A stretch of 64,000 nucleotides of DNA, from NCBI RefSeq assembly GCF_902506555.1, contig NZ_LR732707.1, positions 210,001 to 274,000 on the forward strand, given 5' to 3'. This document shows, one piece after another, positions 1 to 64,000 of this stretch. The position numbers were made by a program, and so were the translations under genes. The notes below the pieces were generated by a model. That model saw only the letters and a list, made by a program, of their open reading frames with translations. It did not search any database and was not told the DNA's origin. How positions within the stretch are numbered: the stretch's first letter is position 1; each line of letters begins with the position of its first letter. Source of the stretch: Sphingorhabdus sp. 109 (lineage in GTDB: Bacteria > Pseudomonadota > Alphaproteobacteria > Sphingomonadales > Sphingomonadaceae).

Positions 1-1470
<1,470 letters not shown>

Positions 1471-1623
1471 CGCCATCAACAACAATGTTGGAAACAGCAT
1501 GTTGCCAGATGAACGGACAATTAGGCTCGGCCCATGGTCAATATGCACGGCATCAAATACCGTGCATCATCTTGCCACATCGATTAAAAGACCCGTGATT
1601 ACAGCTTATGCGCCTGCTTCATT

Positions 1624-1739
1624 GCTTGGTGGCCATAGCGCCTGTGCCCCACCCGATCCCATCTCGAACTCGGCCGTGAAACCAGGTTGCGCCGATGGTA
1701 CTTTGTCTCAAGGCATGGAAGAGTAGGTCGTCGCCAGGC
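1624..1739 (+). rRNA. rrf: 5S ribosomal RNA
   Basis: About 116 nt with the conserved core CCCGATCCCATCTCGAACTCG and the closing helix formed by GCTTGGTGGC at the 5' end and GTCGCCAGGC at the 3' end. It follows the 23S gene after a spacer of about 150 nt and precedes an initiator tRNA, which is the standard alphaproteobacterial rRNA operon order. It binds L5, L18 and L25 in the central protuberance of the large subunit; genes for L5 and L18 are later in this window. Confidence 0.95.
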
Positions 1740-1797
1740 ATTGCAGCAGGCGCATTAATCTGTACCCACGTGGAAATAACCCATTCACCTTTTCATA

Positions 1798-1832
1798 AGC
1801 GGCCTGTCCCTCATAGGGCCGGCCGCTTTTTT
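1798..1832 (+). terminator. Rho-independent terminator after 5S rRNA
   Basis: The arms AGCGGCC and GGCCGCT enclose a short loop and are followed by a run of six T. The hairpin sits between 5S and the tRNA, so tRNA-fMet is transcribed either by read-through or from its own promoter. Confidence 0.75.
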
Positions 1833-1872
1833 ACTGTCTGGACCAGCGCATTAGCCTCTCCAGACATGTTGG

Positions 1873-1949
<77 letters not shown>

Positions 1950-2082
1950 ACACTCAAAACGGTCCGCAATATAAAATTCGCCGGGACGGAGAAGCGGTCA
2001 GCCGGATTCTTTGCCGGTCGCGCTGTGGGATCAGTGCTGGGCAGGGCCCTCGGGCCGCCACATAGCCCATCACCGTCCGCAC

Positions 2083-2118
2083 AAAAAAAGCCTCGCTAGT
2101 TGCTAGCGAGGCTTTTTT
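2083..2118. terminator. Bidirectional terminator between the rRNA operon and gltD
   Basis: Long arms (AAAAAAGCCTCGCTAG and its complement) around a TTG loop, with A and T runs on both sides. It can stop the rRNA/tRNA transcript from the left and the gltBD transcript from the right. It lies 42 bases from the gltD stop. Confidence 0.9.
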
Positions 2119-2159
2119 GTGAGAGGCAAGGCGCGGATCGGGCCCTGTTCCCGCTGTGG

Positions 2160-3596
2160 CTAACGTGGGAGTGAGCTTTCGCCCATCAGTTGCAGGTCCA
2201 CGGCCCGCGCGCATTGGCGGCCTTCGCGGATCGCCCATACGACAAGACTCTGGCCGCGCCGCATGTCTCCGCAGGCAAAGACACCGTCCTTGCTGGTGGC
2301 ATAGTCGACGACATTGGCAGCAACATTGCCGCGTGCGTCCAGCTCGACTTCGGACTGGTCGACCAGGCCCATCTGGCGCGGTCCGACAAAACCCATGGCC
2401 AGCAGGATCAGGTCGGCTTTCAGAGTGAACTCGCTGCCCTCGATCTCCTGCATTTGCCCATCCACCCATTCCAGCCGGATGCATTCAAGCCCCTCGACAT
2501 TGCCGTTGGTACCGACGACCCGTTTGGCCAGTATCGCCCAGTCGCGCTCGCAGCCTTCGAGATGGCTGGACGAGGTGCGTAGTTTCAGCGGCCAGTCTGG
2601 CCATGAGAAAGTCTTGTTTTCCTTTTCCGGAGGCTTGGGCATGATTTCGATCTGGGTAACCGACGCGGCGCCCTGGCGATTGGAGGTACCGACGCAGTCG
2701 GAACCGGTGTCACCGCCGCCGATGACGATGACATGCTTGCCGGTTGCGCTGATCGTGCCGCGCGGTGCGGCGCGCATTTCATCATCGCCGGCGTTGCGCT
2801 TGTTCTGCTGGGTGAGGAATTCCATCGCGAGCCGGACACCGGACATTTCATAGCCCGGGATATCCAGCATACGCGGTTTCTCCGCACCGCCGGACATGAC
2901 CACCGCATCATAATTTTCCTGCAGCGATTCGACCGAAACGGAGACGCCGACTTCGGTGCTGGTGCGAAATTCGACACCCTCGGCTTCCATCTGTACGAGA
3001 CGCCGGTTGATGAGATGCTTTTCCATCTTGAAATCGGGAATGCCGTAACGCAGCAGGCCGCCCATCCGGTCATTTTTCTCGAACAGGGTGACATTATGGC
3101 CGGCGCGCGCCAGCTGCTGGGCACAGGCCATGCCTGCCGGCCCGGAACCGACGACGGCGACTGACTTGCCGGTCTTCTTCTCGGCGATCTGGGGTGTGAT
3201 CCAGCCTTCTTCCCAGCCGCGATCGACAATCGCGCATTCGATGGATTTGATATTCACCGGCACATCATCGATGTTCAGGGTGCAGGCCGCTTCGCACGGT
3301 GCCGGGCATATCCGTCCGGTAAATTCCGGGAAATTGTTGGTCGACTGGAGTGTTTCCAGCGCGGTTTTCCAGTCACCTTCATAAACCAGATCGTTCCAGT
3401 CCGGGATGATATTGTTCACCGGACAGCCGTTGTGGCAATAAGGAATGCCGCAATCCATGCAACGCGCTGCCTGGTCCCTGATTTCGGATTCCGGCAGCGG
3501 TATCGTGAATTCCTTATAGTGCGTCAGCCGTTCCTTAGGATCGGTATATGTCGCGTCCTTGCGGTCAATCTCGAGAAAGCCTGTTACTTTACCCAC
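2160..3596 (-). CDS. gltD: Glutamate synthase (NADPH) small subunit GltD
   Basis: A 478-residue beta subunit of bacterial NADPH-dependent glutamate synthase (GOGAT). It takes electrons from NADPH through FAD and passes them over two [4Fe-4S] clusters to GltB, which converts 2-oxoglutarate and glutamine to two glutamates. Visible support: N-terminal cluster cysteines C46, C49, C54, C58 and C97, C101, C105; an FAD-binding VVGSGPAG loop at about 149-156; and an NADPH-binding [11 protein letters not shown] near residue 292. Length is normal for the family. It lies 21 bases downstream of gltB on the same strand, so the two form an operon ending at the terminator at 2083-2118. Related Fe-S/FAD oxidoreductases exist, but adjacency to gltB settles the identity. 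Confidence 0.97.
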
Positions 3597-3617
3597 GGTC
3601 TACTCCAATATCTTCGT

Positions 3618-8270
<4,653 letters not shown>

Positions 8271-8572
8271 ATTCCGTCCTCATATTTCGATAGGATTTTT
8301 GTAATTTAGATGCTCCTAGATGGGTTTTTACGCATTTTGAAGATAAGATTTATGCAGGGGTGCAAAGAAACATTGCGCAGCTACCCGTTGCCGCTACGGC
8401 TGAAGGGGTAATCTTCATGAAATATGTCACGATTTTGCCGATGTGCACCCTGTCAAAAGACGGAGCGCGGTGTCATTTCCTCCGTGCTGACTGCATGGTG
8501 ATTGCCCAAATAGGCCGTTTGCGGCATGAATATATCCGGCAATTCTCCAAGACAATAGCGGGACAGTCTCCT
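8271..8572. other. Intergenic region between gltB and the XdhC gene
   Basis: About 300 bases between divergent genes. The 90 bases next to gltB are AT-rich and probably hold its promoter. The reading frame of the XdhC gene stays open back to 8360, but the residues encoded before 8573 show no family resemblance, so I treat this stretch as non-coding. An imperfect inverted pair, CAGGGGTGCA near 8355 and TGCACCCTG near 8444, is present; its meaning is unknown. Confidence 0.5.
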
Positions 8573-9523
8573 TTGAACAATATCGCGCCCATTTTTGAAT
8601 TTCTGCGGCAAAAAGTGGCGGAGAAGCAGAAAATTGTCCTGATTACGCTGATCGCCGTGACCGGCGCGTCAACCCGCAATCCCGGTGCGCATATGGCAGT
8701 GGCAGAGGACGGGTCGTCAACCGGGTCTTTTTCCGGGGGATGCGTCGAGGCCGCGGTGGTCGCCGAAGCGCTGGACGTGATTGGGGGTAACCAGGCGCGA
8801 GAGGTCCGGTTTGGCGCCGGTTCTCCCTATCTCGATATCCGTCTCCCCTGCGGCGGCGGCATTGATCTGCTCTTCACGCCGATATCCGAACTGTCGGTGG
8901 TCTCTGACATTTTTGACCGGATCGGGCGGCGAGAGCCTTTGACACTCGTGATCGACAGGCAGGGCGCCGACATCCGCTGCGAGGCCGGGACGGAGTGCCG
9001 GGAATTGGTGAAGAGGGACGGTTCGCAGATATTCGTGCATCATATTCCGGCCGCCAAAATCTGCATATTGGGACACGGACCATCGGTGGAAAGTCTCGTC
9101 CGTCTGTCCGGCAGCTATGGCATCGACTGTGCTGTCCTGTCGCCGGATGCGGGCATCATCGACACGGTAACTGGCGAGGGAGCCGCGGCCGGTCTGCTGA
9201 AAACAGCGGAGCCGACGCCGCTGCTTGATCCCGATCCGTGGACCGCCTGCATCTTCTATTTCCATGACCATGACTGGGAAGCGGCGTTGATGAAACAGGC
9301 TTTGGCCTCGCCCGCTTTCTATATCGGGGCGATGGGCAGCCGCAAAACCCATGCGCGACGTTTGCAGTATCTTGCCGACATCGGCGTTTCGGCAGAGGAA
9401 AGCGAGCGGATGATCGCGCCGATCGGCCTGATTCCCTCGACCCGCGATCCGGCGACACTGGCCTTGTCAACGCTCGCGCAGGTGGTGGAGCGCTATCACC
9501 AATGTTTCGGGGCGAGGCAGTAG
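8573..9523 (+). CDS. XdhC/CoxI family protein
   Basis: A 316-residue protein with both parts of the XdhC family. The N-terminal part carries VTGASTRNPGAHMAV and FSGGCVEAAVV; the C-terminal Rossmann-like part carries ICILGHGPS, AFYIGAMGSRKT and IPSTRDPATLALSTLAQVV. XdhC proteins bind molybdenum cofactor and help insert its sulfurated form into xanthine dehydrogenase-type enzymes. I chose the TTG at 8573 because family proteins begin with a similar NNIAPIFEFL segment; an in-frame ATG at 8495 is possible. No molybdo-hydroxylase gene is adjacent, so this is an orphan copy. mobA, another cofactor gene, lies 7 kb away. Confidence 0.85.
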   Translation: MNNIAPIFEFLRQKVAEKQKIVLITLIAVTGASTRNPGAHMAVAEDGSSTGSFSGGCVEAAVVAEALDVIGGNQAREVRFGAGSPYLDIRLPCGGGIDLLFTPISELSVVSDIFDRIGRREPLTLVIDRQGADIRCEAGTECRELVKRDGSQIFVHHIPAAKICILGHGPSVESLVRLSGSYGIDCAVLSPDAGIIDTVTGEGAAAGLLKTAEPTPLLDPDPWTACIFYFHDHDWEAALMKQALASPAFYIGAMGSRKTHARRLQYLADIGVSAEESERMIAPIGLIPSTRDPATLALSTLAQVVERYHQCFGARQ

Positions 9524-9607
9524 CTGGCGGAGAAAGTTCCATGTTCCTTACGGCTGCAATCTGGAATAGAGTGGCCCGATCGACGATTTTCTTTTCCGGG
9601 GATTGAT

Positions 9608-12600
9608 ATGAAATATAGTCTGGTTTCGGTGCTTGCGACCCTTTTGCTGTCGGGGACCGCATTGGCGCAGGACAAGTCCGACGAGACCGCATGGGATGTC
9701 AACGCCCCGGCCGGAGCGACGATCAAGCAGGTGCCGATTAATGTCGACGAGGGCAGCTGGATAGATGTCGACGTCAGTCCCGATGGCCAAAGTCTGACAT
9801 TCGCCCTGCTTGGCGATATCTACACCATGCCGATGGCCGGCGGCCAGCCGATCCGGATCGCTGAAGGTCTGGCCTGGGAGGTGCAACCGCGTTTCTCGCC
9901 GGATGGCAGGCGCATAGCATTCACTTCCGATCGAGGCGGCGGCGACAATATCTGGATTATGAACCGCGATGGCAGCGACAAGCGCCAGATGACGAAGGAA
10001 GAATTTCGTCTGCTCAACCAACCCAGCTGGAGCCCCGATGGACGCTTCATCGTAGCGAAAAAGCATTTTACCACCCAGCGATCGCTGGGGACCGGTGAAA
10101 TCTGGGTCTATCATGTCTCCGGTGGCGCGGGGGTACAACTGGTCAAAAGGCCGAGCGAAACGCATCAGAAGGAGCTGGGCGAGCCGATCTACGCCCCGGA
10201 CGGGAAGGCAGTCTTTTACACGCGTAATGTCACGCCGGGCGGGATGTTCATCTATGCGCAGGACAGCAACGGCGACCTGTTCAACATTGAAAAATATGAT
10301 CTGGAAACCGGAGAGGTTACCACGGCAGTATCGGGCCTTGGCGGATCGGTGCGCCCAAATCCTTCCCCCGACGGCAAAAAGATCGCCTTTGTCCGCCGCG
10401 AGATGACGCGTTCAAAGCTTTATGTGAAGGATCTGGAATCCGGGGTCGAGCGCAAGGTCTATGACGATCTCGATCAGGATGTGCAGGAAACCTGGGCTGT
10501 CACCGGCGTCTATCCGAATATGGACTGGACTCCTGACAGCCGCGAGATCGTCTTCTGGGCCGGCGGCAAGATCCGGCGGGTGGCCGCTGACGGTAGTGCC
10601 TCCTCGGTGATCCCGTTTCAGGTCAGCGACAGCCGGGGCGTCGCCGATGCCCCGCACCCGACGATTCCGGTCGCGCCTGACAGTTTCACGACCAAAATGC
10701 CGCGCTTTGCCGCGGTGTCGCCGGACGGCCGGACCGTTGTTTTCGAAAGCCTCGGCAAGCTCTACTCCAAACCGATGAGCGGCGGGGCGGCGAGGCGGCT
10801 GACCAGCGGTTCGGAACGCGAGCTTTTCCCTTCCTGGTCGCGCGATGGCCGTTCGATCGTCTTTGTCGGCTGGACCGACGCCGGACTGGGCCAGATCAAG
10901 ACGGTTTCGGCAGGCGGCGGTTCGCCGCGCACCGTCACCAACCGGTCCGGCCATTATGCCCGGCCGCATTTTTCTCCCGACGGCAAGACCATCGTCTTCG
11001 AGATGAAGGAAGGCGGCTATATGACCTCGCCCGCATGGTCGGTCGAGGATGGTGTCTATCGCGTGCCGGCTGGCGGTGGTTCCCCCGTGCGCGTTGTCAG
11101 GGGTGCAGCCGGGCCGCAATATGGCGCGAGCAGCGACCGGATTTTCATGCTTCAGAACGAAGATGACCAGCGCGTCCTGATCAGCACCGATCTCAACGGC
11201 GAGGCAAAACGCACCCACGCCAAAGGCGCTCTGACCAACGATTATATCGTCTCGCCCGACGGCCTGAATGTTGCTTTCCGGCAAAGCTATGAAGCCTATG
11301 TCATGCCGCTGATGCCCGGCACCCAGGCGGTCGAGGTCAGCCCGAGCAGTACATCGCTGCCGGTCACGCGGGTCAGCGCCAATGGTGCCGACTATATCAA
11401 CTGGTCCGGCAATGGGCAGACGCTCCACTGGAGTATCGGGCCAACGGTCTATTCGGCGGCTACCAACGCTTTGTTCTCCGACGCGCCAGCGGCGAAGGAT
11501 GCGCCCAAATATCAGCCGCCAACCAGCGGCGTTTCGCTCGAACGAACGATTGCAGCGGACAAGCCCTCCGGAATGGTTGTGCTTGCCGGCGGGCGAATTG
11601 TCACCATGTCCGATGACGACGGCGGGATCATCGATGACGGTGTGATTGTCATTCAGGGCAATCGCATCGCCGCGGTCGGTCCGCGCGGTGAGGTCAGCAT
11701 CCCCGCTGGTGCCGCCACCGTCGACGTTACCGGCAAGACCATCATACCCGGTCTGGTCGACGCCCACGCCCACGGGCCGCAGGGCAGCGACGAACTGGTG
11801 CCGCAGCAAAACTGGTCGTTGATACAGAATCTCGCGCTTGGTACGACCACGATCCACGACCCGTCGAGCCGTGCCAGCGAAATATTCGTGGCCAGCGAAA
11901 TGCAGCGCGCAGGAATGATCCTTGGCCCCCGGATATTCTCGACCGGAGAGATCGTCTATGGTGCAAAGGCTGCGAGCGTCTATGCCGAAATCAATAGTCT
12001 CGATGATGCGCTGGCTCATGTCCGGCGGCTCAAGGCGCAAGGTGGTTATAGCGTCAAAAATTACAACCAGCCGCGCCGCGAACAGCGGCAGCAGGTGGTC
12101 GAAGCCGCGCGTCAGGAAAATATGCTTGTTGTAGCCGAAGGCGGTTCCCTGTTCGGTATGGACATGGCGCTGGTCGCCGATGGCAACTCGACACTGGAAC
12201 ATAATATCCCGCTCGATATCTTCTATGACGATGTCGTGCAGATGTTCTCCCGATCCGACACCAGTTACACGCCAACGCTGGTTGTCAGCTACGGCGGGCT
12301 GGCCGGCGATCCCTATTGGCGTCAGGCCACCAATGTATGGGAAAACCCTCTGCTGGTGCACACGCCGCCCAAAATCCTGGCCGCCGAGACCGTTCGCCGG
12401 ACCAAAGCGCCGGACAATAATTTTGTTGATGATGACAATGCCCGGGAAGCCAAGAAGCTGGCCGATGCTGGTGTGAAAGTCTCGATCGGCGCCCATGGCC
12501 AGCAAGCCGGTATCGCCAGCCACTGGGAGCTCTGGTCCTTCGTCCGTGGCGGCATGAGCCCGGTGGAGGCACTGGCGGCTGGCACCATTGTGTCGGCCAA

Positions 12601-12805
12601 ATCGCTCGGCATGGCAGGTGAAATCGGGTCTCTGGAAGTCGGCAAGCTCGCCGATCTGCTAGTGCTGGAAGCAGATCCGACGGAGGATATCCGTAACAGC
12701 GACAAGATCGAGCGTGTCATGCTGAACGGAAGGCTTTACGATCCGCTGTCGATGAACGAGTTGGTGACAGGGGCCAGGAAGCGTGCAGCCTATTGGTGGG
12801 AATGA
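9608..12805 (+). CDS. Exported amidohydrolase with N-terminal TolB/WD40-like beta-propeller
   Basis: A 1065-residue secreted protein. A signal peptide with an ALA-Q cleavage site ends at about residue 21. Repeated SPDG-type blades (for example FSPDGRRIAFTSD) fill roughly residues 40-640, as in TolB and peptidase propellers. An amidohydrolase domain covers about 650-1050, with the metal-binding VDAHAH near residues 718-723, a later SIGAHGQ and a closing GSLEVGKLADLLVLE. The family hydrolyses amide bonds such as those of imides, ureides or dipeptides; the substrate here cannot be told. The signal peptide places it in the periplasm or outside the cell. It lies 84 bases after the XdhC gene on the same strand; no terminator is seen between them. 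Confidence 0.88.
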   Translation: MKYSLVSVLATLLLSGTALAQDKSDETAWDVNAPAGATIKQVPINVDEGSWIDVDVSPDGQSLTFALLGDIYTMPMAGGQPIRIAEGLAWEVQPRFSPDGRRIAFTSDRGGGDNIWIMNRDGSDKRQMTKEEFRLLNQPSWSPDGRFIVAKKHFTTQRSLGTGEIWVYHVSGGAGVQLVKRPSETHQKELGEPIYAPDGKAVFYTRNVTPGGMFIYAQDSNGDLFNIEKYDLETGEVTTAVSGLGGSVRPNPSPDGKKIAFVRREMTRSKLYVKDLESGVERKVYDDLDQDVQETWAVTGVYPNMDWTPDSREIVFWAGGKIRRVAADGSASSVIPFQVSDSRGVADAPHPTIPVAPDSFTTKMPRFAAVSPDGRTVVFESLGKLYSKPMSGGAARRLTSGSERELFPSWSRDGRSIVFVGWTDAGLGQIKTVSAGGGSPRTVTNRSGHYARPHFSPDGKTIVFEMKEGGYMTSPAWSVEDGVYRVPAGGGSPVRVVRGAAGPQYGASSDRIFMLQNEDDQRVLISTDLNGEAKRTHAKGALTNDYIVSPDGLNVAFRQSYEAYVMPLMPGTQAVEVSPSSTSLPVTRVSANGADYINWSGNGQTLHWSIGPTVYSAATNALFSDAPAAKDAPKYQPPTSGVSLERTIAADKPSGMVVLAGGRIVTMSDDDGGIIDDGVIVIQGNRIAAVGPRGEVSIPAGAATVDVTGKTIIPGLVDAHAHGPQGSDELVPQQNWSLIQNLALGTTTIHDPSSRASEIFVASEMQRAGMILGPRIFSTGEIVYGAKAASVYAEINSLDDALAHVRRLKAQGGYSVKNYNQPRREQRQQVVEAARQENMLVVAEGGSLFGMDMALVADGNSTLEHNIPLDIFYDDVVQMFSRSDTSYTPTLVVSYGGLAGDPYWRQATNVWENPLLVHTPPKILAAETVRRTKAPDNNFVDDDNAREAKKLADAGVKVSIGAHGQQAGIASHWELWSFVRGGMSPVEALAAGTIVSAKSLGMAGEIGSLEVGKLADLLVLEADPTEDIRNSDKIERVMLNGRLYDPLSMNELVTGARKRAAYWWE

Positions 12806-13089
12806 GCGAATACCTGGTCGGGAGCCCTTATATCCGGTGATCTCGGACTGAAGTGACAAATGAAAATTCCCAAGAATGGAATAATAACATGGTCACTATT
12901 TAATCATTCCGCTAAATTTTCATTATTGAAATGAACCTCCGTTTAACAGATGTAGGATTTCGCTGAATGCTTCCTGAATAGAGCGTTCAGGAACTCGGTT
13001 GGTCGTCCTTTTTGGCTCATTCTGTCCCTGTTACGGGATACCAGTCTCATTTTCCGGTGTTTATTACTCACCACATTAGGAGAAATGAG
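12806..13089. promoter_or_regulatory. AT-rich leader region with two inverted repeats
   Basis: 284 bases without a gene, clearly AT-richer than their surroundings. TGAAAATT (12861) plus GGAAT (12878) pair with ATTCC (12906) plus AATTTTCA (12915), giving a long imperfect hairpin. TTCCTGAA and TTCAGGAA flank a 7-base loop at 12971-12993. They could be operators, a leader structure for the gene at 13090, or a weak terminator for the amidohydrolase. Confidence 0.35.
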
Positions 13090-14310
13090 ATGACCACGAG
13101 CAGCAAGATGACAAGTAGCATCGATAAGGGGCTAAACAACGGATTGCCGGCAAGCTCCACGCGCAGCCTGTCTATGATCAGCATATTTGCGATTGCGGTC
13201 GGTATGGTCGCGGCACCCGCGCAGGCGCAGGATATCCCTGCGCCGGATATCATTCCCCCGGTCCAGGCGCCACCCGTAGCTTCGCCGCAGCCTGTACCAG
13301 CGGCAAATCCGACAATCAGTCCGACGATCGCCATGCCCCAGGCCGGCAGACCGCCCGCCGTTGAAGCGGCACCTGCACCACAGGTTACACCGGAGCAGGC
13401 CGATGAGCTGGCACGCCAGGGCGGCTTCGACGCGGAAACTGTCGCCCCTGAAGCGCTGGTTCAGATTGAAAAGGAGCAATTGGAGCGTCAGGCAGCAGCT
13501 GACGCTGCAGCCGCGAAGGCGGCTTCCGTCAGGGCTTCCAGCAGCAGAGCCAATGTTTCTGCCACGGAAGTCCCTGCTCAAAACCCGGTTGCGGAGCCGG
13601 TTTCCTATAATAACGCTGCCGTATCCGAGGCTGTAGGATTGGCCGCACCGGTTGCGGCCACCTCCGCTTTCCAGCCCGCGCCTGAAATTACCGCAACACC
13701 CGACGTACAATCGAGTGAGCCCGGTGCTGACTGGGGTTTGCTCGCTGCGCTGGCGGCCTTGCTCGGTATTGGCGGAGCGGGAGCCTATGCGGCCAGTCGC
13801 CGCCGGAACAAAGACGAGGCGGCCATGCGCGGCACCGATCCTGTTCCTGCTTCACCGACCGCGATCGCTGTACCCGACGAACGCCGTAATTCCATGCAGG
13901 AAGAAATAGCTCCGGCTGGCGAAAAACAGCGAATACCCGCAGCCACCCCCTTTGGCAGCAGGACTACGACCAGCACGAATTTTGCCACCTTTGTCGGAAC
14001 GCTGTCGTCGTTCAAGATGTTGACGGGGAAGCCGGACCGTAACGTTCCGCTGGGCCAGCGACGAGTTGCAGCGGCACCCAAGCCTTATCTTGCACAGGCA
14101 GATTTGCAGCGCACTGCCGGTTATTTCACGGCCAATGTCGACGCAATGCCGACGCCGCAGAATCCTTTTTTGACCCGTAAGAACCGGCTGAAGCGCGCCC
14201 GCTTTCTTGACGGCAAGCTGGCCGCGCTGAACGCCCTGTCTCGCGAAAGCCGCCCACGGATATCTGGTGGAACGGAAGTGACGCGATCATTGGAGCCTGC
14301 ATTCAGCTAA
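13090..14310 (+). CDS. Pro/Ala-rich membrane protein of unknown function
   Basis: 406 residues; I do not recognise a family. The start at 13090 is set by AGGAGA six bases upstream. A long basic N-terminus is followed by a hydrophobic segment (residues 29-46) ending APAQAQ, read as a signal peptide. Next come a Pro/Ala/Gln-rich stretch to about residue 110, an Ala-rich helical part with a short acidic segment, and a second hydrophobic segment at 214-234 followed by SRRRNK. This predicts a periplasmic N-terminal domain anchored by one helix. The cytoplasmic tail of about 170 residues contains the basic motif NPFLTRKNRLKRARFLDGK. An LPXTG-like sorting function is not supported. The domain order suggests an envelope organiser, but that is only a guess. 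Confidence 0.75.
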   Translation: MTTSSKMTSSIDKGLNNGLPASSTRSLSMISIFAIAVGMVAAPAQAQDIPAPDIIPPVQAPPVASPQPVPAANPTISPTIAMPQAGRPPAVEAAPAPQVTPEQADELARQGGFDAETVAPEALVQIEKEQLERQAAADAAAAKAASVRASSSRANVSATEVPAQNPVAEPVSYNNAAVSEAVGLAAPVAATSAFQPAPEITATPDVQSSEPGADWGLLAALAALLGIGGAGAYAASRRRNKDEAAMRGTDPVPASPTAIAVPDERRNSMQEEIAPAGEKQRIPAATPFGSRTTTSTNFATFVGTLSSFKMLTGKPDRNVPLGQRRVAAAPKPYLAQADLQRTAGYFTANVDAMPTPQNPFLTRKNRLKRARFLDGKLAALNALSRESRPRISGGTEVTRSLEPAFS

Positions 14311-14338
14311 ATCCGTCGCATATTCGAAAGACTCGATG

Positions 14339-14367
14339 GGGTGGTCCGTTTGTCCGGACCGCCCTTG
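14339..14367 (+). terminator. Possible weak terminator hairpin
   Basis: GGGTGGTCCG and CGGACCGCCC form a 10-bp stem with one G-U pair and a 6-base loop. Only a short T-poor tail (TTGT) follows. It sits between two convergent genes, 29 bases after the stop of the 13090 gene. Confidence 0.4.
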
Positions 14368-14448
14368 TCCCACAATGATGAACTGGACTGCGCGCGCAAG
14401 ACCCCTGTCCTACAGGCGGCCCGGTCATCTATCCTCCCGACCGGTTTC

Positions 14449-15879
14449 CTATTTCCGGTAATCCAGTGGCGGATCGCGGTCCCCGAGCAGAGATTTATAC
14501 TGGTAATTCGGCCCCCGTGCCTTGTCGAACTCGGCTTTGGCTTCCTCCCGCAATTCGGGATTGGTGTAGAGCTCGATCGCTGCCAGCGTCAGCGTCTTTG
14601 CTGCAACCTGAGTGCCTTTGAAGCCAATCGACATACCGCTCGCCGCAGAAGACTGCCAGCTGTGCGCCGAAGTGCCGGGGACCCATGTCGCGGTGCGCAA
14701 GCCGACGGTGGGCGTGGCGTAAGAAACATCGCCAACGTCAGTCGAGCCATAGCCGAGCGATATATTATAGGGCTGAACCTCTTGCTGGCTGCCCAGCGGC
14801 AGGCCCGGCTTGTCAAAGCTGGCATAGATGCCCTCGGCGAACTTCTGTTCTTTCGCGCTATAGGTGATGCCGCCGACTTGCCGCAATTTTGCGTCCATCA
14901 TTTTCGCCAGCGGTTCGTTGACCAGCAGCGGATTATTGCCGTGGATCACTTCCCAGTCGACCGTGGTGCCGGTGCCCATCGCCGCGCCGCGCGCTGCATC
15001 TTCCAGCCGGGCCCAGATCGCGTCGACCTCGGTCGGATCGGGGTGGCGGACATAATAGAAGACTTCGGCGAAGTCGGGCACAACATTGGGCGCGGTACCG
15101 CCTTCGGTGATCACATAATGGATCCGAGACTGCTGCGGGACATGTTCGCGCATCATGTTGATCATCATGTTGAAAGCCTCGACACCATCCAGCGCAGAGC
15201 GGGCCTTGTCCGGCGCGCCGGCGGCATGGGCGGAGACGCCGCGGAAACGGAATTTGGCCGAGCGGTTGGCCAGCGTCGTGCGGGCGGCTGCGGAATTCTC
15301 GTCGGCGGCGTGCCAGTGCAGCGCGATGTCGACATCGTTGAACAGACCCGCACGGACCATATAGACCTTGCCGCTACCACCTTCTTCGGCTGGCGTACCA
15401 TAAAGCCGGACGCGTCCCGGCGTGCCGCTCCGTTTGAGCCATTTGCTCACCGCAATCGCCGCTTCGAGCGATCCGGCAGCAAACAGATTATGTCCGCAGG
15501 CATGGGCGGCCGTCTTGCCTTCAATCGGGCTGCGGGTGGCGAGGGCGTCCTGGTTGATCCCGGGCAGCGCATCATATTCCGCCAATATAGCGATCACCGG
15601 ACCGTCGCTGCCATATTCGGCGATGAAGGCGGTCGGGATATCGGCAACTCCGGCGGTAATCTCAAATCCATGGGCTCGCAGCTGGTCCTGCAGCAGCGCG
15701 CTGGATTTCTGTTCCTGATAGCCGACTTCCGCCCATTCCCAAAGCTGCCGGGCGGTCTGCGCCGATTCTGCAGACCGGGCATCGATCAGCGCGGATATAT
15801 CCGCCATCACGTCCTTTTGCTGGGCCTGCGTGGCTGCAGGAAGAGTCGCCAAGGCGAGCGTTACGGCATATCGGATCAT
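14449..15879 (-). CDS. Exported M20 family amidohydrolase (AbgB-like)
   Basis: A 476-residue zinc hydrolase of the M20D group, to which p-aminobenzoyl-glutamate hydrolase subunit AbgB and related amidohydrolases belong. A signal peptide ends near TQAQQ (residue 20), which is unusual for cytoplasmic AbgB and suggests a periplasmic enzyme. Metal and catalytic motifs are present: AEYDALPG (100-107), HACGHN with C128 and H130, PAEEGGSGK with E165 and E166, and LHWH at 187-190. The lid/dimer domain falls about 205-325. The substrate is unknown; an N-acyl or aromatic amino-acid conjugate fits the family. The gene is alone on its strand and divergent from a small exported protein gene. Confidence 0.88.
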   Translation of the reverse strand: MIRYAVTLALATLPAATQAQQKDVMADISALIDARSAESAQTARQLWEWAEVGYQEQKSSALLQDQLRAHGFEITAGVADIPTAFIAEYGSDGPVIAILAEYDALPGINQDALATRSPIEGKTAAHACGHNLFAAGSLEAAIAVSKWLKRSGTPGRVRLYGTPAEEGGSGKVYMVRAGLFNDVDIALHWHAADENSAAARTTLANRSAKFRFRGVSAHAAGAPDKARSALDGVEAFNMMINMMREHVPQQSRIHYVITEGGTAPNVVPDFAEVFYYVRHPDPTEVDAIWARLEDAARGAAMGTGTTVDWEVIHGNNPLLVNEPLAKMMDAKLRQVGGITYSAKEQKFAEGIYASFDKPGLPLGSQQEVQPYNISLGYGSTDVGDVSYATPTVGLRTATWVPGTSAHSWQSSAASGMSIGFKGTQVAAKTLTLAAIELYTNPELREEAKAEFDKARGPNYQYKSLLGDRDPPLDYRK

Positions 15880-16077
15880 GAAAACCTCATAGGACTAGCA
15901 AATTGGGTAGAGGATCGCACAGGCGGCACGATGGAGCAACAGGCTTCCGGTTGCGCTTTTTGCAGGTGTTCGAGGGTCAATTGCAAAAATGCAATTCGCA
16001 AGTGCAGCATTTCATATTGCAACTTAAAATCACCCGTTCATAGTTACGGAACAATTTAAAACCAATGGAGTAAAACC
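15880..16077. promoter_or_regulatory. Divergent promoter region with an 18-bp inverted repeat
   Basis: This 198-base spacer serves two divergent genes. AATTGCA-AAAA-TGCAATT at 15979-15996 is a perfect inverted repeat, and a further TTGCAA follows near 16017. The symmetry suggests a dimeric repressor or activator site, but no regulator gene lies nearby. No classic -35/-10 pair was clear. Confidence 0.4.
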
Positions 16078-16344
16078 ATGCGTAAACTTACCTCCCTGAT
16101 CCTCGCAGCCACCGCGCTGTCCATTACCGTTCCGGCTGCTTCGGCTGCCGAAGCAGAGCGCAACGACCGCCTGTTTGATGCAACCGGCGCCAGCGTTGCC
16201 AAAGTCAACCGGGTATTGGACTCCGGCGATCTTCTGGTCATTTACAAAGGCAAGGTACGGCGGATCGAAGCCTCGACCCTGTCCAACACCGACGGCAAGC
16301 TGGTCACCAGCCTGACCAAGACGGAAATCCGTCGTCTCGACTAG
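16078..16344 (+). CDS. Small exported protein of unknown function
   Basis: 88 residues with a clear signal peptide (hydrophobic residues 5-22, cleavage after ASA). The mature part of about 64 residues contains KVNRVLDSGDLLVIYKGKVR, which could form a small beta-barrel resembling PRC-barrel or SH3-like folds, followed by EASTLSNTDGKLVTSLTKTEIRRLD. No cysteines. I do not recognise the family. It has its own promoter region and a strong terminator, so it is probably a well-expressed single-gene unit. Confidence 0.8.
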   Translation: MRKLTSLILAATALSITVPAASAAEAERNDRLFDATGASVAKVNRVLDSGDLLVIYKGKVRRIEASTLSNTDGKLVTSLTKTEIRRLD

Positions 16345-16389
16345 GCCCATCGCTGCCAAACAAATTCGCAGTGATCGTCACTGCCCGAG

Positions 16390-16422
16390 AGCCGGCGCTT
16401 CCCCTCAAGCGCCGGCTTTTTT
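16390..16422 (+). terminator. Rho-independent terminator overlapping the 3' end of mobA
   Basis: An 11-bp perfect stem (AGCCGGCGCTT/AAGCGCCGGCT) with a CCCCTC loop and six T ends the small exported protein transcript. The right arm and T tract also encode the last residues and stop of mobA on the other strand. Confidence 0.9.
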
Positions 16423-17028
16423 GATGGCCGCAGCGGCGGTCAGGTCCTCCGGCCGGTTGATATTGATGAATGGCTGGCTGTCTGGCCAAGTCACGAATGT
16501 CGCTTGGCATTGACGGGCTAGCCATTGCAGGGAAGGGGCTCGCGCGCCCGTTGTCCAGTCCGCTCGTACAGCAGTGACGGTGTCACAGCGCCAATAGGCG
16601 AATGTAGGGTGAATGCGCTGCGGATCCTGTGCGACGGCACAGCGGCCGCTCGCCGAAAGTTGCGCGATCAAATCCTCCGGCGCGTGCGGCGCGTCGACAG
16701 GTACGGTAACAAATCCCTCGACCGCCGGTTTCAGCGCCTGAAGGGCAGCAGCGAGCGAGAAGATGCCCCCCACCGGACCGGCCGGCGCTTCCGGATCATC
16801 ACAAACCACCGGCAGTCCGGTCCCGTAATCTTCTCGTGCCGAAAGCCAAATGCGGTCGACAATACCGCTATACCGGCGGACCAGTCTGTCAATCAGCCGT
16901 TGCCCTTCAAAGGGGATGACCGCCTTGTCGCTACCCATCCGGGTGGACCGGCCACCGGCGAGGATGACAAGGCAGGAGGAGGGAACTGTGGTCACGTCAG
17001 AATGTCCGGTTGAAGCTTGGTGCTTCAA
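16405..17028 (-). CDS. mobA: Molybdenum cofactor guanylyltransferase MobA
   Basis: 207 residues with the MobA nucleotidyltransferase signature LAGGRSTRMGSDKA near the N-terminus, followed by CDDPEAPAGPVGGI and VPVDAPHAPEDL. It transfers GMP from GTP to molybdopterin to form the MGD cofactor used by DMSO reductase-family enzymes. Length fits the family. The start shown is a TTG; a GTG 11 codons later (16995) is also possible, and neither has a clear Shine-Dalgarno. The start lies 7 bases after the stop of the CHAP gene, so it is likely cotranscribed with it. The C-terminus KKAGA is encoded by the opposite-strand terminator. Confidence 0.88.
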   Translation of the reverse strand: MKHQASTGHSDVTTVPSSCLVILAGGRSTRMGSDKAVIPFEGQRLIDRLVRRYSGIVDRIWLSAREDYGTGLPVVCDDPEAPAGPVGGIFSLAAALQALKPAVEGFVTVPVDAPHAPEDLIAQLSASGRCAVAQDPQRIHPTFAYWRCDTVTAVRADWTTGARAPSLQWLARQCQATFVTWPDSQPFININRPEDLTAAAAIKKAGA

Positions 17029-17035
17029 TCTGCAC

Positions 17036-17728
17036 TCAGCTACCGACTCTGTCCAGCAATTCCCCGATCAGGTCTCTTGGCCTGGTTTCAGCCGGCCGCT
17101 CTTCATCAGCGGTGCGGGCTAGATCCGCTTTGAGGCTGCGGTCGAACAGCGGTCGGCTCGTTTGACCGCTGCTACGTGGGGGTTTGGAAGATGCCCATTG
17201 CCGCTCGACCTGTTGTCCGGGTTTGACGGGGTAGATGAAGCCGTTAACCGGAAAGGCCGTGGTGCCCAGTTTGCCGATAGGAGCATACCAGATGCGGACT
17301 TTGCTCCAGTCGTTGCTCCGCGAAACATCCTTGGCCTTGACCCGGCGTTCGATCTGGCCGCGCCGCCCGTTGATCGGCGACCAGTTGGCATGGCTGATCA
17401 GAATCGTGCGGTCATCGACAATCTCCCGCACCACTGCGACATGGCCGAGCCGCATTGATCCATGGCTCGGTAAAGACAGGACTGCTCCAATAGCGGGTAA
17501 AGCCCCGCGTTGATAATTGCCTTCCGCCTGATCCCACCAGCTGTGGGCATCGCCGTAGATTCTGATGCCGCTGAGTTCGCGGGCAAAGGGAACGCATTGC
17601 AGATAATCGTTGGCGCGGGCCGGAGCTGGCATTATGATCGCCTGCAGAACCAGCAGCAACGGAATGATCGCGTTGCGAATTGTGATCAATATGTCTTTAA
17701 CGGCCGTTCCGGTCATCTGGACAGGCAT
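17036..17728 (-). CDS. CHAP domain-containing protein (amidase/peptidase fold)
   Basis: 230 residues. A hydrophobic segment at about 20-35 ending PARAND suggests a signal peptide or anchor. A CHAP domain follows, with catalytic C45 (YLQCVPFAR), H96 (RLGHVAVV) and the HANW motif (H113, N115). CHAP domains cleave peptidoglycan peptides or glutathionyl-polyamines; here export points to cell-wall or periplasmic activity. The C-terminal 60 residues are polar and proline-rich. It sits between recF and mobA on the same strand, 74 bases after recF. This neighbour relation gives no obvious functional link. Confidence 0.87.
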   Translation of the reverse strand: MPVQMTGTAVKDILITIRNAIIPLLLVLQAIIMPAPARANDYLQCVPFARELSGIRIYGDAHSWWDQAEGNYQRGALPAIGAVLSLPSHGSMRLGHVAVVREIVDDRTILISHANWSPINGRRGQIERRVKAKDVSRSNDWSKVRIWYAPIGKLGTTAFPVNGFIYPVKPGQQVERQWASSKPPRSSGQTSRPLFDRSLKADLARTADEERPAETRPRDLIGELLDRVGS

Positions 17729-17802
17729 AACGGTCAGGCAAAAAGACAGCGCTAAAGATCATGGTTAATGACCCGTAAACCATTTCCGGGCTGCGCCCAT
17801 TG

Positions 17803-18876
17803 CTACCGGCGGGTGACGGTTCCGTCCGAGACTTCGAAATGCAGCGCATCATCCGGAACATCTCCGAACAGTTCAGGTTCCGTACCCGTAAGCCACACTT
17901 GACCGCCCCGTTCTGCAAGCTTGTCGAACAGGGCTGCCCTGCGCTGCGGATCGAGATGGGCAGCGACTTCATCGAGCAGCAATATTGGTCGCTTGTCGCG
18001 CCGCTCAGCGACCAGATCAGCATGGGCGAGAATGATCGAGAAGAGCAACGCCTTCTGTTCCCCGGTCGAGCATTTTTCGGCTGGCTGCTGTTTCGCGGCG
18101 TGTAACACTTTGAGGTCAGCCCTGTGGGGGCCTCTTGTCGTTCGTCCCGCTGCCCGGTCGACACCGCGGTTTTGTTGCAACATCTGGAGAAGTTGCTGTT
18201 CGCTGCGCATGTCCCCATCCGCCAGCTCCATTGCCGGCGTGGCAAATATTGTGCTTTCCGATTGCTGTAACCGTTGGTTCAGCGCAGAAACCATACGCTC
18301 TCTGGCTTCTGCGACAAATCCGCCGAATTGCGCCAACTGGGTATCCAGGCCGTCGATCCAGCTTTGATCCGCCGGATGGCTGTCTGCGAGAAGTCTGTTG
18401 CGTTCACGTCGCGCGGCTTCGTAGCGGGCGCAATTTCGAGCATGGGCCGGCTCCAACGCTGTGACCAGCCGGTCAAGGAAATTCCGGCGTCCGGATGCGC
18501 CCTCTGTAAAAAGCCGGTCCATCGCGGGCGTCAGCCACAAAATCGACAACCATTCAGCCAGGTCATTGGTCGGGACGGACGCTTCGTTAATCCGGGTTTT
18601 GCGTCGTTCGGGCGCTTCGATACTAGTGCCGCTTCCCAGATGCACATCATCATGTTGTGCGGCGACAGCGAAATCGCCAGGGCCGTTCTGGTGCGCGATG
18701 TCCCGGAGCGGTGCCCGTCTGAGACCGCGACCGGGTGCAAGCAGTGAGACCGCTTCCAGAATATTGGTTTTTCCCGCACCGTTGGCACCACTGAACACCA
18801 TAAAGCCGGGCGCGGCTTCGAGACGTAATTCCCGATAGTTGCGGAAATTGTGCAGAGTGAGTTGTGACAGGGTCAT
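17803..18876 (-). CDS. recF: DNA replication and repair protein RecF
   Basis: 357 residues from the ATG at 18876; a GTG five codons upstream (18891) is the alternative. RecF is an SMC-like ATPase that loads RecA at gaps through RecOR. Motifs: LHNFRNYREL at the N-terminus, Walker A GANGAGKTN (residues 30-38), the signature-like STGEQKALL, and Walker B ILLLDEVAAHLD. Length is typical. It is not next to dnaA/dnaN/gyrB as in many bacteria, which is common in alphaproteobacteria. It heads a probable recF-CHAP-mobA unit. Confidence 0.95.
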   Translation of the reverse strand: MTLSQLTLHNFRNYRELRLEAAPGFMVFSGANGAGKTNILEAVSLLAPGRGLRRAPLRDIAHQNGPGDFAVAAQHDDVHLGSGTSIEAPERRKTRINEASVPTNDLAEWLSILWLTPAMDRLFTEGASGRRNFLDRLVTALEPAHARNCARYEAARRERNRLLADSHPADQSWIDGLDTQLAQFGGFVAEARERMVSALNQRLQQSESTIFATPAMELADGDMRSEQQLLQMLQQNRGVDRAAGRTTRGPHRADLKVLHAAKQQPAEKCSTGEQKALLFSIILAHADLVAERRDKRPILLLDEVAAHLDPQRRAALFDKLAERGGQVWLTGTEPELFGDVPDDALHFEVSDGTVTRR

Positions 18877-18953
18877 GACTGAACTGGTCACTAGCTTTCG
18901 GGCCCGATGAATTGAAGCAAATTCGGATGACAGATCTGTTCAGACCGCTTCCC

Positions 18954-18970
18954 GTTGGCGCCCTGCCAAC
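18954..18970. promoter_or_regulatory. Inverted repeat, possible upstream activator site
   Basis: GTTGGC-GCCCT-GCCAAC, a perfect 6+6 inverted repeat centred about 103 bases before the GG of the sigma-54-type promoter at 19063. That is the usual distance for a bacterial enhancer-binding protein such as PspF or NtrC. Binding is not shown by sequence alone. Confidence 0.4.
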
Positions 18971-19062
18971 AGTTGGTGAAAAAAACCAATCATCGGTGGT
19001 GCGTAATTTCATATGCGGCGACGAACTCGATTAAAATACTGAAAAGGCTACATATACTCAAA

Positions 19063-19080
19063 TTGGCACGCGTCCTGCAA
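19063..19080 (+). promoter_or_regulatory. Sigma-54 (-24/-12) promoter
   Basis: TTGGCACG-CGTC-CTGCAA matches the consensus TGGCACG-N4-TTGCA with a single change (T to C), and keeps the invariant GG (19065-19066) and GC (19077-19078) exactly ten bases apart. The start of transcription would be near 19090, about 47 bases before the first tiny gene and its Shine-Dalgarno. In enterobacteria the phage-shock operon containing pspC is sigma-54 dependent, and here a pspC gene is the third gene downstream. Confidence 0.7.
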
Positions 19081-19136
19081 AGTCTCAGACATCTTCGCAA
19101 TGACGCGAAAAAAATTCAAATTGAAAGGAAACCAAT

Positions 19137-19256
19137 ATGTTCTCGAATGTCTCAAGTAACCTGTCTGCTGCCATAGCTGCGATTTTCTCTGCAGCCCTGT
19201 TGGTTAGCGCGAGCGTTGGACCAGCCTTCAGCAACGCTGCTTCGGTCGTCGCTTAA
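19137..19256 (+). CDS. Tiny hydrophobic protein, paralogue 1
   Basis: 39 residues starting MFSNVSSNLSAAIAAIFS and ending in NAASVVA. AAAGGAAACC gives a Shine-Dalgarno 5-8 bases before the ATG. The whole chain is Ala/Ser/Val-rich with one hydrophobic stretch (about residues 11-27), so it is either a single membrane helix or an uncleaved signal-like peptide. It aligns over its full length with the next gene: the shared pattern is N..S.FSAA...AA..SAAL.V.AS..PA..NA.SVV. No known family is recognised. First gene behind the sigma-54-type promoter. Confidence 0.7.
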   Translation: MFSNVSSNLSAAIAAIFSAALLVSASVGPAFSNAASVVA

Positions 19257-19284
19257 CCCATTAAAATCCAGGAAAGCCAATCTC

Positions 19285-19404
19285 ATGATACTCAATCTCC
19301 AGAATTCATTTTCCGCCGCTTTTGCCGCAGCTGTGTCAGCAGCTCTGTTTGTCGGCGCCAGCATCTTGCCAGCCATCAACAATGCATCATCGGTGGTGAT
19401 CTGA
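19285..19404 (+). CDS. Tiny hydrophobic protein, paralogue 2
   Basis: 39 residues, MILNLQNSFSAAFAAAVS to NNASSVVI, the same length as the preceding gene and clearly similar to it. AGGAAA lies 9 bases before the ATG. The frame is open upstream to 19216, but the Shine-Dalgarno and the paralogue fix the start here. The TGA shares its A with the ATG of the PspC gene, so translation is probably coupled. The single hydrophobic helix suggests a membrane peptide that may act with PspC. Confidence 0.7.
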   Translation: MILNLQNSFSAAFAAAVSAALFVGASILPAINNASSVVI

Positions 19405-19667
19405 TGGCCGGAAAGAACAAAAGCTCAGACCCCGTTTCCGGTAGCTGGCCGGAGCCCGTCCCATCTCGCAAAGAAAGCAATCGACCCATGAAGAACAAAC
19501 TTAAACTCGACAAAGCCAATGGCAAGCTGATGGGCGTCTGCTCGGGCCTCGCTAACTGGAGCGGAATGGATGCCAACTTGTTGCGGATAATATTCGTACT
19601 TGCGACGATCTTCGGATTCGGTTCCGCGATTATCATCTATCTCGCGATTGGCCTGATCGTGGACTGA
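19404..19667 (+). CDS. pspC: PspC domain protein (phage shock protein C)
   Basis: 87 residues. The N-terminal 30 are polar (GKNKSSDPVSGSWPEP). The PspC domain follows: KLDKANGKLMGVCSGLANW, then MDANLLRIIFVLATIFG and a membrane helix to the C-terminus (IIIYLAIGLIVD). PspC is an inner-membrane sensor/effector of envelope stress that in enterobacteria releases PspA inhibition of PspF. An internal ATG at 19488 would give the short form typical of single-domain PspC. No pspA, pspB or pspF is in the window. A perfect 14-bp palindrome (TGCAGATATCTGCA) directly follows the stop. Confidence 0.88.
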   Translation: MAGKNKSSDPVSGSWPEPVPSRKESNRPMKNKLKLDKANGKLMGVCSGLANWSGMDANLLRIIFVLATIFGFGSAIIIYLAIGLIVD

Positions 19668-19753
19668 TGCAGATATCTGCAGTGCACCAAATGATATAAC
19701 ATGCGGAAAATACAGTCCAATATACATAGACCGCTCTGACTATTCCGTGTAAT

Positions 19754-19771
19754 CGAATATAAGAATATTCG
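19754..19771. promoter_or_regulatory. Candidate metal-responsive operator
   Basis: CGAATAT-AAGA-ATATTCG, a 7+7 inverted repeat located 23 bases before the CDF exporter start. AT-rich repeats of this type are bound by ArsR/SmtB-family zinc or cadmium repressors, so autoregulation by metal is plausible. No regulator gene is adjacent. Confidence 0.4.
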
Positions 19772-19793
19772 CATTGCAATAGTCGGAGCGCAG

Positions 19794-20759
19794 ATGTCCG
19801 CCGGTCACCATCATCACCACGGCCATTTTACCCATAGTCATCACGATCGCCAAGGCCCGCATGGCCACATGCCTGCAAATTTCAGCCGTGCCTTCGCGCT
19901 CGGTATCTCGCTTAATGTCATTTATATCATTGTTGAGGTCATATTCGGCCTTATGGCCGGGTCTATGGCACTGCTGGCGGATGCCGGTCATAATCTGTCA
20001 GATGTGCTAGGGCTGGCTGTCGCATGGGCCGGAGCGGAACTGACCAAGCGTCCGCCGAACAAACGATTTACCTACGGTTTCGGTGGATCCTCGATTCTCG
20101 CCGCCTTGCTCAATGGCCTGTTCTTGCTGGTGGCATGCGGTGCTATTGCATGGGAAGCGATTGAGCGGTTCAGCGCACCCAGTCCAATCGCTTCAACTAC
20201 TGTCATTATCGTCGCCTCGGTCGGCGTTCTCATTAATTTCGTCACCGCGATGCTTTTTGCCAGCGGGCAGAAGGATGACATTAATATTCGGGGCGCCTTC
20301 CTGCATATGATGGCCGATGCCGGCGTGTCTGCGGGCGTGGTAATTGGCGGTGTCGCGATTTATTTCAGCGGTTTGAACTGGATCGATCCGTTGATCAGCT
20401 TGTTGATCGTCGCATTGATTTTCTGGAGTACCTGGGGGCTGCTGTCGGAGGCTGTGCGTATGTCACTGGCGGGTGTACCGCGCGATATCGACGTCGAGGA
20501 TGTAATGGCATTTTTGGAAAGCCTGCCGGGTGTAGAGACGGTTCATGATCTCCATATTTGGCCAATGAGTACAAGCGAGACAGCCATGACCGCCCATCTC
20601 GTGCTGCCGGGCGGACATCCCGGCAGAGGTTTTCTGGCCGATGTCCAGCAGCAACTGAGAAAACGCTTCTCCATTCATCATATTACCATCCAGATCGAGC
20701 TTGAAGATGAGGAAGCCGATATGTGCAGGACCGATTGTAGCGGAGAAAAACTGCGGTGA
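19794..20759 (+). CDS. Cation diffusion facilitator metal exporter (CzcD/ZitB-like)
   Basis: 321 residues. The histidine-rich N-terminus (GHHHHHGHFTHSHH) is typical of zinc exporters. Six membrane helices follow. The transport site is visible as D63, H66 and D70 in LLADAGHNLSD (helix 2) and H171, D175 in LHMMADAG (helix 5), the HxxxD pattern of Zn/Cd/Co exporters. The cytoplasmic ferredoxin-like C-terminal domain carries VHDLHIWPMS. It exports divalent metal, most likely zinc, by proton antiport from the cytoplasm. The upstream inverted repeat suggests metal control. Confidence 0.93.
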   Translation: MSAGHHHHHGHFTHSHHDRQGPHGHMPANFSRAFALGISLNVIYIIVEVIFGLMAGSMALLADAGHNLSDVLGLAVAWAGAELTKRPPNKRFTYGFGGSSILAALLNGLFLLVACGAIAWEAIERFSAPSPIASTTVIIVASVGVLINFVTAMLFASGQKDDINIRGAFLHMMADAGVSAGVVIGGVAIYFSGLNWIDPLISLLIVALIFWSTWGLLSEAVRMSLAGVPRDIDVEDVMAFLESLPGVETVHDLHIWPMSTSETAMTAHLVLPGGHPGRGFLADVQQQLRKRFSIHHITIQIELEDEEADMCRTDCSGEKLR

Positions 20760-20897
20760 TTTGCTCGTTGTGACGGCAATAGCCCGTCAGCACGACATGT
20801 CCTCGCTGCGCCGGGATATCAGTTCTGAATGAACGTGGCGCGGACGGCTTGACTGTACCAACGGACATCTTTCGTTGCGCAGCGGGAAAATAGACTT

Positions 20898-21578
20898 ATG
20901 GTCCGTTGTCAAACGCGGCGTTCAATCCCGCGAGTGGGAGGATGCGTGCACGACGAAATCAGACCGAACTGGCTGTCGGAAATTGTTCGTCGATTTTCTG
21001 TGTTCGTGTTTACCATCAACGGATGGACGGCCGTGCAGGAAAATCCGCCGCCCAGAAAGGCCGTCATTATCGCCGCGCCGCATACTAGCAACTGGGATTT
21101 CCTCTATTTCTTCGGACTGGTTAACAAGCTCAAAATCCAGTCTTACTGGATCGGCAAAAATACTCTGTTCAAATGGCCTTGGGGGGGCATGATGCGGCGT
21201 TTGGGCGGCATCCCGGTAGACAGATCAAAATCCCAGAATATGGTCGATGCGATGGTCAGGGAATTTGACCGGCGCGATGATTTTCTGCTGACGATTCCGC
21301 CAGAAGGTACGCGCGGAAGCGTGAAGGAATGGCGGACAGGATTTTATTATATCGCACTAAAGGCAAAGGTGCCGCTGATTATCGGCCTGATGGACTATTC
21401 AAAGCGGACGGGCGGGCTGGGGCCCTCTTTCATGCCATCGGGTGACTATACCGCCGATATGCAAAAGCTCAGCGAATTTTATCATAGCGTTACGCCAAAA
21501 TATCCCGAAAAAGCCATGCGGGATATCGTATCGATCGAACCCAGGGGTGAGCGGGATAAAAAAGGAGAAGGCAGATGA
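20898..21578 (+). CDS. PlsC-type lysophospholipid acyltransferase
   Basis: 226 residues of the 1-acyl-glycerol-3-phosphate acyltransferase fold. The H-x4-D catalytic motif is HTSNWDF, the substrate-binding block is RRLGGIPVDR and the PEGTRG motif follows, with KVPLIIGLMDY near the end. It probably acylates a lysophospholipid or similar lipid at the inner membrane. A GTG at 20946 with GGGAGG just upstream is an alternative start that removes 16 poorly conserved residues. The stop overlaps the next start (ATGA), so this heads an operon with the DUF1295 and VOC genes. Confidence 0.85.
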   Translation: MVRCQTRRSIPRVGGCVHDEIRPNWLSEIVRRFSVFVFTINGWTAVQENPPPRKAVIIAAPHTSNWDFLYFFGLVNKLKIQSYWIGKNTLFKWPWGGMMRRLGGIPVDRSKSQNMVDAMVREFDRRDDFLLTIPPEGTRGSVKEWRTGFYYIALKAKVPLIIGLMDYSKRTGGLGPSFMPSGDYTADMQKLSEFYHSVTPKYPEKAMRDIVSIEPRGERDKKGEGR

Positions 21579-22384
21579 GCTTGCTTCCGGCATTGGGACT
21601 GAACTTTGGATTGCTGGTGATCATCATGGTCGCGTTGTGGCTTATATCGGTACGGATCCGTGACGTCTCTTTCATCGATGCCTTCTGGGCCTATGGCATG
21701 GCGATCATGGCCAGCGCCTCCTTCCTGCAAGCCGATAATCCGGAAACCTTGGCCTATACAATATGGGTGCTGACAGCAGCTTGGGGCATCAGGCTGGGAA
21801 CCCATCTGTTTCTGCGCTGGCGCAAGGAAGGCGTGGATCCCCGGTACAAGAAGATCATGGGCCGCGCGATGGAGAAGCAGGGGATGAGCTTCGCGAAAGC
21901 GGCTTTGCTCAAAGCCTGGGCGTTGCAAATTCCGCTATTGTTCCTCGTCTGCCTGCCCGCACAGCTCGGGATATTGCTCGCCGGTGCCAATGGTCTTTCC
22001 CTTGTGTCGATCGTCGGAGCCATAATAGCTCTTGTCGGTATTGGTTTTGAAACCATTGGGGATATGCAACTCAAGGCCTTCAAGGCGAATCCCGCGAACA
22101 AAGGGAAGGTGCTGGATAGCGGGTTGTGGAAATTTACCCGTCATCCAAACTATTTCGGCGATTTTTGTGCGTGGTGGGGCATCTGGCTGGCGGCAGCGCC
22201 GCTTGGCTGGCCGGTATGGCTGGCCGTCATCGGCCCTCTGTTTTTGAGCTTCACCCTGATGAAATGGAGTGGTGCGCCGCTGCTGGAAAAAAGTCTGAAA
22301 CAGAACCGGCCGGATTATGCGGACTATATCAAGCGCACTTCCGGATTTTTCCCGATGCCGCCAAAGAAACACGCTAGCAATTGA
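21575..22384 (+). CDS. DUF1295 family membrane protein (steroid 5-alpha-reductase-like)
   Basis: 269 residues with about six to seven membrane helices. The C-terminal block GLWKFTRHPNYFGDFCAWWG is the DUF1295 signature, related to steroid 5-alpha reductases and isoprenylcysteine methyltransferases, where it binds NADPH or S-adenosylmethionine. The reaction is unknown. AAGGAGAAGG precedes the ATG inside the previous gene, and the two genes overlap by 4 bases. Coupling to an acyltransferase suggests a lipid substrate. Confidence 0.87.
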   Translation: MSLLPALGLNFGLLVIIMVALWLISVRIRDVSFIDAFWAYGMAIMASASFLQADNPETLAYTIWVLTAAWGIRLGTHLFLRWRKEGVDPRYKKIMGRAMEKQGMSFAKAALLKAWALQIPLLFLVCLPAQLGILLAGANGLSLVSIVGAIIALVGIGFETIGDMQLKAFKANPANKGKVLDSGLWKFTRHPNYFGDFCAWWGIWLAAAPLGWPVWLAVIGPLFLSFTLMKWSGAPLLEKSLKQNRPDYADYIKRTSGFFPMPPKKHASN

Positions 22385-22806
22385 TCAAGGGTGTCCACCA
22401 TATCGCTATCGGTGTTCCCGATATCGAGAAGGGCCTTGCCTTCTACCGTGACGTGATCGGCTTCGATCTGGACTGGCGCAGTGATATACCGTCGGACAAT
22501 GTCAAGGCGGGTGCGGTTGTCGGGCTCCCCGGCTTCGAGGCCAGAATGGCGATGCTGAAAGGTGCCAATATCAGGCTGGAGCTATGGCAATATAGTAGAC
22601 CCGAACCGCGGGACATGTGCAGTGATCCGTCCGACCTTGGCTATCCGCATATGGCGCTGGCTGTCGAGAATATCGAAGCCGAACATAGCCGTCTTTCTGC
22701 GGCGGGGATGACCTTTGTCGGACCGCCAGTCGATATCGGATCGCAAAAGGCGATCTATGGCCGGGACCCGTTTGGCAATATTATCGAACTGCTCGAGGAG
22801 GCATGA
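22381..22806 (+). CDS. VOC family protein (glyoxalase-like)
   Basis: 141 residues of the vicinal oxygen chelate fold, two beta-alpha-beta-beta-beta modules. VHHIAIGVPDIEKGLAFYRDVIGF starts module 1 and DPSDLGYPHMALAVENIEA starts module 2. GRDPFGNIIELLEE ends the domain with the conserved C-terminal metal-ligand glutamate. Candidate metal ligands are H6 or H7, the Glu of LELWQY, the His of YPHMAL and E138. Members include glyoxalase I, dioxygenases and epimerases; which one cannot be decided. It starts at TTG overlapping the previous stop by 4 bases. Confidence 0.85.
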   Translation: MIKGVHHIAIGVPDIEKGLAFYRDVIGFDLDWRSDIPSDNVKAGAVVGLPGFEARMAMLKGANIRLELWQYSRPEPRDMCSDPSDLGYPHMALAVENIEAEHSRLSAAGMTFVGPPVDIGSQKAIYGRDPFGNIIELLEEA

Positions 22807-22809
22807 CCT

Positions 22810-23469
22810 TCAGGCGGCTTTTTTAAGTAGCTTGTTCTCGATAATATTGGCGAAGACATCTACCTCCTGCGCGCCAGGAACCATGAATTTCTTGTTGAAA
22901 ATAAAAGCCGGCACGCCGGTAATGAACCGGTCCTGCCATTCTGCTTCAACGGCCCGCACTTCGGCGGCGAACATATCCGTGGCCAGCAGGTCACGGGCAC
23001 GTTTTTCGTCCAGGCCCACGGATGTCGCGATCTCGACCAGCGTTTCATGATCGCTGACATTCCGGCCATCGGTAAAATGTGCCTTGAACAAGGCCAACTT
23101 TAGCGCAGTTTGCTTGCCTGTCTCTCCGGCCCAGTGCAGCAATCTATGGGCATCGAATGTATTCACCATGCGCATCTTCTCGCCATGGTTGAACTCGAAG
23201 TCGAGCGCACTGCCAGCGCTACGCAGCCGGTCCCGGTTGGCCTTGCTCTGCTCAGGAGTGGCGCCATATTTCTGCGCCATATGTTCACCGATATCCTGAC
23301 CTTCCGGTGGCATCGACGGGTTCAGTTCGAAGGCATGCCAAGACAGTTCAAAGCGCGCCTGGCCTTCAAACTGTTCCATGGCCTTCTCAAGCTTCTTGTA
23401 GCCGATGATGCACCAAGGGCATACGACATCGGAGACGATATCCACGGTGATCACTGGCGTCTCGGTCAT
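22810..23469 (-). CDS. DsbA family (FrnE-like) oxidoreductase
   Basis: 219 residues, thioredoxin fold with the redox motif CPWC (C17, C20) in DVVCPWCIIGYKK and no signal peptide, so it is cytoplasmic. The helical insert and the C-terminal GVPAFIFNKKFMVPGAQ (cis-Pro loop) match the FrnE/2-hydroxychromene-2-carboxylate isomerase-like branch of DsbA proteins. Likely role: dithiol-disulfide exchange during oxidative stress. It starts 20 bases after clpS on the same strand and is probably cotranscribed. It converges with the VOC gene, leaving 3 bases between them. Confidence 0.9.
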   Translation of the reverse strand: MTETPVITVDIVSDVVCPWCIIGYKKLEKAMEQFEGQARFELSWHAFELNPSMPPEGQDIGEHMAQKYGATPEQSKANRDRLRSAGSALDFEFNHGEKMRMVNTFDAHRLLHWAGETGKQTALKLALFKAHFTDGRNVSDHETLVEIATSVGLDEKRARDLLATDMFAAEVRAVEAEWQDRFITGVPAFIFNKKFMVPGAQEVDVFANIIENKLLKKAA

Positions 23470-23489
23470 GGCGTTTTCCTTGTTATAGG

Positions 23490-23828
23490 TCAGGCTTTCT
23501 CAAGCGTACATTGTAACGGATGTTCGTTCTTGCGTGCGAAATCCATCACCTGGGTAACCTTGGTTTCAGCGACTTCGTAGCTGAACGTACCACAGACACC
23601 GACGCCTTTCTGGTGAACGTGCAGCATGACGCGCGTCGCTTCATCAATATCCATATTGAAAAATCGTTTCAGCACCAGGACGACGAATTCCATCGGCGTA
23701 TAGTCGTCGTTGAGAATGAGCACCTTATACGGACTGGGTTTCTTGGTCTTGGCTCTGGTCTTGGTGGCAATGCCGAGATTGGTGTCGTCGCCATCATCGC
23801 CGGAGCCATTGTCCGGATCATCAGCCAT
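23490..23828 (-). CDS. clpS: ATP-dependent Clp protease adaptor ClpS
   Basis: 112 residues. After a polar, Asp/Gly-rich N-terminus comes the ClpS core [21 protein letters not shown] and the conserved [21 protein letters not shown]. ClpS delivers N-end-rule substrates (N-terminal Leu, Phe, Tyr, Trp) to ClpAP. The NDD and HxH pocket residues are kept. The frame extends 27 codons further upstream, but the ATG at 23828 gives the family-typical start. No clpA is adjacent in this window. Confidence 0.94.
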
Positions 23829-23997
23829 TAATGGACGGCTGCCGGCGGAAGGTCGCCGAGGGAAGGTGGGAAAGGGAGAAAGAATCTGCTCTTTTATCAT
23901 CAGTCTCAAGATATGGTATTTTTACCCTGAAGGGCAAGTGGCGGATTGATAGTTTCGCATGCTTTTGCGTCGATAGGTAGCAATATAGCCCAAATAG

Positions 23998-24027
23998 AAA
24001 GGGCCGCTCCAGCGGAACGGCCCTTTT
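23998..24027 (-). terminator. Terminator after the phasin gene
   Basis: A GGGCCG/CGGCCC stem (AAAGGGCCG to CGGCCCTTTT) with a 10-base loop, 22 bases beyond the phasin stop. The minus-strand U tract is short, so efficiency is uncertain. Confidence 0.65.
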
Positions 24028-24048
24028 ATGATCGACTGAAAATTCGCC

Positions 24049-24912
24049 TTAAGCAGCGGCTTTCAGCTCCTTGCGGATTTCGGTGACGCGATCTGCAATC
24101 GGCTGATAGGCTTTGCCAGCCAGCTTGACCACAGCGTCAGCATTGTTCGAAGTCTGGTCCATCACCCGGTCCAGACCGCTCCGGACATAGTCAGCCTGCT
24201 TGGCGAACATGTCCTTGGGGGTTGCAACGCTGAACAGGCCTTGCAGGGCGCGGCTGGCTTCAACGAAATTCTCGCGGGTGTATTTGACGTTGGTCTGGCC
24301 GATTTCCTGTGCGCCCTTGGCAGCAATCTTGCCGCTTTCGAGCAGGGTTTCGATGTTCTCGCGGTTGAACTCGACAGCGTTTTTCGACAGGGCGACGGCG
24401 CGATCAGCCGCTTCCTTGGCGCGAGCCTGCGCATCGGCGGTCAGCTTTTCAAAGCGCGAACCCAATTTGTCAGCGGTTTTCTTGGCGGTGTTGGCAGCCT
24501 TGGTGTTGGCGGCCTTGGTGTTCTTCACAACGCGCTTGGTTGCGGTGGTTTTGGTGGTAGCCATTTTCTTGGTTCCTTTGGTCGTTTTGTTCGATGTGGT
24601 CTTGGCAGCCGGCTTCGCAGCAACTTTACGCTTTGCTACGGGCTTCTTCGCTGCCGGTTTGGACGCTGCGGTTTTCTTGACAGCAGGCTTTGCTGCTGTT
24701 GCCGGTTTAGCAGCGGGAGCCACCGGCTTCTTGGTTTCGGTTGCTGCTGGCGCCTTGTCGGCGACAGCTTTCTCGGCAGGTACGGTTGCCGATGCCGTTT
24801 TATCAGAAACGCTGACTGCAGACGCGGCTGCAGAATAGGCCGCCTCCGCGGAAAGCGAGCCAGTCACTTTTTCTGCCGGAGCAGAGGATGTATCGTTCTT
24901 CGTATCAGCCAT
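24049..24912 (-). CDS. Phasin family protein with Lys/Ala-rich N-terminal arm
   Basis: 287 residues. Residues 1 to about 145 are low complexity, with Ala/Lys/Pro/Thr repeats such as KPAAKKPVAKRKVAAKPAAK, resembling histone H1 tails. The C-terminal half is a helical Phasin_2-type domain (FEKLTADAQARAKEAADRAV and ENIETLLESGKIAAKGAQEIG). Phasins coat polyhydroxyalkanoate granules and help their partition. The basic arm could bind DNA, as the H1-like tail of Pseudomonas PhaF does, but there it is C-terminal. The start at 24912 (MADTKND) has GAGG 11 bases upstream; an ATG 10 codons earlier is possible. Confidence 0.85.
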   Translation of the reverse strand: MADTKNDTSSAPAEKVTGSLSAEAAYSAAASAVSVSDKTASATVPAEKAVADKAPAATETKKPVAPAAKPATAAKPAVKKTAASKPAAKKPVAKRKVAAKPAAKTTSNKTTKGTKKMATTKTTATKRVVKNTKAANTKAANTAKKTADKLGSRFEKLTADAQARAKEAADRAVALSKNAVEFNRENIETLLESGKIAAKGAQEIGQTNVKYTRENFVEASRALQGLFSVATPKDMFAKQADYVRSGLDRVMDQTSNNADAVVKLAGKAYQPIADRVTEIRKELKAAA

Positions 24913-25168
24913 CGGTTGTCTTACCTCTATGTTGCAGCGCACAAATAAGGTATCTGACGGCTGATGTCAAGAAAAATGGTGCAGTGCACAATAACGCGGT
25001 AGAAGCACGGCAACTAACAGAAATCAAAGTATTTATCAGCCGATCTTTTTCTTCCCTTCCGGAAAGTTCTTGGCAAAAACTGCCGGGTAATGATGCGATG
25101 CGCCAGTTTTTCCTGTGTCGATGCCGTATCTGCTGTAACAGAAGCAGAATGATGACAGAAATCTCCCT

Positions 25169-26218
25169 ATGGCAGCCCTGATATCCATCGCCACTGCGCT
25201 ACCCGAGCACCAAATAACGCAGGCGGAAGTGCTGGCCATATTGGCCAAGGCGAGGGGAGCGGCGCTTCCGGCCCGGCTGGAACAGATACTCGGCAATAGC
25301 GGGATCGAGCAACGCTATCTTGCCTGCGAGGCAGCCTATTATCTGGAACCGCGCAGCTGGACCCGCCGGGCGGCGATTTATAACCGGGTCGGGACCGGCC
25401 TTGCGCGGAAGGCTGCTGCGGAGGCGCTCGAGAAGGCCGCACTGGATGCTTCTGACATCGACGCGATTGTGCTGATTTCGACCACCGGGACAATGACACC
25501 TTCCTTGCCCAGCCGGATGATCGAGATGATGGGCTTCAATCCCTCGACCCAGACAATCCCGGTGTTCGGCAATGGCTGTGCTGGCGGTGTCCTCGGCTTG
25601 CGGCTGGCGAATGATCTGGCATCCACAGCGGGCGGGCAGAATATCCTGCTGGTTTCGCTCGAATTGTGCAGCCTGTCTTACGATTATAGCCAGTTTGACA
25701 AGAAGAACATGATCGCCACCGCCTTGTTCGCCGATGGCTGCGCGGCGGCAATAATCAGCGGCAAGCCAGACCGGGCAATGGCTCCCTCCTTCCGCGCTTT
25801 TGATCAGAAGACCTGGCCGGACACGCGTGACATGATGGGTTGGGAGATCGGCACGACCGGTTTTGATCTGGTGCTGGCGCGCGATATTCCCACATTTGTC
25901 GCCAGGGATTTTGCGCCTTTTTGCGACGCCTTTCTGGCGGCTCAGGATCTGCGCATGCCCGATCTCTCCGAACCCGCCTGTCATCCGGGCGGGGGCAGGG
26001 TGGTGGAAGCATTGGAAGCATATTTTGCGCCCAGTATAGCGGGCATTCCGGCAACCCGCGACGTGCTGCGTCAACATGGCAATATGTCCTCGCCAACGGT
26101 GTTGTTCGTGCTCGAAAAGTTGCTGGCGGAAAAGCCCGACAAACCGATATTGCTGACCGCGCTCGGCCCCGGCTTTACCGCAGCGCTTGCTATCCTCGAT
26201 CCGCAGGGTGCAGAATGA
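25169..26218 (+). CDS. Type III polyketide synthase (chalcone/stilbene synthase-like)
   Basis: 349 residues, homodimeric thiolase fold. The catalytic triad is visible: C137 in VFGNGCAGG, H272 in CHPGGGRVVEAL and N305 in HGNMSSPT. It condenses a starter acyl-CoA with malonyl-CoA units to give alkylpyrones or alkylresorcinols; bacterial relatives that use long fatty starters share this layout. The start follows a 230-base spacer from the phasin gene. The ATG of the methyltransferase overlaps the stop (ATGA). Together they resemble bpsA-bpsB of Bacillus, in which the methyltransferase O-methylates the pyrone. No fatty-acid activating enzyme is adjacent. Confidence 0.93.
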   Translation: MAALISIATALPEHQITQAEVLAILAKARGAALPARLEQILGNSGIEQRYLACEAAYYLEPRSWTRRAAIYNRVGTGLARKAAAEALEKAALDASDIDAIVLISTTGTMTPSLPSRMIEMMGFNPSTQTIPVFGNGCAGGVLGLRLANDLASTAGGQNILLVSLELCSLSYDYSQFDKKNMIATALFADGCAAAIISGKPDRAMAPSFRAFDQKTWPDTRDMMGWEIGTTGFDLVLARDIPTFVARDFAPFCDAFLAAQDLRMPDLSEPACHPGGGRVVEALEAYFAPSIAGIPATRDVLRQHGNMSSPTVLFVLEKLLAEKPDKPILLTALGPGFTAALAILDPQGAE

Positions 26219-26745
26219 ACGATCCACTCGGCGCGATTTTCACGGCCAGTCCGACACTGGTGACCTGGGTGCTGGTCTATATTGTGATCCAGCGACTGGG
26301 CGAGCTGGTCCATGCCAACCGCAACACCAGACGATTGCTCGGCGAAGGGGGGCAGGAACATGGTGCGGATCATTATCACTATTTCATCTTCCTCCACAGC
26401 GCCTGGATCGCCGTCATCGCCTTGCTGGTCGATCCGTTGCGCATGATCCACCCGGTGATGCTGACATTATTCGTCGGTACGCAATTTTTGCGCATCTGGA
26501 CGCTGGCGAGCATCGGCCGCTGGTGGACGACCAGAATCATCTCTGCGCCGCATTTTGATCGGGTCAAACGCGGGCCGTATAAATATTTCAGCCACCCCAA
26601 TTATCTCGTCGTGGTCCTGGAGATCGCGATCGTACCGCTGATGCTCGGCTTGCCGTGGGTGGCTCTGGTCTTCTCTGTCCTCAACGCGATCCTGCTGCGC
26701 CACCGCATCCGCATCGAAAATGCGGTGCTCGGCGAGCGCGGCTAG
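26215..26745 (+). CDS. Isoprenylcysteine carboxyl methyltransferase family protein (BpsB-like)
   Basis: 176 residues with about four to five membrane helices. The C-terminal block VKRGPYKYFSHPNYLVVVLE followed by RIRIENAVLGE is the ICMT signature that binds S-adenosylmethionine. The start overlaps the polyketide synthase stop by 4 bases, so the two are translated together. It probably methylates a hydroxyl of the polyketide product at the inner membrane, by analogy to BpsB. A role in protein isoprenylcysteine methylation is unlikely in bacteria. Confidence 0.9.
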   Translation: MNDPLGAIFTASPTLVTWVLVYIVIQRLGELVHANRNTRRLLGEGGQEHGADHYHYFIFLHSAWIAVIALLVDPLRMIHPVMLTLFVGTQFLRIWTLASIGRWWTTRIISAPHFDRVKRGPYKYFSHPNYLVVVLEIAIVPLMLGLPWVALVFSVLNAILLRHRIRIENAVLGERG

Positions 26746-27092
26746 CCCAAAGTTCGTGAAAATTCGGGCCAAGAGCGGGTTTTGTCAGGACTTTAGACTA
26801 TGTCTGAACTGGCCCCGCCAAGGAAAAAAGCAATCCCGTCGCACGGATCGAACTTTACAAACTTTACAGTGTTAAGGCCTTAGAAAATCCGGGGCCTGCG
26901 GCTGGTGTCGCTGCATATCCAGCGGCCGAAAACAAGGCGGCGCAAAATGCCAAAAAAGCTAAGCGCCATTTATCAAAATCCGGCGATGTAGGAAAGCAAT
27001 TTGCGATTGTAACCAGATGATGCCGACGGGCAAGCCGTGTTGAGCCTGCAGATTTACCGCCTATAAGAACCGGAAAAACCGGGAGTCGTTGC
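26746..27092. other. Intergenic region with a tandem 9-mer
   Basis: 347 bases with no gene I can support. AACTTTACA is repeated twice in tandem at 26851-26868. A minus-strand frame (26864-27133) contains an Ala-rich hydrophobic stretch but overlaps the start of the next gene and has no convincing ribosome site. The promoter for the DUF1304 gene must lie here, though no clear -35/-10 was found. Confidence 0.4.
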
Positions 27093-27473
27093 ATGTCTAT
27101 ATTTGCCAGGATCATGATCGCGCTGGTTGCCATACTCCATCTCTATATCGCCTGGTTCGGGATATTTGCCTGGCAGGCGCAGGGGCCGGCAACCTTTCCC
27201 GATCTCCCCGCCAGCCTGTTCGAACCGACAACCGCGATGGCCGCCAATCAGGGCGTCTACAATCTCTGTGTGGCGGCCGGCCTGATCTGGTCGCTGTTCA
27301 TCCGCAATGCCGAATGGCAGCGGAAGGTTGCCAGCGGCTTCTTGCTGTTCGTCGCCACAGCGGGTATTTTCGGTGCCTGGCGCGTGTCACCGGATATCGC
27401 ATTGGTGCAGGCCGGGCCTGCGGTCATCGGGCTGTTGTTGCTGTGCTTACCGTTGAGCCAGACGCGGCAATGA
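27093..27473 (+). CDS. DUF1304 family membrane protein
   Basis: 126 residues with four predicted membrane helices: about 5-25, 50-67, 78-94 and 103-120. HLYIAWFGIFAWQ near the N-terminus and NQGVYNLCVAAGLIW in the second helix match the DUF1304 pattern (B. subtilis YwaC-neighbour type small integral membrane proteins). The function is unknown. CGGGAG lies about 9 bases before the ATG. It appears to be a single-gene unit followed by a palindromic repeat half-element. Confidence 0.8.
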   Translation: MSIFARIMIALVAILHLYIAWFGIFAWQAQGPATFPDLPASLFEPTTAMAANQGVYNLCVAAGLIWSLFIRNAEWQRKVASGFLLFVATAGIFGAWRVSPDIALVQAGPAVIGLLLLCLPLSQTRQ

Positions 27474-27551
27474 GCGCTTTCCGTCGTTCCGAGCGCGTTT
27501 ACCCCCGGTGGCCCATGGCTCAGGACCACCGGCAGCGGTGCCCAACCTCAA

Positions 27552-27581
27552 GGGGGCTTGAACCGAGTTCAGGATGACGAG
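27552..27581. repeat. Palindromic repeat, family A, single arm
   Basis: GGGGGCTTGAACCGAGTTC followed by AGGATGACGAG matches the right arm of the family A elements at 32384-32464 and 32989-33068. Only one arm is present, so it is a partial or decayed copy. Confidence 0.6.
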
Positions 27582-27601
27582 TGGTTGCTGGTAGAGCCGC
27601 G

Positions 27602-28300
27602 CTACCCCAGAGATTGTCTGGTCAGGGCCGTCAGACCCGGGATCGCGACCGCGGCCAACACGGCCGCAACCGCCAATGGCATTGTGAAACCCATATTGGC
27701 CACGGCGATGCCGAAAAACCCCCAGGACACGGCGAGGGCGTAAGGCCAGGATTTCAGGCGGACGGCATTATAGCCGGCAAAGAGGACTGCCAGCAGAAGA
27801 GCAATCACCGCAGCCATGAATTCACCGACAAACCCATATCCCGCTAGCAGGAGTCCGATGGACAGGAAGGAGGCTACGGAGAGCCAGCCCGCATAGAGCG
27901 CGAGCGGCCATTTGGCGATCCAGGCGGGCGAGGCCTGTTCCGACCGATAGGTTGCTATCAAGGCGGCGATCAGCATGATCCATATCAGGATTGTTGCCCA
28001 GATCGGCGAGACCAGCGCGACCGGAAGCCAGATCGTACCGACCGCCAGCGACAGCGCCAGAGCGATCCGTCCCTTGTCCCATTCCGCATCCTGGCTAAAC
28101 TTGAATGTGCCGACTGCGGCGTGGGCAACCAGCCACAGATAGATTGGGCCCCAGATGCTGAAAGCCCAGCTGACCGGCTGAACCGGCGGATTGTTCTGTG
28201 GCACCGGGTAGCGGTCCGGATCGATTCCGCCAAATTCGGGCGACAGAAACGGCGCCATGGCAAAGGCCAGCGCAACGACAAGGACGATAATGGCTTTCAT
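27602..28300 (-). CDS. TspO/MBR-related tryptophan-rich membrane protein
   Basis: 232 residues, seven or more hydrophobic helices. The family-like motifs are PVSWAFSIWGPIYLWL near residue 50, then LWLVAHA, and tryptophans at helix ends (WIAKWPLALYAGW, LKSWPYALAVSWGFFG). AGGAAA just before the ATG at 28300 sets the start; the frame itself is 12 codons longer. TspO-type proteins bind tetrapyrroles and modulate stress, but this longer variant belongs to a branch without known substrate. It stands alone on the minus strand. Confidence 0.75.
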   Translation of the reverse strand: MKAIIVLVVALAFAMAPFLSPEFGGIDPDRYPVPQNNPPVQPVSWAFSIWGPIYLWLVAHAAVGTFKFSQDAEWDKGRIALALSLAVGTIWLPVALVSPIWATILIWIMLIAALIATYRSEQASPAWIAKWPLALYAGWLSVASFLSIGLLLAGYGFVGEFMAAVIALLLAVLFAGYNAVRLKSWPYALAVSWGFFGIAVANMGFTMPLAVAAVLAAVAIPGLTALTRQSLG

Positions 28301-28502
28301 GGTTTCCTGTTCCTGACTTTTTTTCCAGCGGAGCATATGATGATCGCCCGCCTCACACAGTACGTGTTTTCAGACAGGTGGGACTGTCCGATTGCGCATG
28401 ATCATGTCAGGGAAAAACATGGCAGGCCGATATTGGTTGCAAATCTCGTGATATCGCACGGAAGATGACAAACGATCTTTGCCGTCAACCGGATCGCGCG
28501 TG

Positions 28503-29681
28503 TCAGGCAATATTGCGCAAAACCGGTTTTCCTGACCGGTTCGTATTTTTGCCGCTGCGTTTCATCTTGTAGAGCGCGCTGTCGGCGGCCTTGAGCAATT
28601 GCTCGGTGCCGTTTCCGTCGAGCGCCTGGACGGCGATGCCGACACATGCCGAAGGAGTCAGGGCATGGCTGTCGATTTCGGCTGGCGCAGCGAGACCGGC
28701 AAGAAAGGCAGTCGCTCTCGCTAGTGCCTGCTCATGATCGGAAACATCGGGCATCAGGATCAGAAATTCATCACCGCCAAGGCGACCGACAATTTCTTCT
28801 TCCGTGCAGCTATGTTTCAGCCGGTTGGCAACCTCGACCAGCAGATGATCACCGATATCATGACCCAGATTGTCGTTGACCAGCTTGAAGCGGTTCAGAT
28901 CGATCAGGGCGACGGCAAAGCCGCGCCCGTTTCTGGCAAAAGATTGTTCGGCCAGTGCCAGATAGTTCATCATCGCCCGGCGGTTGGCAAGTCCGGTCAG
29001 GGGATCGCTATGCGCTTGCTTCCAGATGGTGTGGCGCATGATCAGACCGGAAATGATCTGGTTATAGCTGTCGATGATGAACCGGATCATGAGCAGCGCT
29101 ATGGTGATCATGCTCCATCCCATGATCATATCGTCGAAGTCGCCCACGAGGATCATTGCCAGTGCCGAGGGAATGATGCCGACAAACACGATCGTGACGG
29201 CTGCTTTTTTGATGCAGGCCAGACAATGGGCGATGCAGGTCGACCCGAATACCAGCGACATCGGAATGAACATCTGGTTGGCGAACATGCCGGTGGTTAT
29301 GATGAATACGGACCAGATGCTGAGAAACGACACGATGCCGACCGAGAGCAGGGACAAGTTCCTGAGTATCTTCTTCGTGTGGGTCAGGGAGTCCGGATCT
29401 CTCGGATAGCGGATCCACATGACCATCCGCCCGATGCAACCAACCGCCAACAGCCCCATCCAGCTATAATAGATCGGCTCGACCCCTTCGTGGGCCGACA
29501 GGACCATCACCGCGATCAGATTGAATATCGCGACCAGATAGATCATCGGCACATGGGTCATCGCCCGGTGCAATTGCATCGCCTCGACCGAAGGACGGAT
29601 TTTTGCCGGAATTTTGGGCGACCGCCACGGGGCTTGCCAGGATGCCTGCCAGTTTTTTTCTGATAGCGGCGCTAGATCCAT
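28503..29681 (-). CDS. Membrane-bound diguanylate cyclase (GGDEF domain)
   Basis: 392 residues from the ATG at 29681 (the frame is 33 codons longer upstream). Six hydrophobic segments between about residues 40 and 210 form the membrane sensor part, resembling MASE-type domains. The GGDEF domain follows: DPLTGLANRRAMM, then LIDLNRFKLVNDNLGHDIGD and GRLGGDEFLIL. The intact GGDEF signature predicts synthesis of cyclic di-GMP from two GTP. An RxxD product-inhibition site was not obvious. The second messenger controls motility and biofilm in relatives. No EAL domain. Confidence 0.92.
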   Translation of the reverse strand: MDLAPLSEKNWQASWQAPWRSPKIPAKIRPSVEAMQLHRAMTHVPMIYLVAIFNLIAVMVLSAHEGVEPIYYSWMGLLAVGCIGRMVMWIRYPRDPDSLTHTKKILRNLSLLSVGIVSFLSIWSVFIITTGMFANQMFIPMSLVFGSTCIAHCLACIKKAAVTIVFVGIIPSALAMILVGDFDDMIMGWSMITIALLMIRFIIDSYNQIISGLIMRHTIWKQAHSDPLTGLANRRAMMNYLALAEQSFARNGRGFAVALIDLNRFKLVNDNLGHDIGDHLLVEVANRLKHSCTEEEIVGRLGGDEFLILMPDVSDHEQALARATAFLAGLAAPAEIDSHALTPSACVGIAVQALDGNGTEQLLKAADSALYKMKRSGKNTNRSGKPVLRNIA

Positions 29682-29877
29682 GTCGTCGGGCCATCCTGCA
29701 GTCGCGGGTAAATATATGACGGCCCGCCTAGATGGCTGATGTAAAAATATGGTTAACAAATCTTTGCGCCCGGCGGGCAAGCCGGCGGTTATCAGCCGGT
29801 TCGCGGACGGCCGATGCGCTGCCCCGCGAAGACAGTTGATGCTTGGCCCGTGCCCGGTGAAAACCGAGGTTTAGCCG

Positions 29878-29895
29878 GGAACAGGATCCTGTTCC
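29878..29895. terminator. 18-bp perfect palindrome after the TonB receptor gene
   Basis: GGAACAGGATCCTGTTCC is fully self-complementary and lies 13 bases past the receptor stop. As RNA it forms a 7-bp stem with a GATC loop. It has no U tract, so termination is uncertain. Confidence 0.4.
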
Positions 29896-29907
29896 ATCTG
29901 ACGGAAT

Positions 29908-32238
29908 CTAGAATTTGGCGCTGGCCTGGATACCGTAGAAACGCGGTTCGGCCGGGATGAAGGTCGGGATGCCGAAAGCGCCCCCGGTGTTGCCGGCGTC
30001 GAGCAGATAATCCTTATTGGTCAGGTTGCGGACAAAACCGGCAATTTCGAACCGTTCGTCCGCAAAGGACATGCCGGCGCGCAGATTGACCAGTGTTACC
30101 GCTGCCTGACTGGTCAGGATATTGTTCGGGGCTTCAAAATAAACCCGGCTGCGGAAGGTGACGCTGGGCGTTGCAAAAATTCTGGTGCTGTCATTGACCG
30201 GGTAATCGATGGTGAAACCGCCGGCTGCCTGCACCTCCGGCTGGAGGCGAAAGCGCGAGCCGGCCAGATTCCCGTTGCCCGGCTTGTCGTCAATGCCGCC
30301 GTCAATATAGCCGATATTGGCGAACAGGTTCAGCCAGTCCGCCGCGCGTAGGGCGACTTCGGCCTCGACCCCGAAATTGGTGGCGCTGCCGGCGCTGAGC
30401 GTTGTCGTCGTGCCCGGATTGGCCGGATCGTTGATCGTGACCTGGAAATTGTCATAGGTCTGGTAATAGACGCCCAGCGACCCGGATAGCGGGCCAGCGG
30501 CGCCTTTCAGGCCGACTTCGTAATTCCACACAATCTCCGGCGCGATATCGGTGAAATCGCCGACCGGTCCGGTCGCGGTGCTGGTTGCACCGGCGTTCAC
30601 AGTGGCCGAGCGACGGCCCTTCGATACCGTGGCAAAGCCGTTGATCGCGTCAGAAAAGCGGTAGAGAATGTTGAAGCGCGGCAAGACGGCCGAGAAGCTG
30701 TCCTCGGTGCGGAATGTCTGTCCCGCAGTATCGGTAATCGGAAAGGGCGTGTTGCCCGGATTGAGAACGGAGCTCGGCGCAGTCGCCCGATAGCCCGAAC
30801 GGCGTTTCTCGATCAGGAAACGGACACCGGCAGTCAGTTCGAGGCTGGGGGCCGGAATCCAGGTGCCGTCGGCAAAGACCGAATAGCTGTCATTCTTGCC
30901 GAGATTCTCGAAGTCAGCCTGATAGGGAATCGTCCCGACCGCGCCGCCGGTCAGGGCGTTGATCGCGTCGCCGGCTGGCACGCCATTGGCATCGACGCAA
31001 GGCACGCCCGGCACGACGATACCGGCGACACACTGAAAATAGGTCACTTCGTCGGTCGAGAAAGGCACCCGCTGGTTGCTGTCCTCGCGGAACAGGTTCC
31101 AGCCAAAGCTGCCGCGAAACGTGCTGCCATTATTATAGGTGAAGCGGGTTTCATGGCTGCCCTGTTCGCCATTGGCTTCCTCGGCAAATTCCAGGAAATA
31201 GGCAGCGGAGCCATCGGCGTCGAATACCTCGTTGGAGTTGAACTTGCGGAAACCGTTGACCATGGTGATGTTCCAGTCGTCGGCAAAGTCCCAGCTCATC
31301 GTCAGATTGGCGTCATAGACATCGCGGGTCAGGCCAAGGTCCGCATCGCCCAGTACGGCGGCGGAAAAGGGCGAACCGCGCAGGTCGGCGGCGCCAAACG
31401 GGTCGGCCGGTCCGGCGCTGGTCGGCAATGTGCCGGAGATAAACGGCGTGCCCGAGTTGCGCTGCCGGTCATAGGTCAGGATCAGGTCTGCGCTGAAGGT
31501 GCTGTCCGGCGTGAAGCGAAGCGAGGCGCGGGCGCCCAGCTGGTCCTGCGCGTAGAGGTCCTCCTGGTTCGGGGCCAGGTTGGTGACATAGCCGTCGCGC
31601 TTCTTGTAGGCCCCGGCCAGCCGCAGGGCGACTGTGTCATTGCTGGTGTTGAGATGCCCGCTCAGCGTATAGGCATCATAATTGCCATAGCTCGCGCTTA
31701 TCTCGCCGGAAAAGCCCGGTTCAGGACGCGCCGAAATAATGCTGATCGCGCCGACCGCGGAGGCGGTGCCGAACAGCGTTGCCTGCGGCCCCTTGATCAC
31801 CTCGATCCGGTCGACGTCATAGATATCCTGATAGGAACCGCGCGAGCGGGAGATATCGACGCCATTATAGTAGAGCGTGACGCGGGCGGCCTGTTGCGCC
31901 GAGCCGCTGTCCGAGGTGATGCCGCGGATCACGACGCCGGGATTATTGGCGCTCTGCTCCTGGATATTGAGGCCGGGGACATAGTTGGACAGCTCGTCGA
32001 GATCGGACACGCCCAGCTCTTTCATCCGTTCGCCGCTGTTGGCCGAGATGGTGATCGGCACATCGGTGGATTTCTGTTCGATCTTCTGGGCGGTGACGAT
32101 GATGACGTCGCCGTCGCTGTCGTCGGCGATATCATCGGTGCCGGTCTGCGCCACGGCCGGGCTGGCGGCGGCGATAAACAGCGCGGCTGAAAGCGCGCTC
32201 AGGGACGGGCGGGCGAGGGCGACGGACATATTTTTCAT
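29908..32238 (-). CDS. TonB-dependent outer-membrane receptor
   Basis: 776 residues from the ATG at 32238; a GTG 10 codons upstream is the alternative. A signal peptide ends at SPAVAQTG. A TonB-box-like DVIIVTAQK comes next, then the plug domain (IPITISANSGERMKELGVSDL-type sequence and VVIRGITSD, with MERIEV-like DVDRIEVIKGPQATLFGT). The 22-strand barrel ends in ...GIQASAKF with a terminal aromatic residue. It imports a ligand across the outer membrane with energy from TonB-ExbBD. Sphingomonads carry many such receptors for sugars, siderophores and aromatics; the ligand is unknown. No partner transporter or regulator lies next to it. Confidence 0.93.
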   Translation of the reverse strand: MKNMSVALARPSLSALSAALFIAAASPAVAQTGTDDIADDSDGDVIIVTAQKIEQKSTDVPITISANSGERMKELGVSDLDELSNYVPGLNIQEQSANNPGVVIRGITSDSGSAQQAARVTLYYNGVDISRSRGSYQDIYDVDRIEVIKGPQATLFGTASAVGAISIISARPEPGFSGEISASYGNYDAYTLSGHLNTSNDTVALRLAGAYKKRDGYVTNLAPNQEDLYAQDQLGARASLRFTPDSTFSADLILTYDRQRNSGTPFISGTLPTSAGPADPFGAADLRGSPFSAAVLGDADLGLTRDVYDANLTMSWDFADDWNITMVNGFRKFNSNEVFDADGSAAYFLEFAEEANGEQGSHETRFTYNNGSTFRGSFGWNLFREDSNQRVPFSTDEVTYFQCVAGIVVPGVPCVDANGVPAGDAINALTGGAVGTIPYQADFENLGKNDSYSVFADGTWIPAPSLELTAGVRFLIEKRRSGYRATAPSSVLNPGNTPFPITDTAGQTFRTEDSFSAVLPRFNILYRFSDAINGFATVSKGRRSATVNAGATSTATGPVGDFTDIAPEIVWNYEVGLKGAAGPLSGSLGVYYQTYDNFQVTINDPANPGTTTTLSAGSATNFGVEAEVALRAADWLNLFANIGYIDGGIDDKPGNGNLAGSRFRLQPEVQAAGGFTIDYPVNDSTRIFATPSVTFRSRVYFEAPNNILTSQAAVTLVNLRAGMSFADERFEIAGFVRNLTNKDYLLDAGNTGGAFGIPTFIPAEPRFYGIQASAKF

Positions 32239-32383
32239 GGAGTTTTTCAGCCTTTTTCGGTGCGACACGGGAACGGATGGTGCAGTGCAGCAAGGCTGTG
32301 ACAGGCTGACGGTCGCCGCGTGACAATTTGGAGAATTATGCGCGACTCCATTGTGACAAAGGCGCGGTGGCGGGGGGAAGGAT

Positions 32384-32464
32384 CGTCATCCTGAACTTGG
32401 TTCAGGACCTCCCAAAGATTGCGCGCTGCCGATGGGGGTCCTGAAACGAGTTCAGGATCACGAG
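32384..32464. repeat. Palindromic repeat, family A, two-arm element
   Basis: The left arm is CGTCATCCTGAACTTGGTTC plus AGGACCTCCC. The right arm is GGGGGTCCTGAAACGAGTTC plus AGGATCACGAG. The arms are near complements around an 18-base loop, a repetitive extragenic palindrome or small MITE. It lies between the receptor promoter and the host-attachment gene. Confidence 0.7.
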
Positions 32465-32565
32465 GGGGAGGGGATCACCGCTCCGCCATCCGCCCCCGCA
32501 AGCAACCTTTCCCGCCGTGCCGCGTTGATTGTCCGAAACTGAAAAAACCAAAAAAGGACATGCAT

Positions 32566-32958
32566 ATGGGTAAGCTGAATTTTCCGGAAGAAACATTTGT
32601 CGTCGTTGCCACGGGCCGGGAGGCCAAGACCTTCTATATCAGGAACGGATCGCTGGAGCATGACGGTGACTGGACGCCCGGAGATCTCGCCGATCAGGGG
32701 CCATCCGGCAAATCACCGCCCGAGCAGTCCGACCGGGAAAGCATGGAGGCCACCTTTTCCAAGATCATCGCCGAGCAGCTCTATAACCTGGCCCACCAGG
32801 GCGCCTATAAGCGGCTGATCCTGGTCGCCGATCCCGACACGCTGGGCGAAATCCGCCCGCTGCTGCATCAGGAAGTGAGCGACAAGATCGTGCTGGAACA
32901 GGCCAAGACGCTGACCAACAGCCCGGTCGCCGATATCGAGAAATCGCTCGCGCAATAA
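32566..32958 (+). CDS. Host attachment-like protein (Host_attach family)
   Basis: 130 residues beginning MGKLNFPEETFVVVATGREA. The central pattern SKIIAEQLYNLAHQGAYKRLILVADPDTLGEIRPLL and the ending VLEQAKTLTNSPVADIEKSL fit the Host_attach/baeRF-like family, named after an Agrobacterium protein needed for attachment and related in fold to release-factor eRF1 domain 2. The real activity is unknown. AAAAAGGA sits 7 bases before the ATG at 32566; an ATG at 32560 is too close to it. It is flanked on both sides by family A repeats. Confidence 0.75.
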   Translation: MGKLNFPEETFVVVATGREAKTFYIRNGSLEHDGDWTPGDLADQGPSGKSPPEQSDRESMEATFSKIIAEQLYNLAHQGAYKRLILVADPDTLGEIRPLLHQEVSDKIVLEQAKTLTNSPVADIEKSLAQ

Positions 32959-33669
32959 GGCGCGCAATAGTTCACCGGAGGGAGCCCCCGTCATCCTGAA
33001 CTTGGTTCAGGATCTCCCTCCGCATGCGCGCTATCCAGAGGGATCCTGAACCAAGTTCAGGATGACGAACCTGTGATAACGAACCTGTAAGGGCGTCCCC
33101 CCGCCAACCCACCATCCCGCCCGTGACCCGCCCCGGTGCCACGGGAACGTTCCCCCAAAATCCAAACCTGTCAGAATGCCCAATTGGAAGAATTGGAAGC
33201 ATGTTTCCCGCGGAGGGGCAGACGCATCCGCGAGGAGGGGCGCGAATGTCTTTGGCGTGGGTGTTGCCGGCCGGAAGGTGGGGCAAAATTGTGCCAAATT
33301 TCGGCGGAAAATGCGCGAGGCGTGACGGGTTTATGACCGAAATTGCGAATATCTGACGGGAAATGGCGATTTTCGACGTGCCGGTCAGGGCGCTCTTGGT
33401 CCGGGGCGTAAATCTGGTATATTTAGAAAACAATGACTGTACTACAATGCTAAGGGTGTTCTCTTGCCGGACCTTTCGACTTAATAGCCCTTCGCGACGT
33501 AGTATTGGACTTTTTGTAGTGAGGGACCGATTGTTGAGGTGTTTAGGAACGGGCGATTGGGGCGCGCTCTCTTGGTCTGTAGACCAGCATTGGAAGTTGG
33601 GAGGAATCGCAATCCATTTTGTAAAGCGGAATTATTTTGCTGCTGTGCCTAAGGCTATTCGTTGATTTG
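32959..33669. other. Gene-free region between the host-attachment gene and the PIN-like gene
   Basis: About 700 bases. The first 110 hold the family A repeat at 32989-33068. The next 290 bases are GC-rich and without recognisable features. From about 33410 the base composition turns AT-rich and probably carries the promoter of the PIN-like gene (TATATTTAG near 33418). A 100-codon frame (33363-33665) crosses this border but shows no family traits, so I do not call it. Confidence 0.5.
32989..33068. repeat. Palindromic repeat, family A, two-arm element
   Basis: CGTCATCCTGAACTTGGTTC plus AGGATC is matched by GATCCTGAACCAAGTTCAGG plus ATGACG. The arms are almost perfectly complementary around about 35 bases, with CGCATGCGCG in the middle. 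It is the best-preserved copy in the window and follows the host-attachment stop by 30 bases, so it may also end that transcript. Confidence 0.75.
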
Positions 33670-34917
33670 ATGCCGATTAAAAGACATGGCCCGCAATTAA
33701 CGCCCTTAGAAGGGATGGCTCGTCCAATTGTTTACTTGGATACTCAAGATTTCTCAAGGTTTGGTGATGAGGAACGCAATCCGACTGATGCGTTAGTTGC
33801 TGAAATTTATCGAGCATTACTCGAATTTAAACGCACTAATCGGGCAACGTTTGTTGTTTCGATGCCGCTTCTTTCTGAGTTGCTTCAATACCATCCAGAC
33901 AGACGAGAACTAGCGGTTTCGAAAGCGAAGGCAGTAGAAAAGCTTTGTGGTCAAAACAGCATAGTCTTTCCGTCACAATTGATGGCAATCGAAGTTGCCG
34001 AGGCAGCTTCAAAGTTCAACTACGGAAACTTAATCGAAAACTATGGAAAATTTAATCAATCTAGAAGATGGTATTCCGACGTTTCTGATGCTCTTTCGAA
34101 TATCAAAAACCAAATAAATGCTGCAATCGATAAAGAGTTCGCTAAAATCAACCTTGAGGCGCGTTGGCAGCGTCAGCGTGCTAAAACTCTAAGAAAGAAG
34201 ATCACGAGCAAAGCCATTTTGAAATCGCTACGTGAGGGCAGCTTGGATAACGAGCTTGGTCTTCCTCACAGCCTTGTTCAGCGAGTGATGACTGGGTTGA
34301 TCAACCAGAAGATGAGCCCGGAAGAAGCTGTAACGGAGCTATTCGAATACGTTGCACAGCCGGAGCGTTTTATAGAATATTATTTTGAAAGGCTTGATAC
34401 TGATCGTAGCTTACCCTTCTGGATCCGTAATCTCGGAGAAGATCTAAATCGGAGTTTAAGTGTAGCTTTGGAAAAGGTCGCGCAATTTCCAATTGAGGGC
34501 TGGGTCGAAGAGATGGCGAGAAATTTGATGAAGGAACAGCTATCAAAATATGAAAAGGCGCTGTTTCAATTGGCATCCGATAGCATTCCCCTTTACCTAG
34601 ATTCCAAAGTTCCTATTGAGCATATTCAGAATGATGCAAAACTTCTTTCCAGTGTTCCCTCAATTGGTGTCTGCTCGAAGCTCTTTCAAAGGTATGTGGA
34701 ACAAGCGTTAGGTTTGCATGGCCCCAAGGCAAAATTGGAGAAGAGTTTTGGCGGTGACATCGTGCACGCAATGTATCTTCCGTCCGTTGATCTGTGGCGT
34801 GGTGACCGGAGGACTAGCGCAGCTTTGAAAATGACATCTCCTGAGTATTCTGGCAATGTCGTACGCAAATTGAGCGAGCTTCCTGATGCGATAAATCAAT
34901 TTACCGTGCAGCAATAG
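33670..34917 (+). CDS. PIN-like domain protein, probable ribonuclease, AT-rich
   Basis: 415 residues from the ATG at 33670; a TTG at 33637 with AGCGGA upstream is the alternative. PIN-fold acidic residues are visible: D24 in IVYLDTQDFSRF, E70 in LLSELLQYH, and the C-terminal block GDIVHAMYLPSVDLWRGDRR with D363, H366, D374 and D379. That matches the D..H..YLPYCD.F.TD.R pattern of large PIN-like proteins. About 270 helical, charged residues lie between. PIN nucleases cut RNA with Mg2+ or Mn2+. Codon use and base composition are much AT-richer than all neighbours, implying horizontal gain. No antitoxin partner is adjacent. Toxin, defence or processing roles are open. Confidence 0.72.
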   Translation: MPIKRHGPQLTPLEGMARPIVYLDTQDFSRFGDEERNPTDALVAEIYRALLEFKRTNRATFVVSMPLLSELLQYHPDRRELAVSKAKAVEKLCGQNSIVFPSQLMAIEVAEAASKFNYGNLIENYGKFNQSRRWYSDVSDALSNIKNQINAAIDKEFAKINLEARWQRQRAKTLRKKITSKAILKSLREGSLDNELGLPHSLVQRVMTGLINQKMSPEEAVTELFEYVAQPERFIEYYFERLDTDRSLPFWIRNLGEDLNRSLSVALEKVAQFPIEGWVEEMARNLMKEQLSKYEKALFQLASDSIPLYLDSKVPIEHIQNDAKLLSSVPSIGVCSKLFQRYVEQALGLHGPKAKLEKSFGGDIVHAMYLPSVDLWRGDRRTSAALKMTSPEYSGNVVRKLSELPDAINQFTVQQ

Positions 34918-34945
34918 CCGGCAGAGCTCCCCCACGCCAACACCC

Positions 34946-34980
34946 TTGACCCAAACCCGAATCCCGTCTAAGGGCCGCGC
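34946..34980 (+). promoter_or_regulatory. Candidate promoter of the str operon
   Basis: TTGACC (34946-34951) is spaced 17 bases from TAAGGG (34969-34974) and followed by the GC-rich stretch GCCGCGC. A GC-rich discriminator is typical of stringently controlled ribosomal promoters. The -10 is weak. A leader of about 130 bases precedes rpsL. Confidence 0.45.
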
Positions 34981-35065
34981 TTCCGCTTCTTCGGGCTCCG
35001 CTCGACGCCGCAGAAAACTTACATAGGCAAAACACTTGCCGCCAGATTGGGCGGTGAGAGTAACC

Positions 35066-35080
35066 CCTGCATCATGCAGG
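35066..35080 (+). promoter_or_regulatory. Leader hairpin before rpsL
   Basis: CCTGCATCATGCAGG is an inverted repeat (5-bp stem, 5-base loop as RNA) 28 bases before the rpsL ATG. It could mark a translational operator or protect the mRNA end; no known ligand fits it by inspection. Confidence 0.35.
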
Positions 35081-35108
35081 ACCATTTCTACTATAAGGTG
35101 AAGACTTT

Positions 35109-35480
35109 ATGCCAACGATTAACCAGCTCGTCCGTAAAGGGCGGGTGCCCCAGAAGACGAAGTCCAAGGTGCCGGCCATGGAAGCCAACCCACAGAAGCG
35201 TGGCGTTTGCACCCGTGTCTACACAACGACTCCAAAGAAACCAAACTCCGCTCTGCGTAAAGTTGCCAAGGTTCGCCTGACCAACCAGCGCGAGGTCATC
35301 AGCTATATTCCCGGTGAAGGCCACAACCTTCAGGAACATAGTGTTGTCCTGATCCGCGGCGGTCGTGTTCGCGATCTTCCCGGTGTGCGTTATCACGTAC
35401 TGCGCGGCGTTCTCGATACCCAGGGTGTCAAGGACCGGAAGCAGAGCCGTTCGAAATATGGCGCCAAGCGTCCTAAATAA
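35109..35480 (+). CDS. rpsL: 30S ribosomal protein S12
   Basis: 123 residues, normal length, with [19 protein letters not shown] and [21 protein letters not shown]12 lies at the decoding centre and controls accuracy. K43 and K44 are wild type. Position 88 is Arg (GGRVRDLPG) where E. coli has Lys; K88R is a known streptomycin-resistance change. It is the first gene of the str operon, 22 bases before rpsG. Confidence 0.98.
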
Positions 35481-35502
35481 TCCAGTTTCGGAGTTATAAG
35501 AT

Positions 35503-35973
35503 ATGTCACGTCGTCGTCGTCCCGAAAAACGGGTGATCCTGCCCGATCCGAAATTCAAGGATCTGGTGCTTTCGAAATTCATGAACAACCTGATGATGGA
35601 TGGTAAGAAATCCACCGCAGAACGGATTGTTTATGGTGCATTTGACAGCGTTGAAGCCAAGGCCAAGAAAGACCCGCTTCAGCTGTTCCATGATGCGCTC
35701 AACAACATCAAGCCGGGTATTGAAGTCCGCAGCCGCCGTGTCGGTGGTGCGACCTATCAGGTTCCCGTCGAAGTGCGTCCCGAACGTGCGCAGGCTCTGG
35801 CCATCCGCTGGATGATTGCCGCCGCTCGCGGTCGCAGCGAAACCACAATGGCAGCGCGTCTGTCGGGTGAAATTCTTGACGCTTCCAACAATCGTGGCAA
35901 CGCGGTGAAGAAGCGGGAAGATGCGCACAAGATGGCGGAAGCCAACCGTGCCTTTGCTCACTACCGCTGGTAA
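35503..35973 (+). CDS. rpsG: 30S ribosomal protein S7
   Basis: 156 residues, [18 protein letters not shown] start and [20 protein letters not shown]7 starts assembly of the 30S head by binding the 3' domain of 16S rRNA, and in enterobacteria it represses its own operon. AGTTATAAGAT before the ATG gives a weak ribosome site. It is followed by a 222-base spacer containing a repeat, so fusA may be partly uncoupled. Confidence 0.98.
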
Positions 35974-36009
35974 TTGGCGCTGGTAACTCGCGCTGGTAGA
36001 TAATTTAAA

Positions 36010-36099
36010 CCGTTTGTACCGGGGCTGACAAAGGGCGCTCCCCGCCGGAAAGTTTCTTTCCCCAACGGGCGCTTCGGCAGGCCCGGTACGAACGGATTT
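36010..36099. repeat. REP-like hairpin element between rpsG and fusA
   Basis: CCGTTTGTACCGGGGCTG at the left end pairs with CAGGCCCGGTACGAACGG at the right end (two imperfect positions). The inner part GGGCGCTCC..GGGCGCTTC folds again, and ATTTTA follows. The layout matches REP doublets of the type CCGTTCGTGCTGAGC..GCTCAGCACGAACGG common in proteobacteria. It may also act as a partial terminator. Confidence 0.6.
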
Positions 36100-36122
36100 T
36101 AAAACTGGTTACGAATTAAACA

Positions 36123-36160
36123 GGGCTGGCATTGTTCAGCCCATTTCACTATAGGGCGGC
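36123..36160 (+). promoter_or_regulatory. Possible fusA promoter
   Basis: CTGGCA (36126-36131) and TATAGG (36150-36155) are 18 bases apart, followed by the GC-rich GCGGCC. The -35 overlaps a hairpin, GGGCTG..CAGCCC. If used, it lets fusA-tuf be made independently of rpsL-rpsG. Confidence 0.35.
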
Positions 36161-36195
36161 CAGAATTTGGTTCCCCACATACTGGAGTAAAGACT

Positions 36196-38289
36196 ATGGC
36201 ACGCAGCCATCCGCTCGAACGATATCGCAATATCGGCATTATGGCCCATATTGACGCTGGCAAGACAACGACCACCGAACGTATTCTCTATTATACGGGC
36301 AAGTCCTACAAGATCGGCGAAGTGCATGATGGCGCGGCGACGATGGACTGGATGGAGCAAGAGCAGGAGCGTGGTATCACCATTACCTCCGCTGCGACCA
36401 CCTGTTTCTGGAATGCCGAAGACCGCAAGGGTCCCGAGCACCGGATCAACATCATCGACACCCCGGGCCACGTTGACTTCACCATTGAGGTCGAGCGTTC
36501 GCTGCGTGTGCTCGATGGCGCGGTTGCCTGCTTCGACGGTGTTGCCGGCGTGGAACCACAGTCCGAAACCGTATGGCGGCAGGCTGACAAATATAAAGTG
36601 CCGCGGATGTGCTTCATCAACAAGCTCGACCGCACCGGCGCCAACTTCAAGTTCTGCGTCGATTCGATTGTAGAGCGTCTCGGCGCGACTCCGGCTGTTC
36701 TCTATCTTCCGATCGGCATCGAGGCGGATCTGGTTGGTCTGGTCGACCTCGTCAACCAGCGTTCGATTACCTGGAAGAACGAAGATCTGGGTGCCGAATA
36801 TACCTATGGCGACATTCCTGCGGACATGGCCGACGAAGCGGCTGAATATCGCGAGAAGCTGATCGAGCTTGCTGTCGAGCAGGACGATGATGTCATGGAA
36901 CAATATCTCGAAGGCAACGAGCCTGATGTCGCGACCCTGAAGGCGCTGATCCGCAAGGGTACGCTGAACCAGAGCTTCGTGCCTGTGCTGTGCGGCTCCG
37001 CGTTCAAGAACAAGGGCGTCCAGCCTCTGCTCGACGCGGTTGTCGACTATATGCCAAGCCCGCTCGACGTTCCGGCCATCAAGGGCGTGAAGCTCGACGG
37101 CGAGACCGAAGATACACGGCCATCGTCCGATGACGAGCCATTCTCGGCGCTGGCGTTCAAGGTCATGAACGATCCGTTCGTGGGCACGCTGACCTTCTGC
37201 CGCATCTATTCCGGCAAGCTGGAAAAGGGCACCTTGCTGAACTCGGTCAAGGACAAGAAGGAAAAAGTCGGACGTATCCTCGAAATGCACTCCAATGACC
37301 GTAAGGACATTGAAGAAGCATTCGCCGGCGACATCGTCGCTCTGGCGGGTATGAAGACGACCACCACCGGTGACACGCTGTGTGATGCTGCGCACCCGAT
37401 CATTCTGGAGCGGATGGAATTCCCCGAGCCGGTGATCGAGCTTTCGGTGGAACCGAAGACCAAGGCCGACCAGGAAAAAATGGGCGTTGCCCTGAACCGT
37501 CTGGCGGCTGAAGATCCAAGCTTCCGTGTTTCGACGGATCACGAATCGGGCCAGACGATCATCAAGGGCATGGGCGAGCTTCACCTCGACATTCTCGTCG
37601 ATCGCATGAAGCGCGAATTCAAGGTCGAAGCGAATGTCGGTGCGCCGCAGGTGGCCTATCGCGAATCGCTCGGCAAGGCTGTCGACATCGATTATACGCA
37701 TAAGAAACAGTCCGGTGGTTCCGGCCAGTTTGCGCGTATCAAGTTTGAAGTCACGCCAGGCGAGCGTGGATCGGGCATTACCTTTGAAGACGAAATCAAG
37801 GGCGGTAATATTCCGAAAGAATATATCCCTTCGGTTGAAAAAGGCATGCGCGAAACCGCTGAAACCGGTTCGCTGATCGGCTTCCCGATCATCGACTTCA
37901 ACATCCGTGTCTATGACGGCGCCTATCATGACGTCGACAGCTCGGCGCTGGCTTTTGAAATCGCGGCTCGTGCAGCAATGCGCGAAGCGGCACAGAAGTC
38001 CGGCATCCGGCTGCTTGAACCGATCATGAAGGTTGAAGTCATTACGCCGGAAGAATATCTTGGTGACGTTATCGGCGATCTCAACTCGCGCCGTGGCCAG
38101 ATCCAGGGTACCGACACGCGCGGTATCGCCCAGGCTGTGGACGCCATGGTGCCGCTGGCCAATATGTTCGGTTATGTGAACGAGCTGCGTTCTTTCACGC
38201 AGGGCCGGGCGCAATATTCGATGCAATTCTCGCATTATGAAGAAGTGCCGAGCAACGTGGCTGAAGAGATCAAGGAGAAAATGGCTTAA
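36196..38289 (+). CDS. fusA: Elongation factor G
   Basis: 697 residues. GTPase motifs G1 [13 protein letters not shown]3 DTPGHVDF and G4 NKLD are intact, followed by domain II and the domain III-V blocks ([32 protein letters not shown] earlier). It drives translocation of tRNA-mRNA on the ribosome and ribosome recycling. ACTGGAGTAAAGACT sits just before the ATG. Third gene of the str operon. Confidence 0.98.
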
Positions 38290-38329
38290 CCGCCACTCCT
38301 TTTCGAGGTAACGCGCTTTCCTTTTGCTC

Positions 38330-38401
38330 CGGTCTGGCTGGAAATTCCCCCGACCGGCAAAAGGGTGTTGACAGAATTAGAGAGTCTCGCCAAAGCGCGG
38401 C
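38330..38401 (+). promoter_or_regulatory. Hairpin and candidate internal promoter before tuf
   Basis: CCGGTC and GACCGG pair around 17 bases near 38330-38357. Just after, TTGACA (38368-38373) is a perfect -35; 17 bases on, the -10 position reads CAAAGC, which is weak. An extra promoter ahead of tuf would help explain high EF-Tu levels. Confidence 0.4.
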
Positions 38402-38441
38402 GCAGACTATCAAGACGATAGAAAATCAGAGGTAATATAAA

Positions 38442-39632
38442 ATGGCTAAAGAGAAGTTTGAGCGCAACAAGCCGCACTGCAACATCGGCACCATCGGTCA
38501 TGTTGACCACGGTAAAACGACGTTGACCGCGGCGATCACCAAGGTTCTTGCTGAAACCACCGGCGGTGCAGCAGTGGACTTCGCAAATATCGACAAGGCT
38601 CCTGAAGAGCGTGAGCGCGGCATCACCATTTCGACCGCGCACGTCGAATATGAAACCGAAGCTCGCCACTATGCGCACGTCGATTGCCCAGGCCATGCTG
38701 ACTATGTTAAAAACATGATCACCGGCGCGGCGCAGATGGACGGCGCCATTCTCGTGGTTAACGCTGCCGACGGCCCGATGCCACAGACCCGCGAGCACAT
38801 CCTGCTCGCTCGTCAGGTTGGTGTTCCGGCGCTGGTTGTTTTCATGAACAAGGTTGATCAGGTCGACGACGAAGAGCTGCTCGAGCTGGTTGAAATGGAA
38901 ATCCGCGAATTGCTTTCGTCTTACGATTTTGACGGCGACAATATTCCAATCGTTGCTGGTTCTGCACTGGCTGCGCTGGAAGGCCGCGACGACAATATCG
39001 GCAAGGAAAAAATCCTTGAACTGATGAAGGCCGTTGATGAATTCATTCCTCAGCCAGAGCGTCCGGTTGACCAGGACTTCCTGATGCCAATCGAAGACGT
39101 GTTCTCGATCTCGGGTCGTGGTACGGTTGTTACCGGCCGTGTCGAAACCGGCATTGTGAATGTTGGCGACGAGTGTGAAATCGTCGGTATCAAGGATACC
39201 ACGAAGACCACTGTTACCGGTGTAGAAATGTTCCGCAAGCTGCTCGACTCCGGTCAGGCTGGCGACAATATTGGTGCTTTGATCCGTGGTGTTGACCGTG
39301 ATGCGGTTGAGCGTGGCCAGGTTCTCTGCAAGCCGGGTTCGATTACCCCGCACACCGAGTTCTCGGCTGAAGTTTACGTGCTGTCGAAAGACGAGGGTGG
39401 CCGTCATACGCCTTTCTTCGCCAACTATCGTCCGCAGTTCTACTTCCGCACGACTGACGTGACCGGCGAAGTGATCCTTCCCGAAGGCACCGAAATGGTC
39501 ATGCCTGGTGACAATGTCACCATCGGCGTGAAACTCATTGCTCCAATCGCCATGGATCCAGGTCTCCGCTTCGCTATTCGCGAAGGTGGACGTACCGTTG
39601 GATCAGGGGTTGTCAGCAACGTAACAAAGTAA
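38442..39632 (+). CDS. tuf: Elongation factor Tu
   Basis: 396 residues. G1 [11 protein letters not shown]3 DCPGHADYV and G4 [15 protein letters not shown] are intact; domains 2 and 3 end with GVVSNVTK. It delivers aminoacyl-tRNA to the ribosome. AGAGGTAATATAAA precedes the ATG. Only one copy lies in the window; many relatives have one or two. Two hairpins with T tracts follow the gene. Confidence 0.98.
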
Positions 39633-39646
39633 TATAGGAACGCCTC

Positions 39647-39682
39647 GCTGCCCGGATCGGTGATTCGGGCAGCCAGTTTTTT
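39647..39682 (+). terminator. First hairpin after tuf
   Basis: GCTGCCCG (39647-39654) pairs with CGGGCAGC (39666-39673) around an 11-base loop; CCAGTTTTTT follows. It looks like a regular intrinsic terminator or an attenuator that limits read-through into the S10 operon. Confidence 0.7.
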
Positions 39683-39684
39683 CG

Positions 39685-39728
39685 CCGCTCCGGCCGTTTT
39701 CAGTAGAAAATCGGAGCGGTTTATTTTT
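39685..39728 (+). terminator. Second hairpin after tuf, in the rpsJ leader
   Basis: CCGCTCCG (39685-39692) pairs with CGGAGCGG (39712-39719), extended inside by TTTTC/GAAAA; TTTATTTTT follows. It lies only 26 bases before rpsJ, leaving no room for a promoter after it. Read-through must therefore be allowed, which suggests regulated attenuation. Confidence 0.65.
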
Positions 39729-39754
39729 GGCTCTTTGACATTGGTAACAGGTAC

Positions 39755-40066
39755 ATGGAAACGCAAAATATTCGCATTCGCTTGAAGGCATTCGATCATC
39801 GGGTTCTCGATCAAGCGACCGGCGATATCGCTGACACCGCTCGCCGCACTGGCGCGCTCATCCGTGGACCGATACCTTTGCCAACGCACATTGAAAAATT
39901 CACCGTTAACCGCGGACCGCACGTCGATAAAAAGTCGCGTGAGCAGTTCGAGGTGCGGACCTATAAACGGCTGCTCGACATCGTGCAGCCCACGCCGCAG
40001 ACGGTCGATGCTTTGATGAAGCTTGACCTCGCTGCTGGTGTAAACGTCGAGATCAAACTGGCCTGA
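39755..40066 (+). CDS. rpsJ: 30S ribosomal protein S10
   Basis: 103 residues starting [16 protein letters not shown], with [23 protein letters not shown], the universal S10 motif. S10 is in the 30S head and, as NusE, joins NusB in antitermination. First gene of the S10 group; separated from tuf by two hairpins and from rplC by a 194-base spacer. Confidence 0.98.
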
Positions 40067-40260
40067 GCCAGCTGATCTGGCATCTCCGCCCAGGCGGAGA
40101 ATGGACAGCGACAGGATACCGCCGGATTTAACCGGGCAGCGTCCTCCGTCTCGTTCCGGACTTTCCGGAACAATTACAGCCCGGACGGGGTGACGCATGA
40201 CAATTTGGGCTGGCAAGCCGGACGAAATGGTTCGTTCGGCCTCTGTGAAGGAGATTGATC
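40067..40260 (+). promoter_or_regulatory. Structured spacer between rpsJ and rplC
   Basis: 194 bases without a gene inside an operon that is otherwise tightly packed. CTCCGCC-CA-GGCGGAG (40084-40099) and GTTCCGGA-CTT-TCCGGAAC (40153-40171) are strong hairpins; a third pair, CCGG..CCGG near 40122, lies between. GAAGGAGA just before rplC is its ribosome site. It may be a leader for L4-type autoregulation or an additional promoter region. Confidence 0.5.
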
Positions 40261-41112
40261 GTGCGTACAGGCGTGATCGCGAAGAAAATGGGGATGACCC
40301 GCTTGTTTCAGGAAGATGGTCGGCATGTGCCGGTTACCGTTCTTTCCCTGGAAGAATGTCAGGTTGTTGGAGCCCGCAATCAGGAACGTGATGGCTATTT
40401 TGCCGTTCAGCTTGGTGCCGGTGCCCGTAAAGCGAAAAATGTAAACAAGCCACAGCGTGAAGCTTTCGCCAAGGCGGAAGTCGAGCCAAAAGCACGGGTT
40501 GCCGAATTCCGGGTCGATAGCGAAGACGCTTTGCTCCCCATCGGTGCTACCGTAACTGCTGACCATTTCATTGCCGGCCAGATGGTCGATATCCAGGGTG
40601 TTACCCAGGGCAAGGGCTTTGCCGGTGCGATGAAGCGCTGGGGTTTCGGCGGTATGCGTGCAACTCACGGTGTTTCCATCTCTCACCGTGCGCACGGTTC
40701 TACTGGTCAGAACCAGGATCCGGGCAAGGTGTTCAAGGGCAAGAAGATGGCCGGTCACATGGGTGCGCGCAATCGCACGCAACAGAATCTGGAAATCGTC
40801 CGGACAGACGCTGATCGCGGCCTGATCTTTGTGCGCGGCAGCGTCCCCGGTTCAAAGGGTGGCTGGCTGCTGGTCAAGGACGCCGTCAAGGTTGCTCTTC
40901 CCGAAGGCGTTCCATTCCCCGGTGCCATGCGCCGCAATGCGGATGAAACGGCGACCGAAGATGCGCCTGCCGGCATGATCGAGGCGGATGCAGCGATTGA
41001 AGCGCCTGCTGGTCCAACCGATGCAGAAGTAGCGGCGGCAGCCGACGCTCCCGCGGAAAAGCCTGCTGACGAGAAATCCGATGCCGCAGATGATGCAGGG
41101 AAGGAGGGCTAA
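40261..41112 (+). CDS. rplC: 50S ribosomal protein L3, extended C-terminus
   Basis: 283 residues from the GTG at 40261, chosen because GAAGGAGA lies 8 bases upstream and the family begins [16 protein letters not shown]. The core ends near residue 220; E. coli L3 has 209. The last 60 residues are an Ala/Asp/Glu-rich acidic tail ([18 protein letters not shown] and so on). L3 starts 50S assembly near the peptidyl-transferase centre; the tail probably projects to the surface. The stop is 3 bases before rplD. Confidence 0.97.
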
Positions 41113-41115
41113 GCC

Positions 41116-41742
41116 ATGAAATTGAAAGTGAAAACCCTCGACGCGAAGGCCAAGGGCGACATCGAATTGAACGATGACGTATTCGGCATCGAAGCGCGTG
41201 CAGATATTCTTCACCGTGTCGTCAACTGGCAGCGTGAGAAAGCGCGCGGAACGGCTCGTCCGACCCGCGAGCGTTCGGACATTGCCCGTACCGGCAAGAA
41301 GTTCGGCAATCAGAAGGGCGGCGGTACCGCTCGTCACGGCGATCGTCGCGCCCCTATCTTCATCGGTGGTGGTAAGGCTCACGGTGCGCGCAAGCGTGAT
41401 TTCAATCCTTCGCTGAACAAGAAAGTTCGCGCGCTGGGTCTGAAAATGGCGCTGAGCGACAAACTGAAGAACGACAATCTGATCGTGCTTGAAAATATCG
41501 AGCTGAAGGAAGCCAAGACACAGGCGCTCCTGGCCAATATCGCAAAGCTCGGTTTCGGCAAGTCGGCCCTGATCATGGATGGTGACACTGTTAACGACGC
41601 TTTCTCGAAAGCTTCGAGCAACATTCCCCGTGTCAATGTGATGCCTGCTGCCGGTGCCAATGTTTATGACATTCTGAACCATGAAACCCTGGTGCTGACG
41701 CGCGCAGCGGTAGAAAAGCTGGAGGCGCGCTTCAATGGCTAA
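41116..41742 (+). CDS. rplD: 50S ribosomal protein L4
   Basis: 208 residues with [38 protein letters not shown] loop sequence that reaches the exit tunnel, and the C-terminal [23 protein letters not shown]. coli L4 has 201. In enterobacteria L4 represses the S10 operon by attenuation, which may connect to the leader hairpins before rpsJ. The stop overlaps rplW by 8 bases. Confidence 0.97.
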
Positions 41743-42043
41743 AAAAGAAGCTGTCGATATCCGTCATTATGACGTAATTGTCGGCCCGCACATCACCGAG
41801 AAATCGACCTTGCTCAGCGAACATAATGCTGTGGTGTTCAAGGTTGCGAACACCGCAACCAAGCCGCAGATCAAGGCAGCCATCGAGGCGTTGTTTGATG
41901 TCAAAGTCAAGAACGTCAATACGCTGGTGCAAAAGGGCAAGACCAAGAAGTGGAAGGGGCGTCCCTACACTCGCAACGACATCAAGAAGGCTGTTGTCAC
42001 CCTGGCTGAAGGCCAGACCATTGACATCACCACGGGAGTTTAA
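41735..42043 (+). CDS. rplW: 50S ribosomal protein L23
   Basis: 102 residues with [18 protein letters not shown] and [21 protein letters not shown]23 borders the exit tunnel and docks trigger factor and SRP. It overlaps the end of rplD by 8 bases and stops 6 bases before rplB. Confidence 0.97.
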
Positions 42044-42049
42044 GGGCAC

Positions 42050-42886
42050 ATGGCATTAAAATCCTATAAACCGACAAGCCCCGCCCGGCGTGGTCTTATC
42101 CTGGTCGACAAGAGCGGCCTGTGGAAAGGCAAGCCTGTCAAGAAGCTTGTTGAAGGCAAGAACAAGACGGGTGGCCGGAACAACAAGGGTCATGTCACCT
42201 CGCGCGGCATCGCCGGTGGCCATAAGCAGAAATATCGTCTCGTCGATTTCAAGCGGCGCAAATGGGATATGGCTGCGACGGTAGAGCGGATCGAATATGA
42301 TCCCAACCGCACCGCCTTTATCGCGCTGATCAAATATGACGACGGCGAACTGGCCTATATTCTCGCGCCACAGCGTCTTGACGTTGGTGACAGCGTGGTT
42401 GCCGGCAAGAAAACCGACGTGAAGCCCGGCAACGCCATGTTGCTGTCGCAGATGCCGGTTGGCACGATCGTTCACAATGTTGAAATGAAGCCAGGCAAGG
42501 GTGGGCAGATTGCCCGCTCGGCTGGTGCCTATGTCCAGATCGTCGGTCGTGACCGCGGTATGGTTATCGTTCGGCTGAAAAGCGGCGAGCAGCGCTATCT
42601 TCGTTCCGACTGCATGGCGACCGTTGGTGCGGTTTCCAACCCGGACAATTCGAACCAGAATTTCGGCAAGGCAGGCCGTACCCGCTGGAAGGGACGTCGT
42701 CCTCTTACCCGCGGTGTTGCGAAAAACCCAGTCGATCACCCGCATGGTGGTGGTGAAGGCCGGACTTCCGGTGGTCGTCATCCGGTTACCCCATGGGGCA
42801 AACCAACCAAGGGTGCTCGTACCCGTAGCAACAAGTCGACTGACAAGATGATCATCCGGTCGCGTCACGCGAAGAAGAAGAGGTAA
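42050..42886 (+). CDS. rplB: 50S ribosomal protein L2
   Basis: 278 residues. [22 protein letters not shown] and the C-terminal [18 protein letters not shown], with the conserved histidine near the peptidyl-transferase centre, are intact. E. coli L2 has 273. It is needed for subunit joining and peptide-bond formation. It ends 2 bases before rpsS. Confidence 0.98.
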
Positions 42887-42888
42887 GC

Positions 42889-43164
42889 ATGGCTCGTTCC
42901 ATCAAAAAAGGTCCGTTTGTTGACCTCCACCTGCTGAAAAAAGCGCAGACTGCGCAGGAAAACAACGCACGTGCGCCGATCAAGACCTGGTCGCGTCGTT
43001 CAACCGTTTTGCCTGACTTCGTCGGCTTGACCTTCAGCGTTTACAACGGTCAGAAATTCATTCCGGTTTCGGTCAATGAAGACATGGTCGGTCACAAGCT
43101 TGGCGAGTTCGCTCCAACGCGGAACTACTACGGCCACGGCGCTGACAAAAAAGGCAAGAAATAA
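42889..43164 (+). CDS. rpsS: 30S ribosomal protein S19
   Basis: 91 residues, [18 protein letters not shown] and [18 protein letters not shown]. It sits in the 30S head next to S13 and the A-site finger. Its stop TAA shares one base with the rplV start. Confidence 0.98.
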
Positions 43165-43547
43165 TGGGTAAGGCATCATCACCCCGCCGTGTTGGCGACA
43201 ATGAAGCTTTGGCTGTAGGCAATTCCATCCGTGGTTCTGCCCAGAAGCTCAACTTGGTTGCGCAACTGATCCGTGGCAAGAAAGCGGAAGACGCACTGAA
43301 CATTCTGTCCTTCTCCAAAAAGGCGATGGCCAAGGATGTCAGCAAGGTTCTCGCTTCAGCTATCGCCAATGCCGAGAATAATCACAATCTGGATGTCGAC
43401 GCTTTGATCGTTCACGAAGCAAGCGTTGGCAAGTCGATCACGATGAAGCGCTGGAAAGCGCGGGCACGTGGCCGTTCAGCCAAGATTATCAAGCCATTTA
43501 GCCGCGTTCGCATCGTTGTCCGCGAGCATGAAGAGGAAGAGGCGTAA
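43164..43547 (+). CDS. rplV: 50S ribosomal protein L22
   Basis: 127 residues, longer than E. coli L22 (110) by an N-terminal stretch. It keeps [22 protein letters not shown] and the tunnel beta-hairpin ([20 protein letters not shown]). The macrolide-linked loop shows no insertion. The start overlaps the rpsS stop by one base. Confidence 0.97.
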
Positions 43548-43549
43548 CC

Positions 43550-44251
43550 ATGGGTCAAAAGAGCAATCCTATCGGGCTTCGCCTGCAGATCAACCGGACC
43601 TGGGACAGCCGCTGGTACGCGGAAGGTTCCAATTATGGCGACCTCTTGATGGAAGACATCAAGATGCGCAAATATATCTTCGAAACCCTGCCTCAGGCAG
43701 CGATCTCGAAGGTTGTGATCGAGCGTCCGGCCAAAACCTGCCGCGTTTCCATTTACGCTGCCCGTCCCGGTGTTATCATCGGCAAAAAAGGCGCGGATAT
43801 TGAAAAGCTGCGCCGCAAGCTGAGCGAAATGTCGTCTGGCGACGTTTCCCTGAACATCGTTGAAATCCGCAAGCCGGAAGTTGACGCAAAGCTGGTAGCG
43901 CAGGGCATCGGTGATCAGCTGATCCGCCGCGTTGCTTTCCGTCGTGCCATGAAGCGCGCGGTTCAGTCGGCTCTGCGTCTCGGCGCCGAAGGTATCAAGA
44001 TCGTTTGCGGTGGTCGTCTTGGCGGAGCAGAAATTGCCCGCGTTGAATGGTATCGTGAAGGCCGCGTGCCGCTGCATACGCTGCGCGCCAATATCGACTA
44101 TGCTGAATATGAAGCGCTCACCGCTTACGGCATCATCGGTATCAAGGTCTGGATTTTCAAAGGCGAGATATTGGGTCACGACCCGATGGCTCAGGACCGG
44201 TTGAATGTTGAAGCACAGACGTCCGGCGTCCGTCCGCAGCACCAACGTTGA
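43550..44251 (+). CDS. rpsC: 30S ribosomal protein S3
   Basis: 233 residues. [16 protein letters not shown], the KH-domain [15 protein letters not shown] and [21 protein letters not shown] are present. It forms the mRNA entry channel with S4 and S5. Length equals E. coli S3. Confidence 0.98.
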
Positions 44252-44275
44252 TTTTTGAGGAATAGGTAGAGCATC

Positions 44276-44707
44276 ATGCTGCAACCCAAGAAACATAAGT
44301 TCCGCAAGGCTTTCAAAGGCCGGATTAAAGGCAAGGCCCCTGGTGGCACCAGCCTGAACTTCGGTAGCTATGGCCTGAAAGCCATGGAGCCTGACCGGAT
44401 TACCGCGCGTCAGATCGAGGCGGCTCGCCGTGCGATCACGCGTCACATCAAGCGTCAGGGCCGGTTGTGGATCCGGGTATTTCCGGATGTGCCAGTGTCC
44501 AAGAAGCCTGCCGAAGTTCGTCAGGGTAAGGGTAAGGGCTCGGTTGAATATTGGGCTGCTCGGGTAAAACCAGGCCGGATTCTGTTCGAACTGGACGGCG
44601 TTCCCGGACCGATTGCAGCAATTGCTTTCGAGCGGGCGGCGATGAAGCTCCCGATCAAGACAAAGGTTGTGGCTCGCCTCGGCGATACGTCACATCTGGA
44701 AGGTTAA
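44276..44707 (+). CDS. rplP: 50S ribosomal protein L16
   Basis: 143 residues, [19 protein letters not shown] and [20 protein letters not shown]. It contacts the A-site tRNA and is essential for late 50S assembly. GAGGAATAGGTAGAGC precedes the ATG. Confidence 0.98.
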
Positions 44708-44712
44708 GCTAG

Positions 44713-44931
44713 ATGAGCATGAAAACTGAAGATTTGCGGACCAAAACCGACGATCAGCTCGAGACCGAACTGGGCGAACTGAAGCGTGAGGCCTTTAACC
44801 TGCGCTTTCAGGCTGCGACCAATCAGCTCGAAAAACCAAGCCGGACGCGGGAAGTGCGTCGCACGATTGCCCGGATCAAAACATTGCAGACCGAGCGTGC
44901 AAACGCGGCTGCTGCAGAAGCTAAGGCGTAA
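44713..44931 (+). CDS. rpmC: 50S ribosomal protein L29
   Basis: 72 residues, with ELGELKREAFNLRFQAATNQL and RTREVRRTIARIKTLQ. A coiled two-helix protein beside the tunnel exit that supports trigger-factor docking. An ATG two codons downstream (44719) could also be the start. Confidence 0.96.
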   Translation: MSMKTEDLRTKTDDQLETELGELKREAFNLRFQAATNQLEKPSRTREVRRTIARIKTLQTERANAAAAEAKA

Positions 44932-44940
44932 GGAACCGAT

Positions 44941-45288
44941 ATGCCAAAACGTATTCTCACCGGCACGGTCGTGTCAGACAAGGGCGACAAAACCGTTGTC
45001 GTTAATGTCGAGCGCAAGGTGAAGCACCCGCTTTACGGGAAAATCATCCGGCGTTCGAAGAAATATCACGCCCATGACGAGAACAACGAGATGAGCATGG
45101 GGGAAACCGTGCGCATTGAGGAAACCCGTCCGATTTCCAAGTTGAAGACCTGGAAAGTACTGGAGCGGGTCGGCGCGGCAGCCGGCGTCGCAACGCCGAC
45201 CGTGAGCGAAATTACGGCCGGGGATCCCAAGGACGAGAAAGTCAAGGCTCCGGAAAAGCCGGAAGCTGAAGCGGCCGCGGGCGAATAA
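44941..45288 (+). CDS. rpsQ: 30S ribosomal protein S17, extended C-terminus
   Basis: 115 residues compared with 84 in E. coli. The OB-fold core has [20 protein letters not shown] and [26 protein letters not shown]. The last 30 or so residues are low complexity ([22 protein letters not shown]). It binds 16S rRNA helix 11 early in assembly. An 80-base spacer with a palindrome follows. Confidence 0.96.
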
Positions 45289-45297
45289 TTTAGAATA

Positions 45298-45320
45298 TCC
45301 CGGATCTGCCGGGATGACGA
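45298..45320. repeat. Small palindrome, family B, between rpsQ and rplN
   Basis: TCCCGG-ATCTG-CCGGGA followed by TGACGA. It shares the core CCGGGATGACGA (in reverse) with the element at 59313-59345, so the two are likely copies of one repeat family. Confidence 0.5.
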
Positions 45321-45368
45321 AGTAGGAAACGCCTGGCTAGCCGGGTATATGAAGAAGGAATTGGATCC

Positions 45369-45737
45369 ATGATCCAGATGCAATCGAACCTGGAGGTCGC
45401 TGACAATAGTGGCGCCAAACGCGTGCAGTGCATCAAGGTGCTGGGCGGCTCGAAGCGTCGCTTTGCCGGCGTCGGCGACATCATTGTCGTGTCGATCAAG
45501 GAAGCAGCGCCGCGTGGCAAGGTCAAGAAGGGCGACGTTCACCGCGCGGTGATCGTTCGCACCAAGAAGGACATCCGTCGTAAGGATGGTTCTGTCATTC
45601 GGTTCGACAGCAATGCTGCGGTTTTGGTGAACAACAACCAGGAGCCAATCGGCACCCGTATTTTTGGCCCCGTGGTTCGTGAACTGCGTGCGAAAAAGCA
45701 TATGAAAATCATCAGCCTTGCGCCGGAGGTACTTTAA
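45369..45737 (+). CDS. rplN: 50S ribosomal protein L14
   Basis: 122 residues, [19 protein letters not shown] and [20 protein letters not shown]. It forms an intersubunit bridge with 16S rRNA and is the docking site of the silencing factor RsfS. First gene of the spc part; two bases from rplX. Confidence 0.98.
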
Positions 45738-45739
45738 TC

Positions 45740-46063
45740 ATGGCCAATGCAAAAATCAAAAAAGGCGATACCGTCGTTGTTCTGTCCGGCAAGGACAAGG
45801 GCAAGTCGGGCGAAGTCACCAAAGTGATGCCGAAAGATGACAAGGTCATCGTTTCCGGTGTGAACATCGCTGTTCGTCACCGCAAGCCGACCCAGGCTAA
45901 TCCCCAGGGTGGCCTCGAGCGACGCGAAGCGGCGATGCACATCAGCAAAGTGGCTGTGGCGGATCCGAAAGACGGCAAGCCGACCCGCGTCAGATTTGAA
46001 AAGACAGAAGACGGCAAGATGCAGCGTATCGCTGTAAAGTCCGGGGAGAAAGTCGATGGCTGA
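45740..46063 (+). CDS. rplX: 50S ribosomal protein L24
   Basis: 107 residues, [20 protein letters not shown] and the KOW motif. One of two assembly initiators of the 50S subunit. Its end overlaps the rplE start by 8 bases. Confidence 0.97.
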
Positions 46064-46643
46064 TAAAAAATATATCCCCCGCATGCGCAAGAAATATGAC
46101 GATGAAATCGTCAAGGCGATGCAGGAAAAGTTCAACTACACCAACCCTATGGAAGTCCCCCGGATTACCATGGTCACCATCAACATGGGTGTTGGCGAAG
46201 GTAGTCAGGACAAGAAGAAGGTTGCCAGTGCTGCAGCCGAAATGGAACTGATTGCCGGCCAGAAACCGGTAATCACCAAGGCGAAAAACTCGATCGCAAC
46301 GTTCAAATTGCGCGAAGGTATGCCGATCGGCTGCAAGGTCAATCTGCGTCGGGAACGGATGTACGAATTTCTCGATCGTCTGGTAACCGTTGCCATGCCT
46401 CGCATCCGGGATTTCAGGGGTCTGAATCCGAAGAGCTTCGACGGACGTGGCAATTTTGCCATGGGCCTGAAAGAGCAGATCATTTTCCCCGAGATCGCCT
46501 ATGACAACATTGATGTTGTTCGCGGCATGGACGTGATTGTGACGACTACAGCAAAAACAGACGACGAGGCGCGTGCGCTTCTGGCGTTGTTTGGTTTCCC
46601 GTTCCCCAAAGAGGAACAATCGGAAGAAAAAGAAGCCGCGTAA
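46056..46643 (+). CDS. rplE: 50S ribosomal protein L5
   Basis: 195 residues; E. coli L5 has 179, and the extra residues form a Glu/Lys tail ([11 protein letters not shown]). Motifs [18 protein letters not shown] and [18 protein letters not shown] are present. It carries 5S rRNA with L18. Confidence 0.97.
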
Positions 46644-46680
46644 GCGTGCTTCATTATACGGAAGGACGAGAACTTAAGTC

Positions 46681-46986
46681 ATGGCGAAACTGAGTTCCAT
46701 TAACAGAAACGAAAAACGCAAGCGGATGGTGAAAAAATACGCCGGCCGTTATGCGAAACTGAAAGCGATGGCAGCAGACGAGTCTCTCGACGAGACCGAT
46801 CGTCTGATGGCGCGCCTCAAGATGGCGGAAATACCGCGGAACGCGAACCCAACCCGCGTACGCAACCGCTGTGAAACCACAGGACGTCCGCGCGGTTACT
46901 ATCGCAAGTTCCGCCTGTGCCGCATCGAGCTGAGAGACATGGCCAATAAAGGTCTGATTCCCGGCGTAACGAAATCAAGCTGGTAA
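46681..46986 (+). CDS. rpsN: 30S ribosomal protein S14
   Basis: 101 residues, [20 protein letters not shown] and [21 protein letters not shown]. This is the zinc-free long form (only isolated cysteines, no CxxC pair), as in E. coli. Confidence 0.97.
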
Positions 46987-46998
46987 GGGAGAGATAAT

Positions 46999-47394
46999 AT
47001 GGCTTTTACCGATCCCTTGGGTGACATGCTCACCCGTATCCGTAACGGACAACAGGCTCGCAAGGACAGCGTTGTTACGCCTGCGTCCAAATTGCGCGGT
47101 GCCGTCCTCGAAGTGCTGCAGCGCGAAGGTTATATTCGCGGATACAGCGAAGAAGAGGTCAACAAGCACCCCGGTCTGCGGATTGAACTGAAATATTTTG
47201 AAGGCCAGCCGGCAATTCGCCACGTGGCTCGTGTTTCAAAGCCTGGTCGTCGTGTCTATAGCGGTTCGGAAGATCTGCCACGGGTGCGCAACGGCTTGGG
47301 CATAACAATCGTATCGACGCCACAAGGTGTTCTCTCTGACGCGGAAGCGCGACAGGCGAAGGTCGGCGGCGAAGTACTGGCTGAGGTATTCTAA
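46999..47394 (+). CDS. rpsH: 30S ribosomal protein S8
   Basis: 131 residues, [19 protein letters not shown] and [21 protein letters not shown]8 binds helix 21 of 16S rRNA and in enterobacteria represses the spc operon; no matching mRNA structure was sought in detail here. Confidence 0.97.
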
Positions 47395-47396
47395 TC

Positions 47397-47930
47397 ATGT
47401 CCCGTATTGGCAAAAAATCAGTGGCTATTCCGGACGGCGTCACCGCTGTCATGGAAGATGGTCTGGTCAAGGTCAAAGGTCCTAAGGGCGAGCTTTCGAC
47501 CCCGATGGTTGATGACCTGACCTATGAATTGAGCGATGGCGGTTTGCAGGTTATGCCGGCGAACAAGTCGAAAACCGCACGCGCTTTCTGGGGCATGCAG
47601 CGCACTCTGGTCCAGAACCTGGTCGAAGGCGTTACCGACGGCTTTACCAAGGTGCTGGAAATCAACGGCGTTGGTTATCGTGCCGCGGTCCAGGGCAAGA
47701 CCCTGAACCTGCAACTCGGCTACAGCCATGACGTTAATTTCGCGATCCCGGACGGTATCACGGTTAAGACACCGGATCAGACGACGATCGAGATCTCCGG
47801 CATGGACAAACAGCAGGTTGGCCAGGTCGCAGCCGAAATTCGGCGCTGGCGCAAGCCCGAGCCGTATAAAGGCAAAGGCATCAAATATCGCGGCGAATAT
47901 ATTTTCCGCAAAGAAGGGAAGAAGAAATAA
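47397..47930 (+). CDS. rplF: 50S ribosomal protein L6
   Basis: 177 residues, same length as E. coli. [20 protein letters not shown] and the duplicated fold ending [18 protein letters not shown] are intact. It lies near the sarcin-ricin loop and the GTPase centre. Confidence 0.98.
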
Positions 47931-47933
47931 GCC

Positions 47934-48287
47934 ATGGCGAATATTTCTCAGTTCAAACGGCGCCAGCAACGCGTACGCAGCAAATTGCGCAAGCGCGGGC
48001 TCTCAAAGCCTCGTTTGTCCGTGCATCGCACGAGCCGGCATATCTATGCCCAGGTTATTGACGATGCCGAGGGCAAAACGCTGGCTTCCGCTTCGACCAT
48101 CGACAAGGCGTCCAAAGTCAAAACCGGCGCGGATAGCAAAGCTGCGGCCGATGTCGGCAAGCGCGTTGCCGAAGCAGCCCAGAAGGCGGGCGTTAAAGAA
48201 GTAATTTTTGACCGTGGCGGTTTTCTGTTTCACGGACGTGTGAAGGCTCTGGCCGACGCAGCACGTGAAGGCGGATTGGAGTTTTAA
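47934..48287 (+). CDS. rplR: 50S ribosomal protein L18
   Basis: 117 residues, [18 protein letters not shown] and [20 protein letters not shown]. It binds 5S rRNA with L5. It ends one base before the rpsE start. Confidence 0.98.
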
Positions 48288-48288
48288 T

Positions 48289-49050
48289 ATGGCTGATGAC
48301 AAAACAACACCAGAAGGCGCGGCGCAGCCGGGTACAACTGGCGAAGGCAATCAGCCTGAAGCAGCTGTAGCACCCGAAGCCAAAACCGGTGGTCCGGAGC
48401 GTCAGTCGCGCGGCGGAAACCGTGGCGGCGGTCGCGATAACCGTGGTGGCGGACGTGACAATCGTGGCGGCGGCCGTGGCCGTGGTGGTCGTGGTGGACG
48501 CGACAATGACGGCGGCGAAGAGCTGATCGAGAAACTGGTTCACATCAACCGCGTTTCGAAAACGGTCAAGGGCGGTAAACGCTTTGGCTTTGCTGCGCTG
48601 GTTGTGGTTGGCGACGGCAAGGGCCGCGCCGGCTTCGGTAAGGGCAAGGCGCGCGAAGTGCCGGAAGCCATTACCAAGGCAACCGCTGCAGCGAAAAAGT
48701 CGATGGTTCGTGTGCCGCTGCGCGAAGGCCGGACACTGCACCATGACGGTACTGGCCACTTCGGTGCCGGTAACGTGACCGTGCGCTCGGCGCCTCCGGG
48801 AACCGGTATCATTGCCGGCGGTCCTATGCGTGCCGTATTCGAAAGCCTTGGCGTTTCCGACGTTGTGACCAAGTCCAACGGCACCGCCAATCCTTATAAC
48901 ATGATCCGCGCAACCTTTGCCGCACTGGCCGATCAGTCCAGCCCGAAAGCCGTGTCCCAGCGACGTGGCAAGAAGGTTACTGACCTGTTGGCGCGTGCTG
49001 GTGGCTCGGCCGCTGAAGTGGCAGCCGATGCCGCTGCAGTTACGGAGTAA
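48289..49050 (+). CDS. rpsE: 30S ribosomal protein S5 with RGG-rich N-terminal extension
   Basis: 253 residues against 167 in E. coli. The start at 48289 ([10 protein letters not shown]) follows the L18 stop by one base. Residues 1 to about 78 are an added region: first Pro/Ala/Glu-rich, then Arg-Gly-Gly and Asp-Asn repeats (about residues 40-73). The core then has [37 protein letters not shown] and ends with an Ala-rich tail. S5 forms the mRNA entry site and has helicase activity with S3 and S4. RGG repeats bind RNA in other proteins, so the extension may contact mRNA. Confidence 0.96.
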
Positions 49051-49056
49051 TCTCTG

Positions 49057-49233
49057 ATGGCGAAAATTAAGATCAAGCAGATTGGTTCACCGATCCGTCG
49101 TCCTGAAGTTCAGCGCAAAACGCTGATCGGTCTGGGTCTCAACAAGATGCACCGCGTATCCGAACTGGAAGATACACCAGAGGTTCGCGGCATGATCGGC
49201 AAAGTCCATCATCTTGTAGAAGTTCTGGATTAA
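49057..49233 (+). CDS. rpmD: 50S ribosomal protein L30
   Basis: 58 residues, [20 protein letters not shown] and [20 protein letters not shown]. Family length is about 59. It begins 6 bases after rpsE, with its own CTCTG spacer, and precedes rplO by 67 bases. Confidence 0.97.
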
Positions 49234-49300
49234 CCCGTCTCCGTCTCGCGTCGCGGGGCGGTAATGACAGTGCGAATAAAAGCGAAAGCGAGTACCCGAT

Positions 49301-49855
49301 ATGAAACTCAACGAAATCAAAGACAACGATGGCGCGCGCAAGTCACGCTTGCGTATTGGCCGCGGCATTGGCTCGGGCAAAGGCAAAACCGGCGGACGCG
49401 GTCAAAAAGGCCAGAAATCCCGTTCCGGTGTTTCGATCAACGGATTTGAAGGCGGCCAGATGCCGCTCCACATGCGTCTGCCGAAGCGTGGTTTCAACAA
49501 CCCGTTCGGAACCGACTATGCGGAAGTAAACCTGGGCATGATCCAGAAGTTCATCGACAACAAAAGCCTCGATGCAAAAGGCACCATCGACCATGCAACG
49601 CTGAAGGCCGCTGGCCTGGCCCGTGGCGGCAAAGACGGCGTTCGTCTGCTTGCCAAGGGTGAATTGACGGCGAAAATCACGATTGCGGTTGCCGGTGCTT
49701 CCAAGGCTGCAGTTGCTGCGGTGGAAAAAGCGGGCGGCAAGGTAGAAATTCTTGCTGCCGGTGGCGAGCGTCGTCCGAAGGGCGAGAAAAAAGCGGTGCC
49801 TTCCAAACCTGCCCGCGAGAAAAAAGCCGCCAACAGGGCGAAAAACAAAGATTGA
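49301..49855 (+). CDS. rplO: 50S ribosomal protein L15, extended C-terminus
   Basis: 184 residues against 144 in E. coli. [20 protein letters not shown] and [12 protein letters not shown] are the family motifs. The added tail ([19 protein letters not shown]) is Lys/Ala-rich. A terminator directly follows, which is unusual, since secY normally continues the operon. Confidence 0.96.
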
Positions 49856-49860
49856 TCTTC

Positions 49861-49890
49861 AAGAGGCGCTAGTTTTAGCGCCTCTTTTTC
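49861..49890 (+). terminator. Terminator between rplO and secY
   Basis: AAGAGGCGCTA-GTT-TTAGCGCCTCTTTTTC, an 11-bp stem with a short loop and a T tract, 6 bases after the rplO stop. It separates secY-adk from the ribosomal protein genes. Confidence 0.85.
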
Positions 49891-49897
49891 TGGCCCC

Positions 49898-49930
49898 TTG
49901 TTTTTGATGCGCGAACATCCGATATGGGGC
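49898..49930 (+). promoter_or_regulatory. Candidate secY promoter
   Basis: TTGTTT (49898-49903) and GATATG (49921-49926) are 17 bases apart, followed by the GC-rich GGGCGGG. It lies just after the terminator, with a leader of about 120 bases before secY. Confidence 0.45.
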
Positions 49931-50054
49931 GGGTTGCATAGCTGCACCGGCAGCTGTTCATCTCCGAAGATTGCAACAGGCGCAATAGTTGGGGATGGGC
50001 CTCTGCCTCCGCAGGGGCGCGTTGCAAACTAATATTGGGGCAGGGAAGTCAAGC

Positions 50055-51428
50055 ATGGCATCAAGAGCCGATCAGGTCGCAGCTAATCTAAGCCTATCAA
50101 AATTCGGCGAAGCCACCGAGCTGCGCAAGCGTATCTGGTTTACCCTGGGGGCGCTGGTCATTTTCCGGCTGCTCAGCTTCGTTCCGTTGCCCGGTGTCGA
50201 TCCGGTTGTACTGGCGGATCTCTATGATCAGACCCGCGGCGGCGTGCTCGACATTTTCAATACATTTTCCGGTGGTTCGCTCGAGCGGATGAGCCTTATC
50301 GCCCTGGGCGTCATGCCCTATATTACCGCTTCGATTGTGGTCCAGCTGGCGGCGGCGCTTTCGCCGACACTCGCTGCGGTCAAGAAAGAGGGCGAAGCCG
50401 GGCGCAAGAAACTCAACCAATATACCCGCTATGGTACGGTCGGCCTGACCGCCGTGCAGGGCTATTTCATTGCTGTCGGGCTCGAGAGCTTCGCTTCCCA
50501 GTCCGGTCTGCAGGCGGTGGTCGAACCGGGCTATATGTTCCGCATTGGCGCGGTTATCAGTCTGGTTGGCGGCACGCTCTTCCTGATGTGGCTGGGCGAA
50601 CAGATTACCAGCCGCGGTATCGGCAACGGCATTTCGCTGATCATCATGGCCGGTATCGTTGCCCAGATGCCAACTTTTGTTGCCAATCTTATGGAAGGCA
50701 GCCGCACCGGCTCGATCAGCGCGCTGACGATCGTCGGCCTGATTACCATGGTTGTCGGATTGATCCTGTTCATCAGCTTCATGGAACGCGCCCAGCGACG
50801 GGTGCTGATTCAATATCCGAAGCGGGCTACCCAGCATGGTGTCATGCAGGCCGACCGGAGCCATTTGCCACTCAAGGTGAATACCGCAGGCGTTATCCCG
50901 CCGATCTTCGCTTCCTCGCTTCTGCTGATGCCGCTGACGGTCAGCCAGTTTGCCGGAAACGCGACTGCAGGGGAAACCTGGTTCGGCGATTTTGTCATCA
51001 CTTTGAACCAGTATCTGGCCCATGGTCAGCCGCTCTATATGGCGCTCTATGCCGCCGGCATCATCTTCTTCTGCTTCTTCTACACCGCGGTTGTATTCAA
51101 TCCGGAAGAAACCGCAGAAAATCTGAAAAAGAATGGCGGTTTCGTTCCCGGCATCCGGCCCGGCAAAAACACCGCCGACTATCTCGATTATGTACTGACC
51201 CGGATTACCGTGGTCGGTGCGGCCTATCTCGCCTTCGTCTGTGTGCTGCCGGAATATGTCATGGCCCAGACCAGCCTTCCGATCTTCTTTCTCGGCGGCA
51301 CCAGTCTGTTGATTGTTGTCAATGTGACCGTCGATACGGTGACGCAGATCCAGAGCCATTTGCTGGCGTTGCAATATGGTGATCTGCTGAAGAAGGCCAA
51401 GCTCAAGGGTGGCCGGCGAAAACGCTAG
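50055..51428 (+). CDS. secY: Preprotein translocase subunit SecY
   Basis: 457 residues with ten membrane helices. The plug region and the conserved GEQITSRGIGNGISLIIMAG (helix 5) and RRVLIQYPKRA are present. It forms the protein-conducting channel with SecE and SecG. The start at 50055 (MASRADQVAANLS) is preferred over the longer frame from 49989 because a leader-like AGGGAAGTCAAGC precedes it. It is followed 44 bases later by adk. Confidence 0.97.
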   Translation: MASRADQVAANLSLSKFGEATELRKRIWFTLGALVIFRLLSFVPLPGVDPVVLADLYDQTRGGVLDIFNTFSGGSLERMSLIALGVMPYITASIVVQLAAALSPTLAAVKKEGEAGRKKLNQYTRYGTVGLTAVQGYFIAVGLESFASQSGLQAVVEPGYMFRIGAVISLVGGTLFLMWLGEQITSRGIGNGISLIIMAGIVAQMPTFVANLMEGSRTGSISALTIVGLITMVVGLILFISFMERAQRRVLIQYPKRATQHGVMQADRSHLPLKVNTAGVIPPIFASSLLLMPLTVSQFAGNATAGETWFGDFVITLNQYLAHGQPLYMALYAAGIIFFCFFYTAVVFNPEETAENLKKNGGFVPGIRPGKNTADYLDYVLTRITVVGAAYLAFVCVLPEYVMAQTSLPIFFLGGTSLLIVVNVTVDTVTQIQSHLLALQYGDLLKKAKLKGGRRKR

Positions 51429-51472
51429 ACAGGCCGGTTAATCTGACTCATCATAATTTTCAGGGGACAATC

Positions 51473-52120
51473 ATGGACATTATTTTGTTGGGACCTCCGG
51501 GTGCCGGGAAGGGGACCCAGGCCAGTCGTCTTGAAGATGAGCATGGCATGGTCCAACTGTCCACCGGTGACATGCTTCGTGCAGCGGTGAAAGCCGGCAC
51601 CGAAGTCGGCAAGAAAGCCAAGGCATTGATGGATGCCGGCGCGCTGGTTCCCGACGAAGTTGTTTCCGGCATTATCGGCGACAAGCTGGATGAACTCGGT
51701 CCCGACAAGGGGGTTATCTTTGATGGCTATCCCCGGACTGCTGCGCAAGCGGAATCACTGGACGAGATATTGGCCGAGAGAGGCCGGACGCTCTCCCATG
51801 TCATCGAACTGGTGGTCGATGAAGACGCGCTGGTCGAGCGGATCGTTGGTCGCTTCACTTGCGGCAAATGCGGTGAGGGCTATCATGATAAGTTCAAGAA
51901 ACCTGCTCAGGAAGGTGTCTGCGATGTCTGCGGTTCCACCGACTTCAAGCGGCGTCCGGACGACAATGAGGAAACCGTGCGTACCCGGATGCAGGAATAT
52001 CGCGCAAAAACAGCACCGATTCTGCCGATCTACGAAAAGCGAGGCATCGTCCGGAAAGTCGATGGCATGGGCAGCATGGCGGAAGTAAACGAAGCGATAG
52101 AGGCGGCGCTGTCGCTTTGA
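51473..52120 (+). CDS. adk: Adenylate kinase with zinc-binding LID
   Basis: 215 residues. The P-loop is GPPGAGKGTQ (8-17) and DGYPRTAAQAE is the NMP/hinge region. The LID carries four cysteines, C130, C133, C150 and C153 (CGKCG..CDVCG), so this is the zinc-containing form. It interconverts AMP + ATP and 2 ADP. Lies in the standard secY-adk pair. After it the ribosomal order is interrupted by 5.2 kb before rpsM. Confidence 0.97.
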   Translation: MDIILLGPPGAGKGTQASRLEDEHGMVQLSTGDMLRAAVKAGTEVGKKAKALMDAGALVPDEVVSGIIGDKLDELGPDKGVIFDGYPRTAAQAESLDEILAERGRTLSHVIELVVDEDALVERIVGRFTCGKCGEGYHDKFKKPAQEGVCDVCGSTDFKRRPDDNEETVRTRMQEYRAKTAPILPIYEKRGIVRKVDGMGSMAEVNEAIEAALSL

Positions 52121-52143
52121 ACTGAACATACGGGAGACAGGGC

Positions 52144-52770
52144 ATGGCGAAGCTGGCATTTCACGCAATATCGGGAATGGCAGCGCTGTGCAGCGTGTCC
52201 GCGGTGCAGGCGGAAGTGACCAACACCGCCGACAATGGCTTTACCGTACAGCATCAAAGTGTGATTGCCGGCGATACCGAAGCCGTGTGGAAAGCTATGA
52301 TCGCGCCATCCCGATACTGGAACCCCGATCATAGCTGGTCGGGTGATGCCGAGAATTTCTATCTCGTGCCGCAGGCCGGCGGCTGCTTCTGCGAACTGAT
52401 CCGGTCGACGTCGGATGACAATATCAAAAGTTCCGAGGGCAGTGTCCAGCATATGCGCGTGATTTATGCGCGAAACAACAAGATGCTCCGGCTCTCCGGC
52501 GCTCTCGGTCCGCTTCAGGGCGAGGCTGTAACCGGCACGCTGACGATGTTGTTGCAGCCGCAGGGTGACAGCACCGTCGTCCGTTTCACCTATAAAGTGG
52601 GCGGCTATATGGAATTTCCCGTCGACGAGATCGCACCGGCAGTGGATGGCGTGATCGGCGAGCAGCTGGCACGACTGTCGGCAATATTCGCCGATCCTGC
52701 CGAAGCTGGAAATGAAACATCCGTGGATACCGACGCGCCGGTTGCTGCCGAAGCGGAAGAGTCTCCCTGA
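52144..52770 (+). CDS. Exported SRPBCC family protein
   Basis: 208 residues. A signal peptide ends at VQAEVTN. The mature part fits a START/SRPBCC-type fold: VIAGDTEAVWKAMIAPSRYWNPDHSWSG, GGCFCELI and LTMLLQPQGDSTVVRFTYKVGG. Such proteins bind hydrophobic ligands; which one is unknown. The acidic C-terminus (DTDAPVAAEAEESP) is probably disordered. It starts 24 bases after adk, so it may be cotranscribed with secY-adk. Confidence 0.82.
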   Translation: MAKLAFHAISGMAALCSVSAVQAEVTNTADNGFTVQHQSVIAGDTEAVWKAMIAPSRYWNPDHSWSGDAENFYLVPQAGGCFCELIRSTSDDNIKSSEGSVQHMRVIYARNNKMLRLSGALGPLQGEAVTGTLTMLLQPQGDSTVVRFTYKVGGYMEFPVDEIAPAVDGVIGEQLARLSAIFADPAEAGNETSVDTDAPVAAEAEESP

Positions 52771-52901
52771 TTCCGGCTCAATCTCAAAACTTTACCAAGC
52801 CCGTCCAATAGTTCTATTGTGCGTTCCTACTTGTTGTCGACTCGAGGCGTCGTCAGCGGGGAACGGGTCGTACCGATATCGAATTTTAGAGGGGGTAGAC
52901 T

Positions 52902-54257
52902 ATGGCCGTTTCCGATCATGTGGATTTTCCGACATTCATGGAGGGCGTCAAAAAACGCAATCCGGGCCAACCTGAATTTGTTCAGGCGGTCCAGGAAGTC
53001 GCGATGGATATTTTCGATTTCATCGAGGACAAGGAAGCCTATCACAGCGCGCAGATCTTGCGCCGGATCGCCGAGCCTGACCGGGTGGTATCCTTCCGGG
53101 TTTGCTGGGAAGATGACAACCACTGCATCCGGGTTCAGCGCGGCTTCCGCGTTCAGAACAACAATGCCATTGGTCCTTATAAGGGTGGCATCCGATTTCA
53201 CCCCAGCGTTACCGAAAGCGTGCTGAAATTTCTGGCCTTCGAGCAGACTTTCAAAAATGCGCTGACCGGACTGCCGATGGGCGGCGGCAAAGGCGGGGCG
53301 AATTTCAATCCCAAGGGCAAGTCCGACGCTGAAGTCATGCGATTCTGCCAGTCGTTCATGACCGAACTATACCGTCACATCGGCCCGGACACGGATGTGC
53401 CCGCCGGTGATATCGGCGTCGGCGGCCGCGAGATCGGCTATATGTTCGGCCAGTACAAGCGGATCACCAACCGCTGGGAAGGCGTGCTGACCGGCAAGGG
53501 CATGGAATATGGCGGTTCGCAGATGCGCCCCGAGGCAACCGGCTATGGCGCGGTCTATTTTATGGAAAATATGCTCAGGCATCGCAACGATGCGATTGAT
53601 GGCAAGACGGCGGTCATTTCCGGTTCTGGCAATGTGGCTACCCACGCAGCCGAGCAGATTACCAAACAGGGCGGCAAGGTCCTGACGCTGTCGGACAGCG
53701 GCGGCTTCATCCATGATCCCGAGGGAATCAATCAGGAGAAGATTGACTGGGTCAAACATCACAAGACCCATACGCGGGGCCGGATCAGCGAATATGCCGA
53801 TCATTTCACCGGCGCATCCTATCACGAAGGCGCCCGTCCATGGAGCGTGCCCTGCGACCTGGCTTTGCCCTGTGCGACCCAGAACGAGCTCAATGAAGCC
53901 GAAGCCAAGGAGCTTGTCGCCAATGGTGTGATCGCCGTATCGGAAGGCGCGAATATGCCGACCACACTGGATGGCGTCCACGTCTTCCACGAGGCGAAGA
54001 TCATGTATGGTCCGGGCAAGGCGGCCAATGCCGGCGGCGTCGCGGTATCCGGCTTGGAAATGAGCCAGAATGCCGAGCGGATCAGCTGGAACCACGAGCG
54101 GCTCGGCCAGATGCTGACCGAGCTGATGGAAGGCATCCACGGCAAATGTGTTGAATATGGCGATCAGGGGGATGGCTATGTCGACTATGTGAAAGGCGCC
54201 AATATCGCCGGTTTCAAGAAAGTCGCCGATGCGATGCTCGCTTATGGTGTCGTCTAG
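52902..54257 (+). CDS. gdhA: NADP-specific glutamate dehydrogenase
   Basis: 451 residues, hexameric class. PYKGGIRFHPSV and GLPMGGGKGGANFNPKGKSD carry the substrate-binding lysines; PAGDIGVGGREIGYMFGQY follows. The Rossmann part has GSGNVATHAAEQ. It forms glutamate from ammonia, 2-oxoglutarate and NADPH, a low-affinity route parallel to GltBD at the start of the window. AGAGGGGGTAGACT precedes the ATG. The coenzyme choice is inferred from length and family. Confidence 0.94.
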   Translation: MAVSDHVDFPTFMEGVKKRNPGQPEFVQAVQEVAMDIFDFIEDKEAYHSAQILRRIAEPDRVVSFRVCWEDDNHCIRVQRGFRVQNNNAIGPYKGGIRFHPSVTESVLKFLAFEQTFKNALTGLPMGGGKGGANFNPKGKSDAEVMRFCQSFMTELYRHIGPDTDVPAGDIGVGGREIGYMFGQYKRITNRWEGVLTGKGMEYGGSQMRPEATGYGAVYFMENMLRHRNDAIDGKTAVISGSGNVATHAAEQITKQGGKVLTLSDSGGFIHDPEGINQEKIDWVKHHKTHTRGRISEYADHFTGASYHEGARPWSVPCDLALPCATQNELNEAEAKELVANGVIAVSEGANMPTTLDGVHVFHEAKIMYGPGKAANAGGVAVSGLEMSQNAERISWNHERLGQMLTELMEGIHGKCVEYGDQGDGYVDYVKGANIAGFKKVADAMLAYGVV

Positions 54258-54306
54258 ATTATAATTATCTTGCGCAAAAATGCGTCATCGGCCAGATATC
54301 CGGTCG

Positions 54307-54786
54307 ATGGCGCAAGCAAATAATTCGATGGTTCAGCCGCTCCCGAAGAAGCTTGTAGAGCCGTGCGAAATAGGCTGGTGCGAGCTGGTGGACATACCGG
54401 GGCTCGGGGTCAGTAATCTCCACGCCAAGATCGATACGGGGGCCGCTACCTCCTCGCTACATGCTACCCATATCAAGCCGTTTGCCAAGGACGGGCAACC
54501 GTTTGTCCGTTTTACGATCCCGATGGGGCAGGGGGTTGCCGACTATCATTGCGAAGCTCTGGTTTACGGACAGCGCAGAATAAAGAGCAGCAATGGTGTC
54601 ATGCAGACCCGTTATGTGATAGAAACCGTGATGAAGCTCGGGCCGCTGACTTGGGTCGGGCATATGACCCTTGCCAACCGGCAATCGATGATTTTTCCGG
54701 TCCTGATCGGTCGCCGGGCGCTGAAGAGAGGGTTTCTCGTCAACAGTGCCAAGCGCTGGATGCTGGGCCGGCACCAGGAAAGATAA
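54307..54786 (+). CDS. RimK-associated zinc/aspartic protease family protein (RimB-like)
   Basis: 159 residues from the ATG at 54307; ATGs at 54280 and 54328 are alternatives and none has a clear Shine-Dalgarno. The motif AKIDTGAATSSLHATHI with DTGA resembles retropepsin-like active sites, although the family (PF05618-type) was once named ATP-dependent zinc protease. LIGRRALKRGFLV near the end is also conserved. It ends 3 bases before rimK. In Pseudomonas the RimB protein of this family acts on glutamylated S6; the same role is likely here. Confidence 0.85.
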   Translation: MAQANNSMVQPLPKKLVEPCEIGWCELVDIPGLGVSNLHAKIDTGAATSSLHATHIKPFAKDGQPFVRFTIPMGQGVADYHCEALVYGQRRIKSSNGVMQTRYVIETVMKLGPLTWVGHMTLANRQSMIFPVLIGRRALKRGFLVNSAKRWMLGRHQER

Positions 54787-54789
54787 GAT

Positions 54790-55695
54790 ATGAAGATCGC
54801 CATGCTCGCGCGAAACCCGAATCTCTACTCGCACAAAAGGCTGGTGCAGGCAGCAGAAGAACGGGGACATTCACTGGATATCCTGAACACGACCCGCTGT
54901 ACGGTGAATATCGCCAGCCACCGGCCGACGATCACCTATGACGGGCATACGCTGCAGGGTTATGAGGCGGTCATCCCGCGGATCGGAGCGTCGATCACCA
55001 ATTACGGCACCGCGGTGCTGCGCCAGTTTGAAATGGCCGGAGTCTGGCCGCTCAACGAAAGCGTGGCCATCGGCCGCAGCCGTGACAAGCTGCGCTCGAT
55101 GCAGATATTGTCCAAATATGGCCTCGGGCTACCGCTGACGGCTTATGCCAACGACCCGAAACAGGCCGAAGAGATTATCCGGGCGGTGAACGGTCCGCCG
55201 GTGGTGATCAAGCTGCTGGAGGGCACCCAGGGCATCGGTGTGGTTCTTGCCGAAACCATGTCGAGCGCCAAGTCGGTGATCGAGGCCTTTCGCGGTGCCA
55301 ATGTGAATATATTGGTGCAGGAATTCATCAAGGAAGCCGGCGGCACCGACATCCGCGCGCTGGTCGTGGGCGGCAAGGTGGTCGCCGCCATGAAGCGCAC
55401 CGGTGCACCGGACGATTTCCGCTCCAACCTGCATCGCGGCGGCAGCGCCCAGATCGTAAAAATCACACCGGAGGAGCGCTCGACCGCGCTGCGCGCGGCC
55501 AAGCATATGGGGCTGAATGTGTGCGGTGTCGATATGTTGCGCTCCAATCACGGCCCGGTGATCATGGAAGTGAACAGCTCGCCCGGGCTCGAAGGCATCG
55601 AAAATGCCACCGGCAAGGATGTCGCGGGGCTGATCATCGAGTTTGTCGAGAAAAATGCCAGGCCCGGAAAAACCAAGACGCGGGGCAAGGGCTAG
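54790..55695 (+). CDS. rimK: Ribosomal protein S6 glutamate ligase RimK
   Basis: 301 residues, ATP-grasp fold. [18 protein letters not shown] binds ATP, the catalytic loop includes [17 protein letters not shown], and the metal site is [15 protein letters not shown]. RimK adds glutamates to the C-terminus of S6, changing ribosome behaviour, and in some bacteria is controlled by cyclic di-GMP. It follows the protease gene by 3 bases and sits between gdhA and the ribosomal alpha operon. A GGAAAGATAAGAT site precedes the ATG. A C-terminal basic tail ([14 protein letters not shown]) is present. Confidence 0.95.
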
Positions 55696-55773
55696 GCCTG
55701 GCGCCGCCGTCGATCAGTCCGCCGGAGCCGGGGCAAGACCCGGCGGACCAACGAACGCCAAGCTTCAGCCTGC

Positions 55774-56838
55774 CTAGATAACCTCGTCCTCATCCAGCAG
55801 CTGATTGCTCGTGATTGCATCCTCGATCTGTCCGAGCCGCTCTTCCACCGTATCGAATACCCTGACTTCGGCGATATGGAGCAGCGCGTCGCCCTGGTTG
55901 ACTACCGGCAGATTGCTGTGGCCGATGACGATGCCGTCGACCGGAGAGAGTATCGCTTCCTCGCCATCGCCGAAAATATCGCTGATACAGGCGACCGTGT
56001 CGCCTTTGTGGACCTTGCTGCCCGAGGGTGACATCAGCCGGCAGATTCCGCCTCTGGTCGAGCGCAGCCAGACCGTGCGGGTGGTCTGGGCAGGGGGCGT
56101 CCCGCGTTTGCCGAGCCTTTTGCTATCGATCATCCCCAGTTTCTTCAGCACCCGCAAGATGCCGTTGACGCCGGCGAGGACGGAAAATTCGTCAAAGCGC
56201 AGGGCTTCGCCGGCTTCCATGAGCAGCATATCGACACCGGCTTCCCGGGCCAGCGCGCGCAGCGAGCCGGGGCGCAGGTCTGCCTCGATGACAACCGGCG
56301 GTCCGAATTCGAGCGCCAGTTCCTTGAGTTTCGGATTGCCGGAAGCGATGCGGATCTGCGGCAGATTGTAGCGGTGCTGGGCCGCGCTGTGGATATCAAT
56401 GCCCAGCGAGCAGCGGTCGATGACCTCGGTCGAAAAGATATTTGCCAGCTGCGAGGCCAGCGAGCCGCGCTCGGTACCCGGGAAAGACCGGTTGAGGTCG
56501 CGGCGGTCGGGCAGATAGCGGCTGTGGTTGATGAACCCGAACATATTGACTACCGGCACGAAGATCACGGTTCCCGCCATCCGCGCCGGGTTGAGCTTTT
56601 TCATTAACCGGCGGATGACTTCGGTCCCGATAATTTCGTCGCCGTGGATCGCCGCGCTGACAAAGATTGTCGGCCCGGCCCGTTTGCCATGAAATACGCG
56701 GACTTCCATATTGGCCTGCATACCGGCGGAGAGGTCGCTCACCGGGATGGCAATGTCCCCGGTCCGGCCCGGTGCAATCGCCTGTCCGCCGATTTCGAAC
56801 AGGTCATCTTTATCTCTATTGGTCAATTGGCCCCCCAT
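55774..56838 (-). CDS. Succinylglutamate desuccinylase/aspartoacylase family protein
   Basis: 354 residues, M14-like zinc carboxypeptidase fold. AAIHGDEIIGTEV supplies H65 and E68, and LGIDIHSAA supplies H150. RRDLNRSFPG carries the substrate-binding Arg/Asn. The C-terminal beta domain (MSPSGSKVHKGDTVACISDI) follows. The family removes acyl groups from amino acids or cleaves terminal peptides. Convergent to rimK and often found with rimK and its protease, so it may trim glutamate or another acyl group in the same pathway; this is an inference. Confidence 0.88.
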   Translation of the reverse strand: MGGQLTNRDKDDLFEIGGQAIAPGRTGDIAIPVSDLSAGMQANMEVRVFHGKRAGPTIFVSAAIHGDEIIGTEVIRRLMKKLNPARMAGTVIFVPVVNMFGFINHSRYLPDRRDLNRSFPGTERGSLASQLANIFSTEVIDRCSLGIDIHSAAQHRYNLPQIRIASGNPKLKELALEFGPPVVIEADLRPGSLRALAREAGVDMLLMEAGEALRFDEFSVLAGVNGILRVLKKLGMIDSKRLGKRGTPPAQTTRTVWLRSTRGGICRLMSPSGSKVHKGDTVACISDIFGDGEEAILSPVDGIVIGHSNLPVVNQGDALLHIAEVRVFDTVEERLGQIEDAITSNQLLDEDEVI

Positions 56839-57336
56839 GCAATGCGGCGAATGCTAGGGCATTTTGACGGGAAAGCGAAGCATGAACACGCATGCCACGG
56901 ATCCGGCATTCAGCCTGCATTGGTGCCGGGCCCGGACGAAAGGGGCAGCAGGCCTCGAGCGGCCATATTGCGTCTATCATCGAGATGCTGTTCCCGATCC
57001 CCCCGCCACTTTCGGGATGGTTGCAGATCGAGCAGGAACGGGCCAGCCGACATGTGCGTCGCTGTGCCCGATAAAGAGGGTCGATCAATTGACCCTGCCA
57101 ATATTCTGCTTGAATGAGGCACCGGTTCGCGTCGGCAGGGACGAGCTGGTTTGCCGGCTATTCCAGTGTTGACAGCGGCGGCTATTCTCCCTATTTCGGC
57201 TTCATTCGAAACCAATTTGAACCGGCAACACCCTTTGTGGTGCGCGCTGGTTTTGTGCGTTTCGGGTGTGTTTTTAACGACTTGGCTATGAGATAGGTCC
57301 CGGCGAATCGGTCCCTGTGGAGCATGGAGAAATATA
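56839..57336. promoter_or_regulatory. Promoter region of the rpsM-rplQ unit
   Basis: 498 bases between divergent genes. TTGACA at 57169-57174 with TATTTC 17 bases on (57192-57197) is the best promoter candidate. Several short frames exist, but none shows family traits or a ribosome site. The last 40 bases hold the rpsM leader with CATGGAGAAATAT as its ribosome site. No promoter could be assigned for the minus-strand hydrolase. Confidence 0.45.
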
Positions 57337-57705
57337 TTGGCACGTATTGCTGGGGTAAATATCCCCACTAACAAGCGCGTAATCATTGCGCTTACCTACA
57401 TTCACGGTATCGGACGCACCGCTGCGGCTGAAATTGTTGAAAAATTGAAGATTGATCCGACCCGCCGGGTTCAGGACCTCACCGATCAGGAAATTTTGCA
57501 CATTCGCGAAACGATCGACGCCGAACATACGGTTGAAGGCGATCTGCGTCGTGAAGTTGCAATGAACATCAAGCGTTTGATGGATCTGGCCTGCTATCGC
57601 GGCCTGCGTCACCGTAAGGGCCTTCCCGTTCGCGGACAGCGTACGCATACCAATGCGCGCACCCGCAAAGGCAAGCCCAAGGCGATTGCTGGCAAAAAGA
57701 AATAA
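57337..57705 (+). CDS. rpsM: 30S ribosomal protein S13
   Basis: 122 residues starting at TTG (57337), supported by [20 protein letters not shown] and GGAG 8 bases upstream. [20 protein letters not shown] is the conserved C-terminal motif. It contacts P-site tRNA and forms bridges to L5. It opens the alpha part of the cluster after a 5.2-kb interruption. Confidence 0.97.
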
Positions 57706-57755
57706 GACTTGTCGTCTGACAAGTATCTTCAAGATATTAGGTAGGAATTGATCAC

Positions 57756-58145
57756 ATGGCACGCGAACCGCAGCGCATAAAGAAAAGTGCGCGCAAAAAC
57801 ATTTCGGCAGGCGTAGCGCACGTCAACGCCACTTTCAACAATACGATGGTCACCATCACCGATGCCCAGGGCAATGCAATCAGCTGGTCCTCGGCCGGCA
57901 TGATGGGTTTCAAGGGCTCTCGCAAGTCGACACCTTATGCCGCTCAGGTTGCAGCGGAAGACGCTGGCAAGAAAGCCGCCGACCACGGCGTACGGACGCT
58001 GGAAGTCGAAGTGAAAGGACCCGGCTCCGGTCGTGAATCCGCTCTTCGCGCCCTTCAGGCTGTTGGCTTCACGATCACCTCGATCCGTGACGTTACTCCG
58101 ATCCCGCACAACGGTGTTCGCCCATCGAAACGGCGCCGCGTCTAA
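57756..58145 (+). CDS. rpsK: 30S ribosomal protein S11
   Basis: 129 residues, [19 protein letters not shown] and [13 protein letters not shown]. It forms the platform near the mRNA exit. AGGTAGGAATTGATCAC precedes the ATG. Same length as E. coli. Confidence 0.98.
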
Positions 58146-58250
58146 AACCGCGTGCGTTTCTGGGACAGGTCGATGGGCCGGTCCCACTTTTTTAAAATTC
58201 AGAGCGGTAATGACGTCCACACCCGCTCTTTGAACCACTAGGGGAAGTCC

Positions 58251-59309
58251 ATGACTGTCAATATGAAGAACTGGCAAGAACTGAAGAAGCCCAACGTCCT
58301 CGACATCAAGCCCGGCGGAGATCCGAAGCGCAAGGCGACTTTCATTGCAGAACCTCTGGAACGTGGTTTTGGTCTTACCATGGGCAACGCATTGCGCCGC
58401 GTCCTTCTGTCTTCGCTTCAGGGTGCGGCAGTTACCTCGATCAAGATCGAAAACGCCCTGCACGAGTTTTCCTCGCTGCCAGGTGTTCGTGAAGATGTGA
58501 CCGACATTGTTCTCAACGTCAAGCAGATCGCTCTGAAAATGGAAAGCGAAGACGCCAAGCGTCTGCAGCTCTCCGCAACCGGTCCGGCCGAAGTCAAAGC
58601 GGGCGATATCGCTGTCTCCGGCGACATCGAAATCATGAACCCCGATATGGTGATCTGCCATCTCGACGAAGGCGCTTCGCTGAACATGGAATTGACCGTC
58701 AATGTCGGCAAAGGCTATGTTCCTGCTGTCGCCAACCGTCCAGCCGATGCACCCATTGGCCTGATTCCGATCGACTCGCTCTATTCGCCGATCCGTCAGG
58801 TGTCCTACAAGGTCGACAATGCCCGCGTTGGCCAGGAACTGGATTTCGACAAGCTGAACCTCACCATCGAAACCGATGGCACGGTGACCCCGGAAGATGC
58901 GATTGCCTACGCAGCCCGCATTTTGCAGGACCAGCTGCAGCTTTTCGTCCATTTCGAAGAAGCGCTGGAACAGGTGTCCTCGCCCATCGGCATGGCCGCC
59001 CAGCAGAGCCAGGCAGAAAGCGATGCCAACCAGCTCAACCGCTATCTTCTCAAGAAGGTCGACGAACTGGAACTCAGCGTCCGCTCCGCCAACTGCCTCA
59101 AGAACGACAATATTATCTATATTGGCGATCTCGTGCAGAAGACCGAAGCCGAAATGCTGCGCACCCCGAATTTTGGCCGCAAGTCCCTGAACGAAATCAA
59201 GGAAGTGCTGTCCAGCATGGGGCTGCGTCTCGGCATGGACATCCCCGGATGGCCGCCTGAAAATATCGAGGAAATGGCCAAGAAGCTTGAGCAGGAACTG
59301 CTCGGGTAA
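58251..59309 (+). CDS. rpoA: RNA polymerase alpha subunit
   Basis: 352 residues. The N-terminal dimerisation domain has [20 protein letters not shown] and the C-terminal UP-element-binding domain has [17 protein letters not shown] and [21 protein letters not shown]. It assembles the core enzyme and contacts activators. AGGGGAAGTCC precedes the ATG. Confidence 0.98.
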
Positions 59310-59312
59310 ATC

Positions 59313-59345
59313 ATTCGTCATCCCGGCACAGTCCGGAATGACAAG
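59313..59345. repeat. Small palindrome, family B, between rpoA and rplQ
   Basis: CGTCATCCCGG-CACAGT-CCGGAATGACAAG, a hairpin with one mismatch. It shares its core with the element at 45298-45320, in opposite orientation. Confidence 0.5.
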
Positions 59346-59425
59346 GGGTTCACTGGTGATGCCCCCGATAAATCACCTGCTGCGGGGTACCTCATACGGC
59401 CCCATAACGAACGAAGGAAATATCT

Positions 59426-59848
59426 ATGCGTCATAGAATGAAGGGCCGCCGTATGCAGCGGACCGGTGCTCACCGTCAGGCTCTGCTGAAGAACCTCGCG
59501 GCTGCACTGATCAAGCATGAGCAGATCATGACAACTTTGCCCAAGGCCAAAGAACTGCGTCCTTATGTTGAAAAACTGATCACGCTCGGCAAACGGGGTG
59601 GCCTGTCCAACCGCCGTCTTGCGCATGCGCGTTTGATGGACGAGACTCAGGAAAAGAAATTGTTCGATGTTCTGGCTGATCGCTACAGCGATCGCAACGG
59701 CGGTTATACCCGTATCGTTCGCGCCGGTTTCCGTGCATCGGACGCTGCCGCAATGGCGGTGATCGAACTGGTCGACCGTGACGTGGATGCGAAGGGGCAG
59801 GACAGTGGTCCGGACCAGAGCGCACAGGATGAATACGAGGACGCTTAA
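59426..59848 (+). CDS. rplQ: 50S ribosomal protein L17, acidic C-terminus
   Basis: 140 residues, [20 protein letters not shown] and [20 protein letters not shown]. The last 20 or so residues ([17 protein letters not shown]) are an acidic extension absent from E. coli L17 (127 residues). It ends the alpha unit, with a terminator 36 bases later. Confidence 0.98.
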
Positions 59849-59883
59849 GTTCCTTCATCCGGGATACAGTTTCAATTGATATG

Positions 59884-59923
59884 AGAGGCCGTGAGCGATA
59901 AGCTTGCGGCCTCTTTCTTTTTG
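59884..59923 (+). terminator. Terminator of the rpsM-rplQ unit
   Basis: AGAGGCCG pairs with CGGCCTCT around 15 bases and is followed by TTCTTTTTG. It overlaps the upstream extension of the prolyl oligopeptidase frame, supporting the later start for that gene. Confidence 0.85.
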
Positions 59924-59935
59924 TCCGGGGTAGCG

Positions 59936-62086
59936 ATGCGCAGTTTGAATTTGACGATCTTGACATTGGCCATGGGATTGGCCGCAACTTCCCCCGCGCT
60001 GGCAGTCCAGCAAGAAAACAAGGAAATCCCGCTGACCTATCCCGAAACCAGAACCGTTGATGTCGTCGAAGAGCAATTTGGCGAATATATTTCCGATCCC
60101 TATCGCTGGCTGGAAAATGATGTGCGCGAGGATGCCGAGGTCGCCGCCTGGGTGAAGGCGCAGAACCACGTTACCGACGCCTATCTGAAACAGTTGGATG
60201 GCCGCTTCGTTCTTGCCGAGTCGATGGAAGGGCTGTTCGATTTTGACGATCTCGGCATCCCGGTCGAAGCAGGCGGACAATATTTTTACGAGCGCAAAAG
60301 TGGTGGTCAGAACCAGGCGATTCTTTATGTCCGCAATGGCGCGGACGGTGAAGAACGGGTGCTGATCGACCCGGCCGGCTGGTCGGATGATGGCGCTACC
60401 GCTCTGGCCGGCTGGAAACCATCCGGCGACGGCAGCCTGCTCGTTTATGCTGTGCAGGATGGTGGCTCGGACTGGCGGACGTTGAAAGTGCTCGATGTCG
60501 CCACCGGCGAGGTCAAGGCGGATACAATAGAATGGGCGAAGTTCACCGACCTGGCGTGGATGCCGGATAATGTCGGATTTCTATACTCCCGTTTTCCCGA
60601 ACCGGAGGAAGGCGAGGCGTTCCAGTCGCTGAACGAGAATCATGCAATCTATCTCCACCCCATCGGTGTGGATCAGGCCAAGGACATAAAGGTCTTTGCA
60701 ACGCCCGATCAGCCGGAACTGAATCATTCTGCAGAACTGACCTCGGACAAGGAGTGGGTGGTAATTACCTCCTCCTCCGGTACCGACGATCGTTATGAAA
60801 TCACCTTGATCAAGGTGGATGCGCCGAAACTGGAAACACGCAAGCTGGTCAGCGGATTCGAACATGACTGGCGGCTGATCGATGGTGCCGGTGACACGCT
60901 CTATTTTACGACCAACAAGGACGCGCCGCGACTGCGCGTGGTGAAAATCGATCTGGGCGCGGAAGATTCGGAATTTACCGAACTGGTCCCGGAAAATGAT
61001 GCCGTCATTGACGGTGCGACGATTGTCGGCGGCCGGCTGGTCATCAGCTATCTGGTGGACGCCAAGAGCCAGCTTTCGACATTCGATCTCGAGGGCAAAG
61101 GATATGGTAAGCTCGATCTGCCCGGGCCGGGCCAGATAGAGGGACTCAGTGGTTCGATGAAGAGTGATGAAGGCTTTTTCACCTTCGGAAGCTTCAATCG
61201 GCCAACCACGGTTTTCCGCTATGAGTCGGCTTCAGCGCCAACGATCTGGGCTGAACCGTCGTTGCCCTTTGATCCCGAAACGGTTGAAGTGACGCAGCGC
61301 TTCTACGAAAGCAAAGACGGCACGAAAATCCCGATGTTCCTTGTCCATATGAAGGGTCAGGATCTCTCGCAGGGCGCGCCAACTTTGCTCTACGGCTATG
61401 GCGGCTTCAATATCTCGGTCTTGCCGCAATATAAACCGGCCTGGATGGCATGGATCAAGGCGGGCGGCGTGTTCGCCTCGGCCAATCTGCGGGGTGGCGG
61501 CGAATATGGCAAGTTGTGGCACGATGGCGGCCGCTTGCAGAACAAGCAGAATGTCTTTGATGATTTTATCGCCGCCGGCGAATATCTGATTGCTGAAGGC
61601 ATCACACCGGAAGACGGACTGGCCATAGAAGGTCGCTCCAATGGCGGCTTGCTGGTCGGCGCTGTGATGAACCAGCGGCCGGATCTGTTCACCGCTGGTC
61701 ATGCCGCGGTCGGCGTGATGGATATGCTCCGCTTCGACCGCTTTACTGCCGGCCGTTACTGGGTGGATGATTATGGCTATCCGGACAAGGAACAGGATTT
61801 CAGGACCTTGCTTGGCTATTCGCCTTATCACAATATCAGAAACGGAGTCGATTACCCCGCGCTGATCGTTTCGACCGCCGATACCGATGACCGGGTGGTG
61901 CCGGGCCACAGCTTCAAATATACCGCGCGCTTGCAGGCTCTGGATACGGGGGATGCTCCGCATCTGATCCGGATCGAGACCCGGGCGGGGCACGGCAGCG
62001 GCAAGCCGACCGACAAGGTGATCGAGGAATATTCGGATATCTACGGGTTTCTGGCGCACGCGACCGGATTGCATCTCGATAAATAG
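59936..62086 (+). CDS. Exported prolyl oligopeptidase (S9A)
   Basis: 716 residues. The start at 59936 lies after the rplQ terminator and has GGGGTAGCG upstream. A signal peptide ends at SPALAVQQ. The N-terminal segment DPYRWLENDVREDAEV is typical of S9A. A seven-bladed propeller covers about residues 80-420, and an alpha/beta-hydrolase domain follows with the nucleophile S568 in EGRSNGGLLVGA, the aspartate in TADTDDRVVPGHSFKY and the histidine in RAGHGSGKPTDK. It cleaves short peptides after proline, here probably in the periplasm. Cytoplasmic relatives lack a signal peptide. Confidence 0.93.
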   Translation: MRSLNLTILTLAMGLAATSPALAVQQENKEIPLTYPETRTVDVVEEQFGEYISDPYRWLENDVREDAEVAAWVKAQNHVTDAYLKQLDGRFVLAESMEGLFDFDDLGIPVEAGGQYFYERKSGGQNQAILYVRNGADGEERVLIDPAGWSDDGATALAGWKPSGDGSLLVYAVQDGGSDWRTLKVLDVATGEVKADTIEWAKFTDLAWMPDNVGFLYSRFPEPEEGEAFQSLNENHAIYLHPIGVDQAKDIKVFATPDQPELNHSAELTSDKEWVVITSSSGTDDRYEITLIKVDAPKLETRKLVSGFEHDWRLIDGAGDTLYFTTNKDAPRLRVVKIDLGAEDSEFTELVPENDAVIDGATIVGGRLVISYLVDAKSQLSTFDLEGKGYGKLDLPGPGQIEGLSGSMKSDEGFFTFGSFNRPTTVFRYESASAPTIWAEPSLPFDPETVEVTQRFYESKDGTKIPMFLVHMKGQDLSQGAPTLLYGYGGFNISVLPQYKPAWMAWIKAGGVFASANLRGGGEYGKLWHDGGRLQNKQNVFDDFIAAGEYLIAEGITPEDGLAIEGRSNGGLLVGAVMNQRPDLFTAGHAAVGVMDMLRFDRFTAGRYWVDDYGYPDKEQDFRTLLGYSPYHNIRNGVDYPALIVSTADTDDRVVPGHSFKYTARLQALDTGDAPHLIRIETRAGHGSGKPTDKVIEEYSDIYGFLAHATGLHLDK

Positions 62087-62217
62087 TCGTTCATAAAAAT
62101 ACCACTTTATATGAACAAAGCCTGTCAGGCCAGTTCAGCCTTCACTCAAGCCGAATCTCCTAAAAGGGCTTTGCAAGCTCGGGAAAAGGTTTCGGGCAGT
62201 GAGAAAGGAAAGTGGAC

Positions 62218-62718
62218 ATGAACAAGTTGAACAAGGCTCTTGTCGGAACCGCTGCTGCTGCTGCAATGGCCGTTTCTGCTACCCCCGCAATGGCCAAGGA
62301 TAACGGAAATGGCGGACCGAGTGCCGGTGAAGTCATCGCCGGTGTCGCGATCATCGGCGCGATCGCCGCGATTGCGAGTTCGAGCAGCAAGGATCGGTAC
62401 TATCGTGATACGGATTATCGCGGCGACCGATATGCCAATAACCGCTATCGCCAGATCAACCAGCGCCAGGCCGTAAACCGCTGCGTCCGTGCCGCCGAAA
62501 ATGGCGCGACCTATCGGGGCCGTGCATCGGTAACCGATATTCGCGATGTCGACCGGACCCGCAATGGCTATCGCGTCAAGGGCAAGATCCTGGTCGAGCA
62601 GAATCGCGGTCGCTATAACCGGAACGGCTATTCCGATAGCGGGAAGTTTACGTGTTATGTCGAAGGCAACCGGGTGAGCGACATTCGATATAGCGGGCTC
62701 AAATATGCCCGCCGCTAG
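62218..62718 (+). CDS. Small exported Arg/Tyr-rich protein, paralogue 1
   Basis: 166 residues from the ATG at 62218, AAAGGAAAG upstream. A signal peptide ends ATPAMAKD. A hydrophobic glycine-rich segment, GEVIAGVAIIGAIAAIASS, comes next, then an Arg/Tyr/Asp-rich stretch (DRYYRDTDYRGDRYANNRYR). The C-terminal domain contains two conserved cysteines (NRCVRAAE and FTCYVEGNRV) and the motif DIRDVDRTRNGYRVKGKI. I do not know the function. It is similar in order to the next gene, so they are probably duplicates. Confidence 0.78.
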   Translation: MNKLNKALVGTAAAAAMAVSATPAMAKDNGNGGPSAGEVIAGVAIIGAIAAIASSSSKDRYYRDTDYRGDRYANNRYRQINQRQAVNRCVRAAENGATYRGRASVTDIRDVDRTRNGYRVKGKILVEQNRGRYNRNGYSDSGKFTCYVEGNRVSDIRYSGLKYARR

Positions 62719-62837
62719 AACCGGTGCGCAAGTCCAGACCGGCAATGATGGTTCAGCCTGGCGACAGGCTGGGCCAACTATGAATGAGGGAACGGCGGAT
62801 CTCCATGTGCGGGATTTGCACAAAACGGGGTGACGAC

Positions 62838-63455
62838 ATGACCAAGATGACCAGAATTTCCGCGATTGCGGCTTCCACTGCATTGATTTTTACCGGATTT
62901 GCGCCAGCCATGGCTGCGCCAATGTCTAGCGTTGCGGCTGTTGCCACCCCGCTTGATACCGGTCCGCTCGGCTGGAGTGCCGAAAATGACACGGTAGAAG
63001 GCTGGCGCAGCTATCGTGGTTATCGGGGCTATCGAGGACACCGGCGCCATCGCAGCGGGATTGATGGCGGCGACGTTCTGGCCGGCATATTGGTGATTGG
63101 CGGTATCGCTGCGATCGCCAGCGCAGCCTCTCAGAGCAATCGCGACCGCCGCTATGACGATCGCGATTATCGCGATACCGCCCCGCGCTATGATGACCGC
63201 CGCTCCGACAATCGATATGACAGCAGCACCGGCGATATGGACCAGGCCATCAGCGCCTGTTCCGATGCGGCAGAGCGGCAAGCCGGCCGCGATACGCGCG
63301 TTTCCGAAATTCAGGCGGTGTCGCGTGATGGTGCCGGCTGGCGTGTTGAAGGCACGTTGACCAACAGCAATCAGCGCACCTTTTTATGTGGTGCCAGCCA
63401 AGGGCGCGTCGATTTCGTGCAGCTGGGCAACGGCGACCTGGCCTTTGCGAACTAG
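62838..63455 (+). CDS. Small exported Arg/Tyr-rich protein, paralogue 2
   Basis: 205 residues from the ATG at 62838; the frame extends 18 codons upstream without support. A signal peptide ends APAMAAP. After a YRGYRGYRGHRRHR repeat comes GDVLAGILVIGGIAAIASA, matching the preceding gene, then Asp/Arg/Tyr repeats. The C-terminal domain has SACSDAAERQAGRDTRVSEI, VSRDGAGWRVEGTL and FLCGAS, keeping both cysteine positions. Function unknown; a structural or metal-binding envelope role is a guess. Confidence 0.77.
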   Translation: MTKMTRISAIAASTALIFTGFAPAMAAPMSSVAAVATPLDTGPLGWSAENDTVEGWRSYRGYRGYRGHRRHRSGIDGGDVLAGILVIGGIAAIASAASQSNRDRRYDDRDYRDTAPRYDDRRSDNRYDSSTGDMDQAISACSDAAERQAGRDTRVSEIQAVSRDGAGWRVEGTLTNSNQRTFLCGASQGRVDFVQLGNGDLAFAN

Positions 63456-63464
63456 CGGCCGATC

Positions 63465-64000
63465 CTAGACAGCAGTCCTGCCAAAATCCTGACGGGTGAC
63501 CGGGTGCGATGCGCTCAGGCCACCGTCGACCGCAATCGCCTGTCCGTTGACATAGGAGGAGCGGTCGGAGGCCAGAAACAGCGCCACTTCTGCCATCTCT
63601 GAAGGCGCCGCGCCACGGCGTAGCGGGTTCAGATAACCGAGCCGGTCTTCCTTGCCCTTTTCGCGTGCCTTGTCATAGATGAACTGGGTCATGCCGGTCT
63701 CGGTGATACCGGGACAAATGGCGTTGCAGCGGACATTGGATGTCGCAAATTGCTGCGAGGCGACTTTTACCAGATTGATGACGCCGGCCTTGGACGCGGA
63801 ATAGGCCGGACCACCGGCGCCCGACCGGATGCCGGCGACGCTGGCGGTGCAGATGATGGAGCCGCCGTGCTTGCTTTCCGCAATCACCTTGCCGGCATAT
63901 TTGCAGGCGAGAAACGGCCCGATCAGATTGACCCGCAAAACTTCCTGCCATTCGGCAACGCTGCTGTCGAAAATGCCTTCAAAGCCGCCACCGATACCGG
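63465..64000 (-). CDS. SDR family dehydrogenase, C-terminal part (cut by window end)
   Basis: At least 178 residues; the N-terminus with the NAD(P)-binding TGxxxGxG lies beyond the window. Visible: [12 protein letters not shown] (catalytic Ser in the SVAG region), Y and K of [28 protein letters not shown] and [19 protein letters not shown] at the end. The classical short-chain dehydrogenase/reductase fold oxidises or reduces alcohol/ketone substrates; the substrate is unknown. It converges with the small exported gene, leaving 9 bases between the stops. Confidence 0.9.

What the first reader, a model, noticed from the sequence alone, without database searches (positions are those of the whole stretch)
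19063..19667. Sigma-54-type promoter driving two 39-residue proteins and PspC
TTGGCACG-N4-CTGCA matches the -24/-12 consensus with one change and exact GG-N10-GC spacing. It sits 47 bases before an operon of two tiny membrane peptides and pspC. In enterobacteria sigma-54 and PspF control the phage-shock response. Here pspC appears without pspA or pspB, in the company of peptides I do not recognise. This could be a reduced or altered envelope-stress module, and the tiny proteins would escape normal gene calling.
Basis: partly seen in the sequence, partly recalled or inferred. Interest (0 to 1): 0.75.

Follow-up and report, generated by a model that had tools for sequence, protein, structure and literature searches.

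The report
Tiny membrane peptides under PspF control
A stress switch that bacteria use to protect a damaged inner membrane appears, in this bacterium and much of its family, to turn on unannotated membrane peptides of about 40 residues alongside a short PspC protein, which would add new parts to a well-studied stress response.

Summary
In detail: a sigma-54 promoter (19063-19079) precedes two homologous 39-residue peptides and an 87-residue PspC-domain protein. A matrix built only from pspF-pspA intergenic DNA of other genera picks, among 127,926 window positions, a paired CCAANNNTTGG element at 18966-18996, 97 bp before the promoter, as at pspA. The genome also has rpoN, pspF and a full pspFABC locus, so this is not a reduced psp system but an unlinked satellite. 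The whole promoter occurs in 81 of 99 Sphingomonadaceae genomes; of 34 unlinked copies examined, 32 start with peptides of 28-53 residues and 30 have a PspC-domain ORF. The own genome has two further peptide-pair loci and a related leader ORF before pspA. Ten of ten near-complete genomes without pspF lack PspC but keep rpoN. The peptides evolve as proteins and match no Pfam or NCBIfam model over its cutoff. Best reading: PspF, perhaps with IHF, switches on single-helix inner-membrane peptides plus a short PspC under membrane stress. The regulation is well supported in silico; the peptides' function is inferred.

The parts
18966..18976 (.). UAS half 1, CCAACAGTTGG, perfect dyad
   Evidence: Top matrix hit in the window; matrix rows are pspA promoters of other genera; at -96 to -98 in 27 of 27 relatives
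18986..18996 (.). UAS half 2, CCAATCATCGG, exactly 20 bp from half 1
   Evidence: 20-bp spacing is best in 22 of 26 pspF-pspA regions
19032..19044 (+). Possible IHF site (TAAAATACTGAAA) between UAS and promoter
   Evidence: Best IHF-like match falls at this offset in 18 of 28 loci, window included; mean best match 8.07 of 9 against 7.12 shuffled; IHF consensus recalled
19063..19079 (+). Sigma-54 -24/-12 promoter TTGGCACGCGTCCTGCA
19094..19109 (+). Possible 5' leader stem-loop TTCGC-AATGAC-GCGAA
   Evidence: Covaries in 24 loci that I picked by eye out of 83; without picking, the window's own stem is not above shuffles (0.38) and only 1 of 28 module and 9 of 34 unlinked loci are. Weak
19137..19256 (+). 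Tiny membrane peptide 1, 39 aa
   Evidence: one helix predicted, residues 2-38, mean pLDDT 77
19285..19404 (+). Tiny membrane peptide 2, 39 aa, homologous to peptide 1 (54% identity)
19404..19667 (+). Short PspC-domain protein, 87 aa, start overlapping the stop of peptide 2
   Evidence: PF04024 56.5 bits, cutoff 25; TIGR02978 52.6 bits, below its cutoff of 104

Best explanation
The element is an unlinked member of the PspF-sigma54 (phage-shock) regulon. On inner-membrane stress PspF, released from PspA, binds the two dyads at 18966-18996, IHF probably bends the DNA, and sigma54 polymerase starts near 19090. The message encodes two single-helix inner-membrane peptides and a PspC core that lacks the C-terminal tail of the operon PspC. 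The peptides insert in the inner membrane and act there as effectors or modulators, alone (at the peptide-only loci) or with the short PspC. SHOWN in silico: promoter, UAS pair, its match to the pspA promoter, wide conservation in the family, co-loss with pspF, protein-level selection on the peptides. INFERRED: PspF binding, IHF role, start site, stress induction, membrane insertion, and the effector role.
For: Own genome: rpoN; one of 7 PspF-like places passes the PspF cutoff, with pspA, pspB, pspC beside it. Matrix from 23 pspF-pspA regions, own and same-genus left out: the top two of 127,926 window positions are this element read on either strand, 23.4 and 14.1, next 6.7. Best site at -96 to -98 in 27 of 27 relatives, rank 1 or 2 in each locus. 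Of 21 sigma54-like sites in the genome, four have the UAS at -97/-98; all four, and 0 of the other 17, are followed by a hydrophobic tiny ORF. Promoter model: 81 of 99 family genomes. Unlinked copies: peptide in 32 of 34 (two of these by hand), PspC-domain ORF in 30 of 34. 0 of 7 genomes without pspF have the promoter, against 81 of 92 with it. The matrix's best hit in 3.5 kb of E. coli K-12 is in the pspF-pspA intergenic region, and the promoter model hits it weakly (13.3 bits, E 0.0022).
Against: No transcript, 5' end or protein data. 11 of 92 pspF-bearing genomes gave no promoter hit (strict filters may lose some). The promoter model holds four own-genome rows out of 32, so its own-genome hits are not independent. 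The dyad used to register the matrix rows was chosen after I had seen both sets of sequences. A fifth own-genome site (C2:1878036) scores 10.2 at -88 without a peptide. L102 and L107 are peptide copies without a recognised promoter. One genome outside the 99 (G135, 77% complete) has a promoter hit at its psp operon but no pspF in the assembly. The IHF-like site is only slightly above shuffles, and the leader stem-loop fails an unselected test in the window.
Confidence: 0.82

Rival explanations
1. The promoter is sigma54-dependent but its activator is another enhancer-binding protein, not PspF.
For: The genome has six further places that match the PspF model below its cutoff; binding was not tested.
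Against: The same UAS pair, spacing and offset sit between pspF and pspA. All 7 pspF-lacking genomes among 99 also lack the promoter, while 6 of those 7 still have rpoN.
Confidence: 0.07
2. The tiny ORFs are regulatory leader ORFs: their translation controls pspC or pspA, and the peptide itself does nothing.
For: They are first in the message, and peptide 2 is coupled to pspC by a stop-start overlap. A leader ORF also precedes pspA in 20 of 26 regions.
Against: In-frame purifying selection, 1-3 tandem copies, and a locus (L100) where the pair is followed within about 50 bp by a convergent ORF and no pspC.
Confidence: 0.12
3. The peptides are membrane-damaging (holin- or type-I-toxin-like), with PspC as a protective partner.
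For: Small hydrophobic helices; a weak holin_5 match for peptide 2, 13.4 bits against a cutoff of 100, E 0.071.
Against: Weak match only; no Rfam match on either strand of 18800-19900, though Rfam would miss a new antisense RNA; control by the membrane-stress regulator would be self-defeating; some loci carry peptides without PspC.
Confidence: 0.06
4. Reduced psp system that replaces pspA and pspB.
For: No pspA or pspB beside this pspC.
Against: pspF, pspA, pspB and pspC together elsewhere in the same genome; 58 of 99 family genomes have two or more promoter hits (my count).
Confidence: 0.01

Closest known systems
PspG of E. coli and Yersinia (unlinked PspF-sigma54 target)
   Same: A psp gene away from the operon and driven by PspF; [quoted passage not shown] coli (PMC9239133, passages). 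That it is a small inner-membrane protein is recalled
   Different: Here there are 28-53 aa peptides, often in tandem, mostly followed by a PspC-domain ORF, at one to three unlinked loci in most genomes with a hit; neither window peptide matched any Pfam model
pspABC(DE) operon
   Same: Same promoter type and paired UAS; PspF control helped by IHF in E. coli (PMC3709507, passages); PspC domain
   Different: No pspA/pspB here; PspC is 87 aa, 31% identical over 59 aa to the 127-aa operon PspC and without its tail
Variant pspFABC operons and PspA-free PspC contexts (PMC11237479, passages)
   Same: PspC outside pspA operons and variation of pspFABC are reported there
   Different: The passages seen describe no tiny peptides and no unlinked PspF promoters; the paper's main text has no word beginning 'sphingomon'
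Stress-linked small membrane proteins such as YohP and MgrB (search listing)
   Same: Membrane proteins under 50 aa linked to stress
   Different: No sequence relation tested; PhoP/PhoQ for MgrB, regulator of YohP not looked up

Membership tests
PspF-sigma54 regulon | -24/-12 promoter with GG-N10-GC | tested here: met
PspF-sigma54 regulon | PspF-type UAS pair at the usual offset | tested here: met
   also finds the E. coli region
PspF-sigma54 regulon | rpoN and pspF in the genome, and co-occurrence across genomes | tested here: met
PspF-sigma54 regulon | PspF binding and PspF-dependent stress induction | not testable with these tools
   Needs footprinting and deletion strains
PspC domain family (PF04024) | Score above gathering cutoff | tested here: met
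   56.5 bits against 25
Envelope-stress PspC (TIGR02978 equivalog) | Score above curated cutoff, full length with tail | tested here: not met
   52.6 bits against 104; residues 32-87 only
PspG | Match to a PspG family model | tested here: not met
   No Pfam match up to E 10 for either window peptide; no PspG among the NCBIfam matches
PspD | Match to a PspD family model | tested here: not met
   No PspD match for the window peptides nor for six leader or satellite peptides in Pfam and five in NCBIfam
This tiny-peptide family | Related to the pspA-operon leader peptides | tested here: met
   Profile-profile probability 97.1, E 7.7e-11, with nine leaders that I picked; both are short hydrophobic helices, so composition may add to the score

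The most novel reading that the evidence does not exclude
In Sphingomonadaceae nearly every PspF promoter, the pspA operon mostly included, opens with a tiny membrane peptide. These peptides would be a previously unseen core class of Psp effectors or signal partners, working directly in the damaged inner membrane with a short PspC, and not accessories of PspA.
Probability: 0.4. Interest if true: 0.8.

Novelty: new variant of a known kind. Interest (0 to 1): 0.66.

Why it matters
In E. coli only the psp operon and pspG are described as PspF targets (PMC9239133, passages). Here much of a bacterial family seems to have a second, conserved PspF target made of peptides that the domain libraries I searched do not contain. 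That gives a defined gene set, a defined promoter and natural knock-out lineages (pspF and PspC lost, rpoN kept) with which to ask what Psp effectors do to a leaking membrane.

Tried and rejected
Reduced psp system: rejected, full operon present. Known families for the peptides: nothing over a cutoff. Pfam gave no match for the window peptides and one weak Phage_coatGP8 match (E 0.094, below cutoff) for a leader; NCBIfam gave weak matches below cutoff, best E 0.0071 to ATP synthase subunit C for a leader. Leader stem-loop: I first took it as strong because all five pairs covary in 24 loci, but I had picked those 24 of 83 by eye; an unselected test shows it in 9 of 34 unlinked, 1 of 28 module and 0 of 6 pspA leaders at 0.05, so I keep it only as possible. 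Rfam: no match. 'PspB duplicates' after pspC: I read four small ORFs as PspB-like by eye; none matches PspB. Alphaproteobacteria: the peptide profile hit 1 of 385 class genomes, the own one; at least four same-family genomes in that sample were missed, two of which (G041, G014) do carry peptides, so the profile is too narrow to exclude distant members. The promoter model hit 5 of 190, two of them outside the family as weak partial matches, not followed up. Zymomonas: papers report the gene between pspF and pspA (ZMO1062) as induced with pspA in xylose (PMC8645129, passages) and list it with pspA among genes changed by temperature (PMC8237431, passages), and psp genes up in ethanol (PMC3495753, passages). 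I first took ZMO1062 for the leader peptide, but in one small-genome genus of my set that place holds a protein of 170-174 aa, so I do not use it as expression evidence. AlphaFold gave a plain helix; I ran no fold search, as one helix would match anything. Literature: ten searches; none of the listings shown names a PspF regulon or these peptides in sphingomonads (lists were capped at 10-20 where many papers matched). Of eight papers I saw passages, of the rest only listings. Subscription journals and preprints are not in the library.

Full report
1. What is there. The window (C2:210001-274000 of a 3.62-Mb genome) holds at 19063-19079 TTGGCACGCGTCCTGCA, a sigma-54 promoter with GG-N10-GC. Then come, on the same strand, two 39-codon ORFs and an 87-codon ORF with a PspC domain (PF04024, 56.5 bits). 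Peptide 2 and pspC overlap by TGATG. The two peptides are 54% identical to each other.

2. Real genes, conserved promoter. A scan of genome contigs with the PspC returned 27 related loci from sphingomonads. All 27 have the promoter, TGGCAYR-N5-TGCA. All 27 have at least one 39-codon peptide ORF: two in L013-L032 and L039, one in L033-L038, 48 in all; the filter asked for 39 codons, and longer in-frame upstream starts exist at several loci. Over 21 two-peptide loci, window included, pN/pS is 0.27 (peptide 1), 0.37 (peptide 2) and 0.06 (PspC domain); the two shifted frames of the peptides give 1.0 to 3.2. recF lies divergently upstream in 27 of 27; a cation-efflux gene follows in 21 of 27.

3. 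The regulator. The genome has rpoN. Seven places match the PspF model at E <= 0.001 and one passes its cutoff (484.9 against 443.55 bits). Divergent from it lie a sigma-54 promoter, a 58-codon leader ORF, pspA (PF04012, 132.3 bits), pspB (PF06667, 92 bits), pspC (127 aa; PF04024, 50.4 bits) and four more small ORFs that match no PspB model. So 'without pspA or pspB' is true only of the neighbourhood.

4. The upstream sites. In the pspF-pspA intergenic DNA of relatives and the own genome (30 loci looked at, 26 with a recognised promoter) the best pair of CCAANNNTTGG-like dyads is 20 bp apart in 22 of 26. I built a 38-bp matrix from 23 of these regions, leaving out the own genome and the two same-genus ones, and scanned the window on both strands: 127,926 positions. 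The two best are the two readings of one element, 18966 (+, 14.1) and 18996 (-, 23.4); the next scores 6.7. The matrix holds no satellite promoter, but the dyad used to register its rows was chosen after I had looked at both sets. The element lies 97 bp before the promoter; in the 27 relatives the best upstream site is at -96 to -98 and ranks 1 or 2 in its locus, with scores from 7.9 to 27.6. The same matrix's best hit in 3.5 kb of E. coli K-12 is in the pspF-pspA intergenic region (14.3); E. coli PspF binds two UASs at pspA, helped by IHF (PMC3709507, passages). An IHF-like match sits at one fixed offset in 18 of 28 loci, only slightly above shuffles in score (consensus recalled).

5. How large is the regulon in this genome? 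The pattern YTGGCAYN6TGCW occurs 21 times, against 10 for the backward control. Four have the UAS at -97/-98: the window, pspA, C2:1702231 and C2:2637332. A fifth, C2:1878036, scores 10.2 at -88, with no hydrophobic small ORF behind it and no ORF of 90 codons or more on that strand just after it. All four, and 0 of the other 17, have a hydrophobic 30-62 codon ORF with a ribosome-binding-type sequence 45-100 nt on; random window positions: 50 of 4000. The two extra loci are peptide pairs; with the window pair that makes six copies. At C2:2637332 the pair is followed within about 50 bp by a convergent ORF of 471 codons, so it stands alone. Nine pspA leader peptides that I picked are related to the satellite peptides by profile comparison (97.1, E 7.7e-11). 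Of 26 pspA regions with a promoter, 20 show a leader ORF of 45-66 codons, three a protein of 170-174 aa, L062 a 94-codon ORF, and L063 and L066 none that I recognised (my count).

6. The family. A sequence-only model of the whole UAS-to-promoter stretch (32 rows, four of them from the own genome) hits 81 of 99 Sphingomonadaceae genomes at E <= 1e-4: 47 twice, 23 once, 11 three or four times (my count). Where I compared places, one hit lies beside pspF and the other elsewhere. I fetched 40 of the listed hits, mostly from the top of the list, meant to be unlinked, not a random draw. Six proved to be pspA operons, all six with a leader ORF. Of the 34 unlinked ones the automatic filter found a peptide in 30, starting 47-80 nt after the promoter; two more were read by hand (L210, 39 aa; L192, 28-29 aa, from the sequence printed): 32 of 34. 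A PspC-domain ORF was found in 30 of 34 (in L215 only at +903). In 24 of these 30 a plausible start gives 59-78 aa; in L198, L202, L203, L207 and L209 no clear start was found, and L215 is longer. L184 and L191 have peptides only; L208 and L222 neither.

7. Loss with pspF. pspF (E <= 1e-120) is found in 185 of 199 family genomes. In the 99 genomes common to both searches the seven without pspF all lack the promoter; 81 of the other 92 have it (p 2e-6 if genomes were independent, which they are not). Of the 14 genomes without pspF, 13 keep rpoN and 12 lack PspC; all 10 that pass the completeness filter lack PspC and keep rpoN. The two exceptions, G135 and G022, are partial assemblies (77 and 67% complete) whose PspC stands in a psp operon; G135 also has a promoter hit there, and G022 is the one without rpoN. 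pspF is probably missing from these two by incompleteness.

8. The message. A stem-loop seemed to follow the promoter. In 24 loci that I picked by eye out of 83 its five pairs all change on both sides, 83% of cells pair, and the covariation score is 0.688 against 0.224 in shuffles. Without picking, the longest stem averages 5.8 against 4.9 shuffled in 28 module loci (1 of 28 at 0.05; window 0.38), 6.2 against 4.9 in 34 unlinked loci (9 of 34) and 4.8 against 5.0 in 6 pspA leaders (0 of 6). So some unlinked loci have a real stem; for the window it is only possible. No Rfam family matches.

9. The peptides. 195 proteins in the large protein collection match (E <= 1e-3; 120 seen). None of the 120 has a Pfam domain, and those with a descriptive name are called hypothetical or uncharacterized protein; named sources are Parasphingorhabdus, Sphingorhabdus, Blastomonas, Sphingomonas and a Pseudomonadota MAG. 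The shape is a short polar start, a helix rich in small residues, a near-invariant PA, and a short apolar end. AlphaFold predicts one helix, 2-38, mean pLDDT 77. They are not PspG or PspD by the libraries.

10. Verdict. The regulatory claim is strong without being experimental. The effector claim rests on position, conservation and shape. The kind of system is known (PspF regulon, with PspG as the nearest parallel); the gene content and its spread over a family are new to the literature I could search.

Noticed in passing
L003 80-1269 (-) = C2 about 872.5-873.7 kb: Four further small ORFs (84-109 aa) follow pspC in the psp operon. They look PspB-like by eye (membrane start, coiled-coil end) but match no PspB model, only weak coiled-coil models below cutoff.
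   Followed up: partly
L133 (C2:1878036): Sigma54-like site with a weak UAS, followed by GC-rich hairpins and no recognised ORF: possible sigma54-dependent small RNA.
   Followed up: partly
L099 2079-2109: 14-pair inverted repeat overlapping the end of the second peptide gene.
   Followed up: no
L105: Five peptide copies in two arrays, each with a promoter, in one genome.
   Followed up: partly
L192: Peptides of only 28-29 residues in three copies before a 59-residue PspC-domain ORF.
   Followed up: partly
L115, L116: A peroxiredoxin-like gene (named by eye) follows the short PspC.
   Followed up: no
L040, L041, L047: In one small-genome genus the leader place before pspA holds an exported-looking protein of 170-174 aa.
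   Followed up: no
L193, L196, L197, L201, L211: Long stems (9-11 pairs) in the leader just after the promoter, above shuffles.
   Followed up: partly
G249:C6:22284, G364:C1:3319377: Weak partial promoter-model hits outside the family.
   Followed up: no
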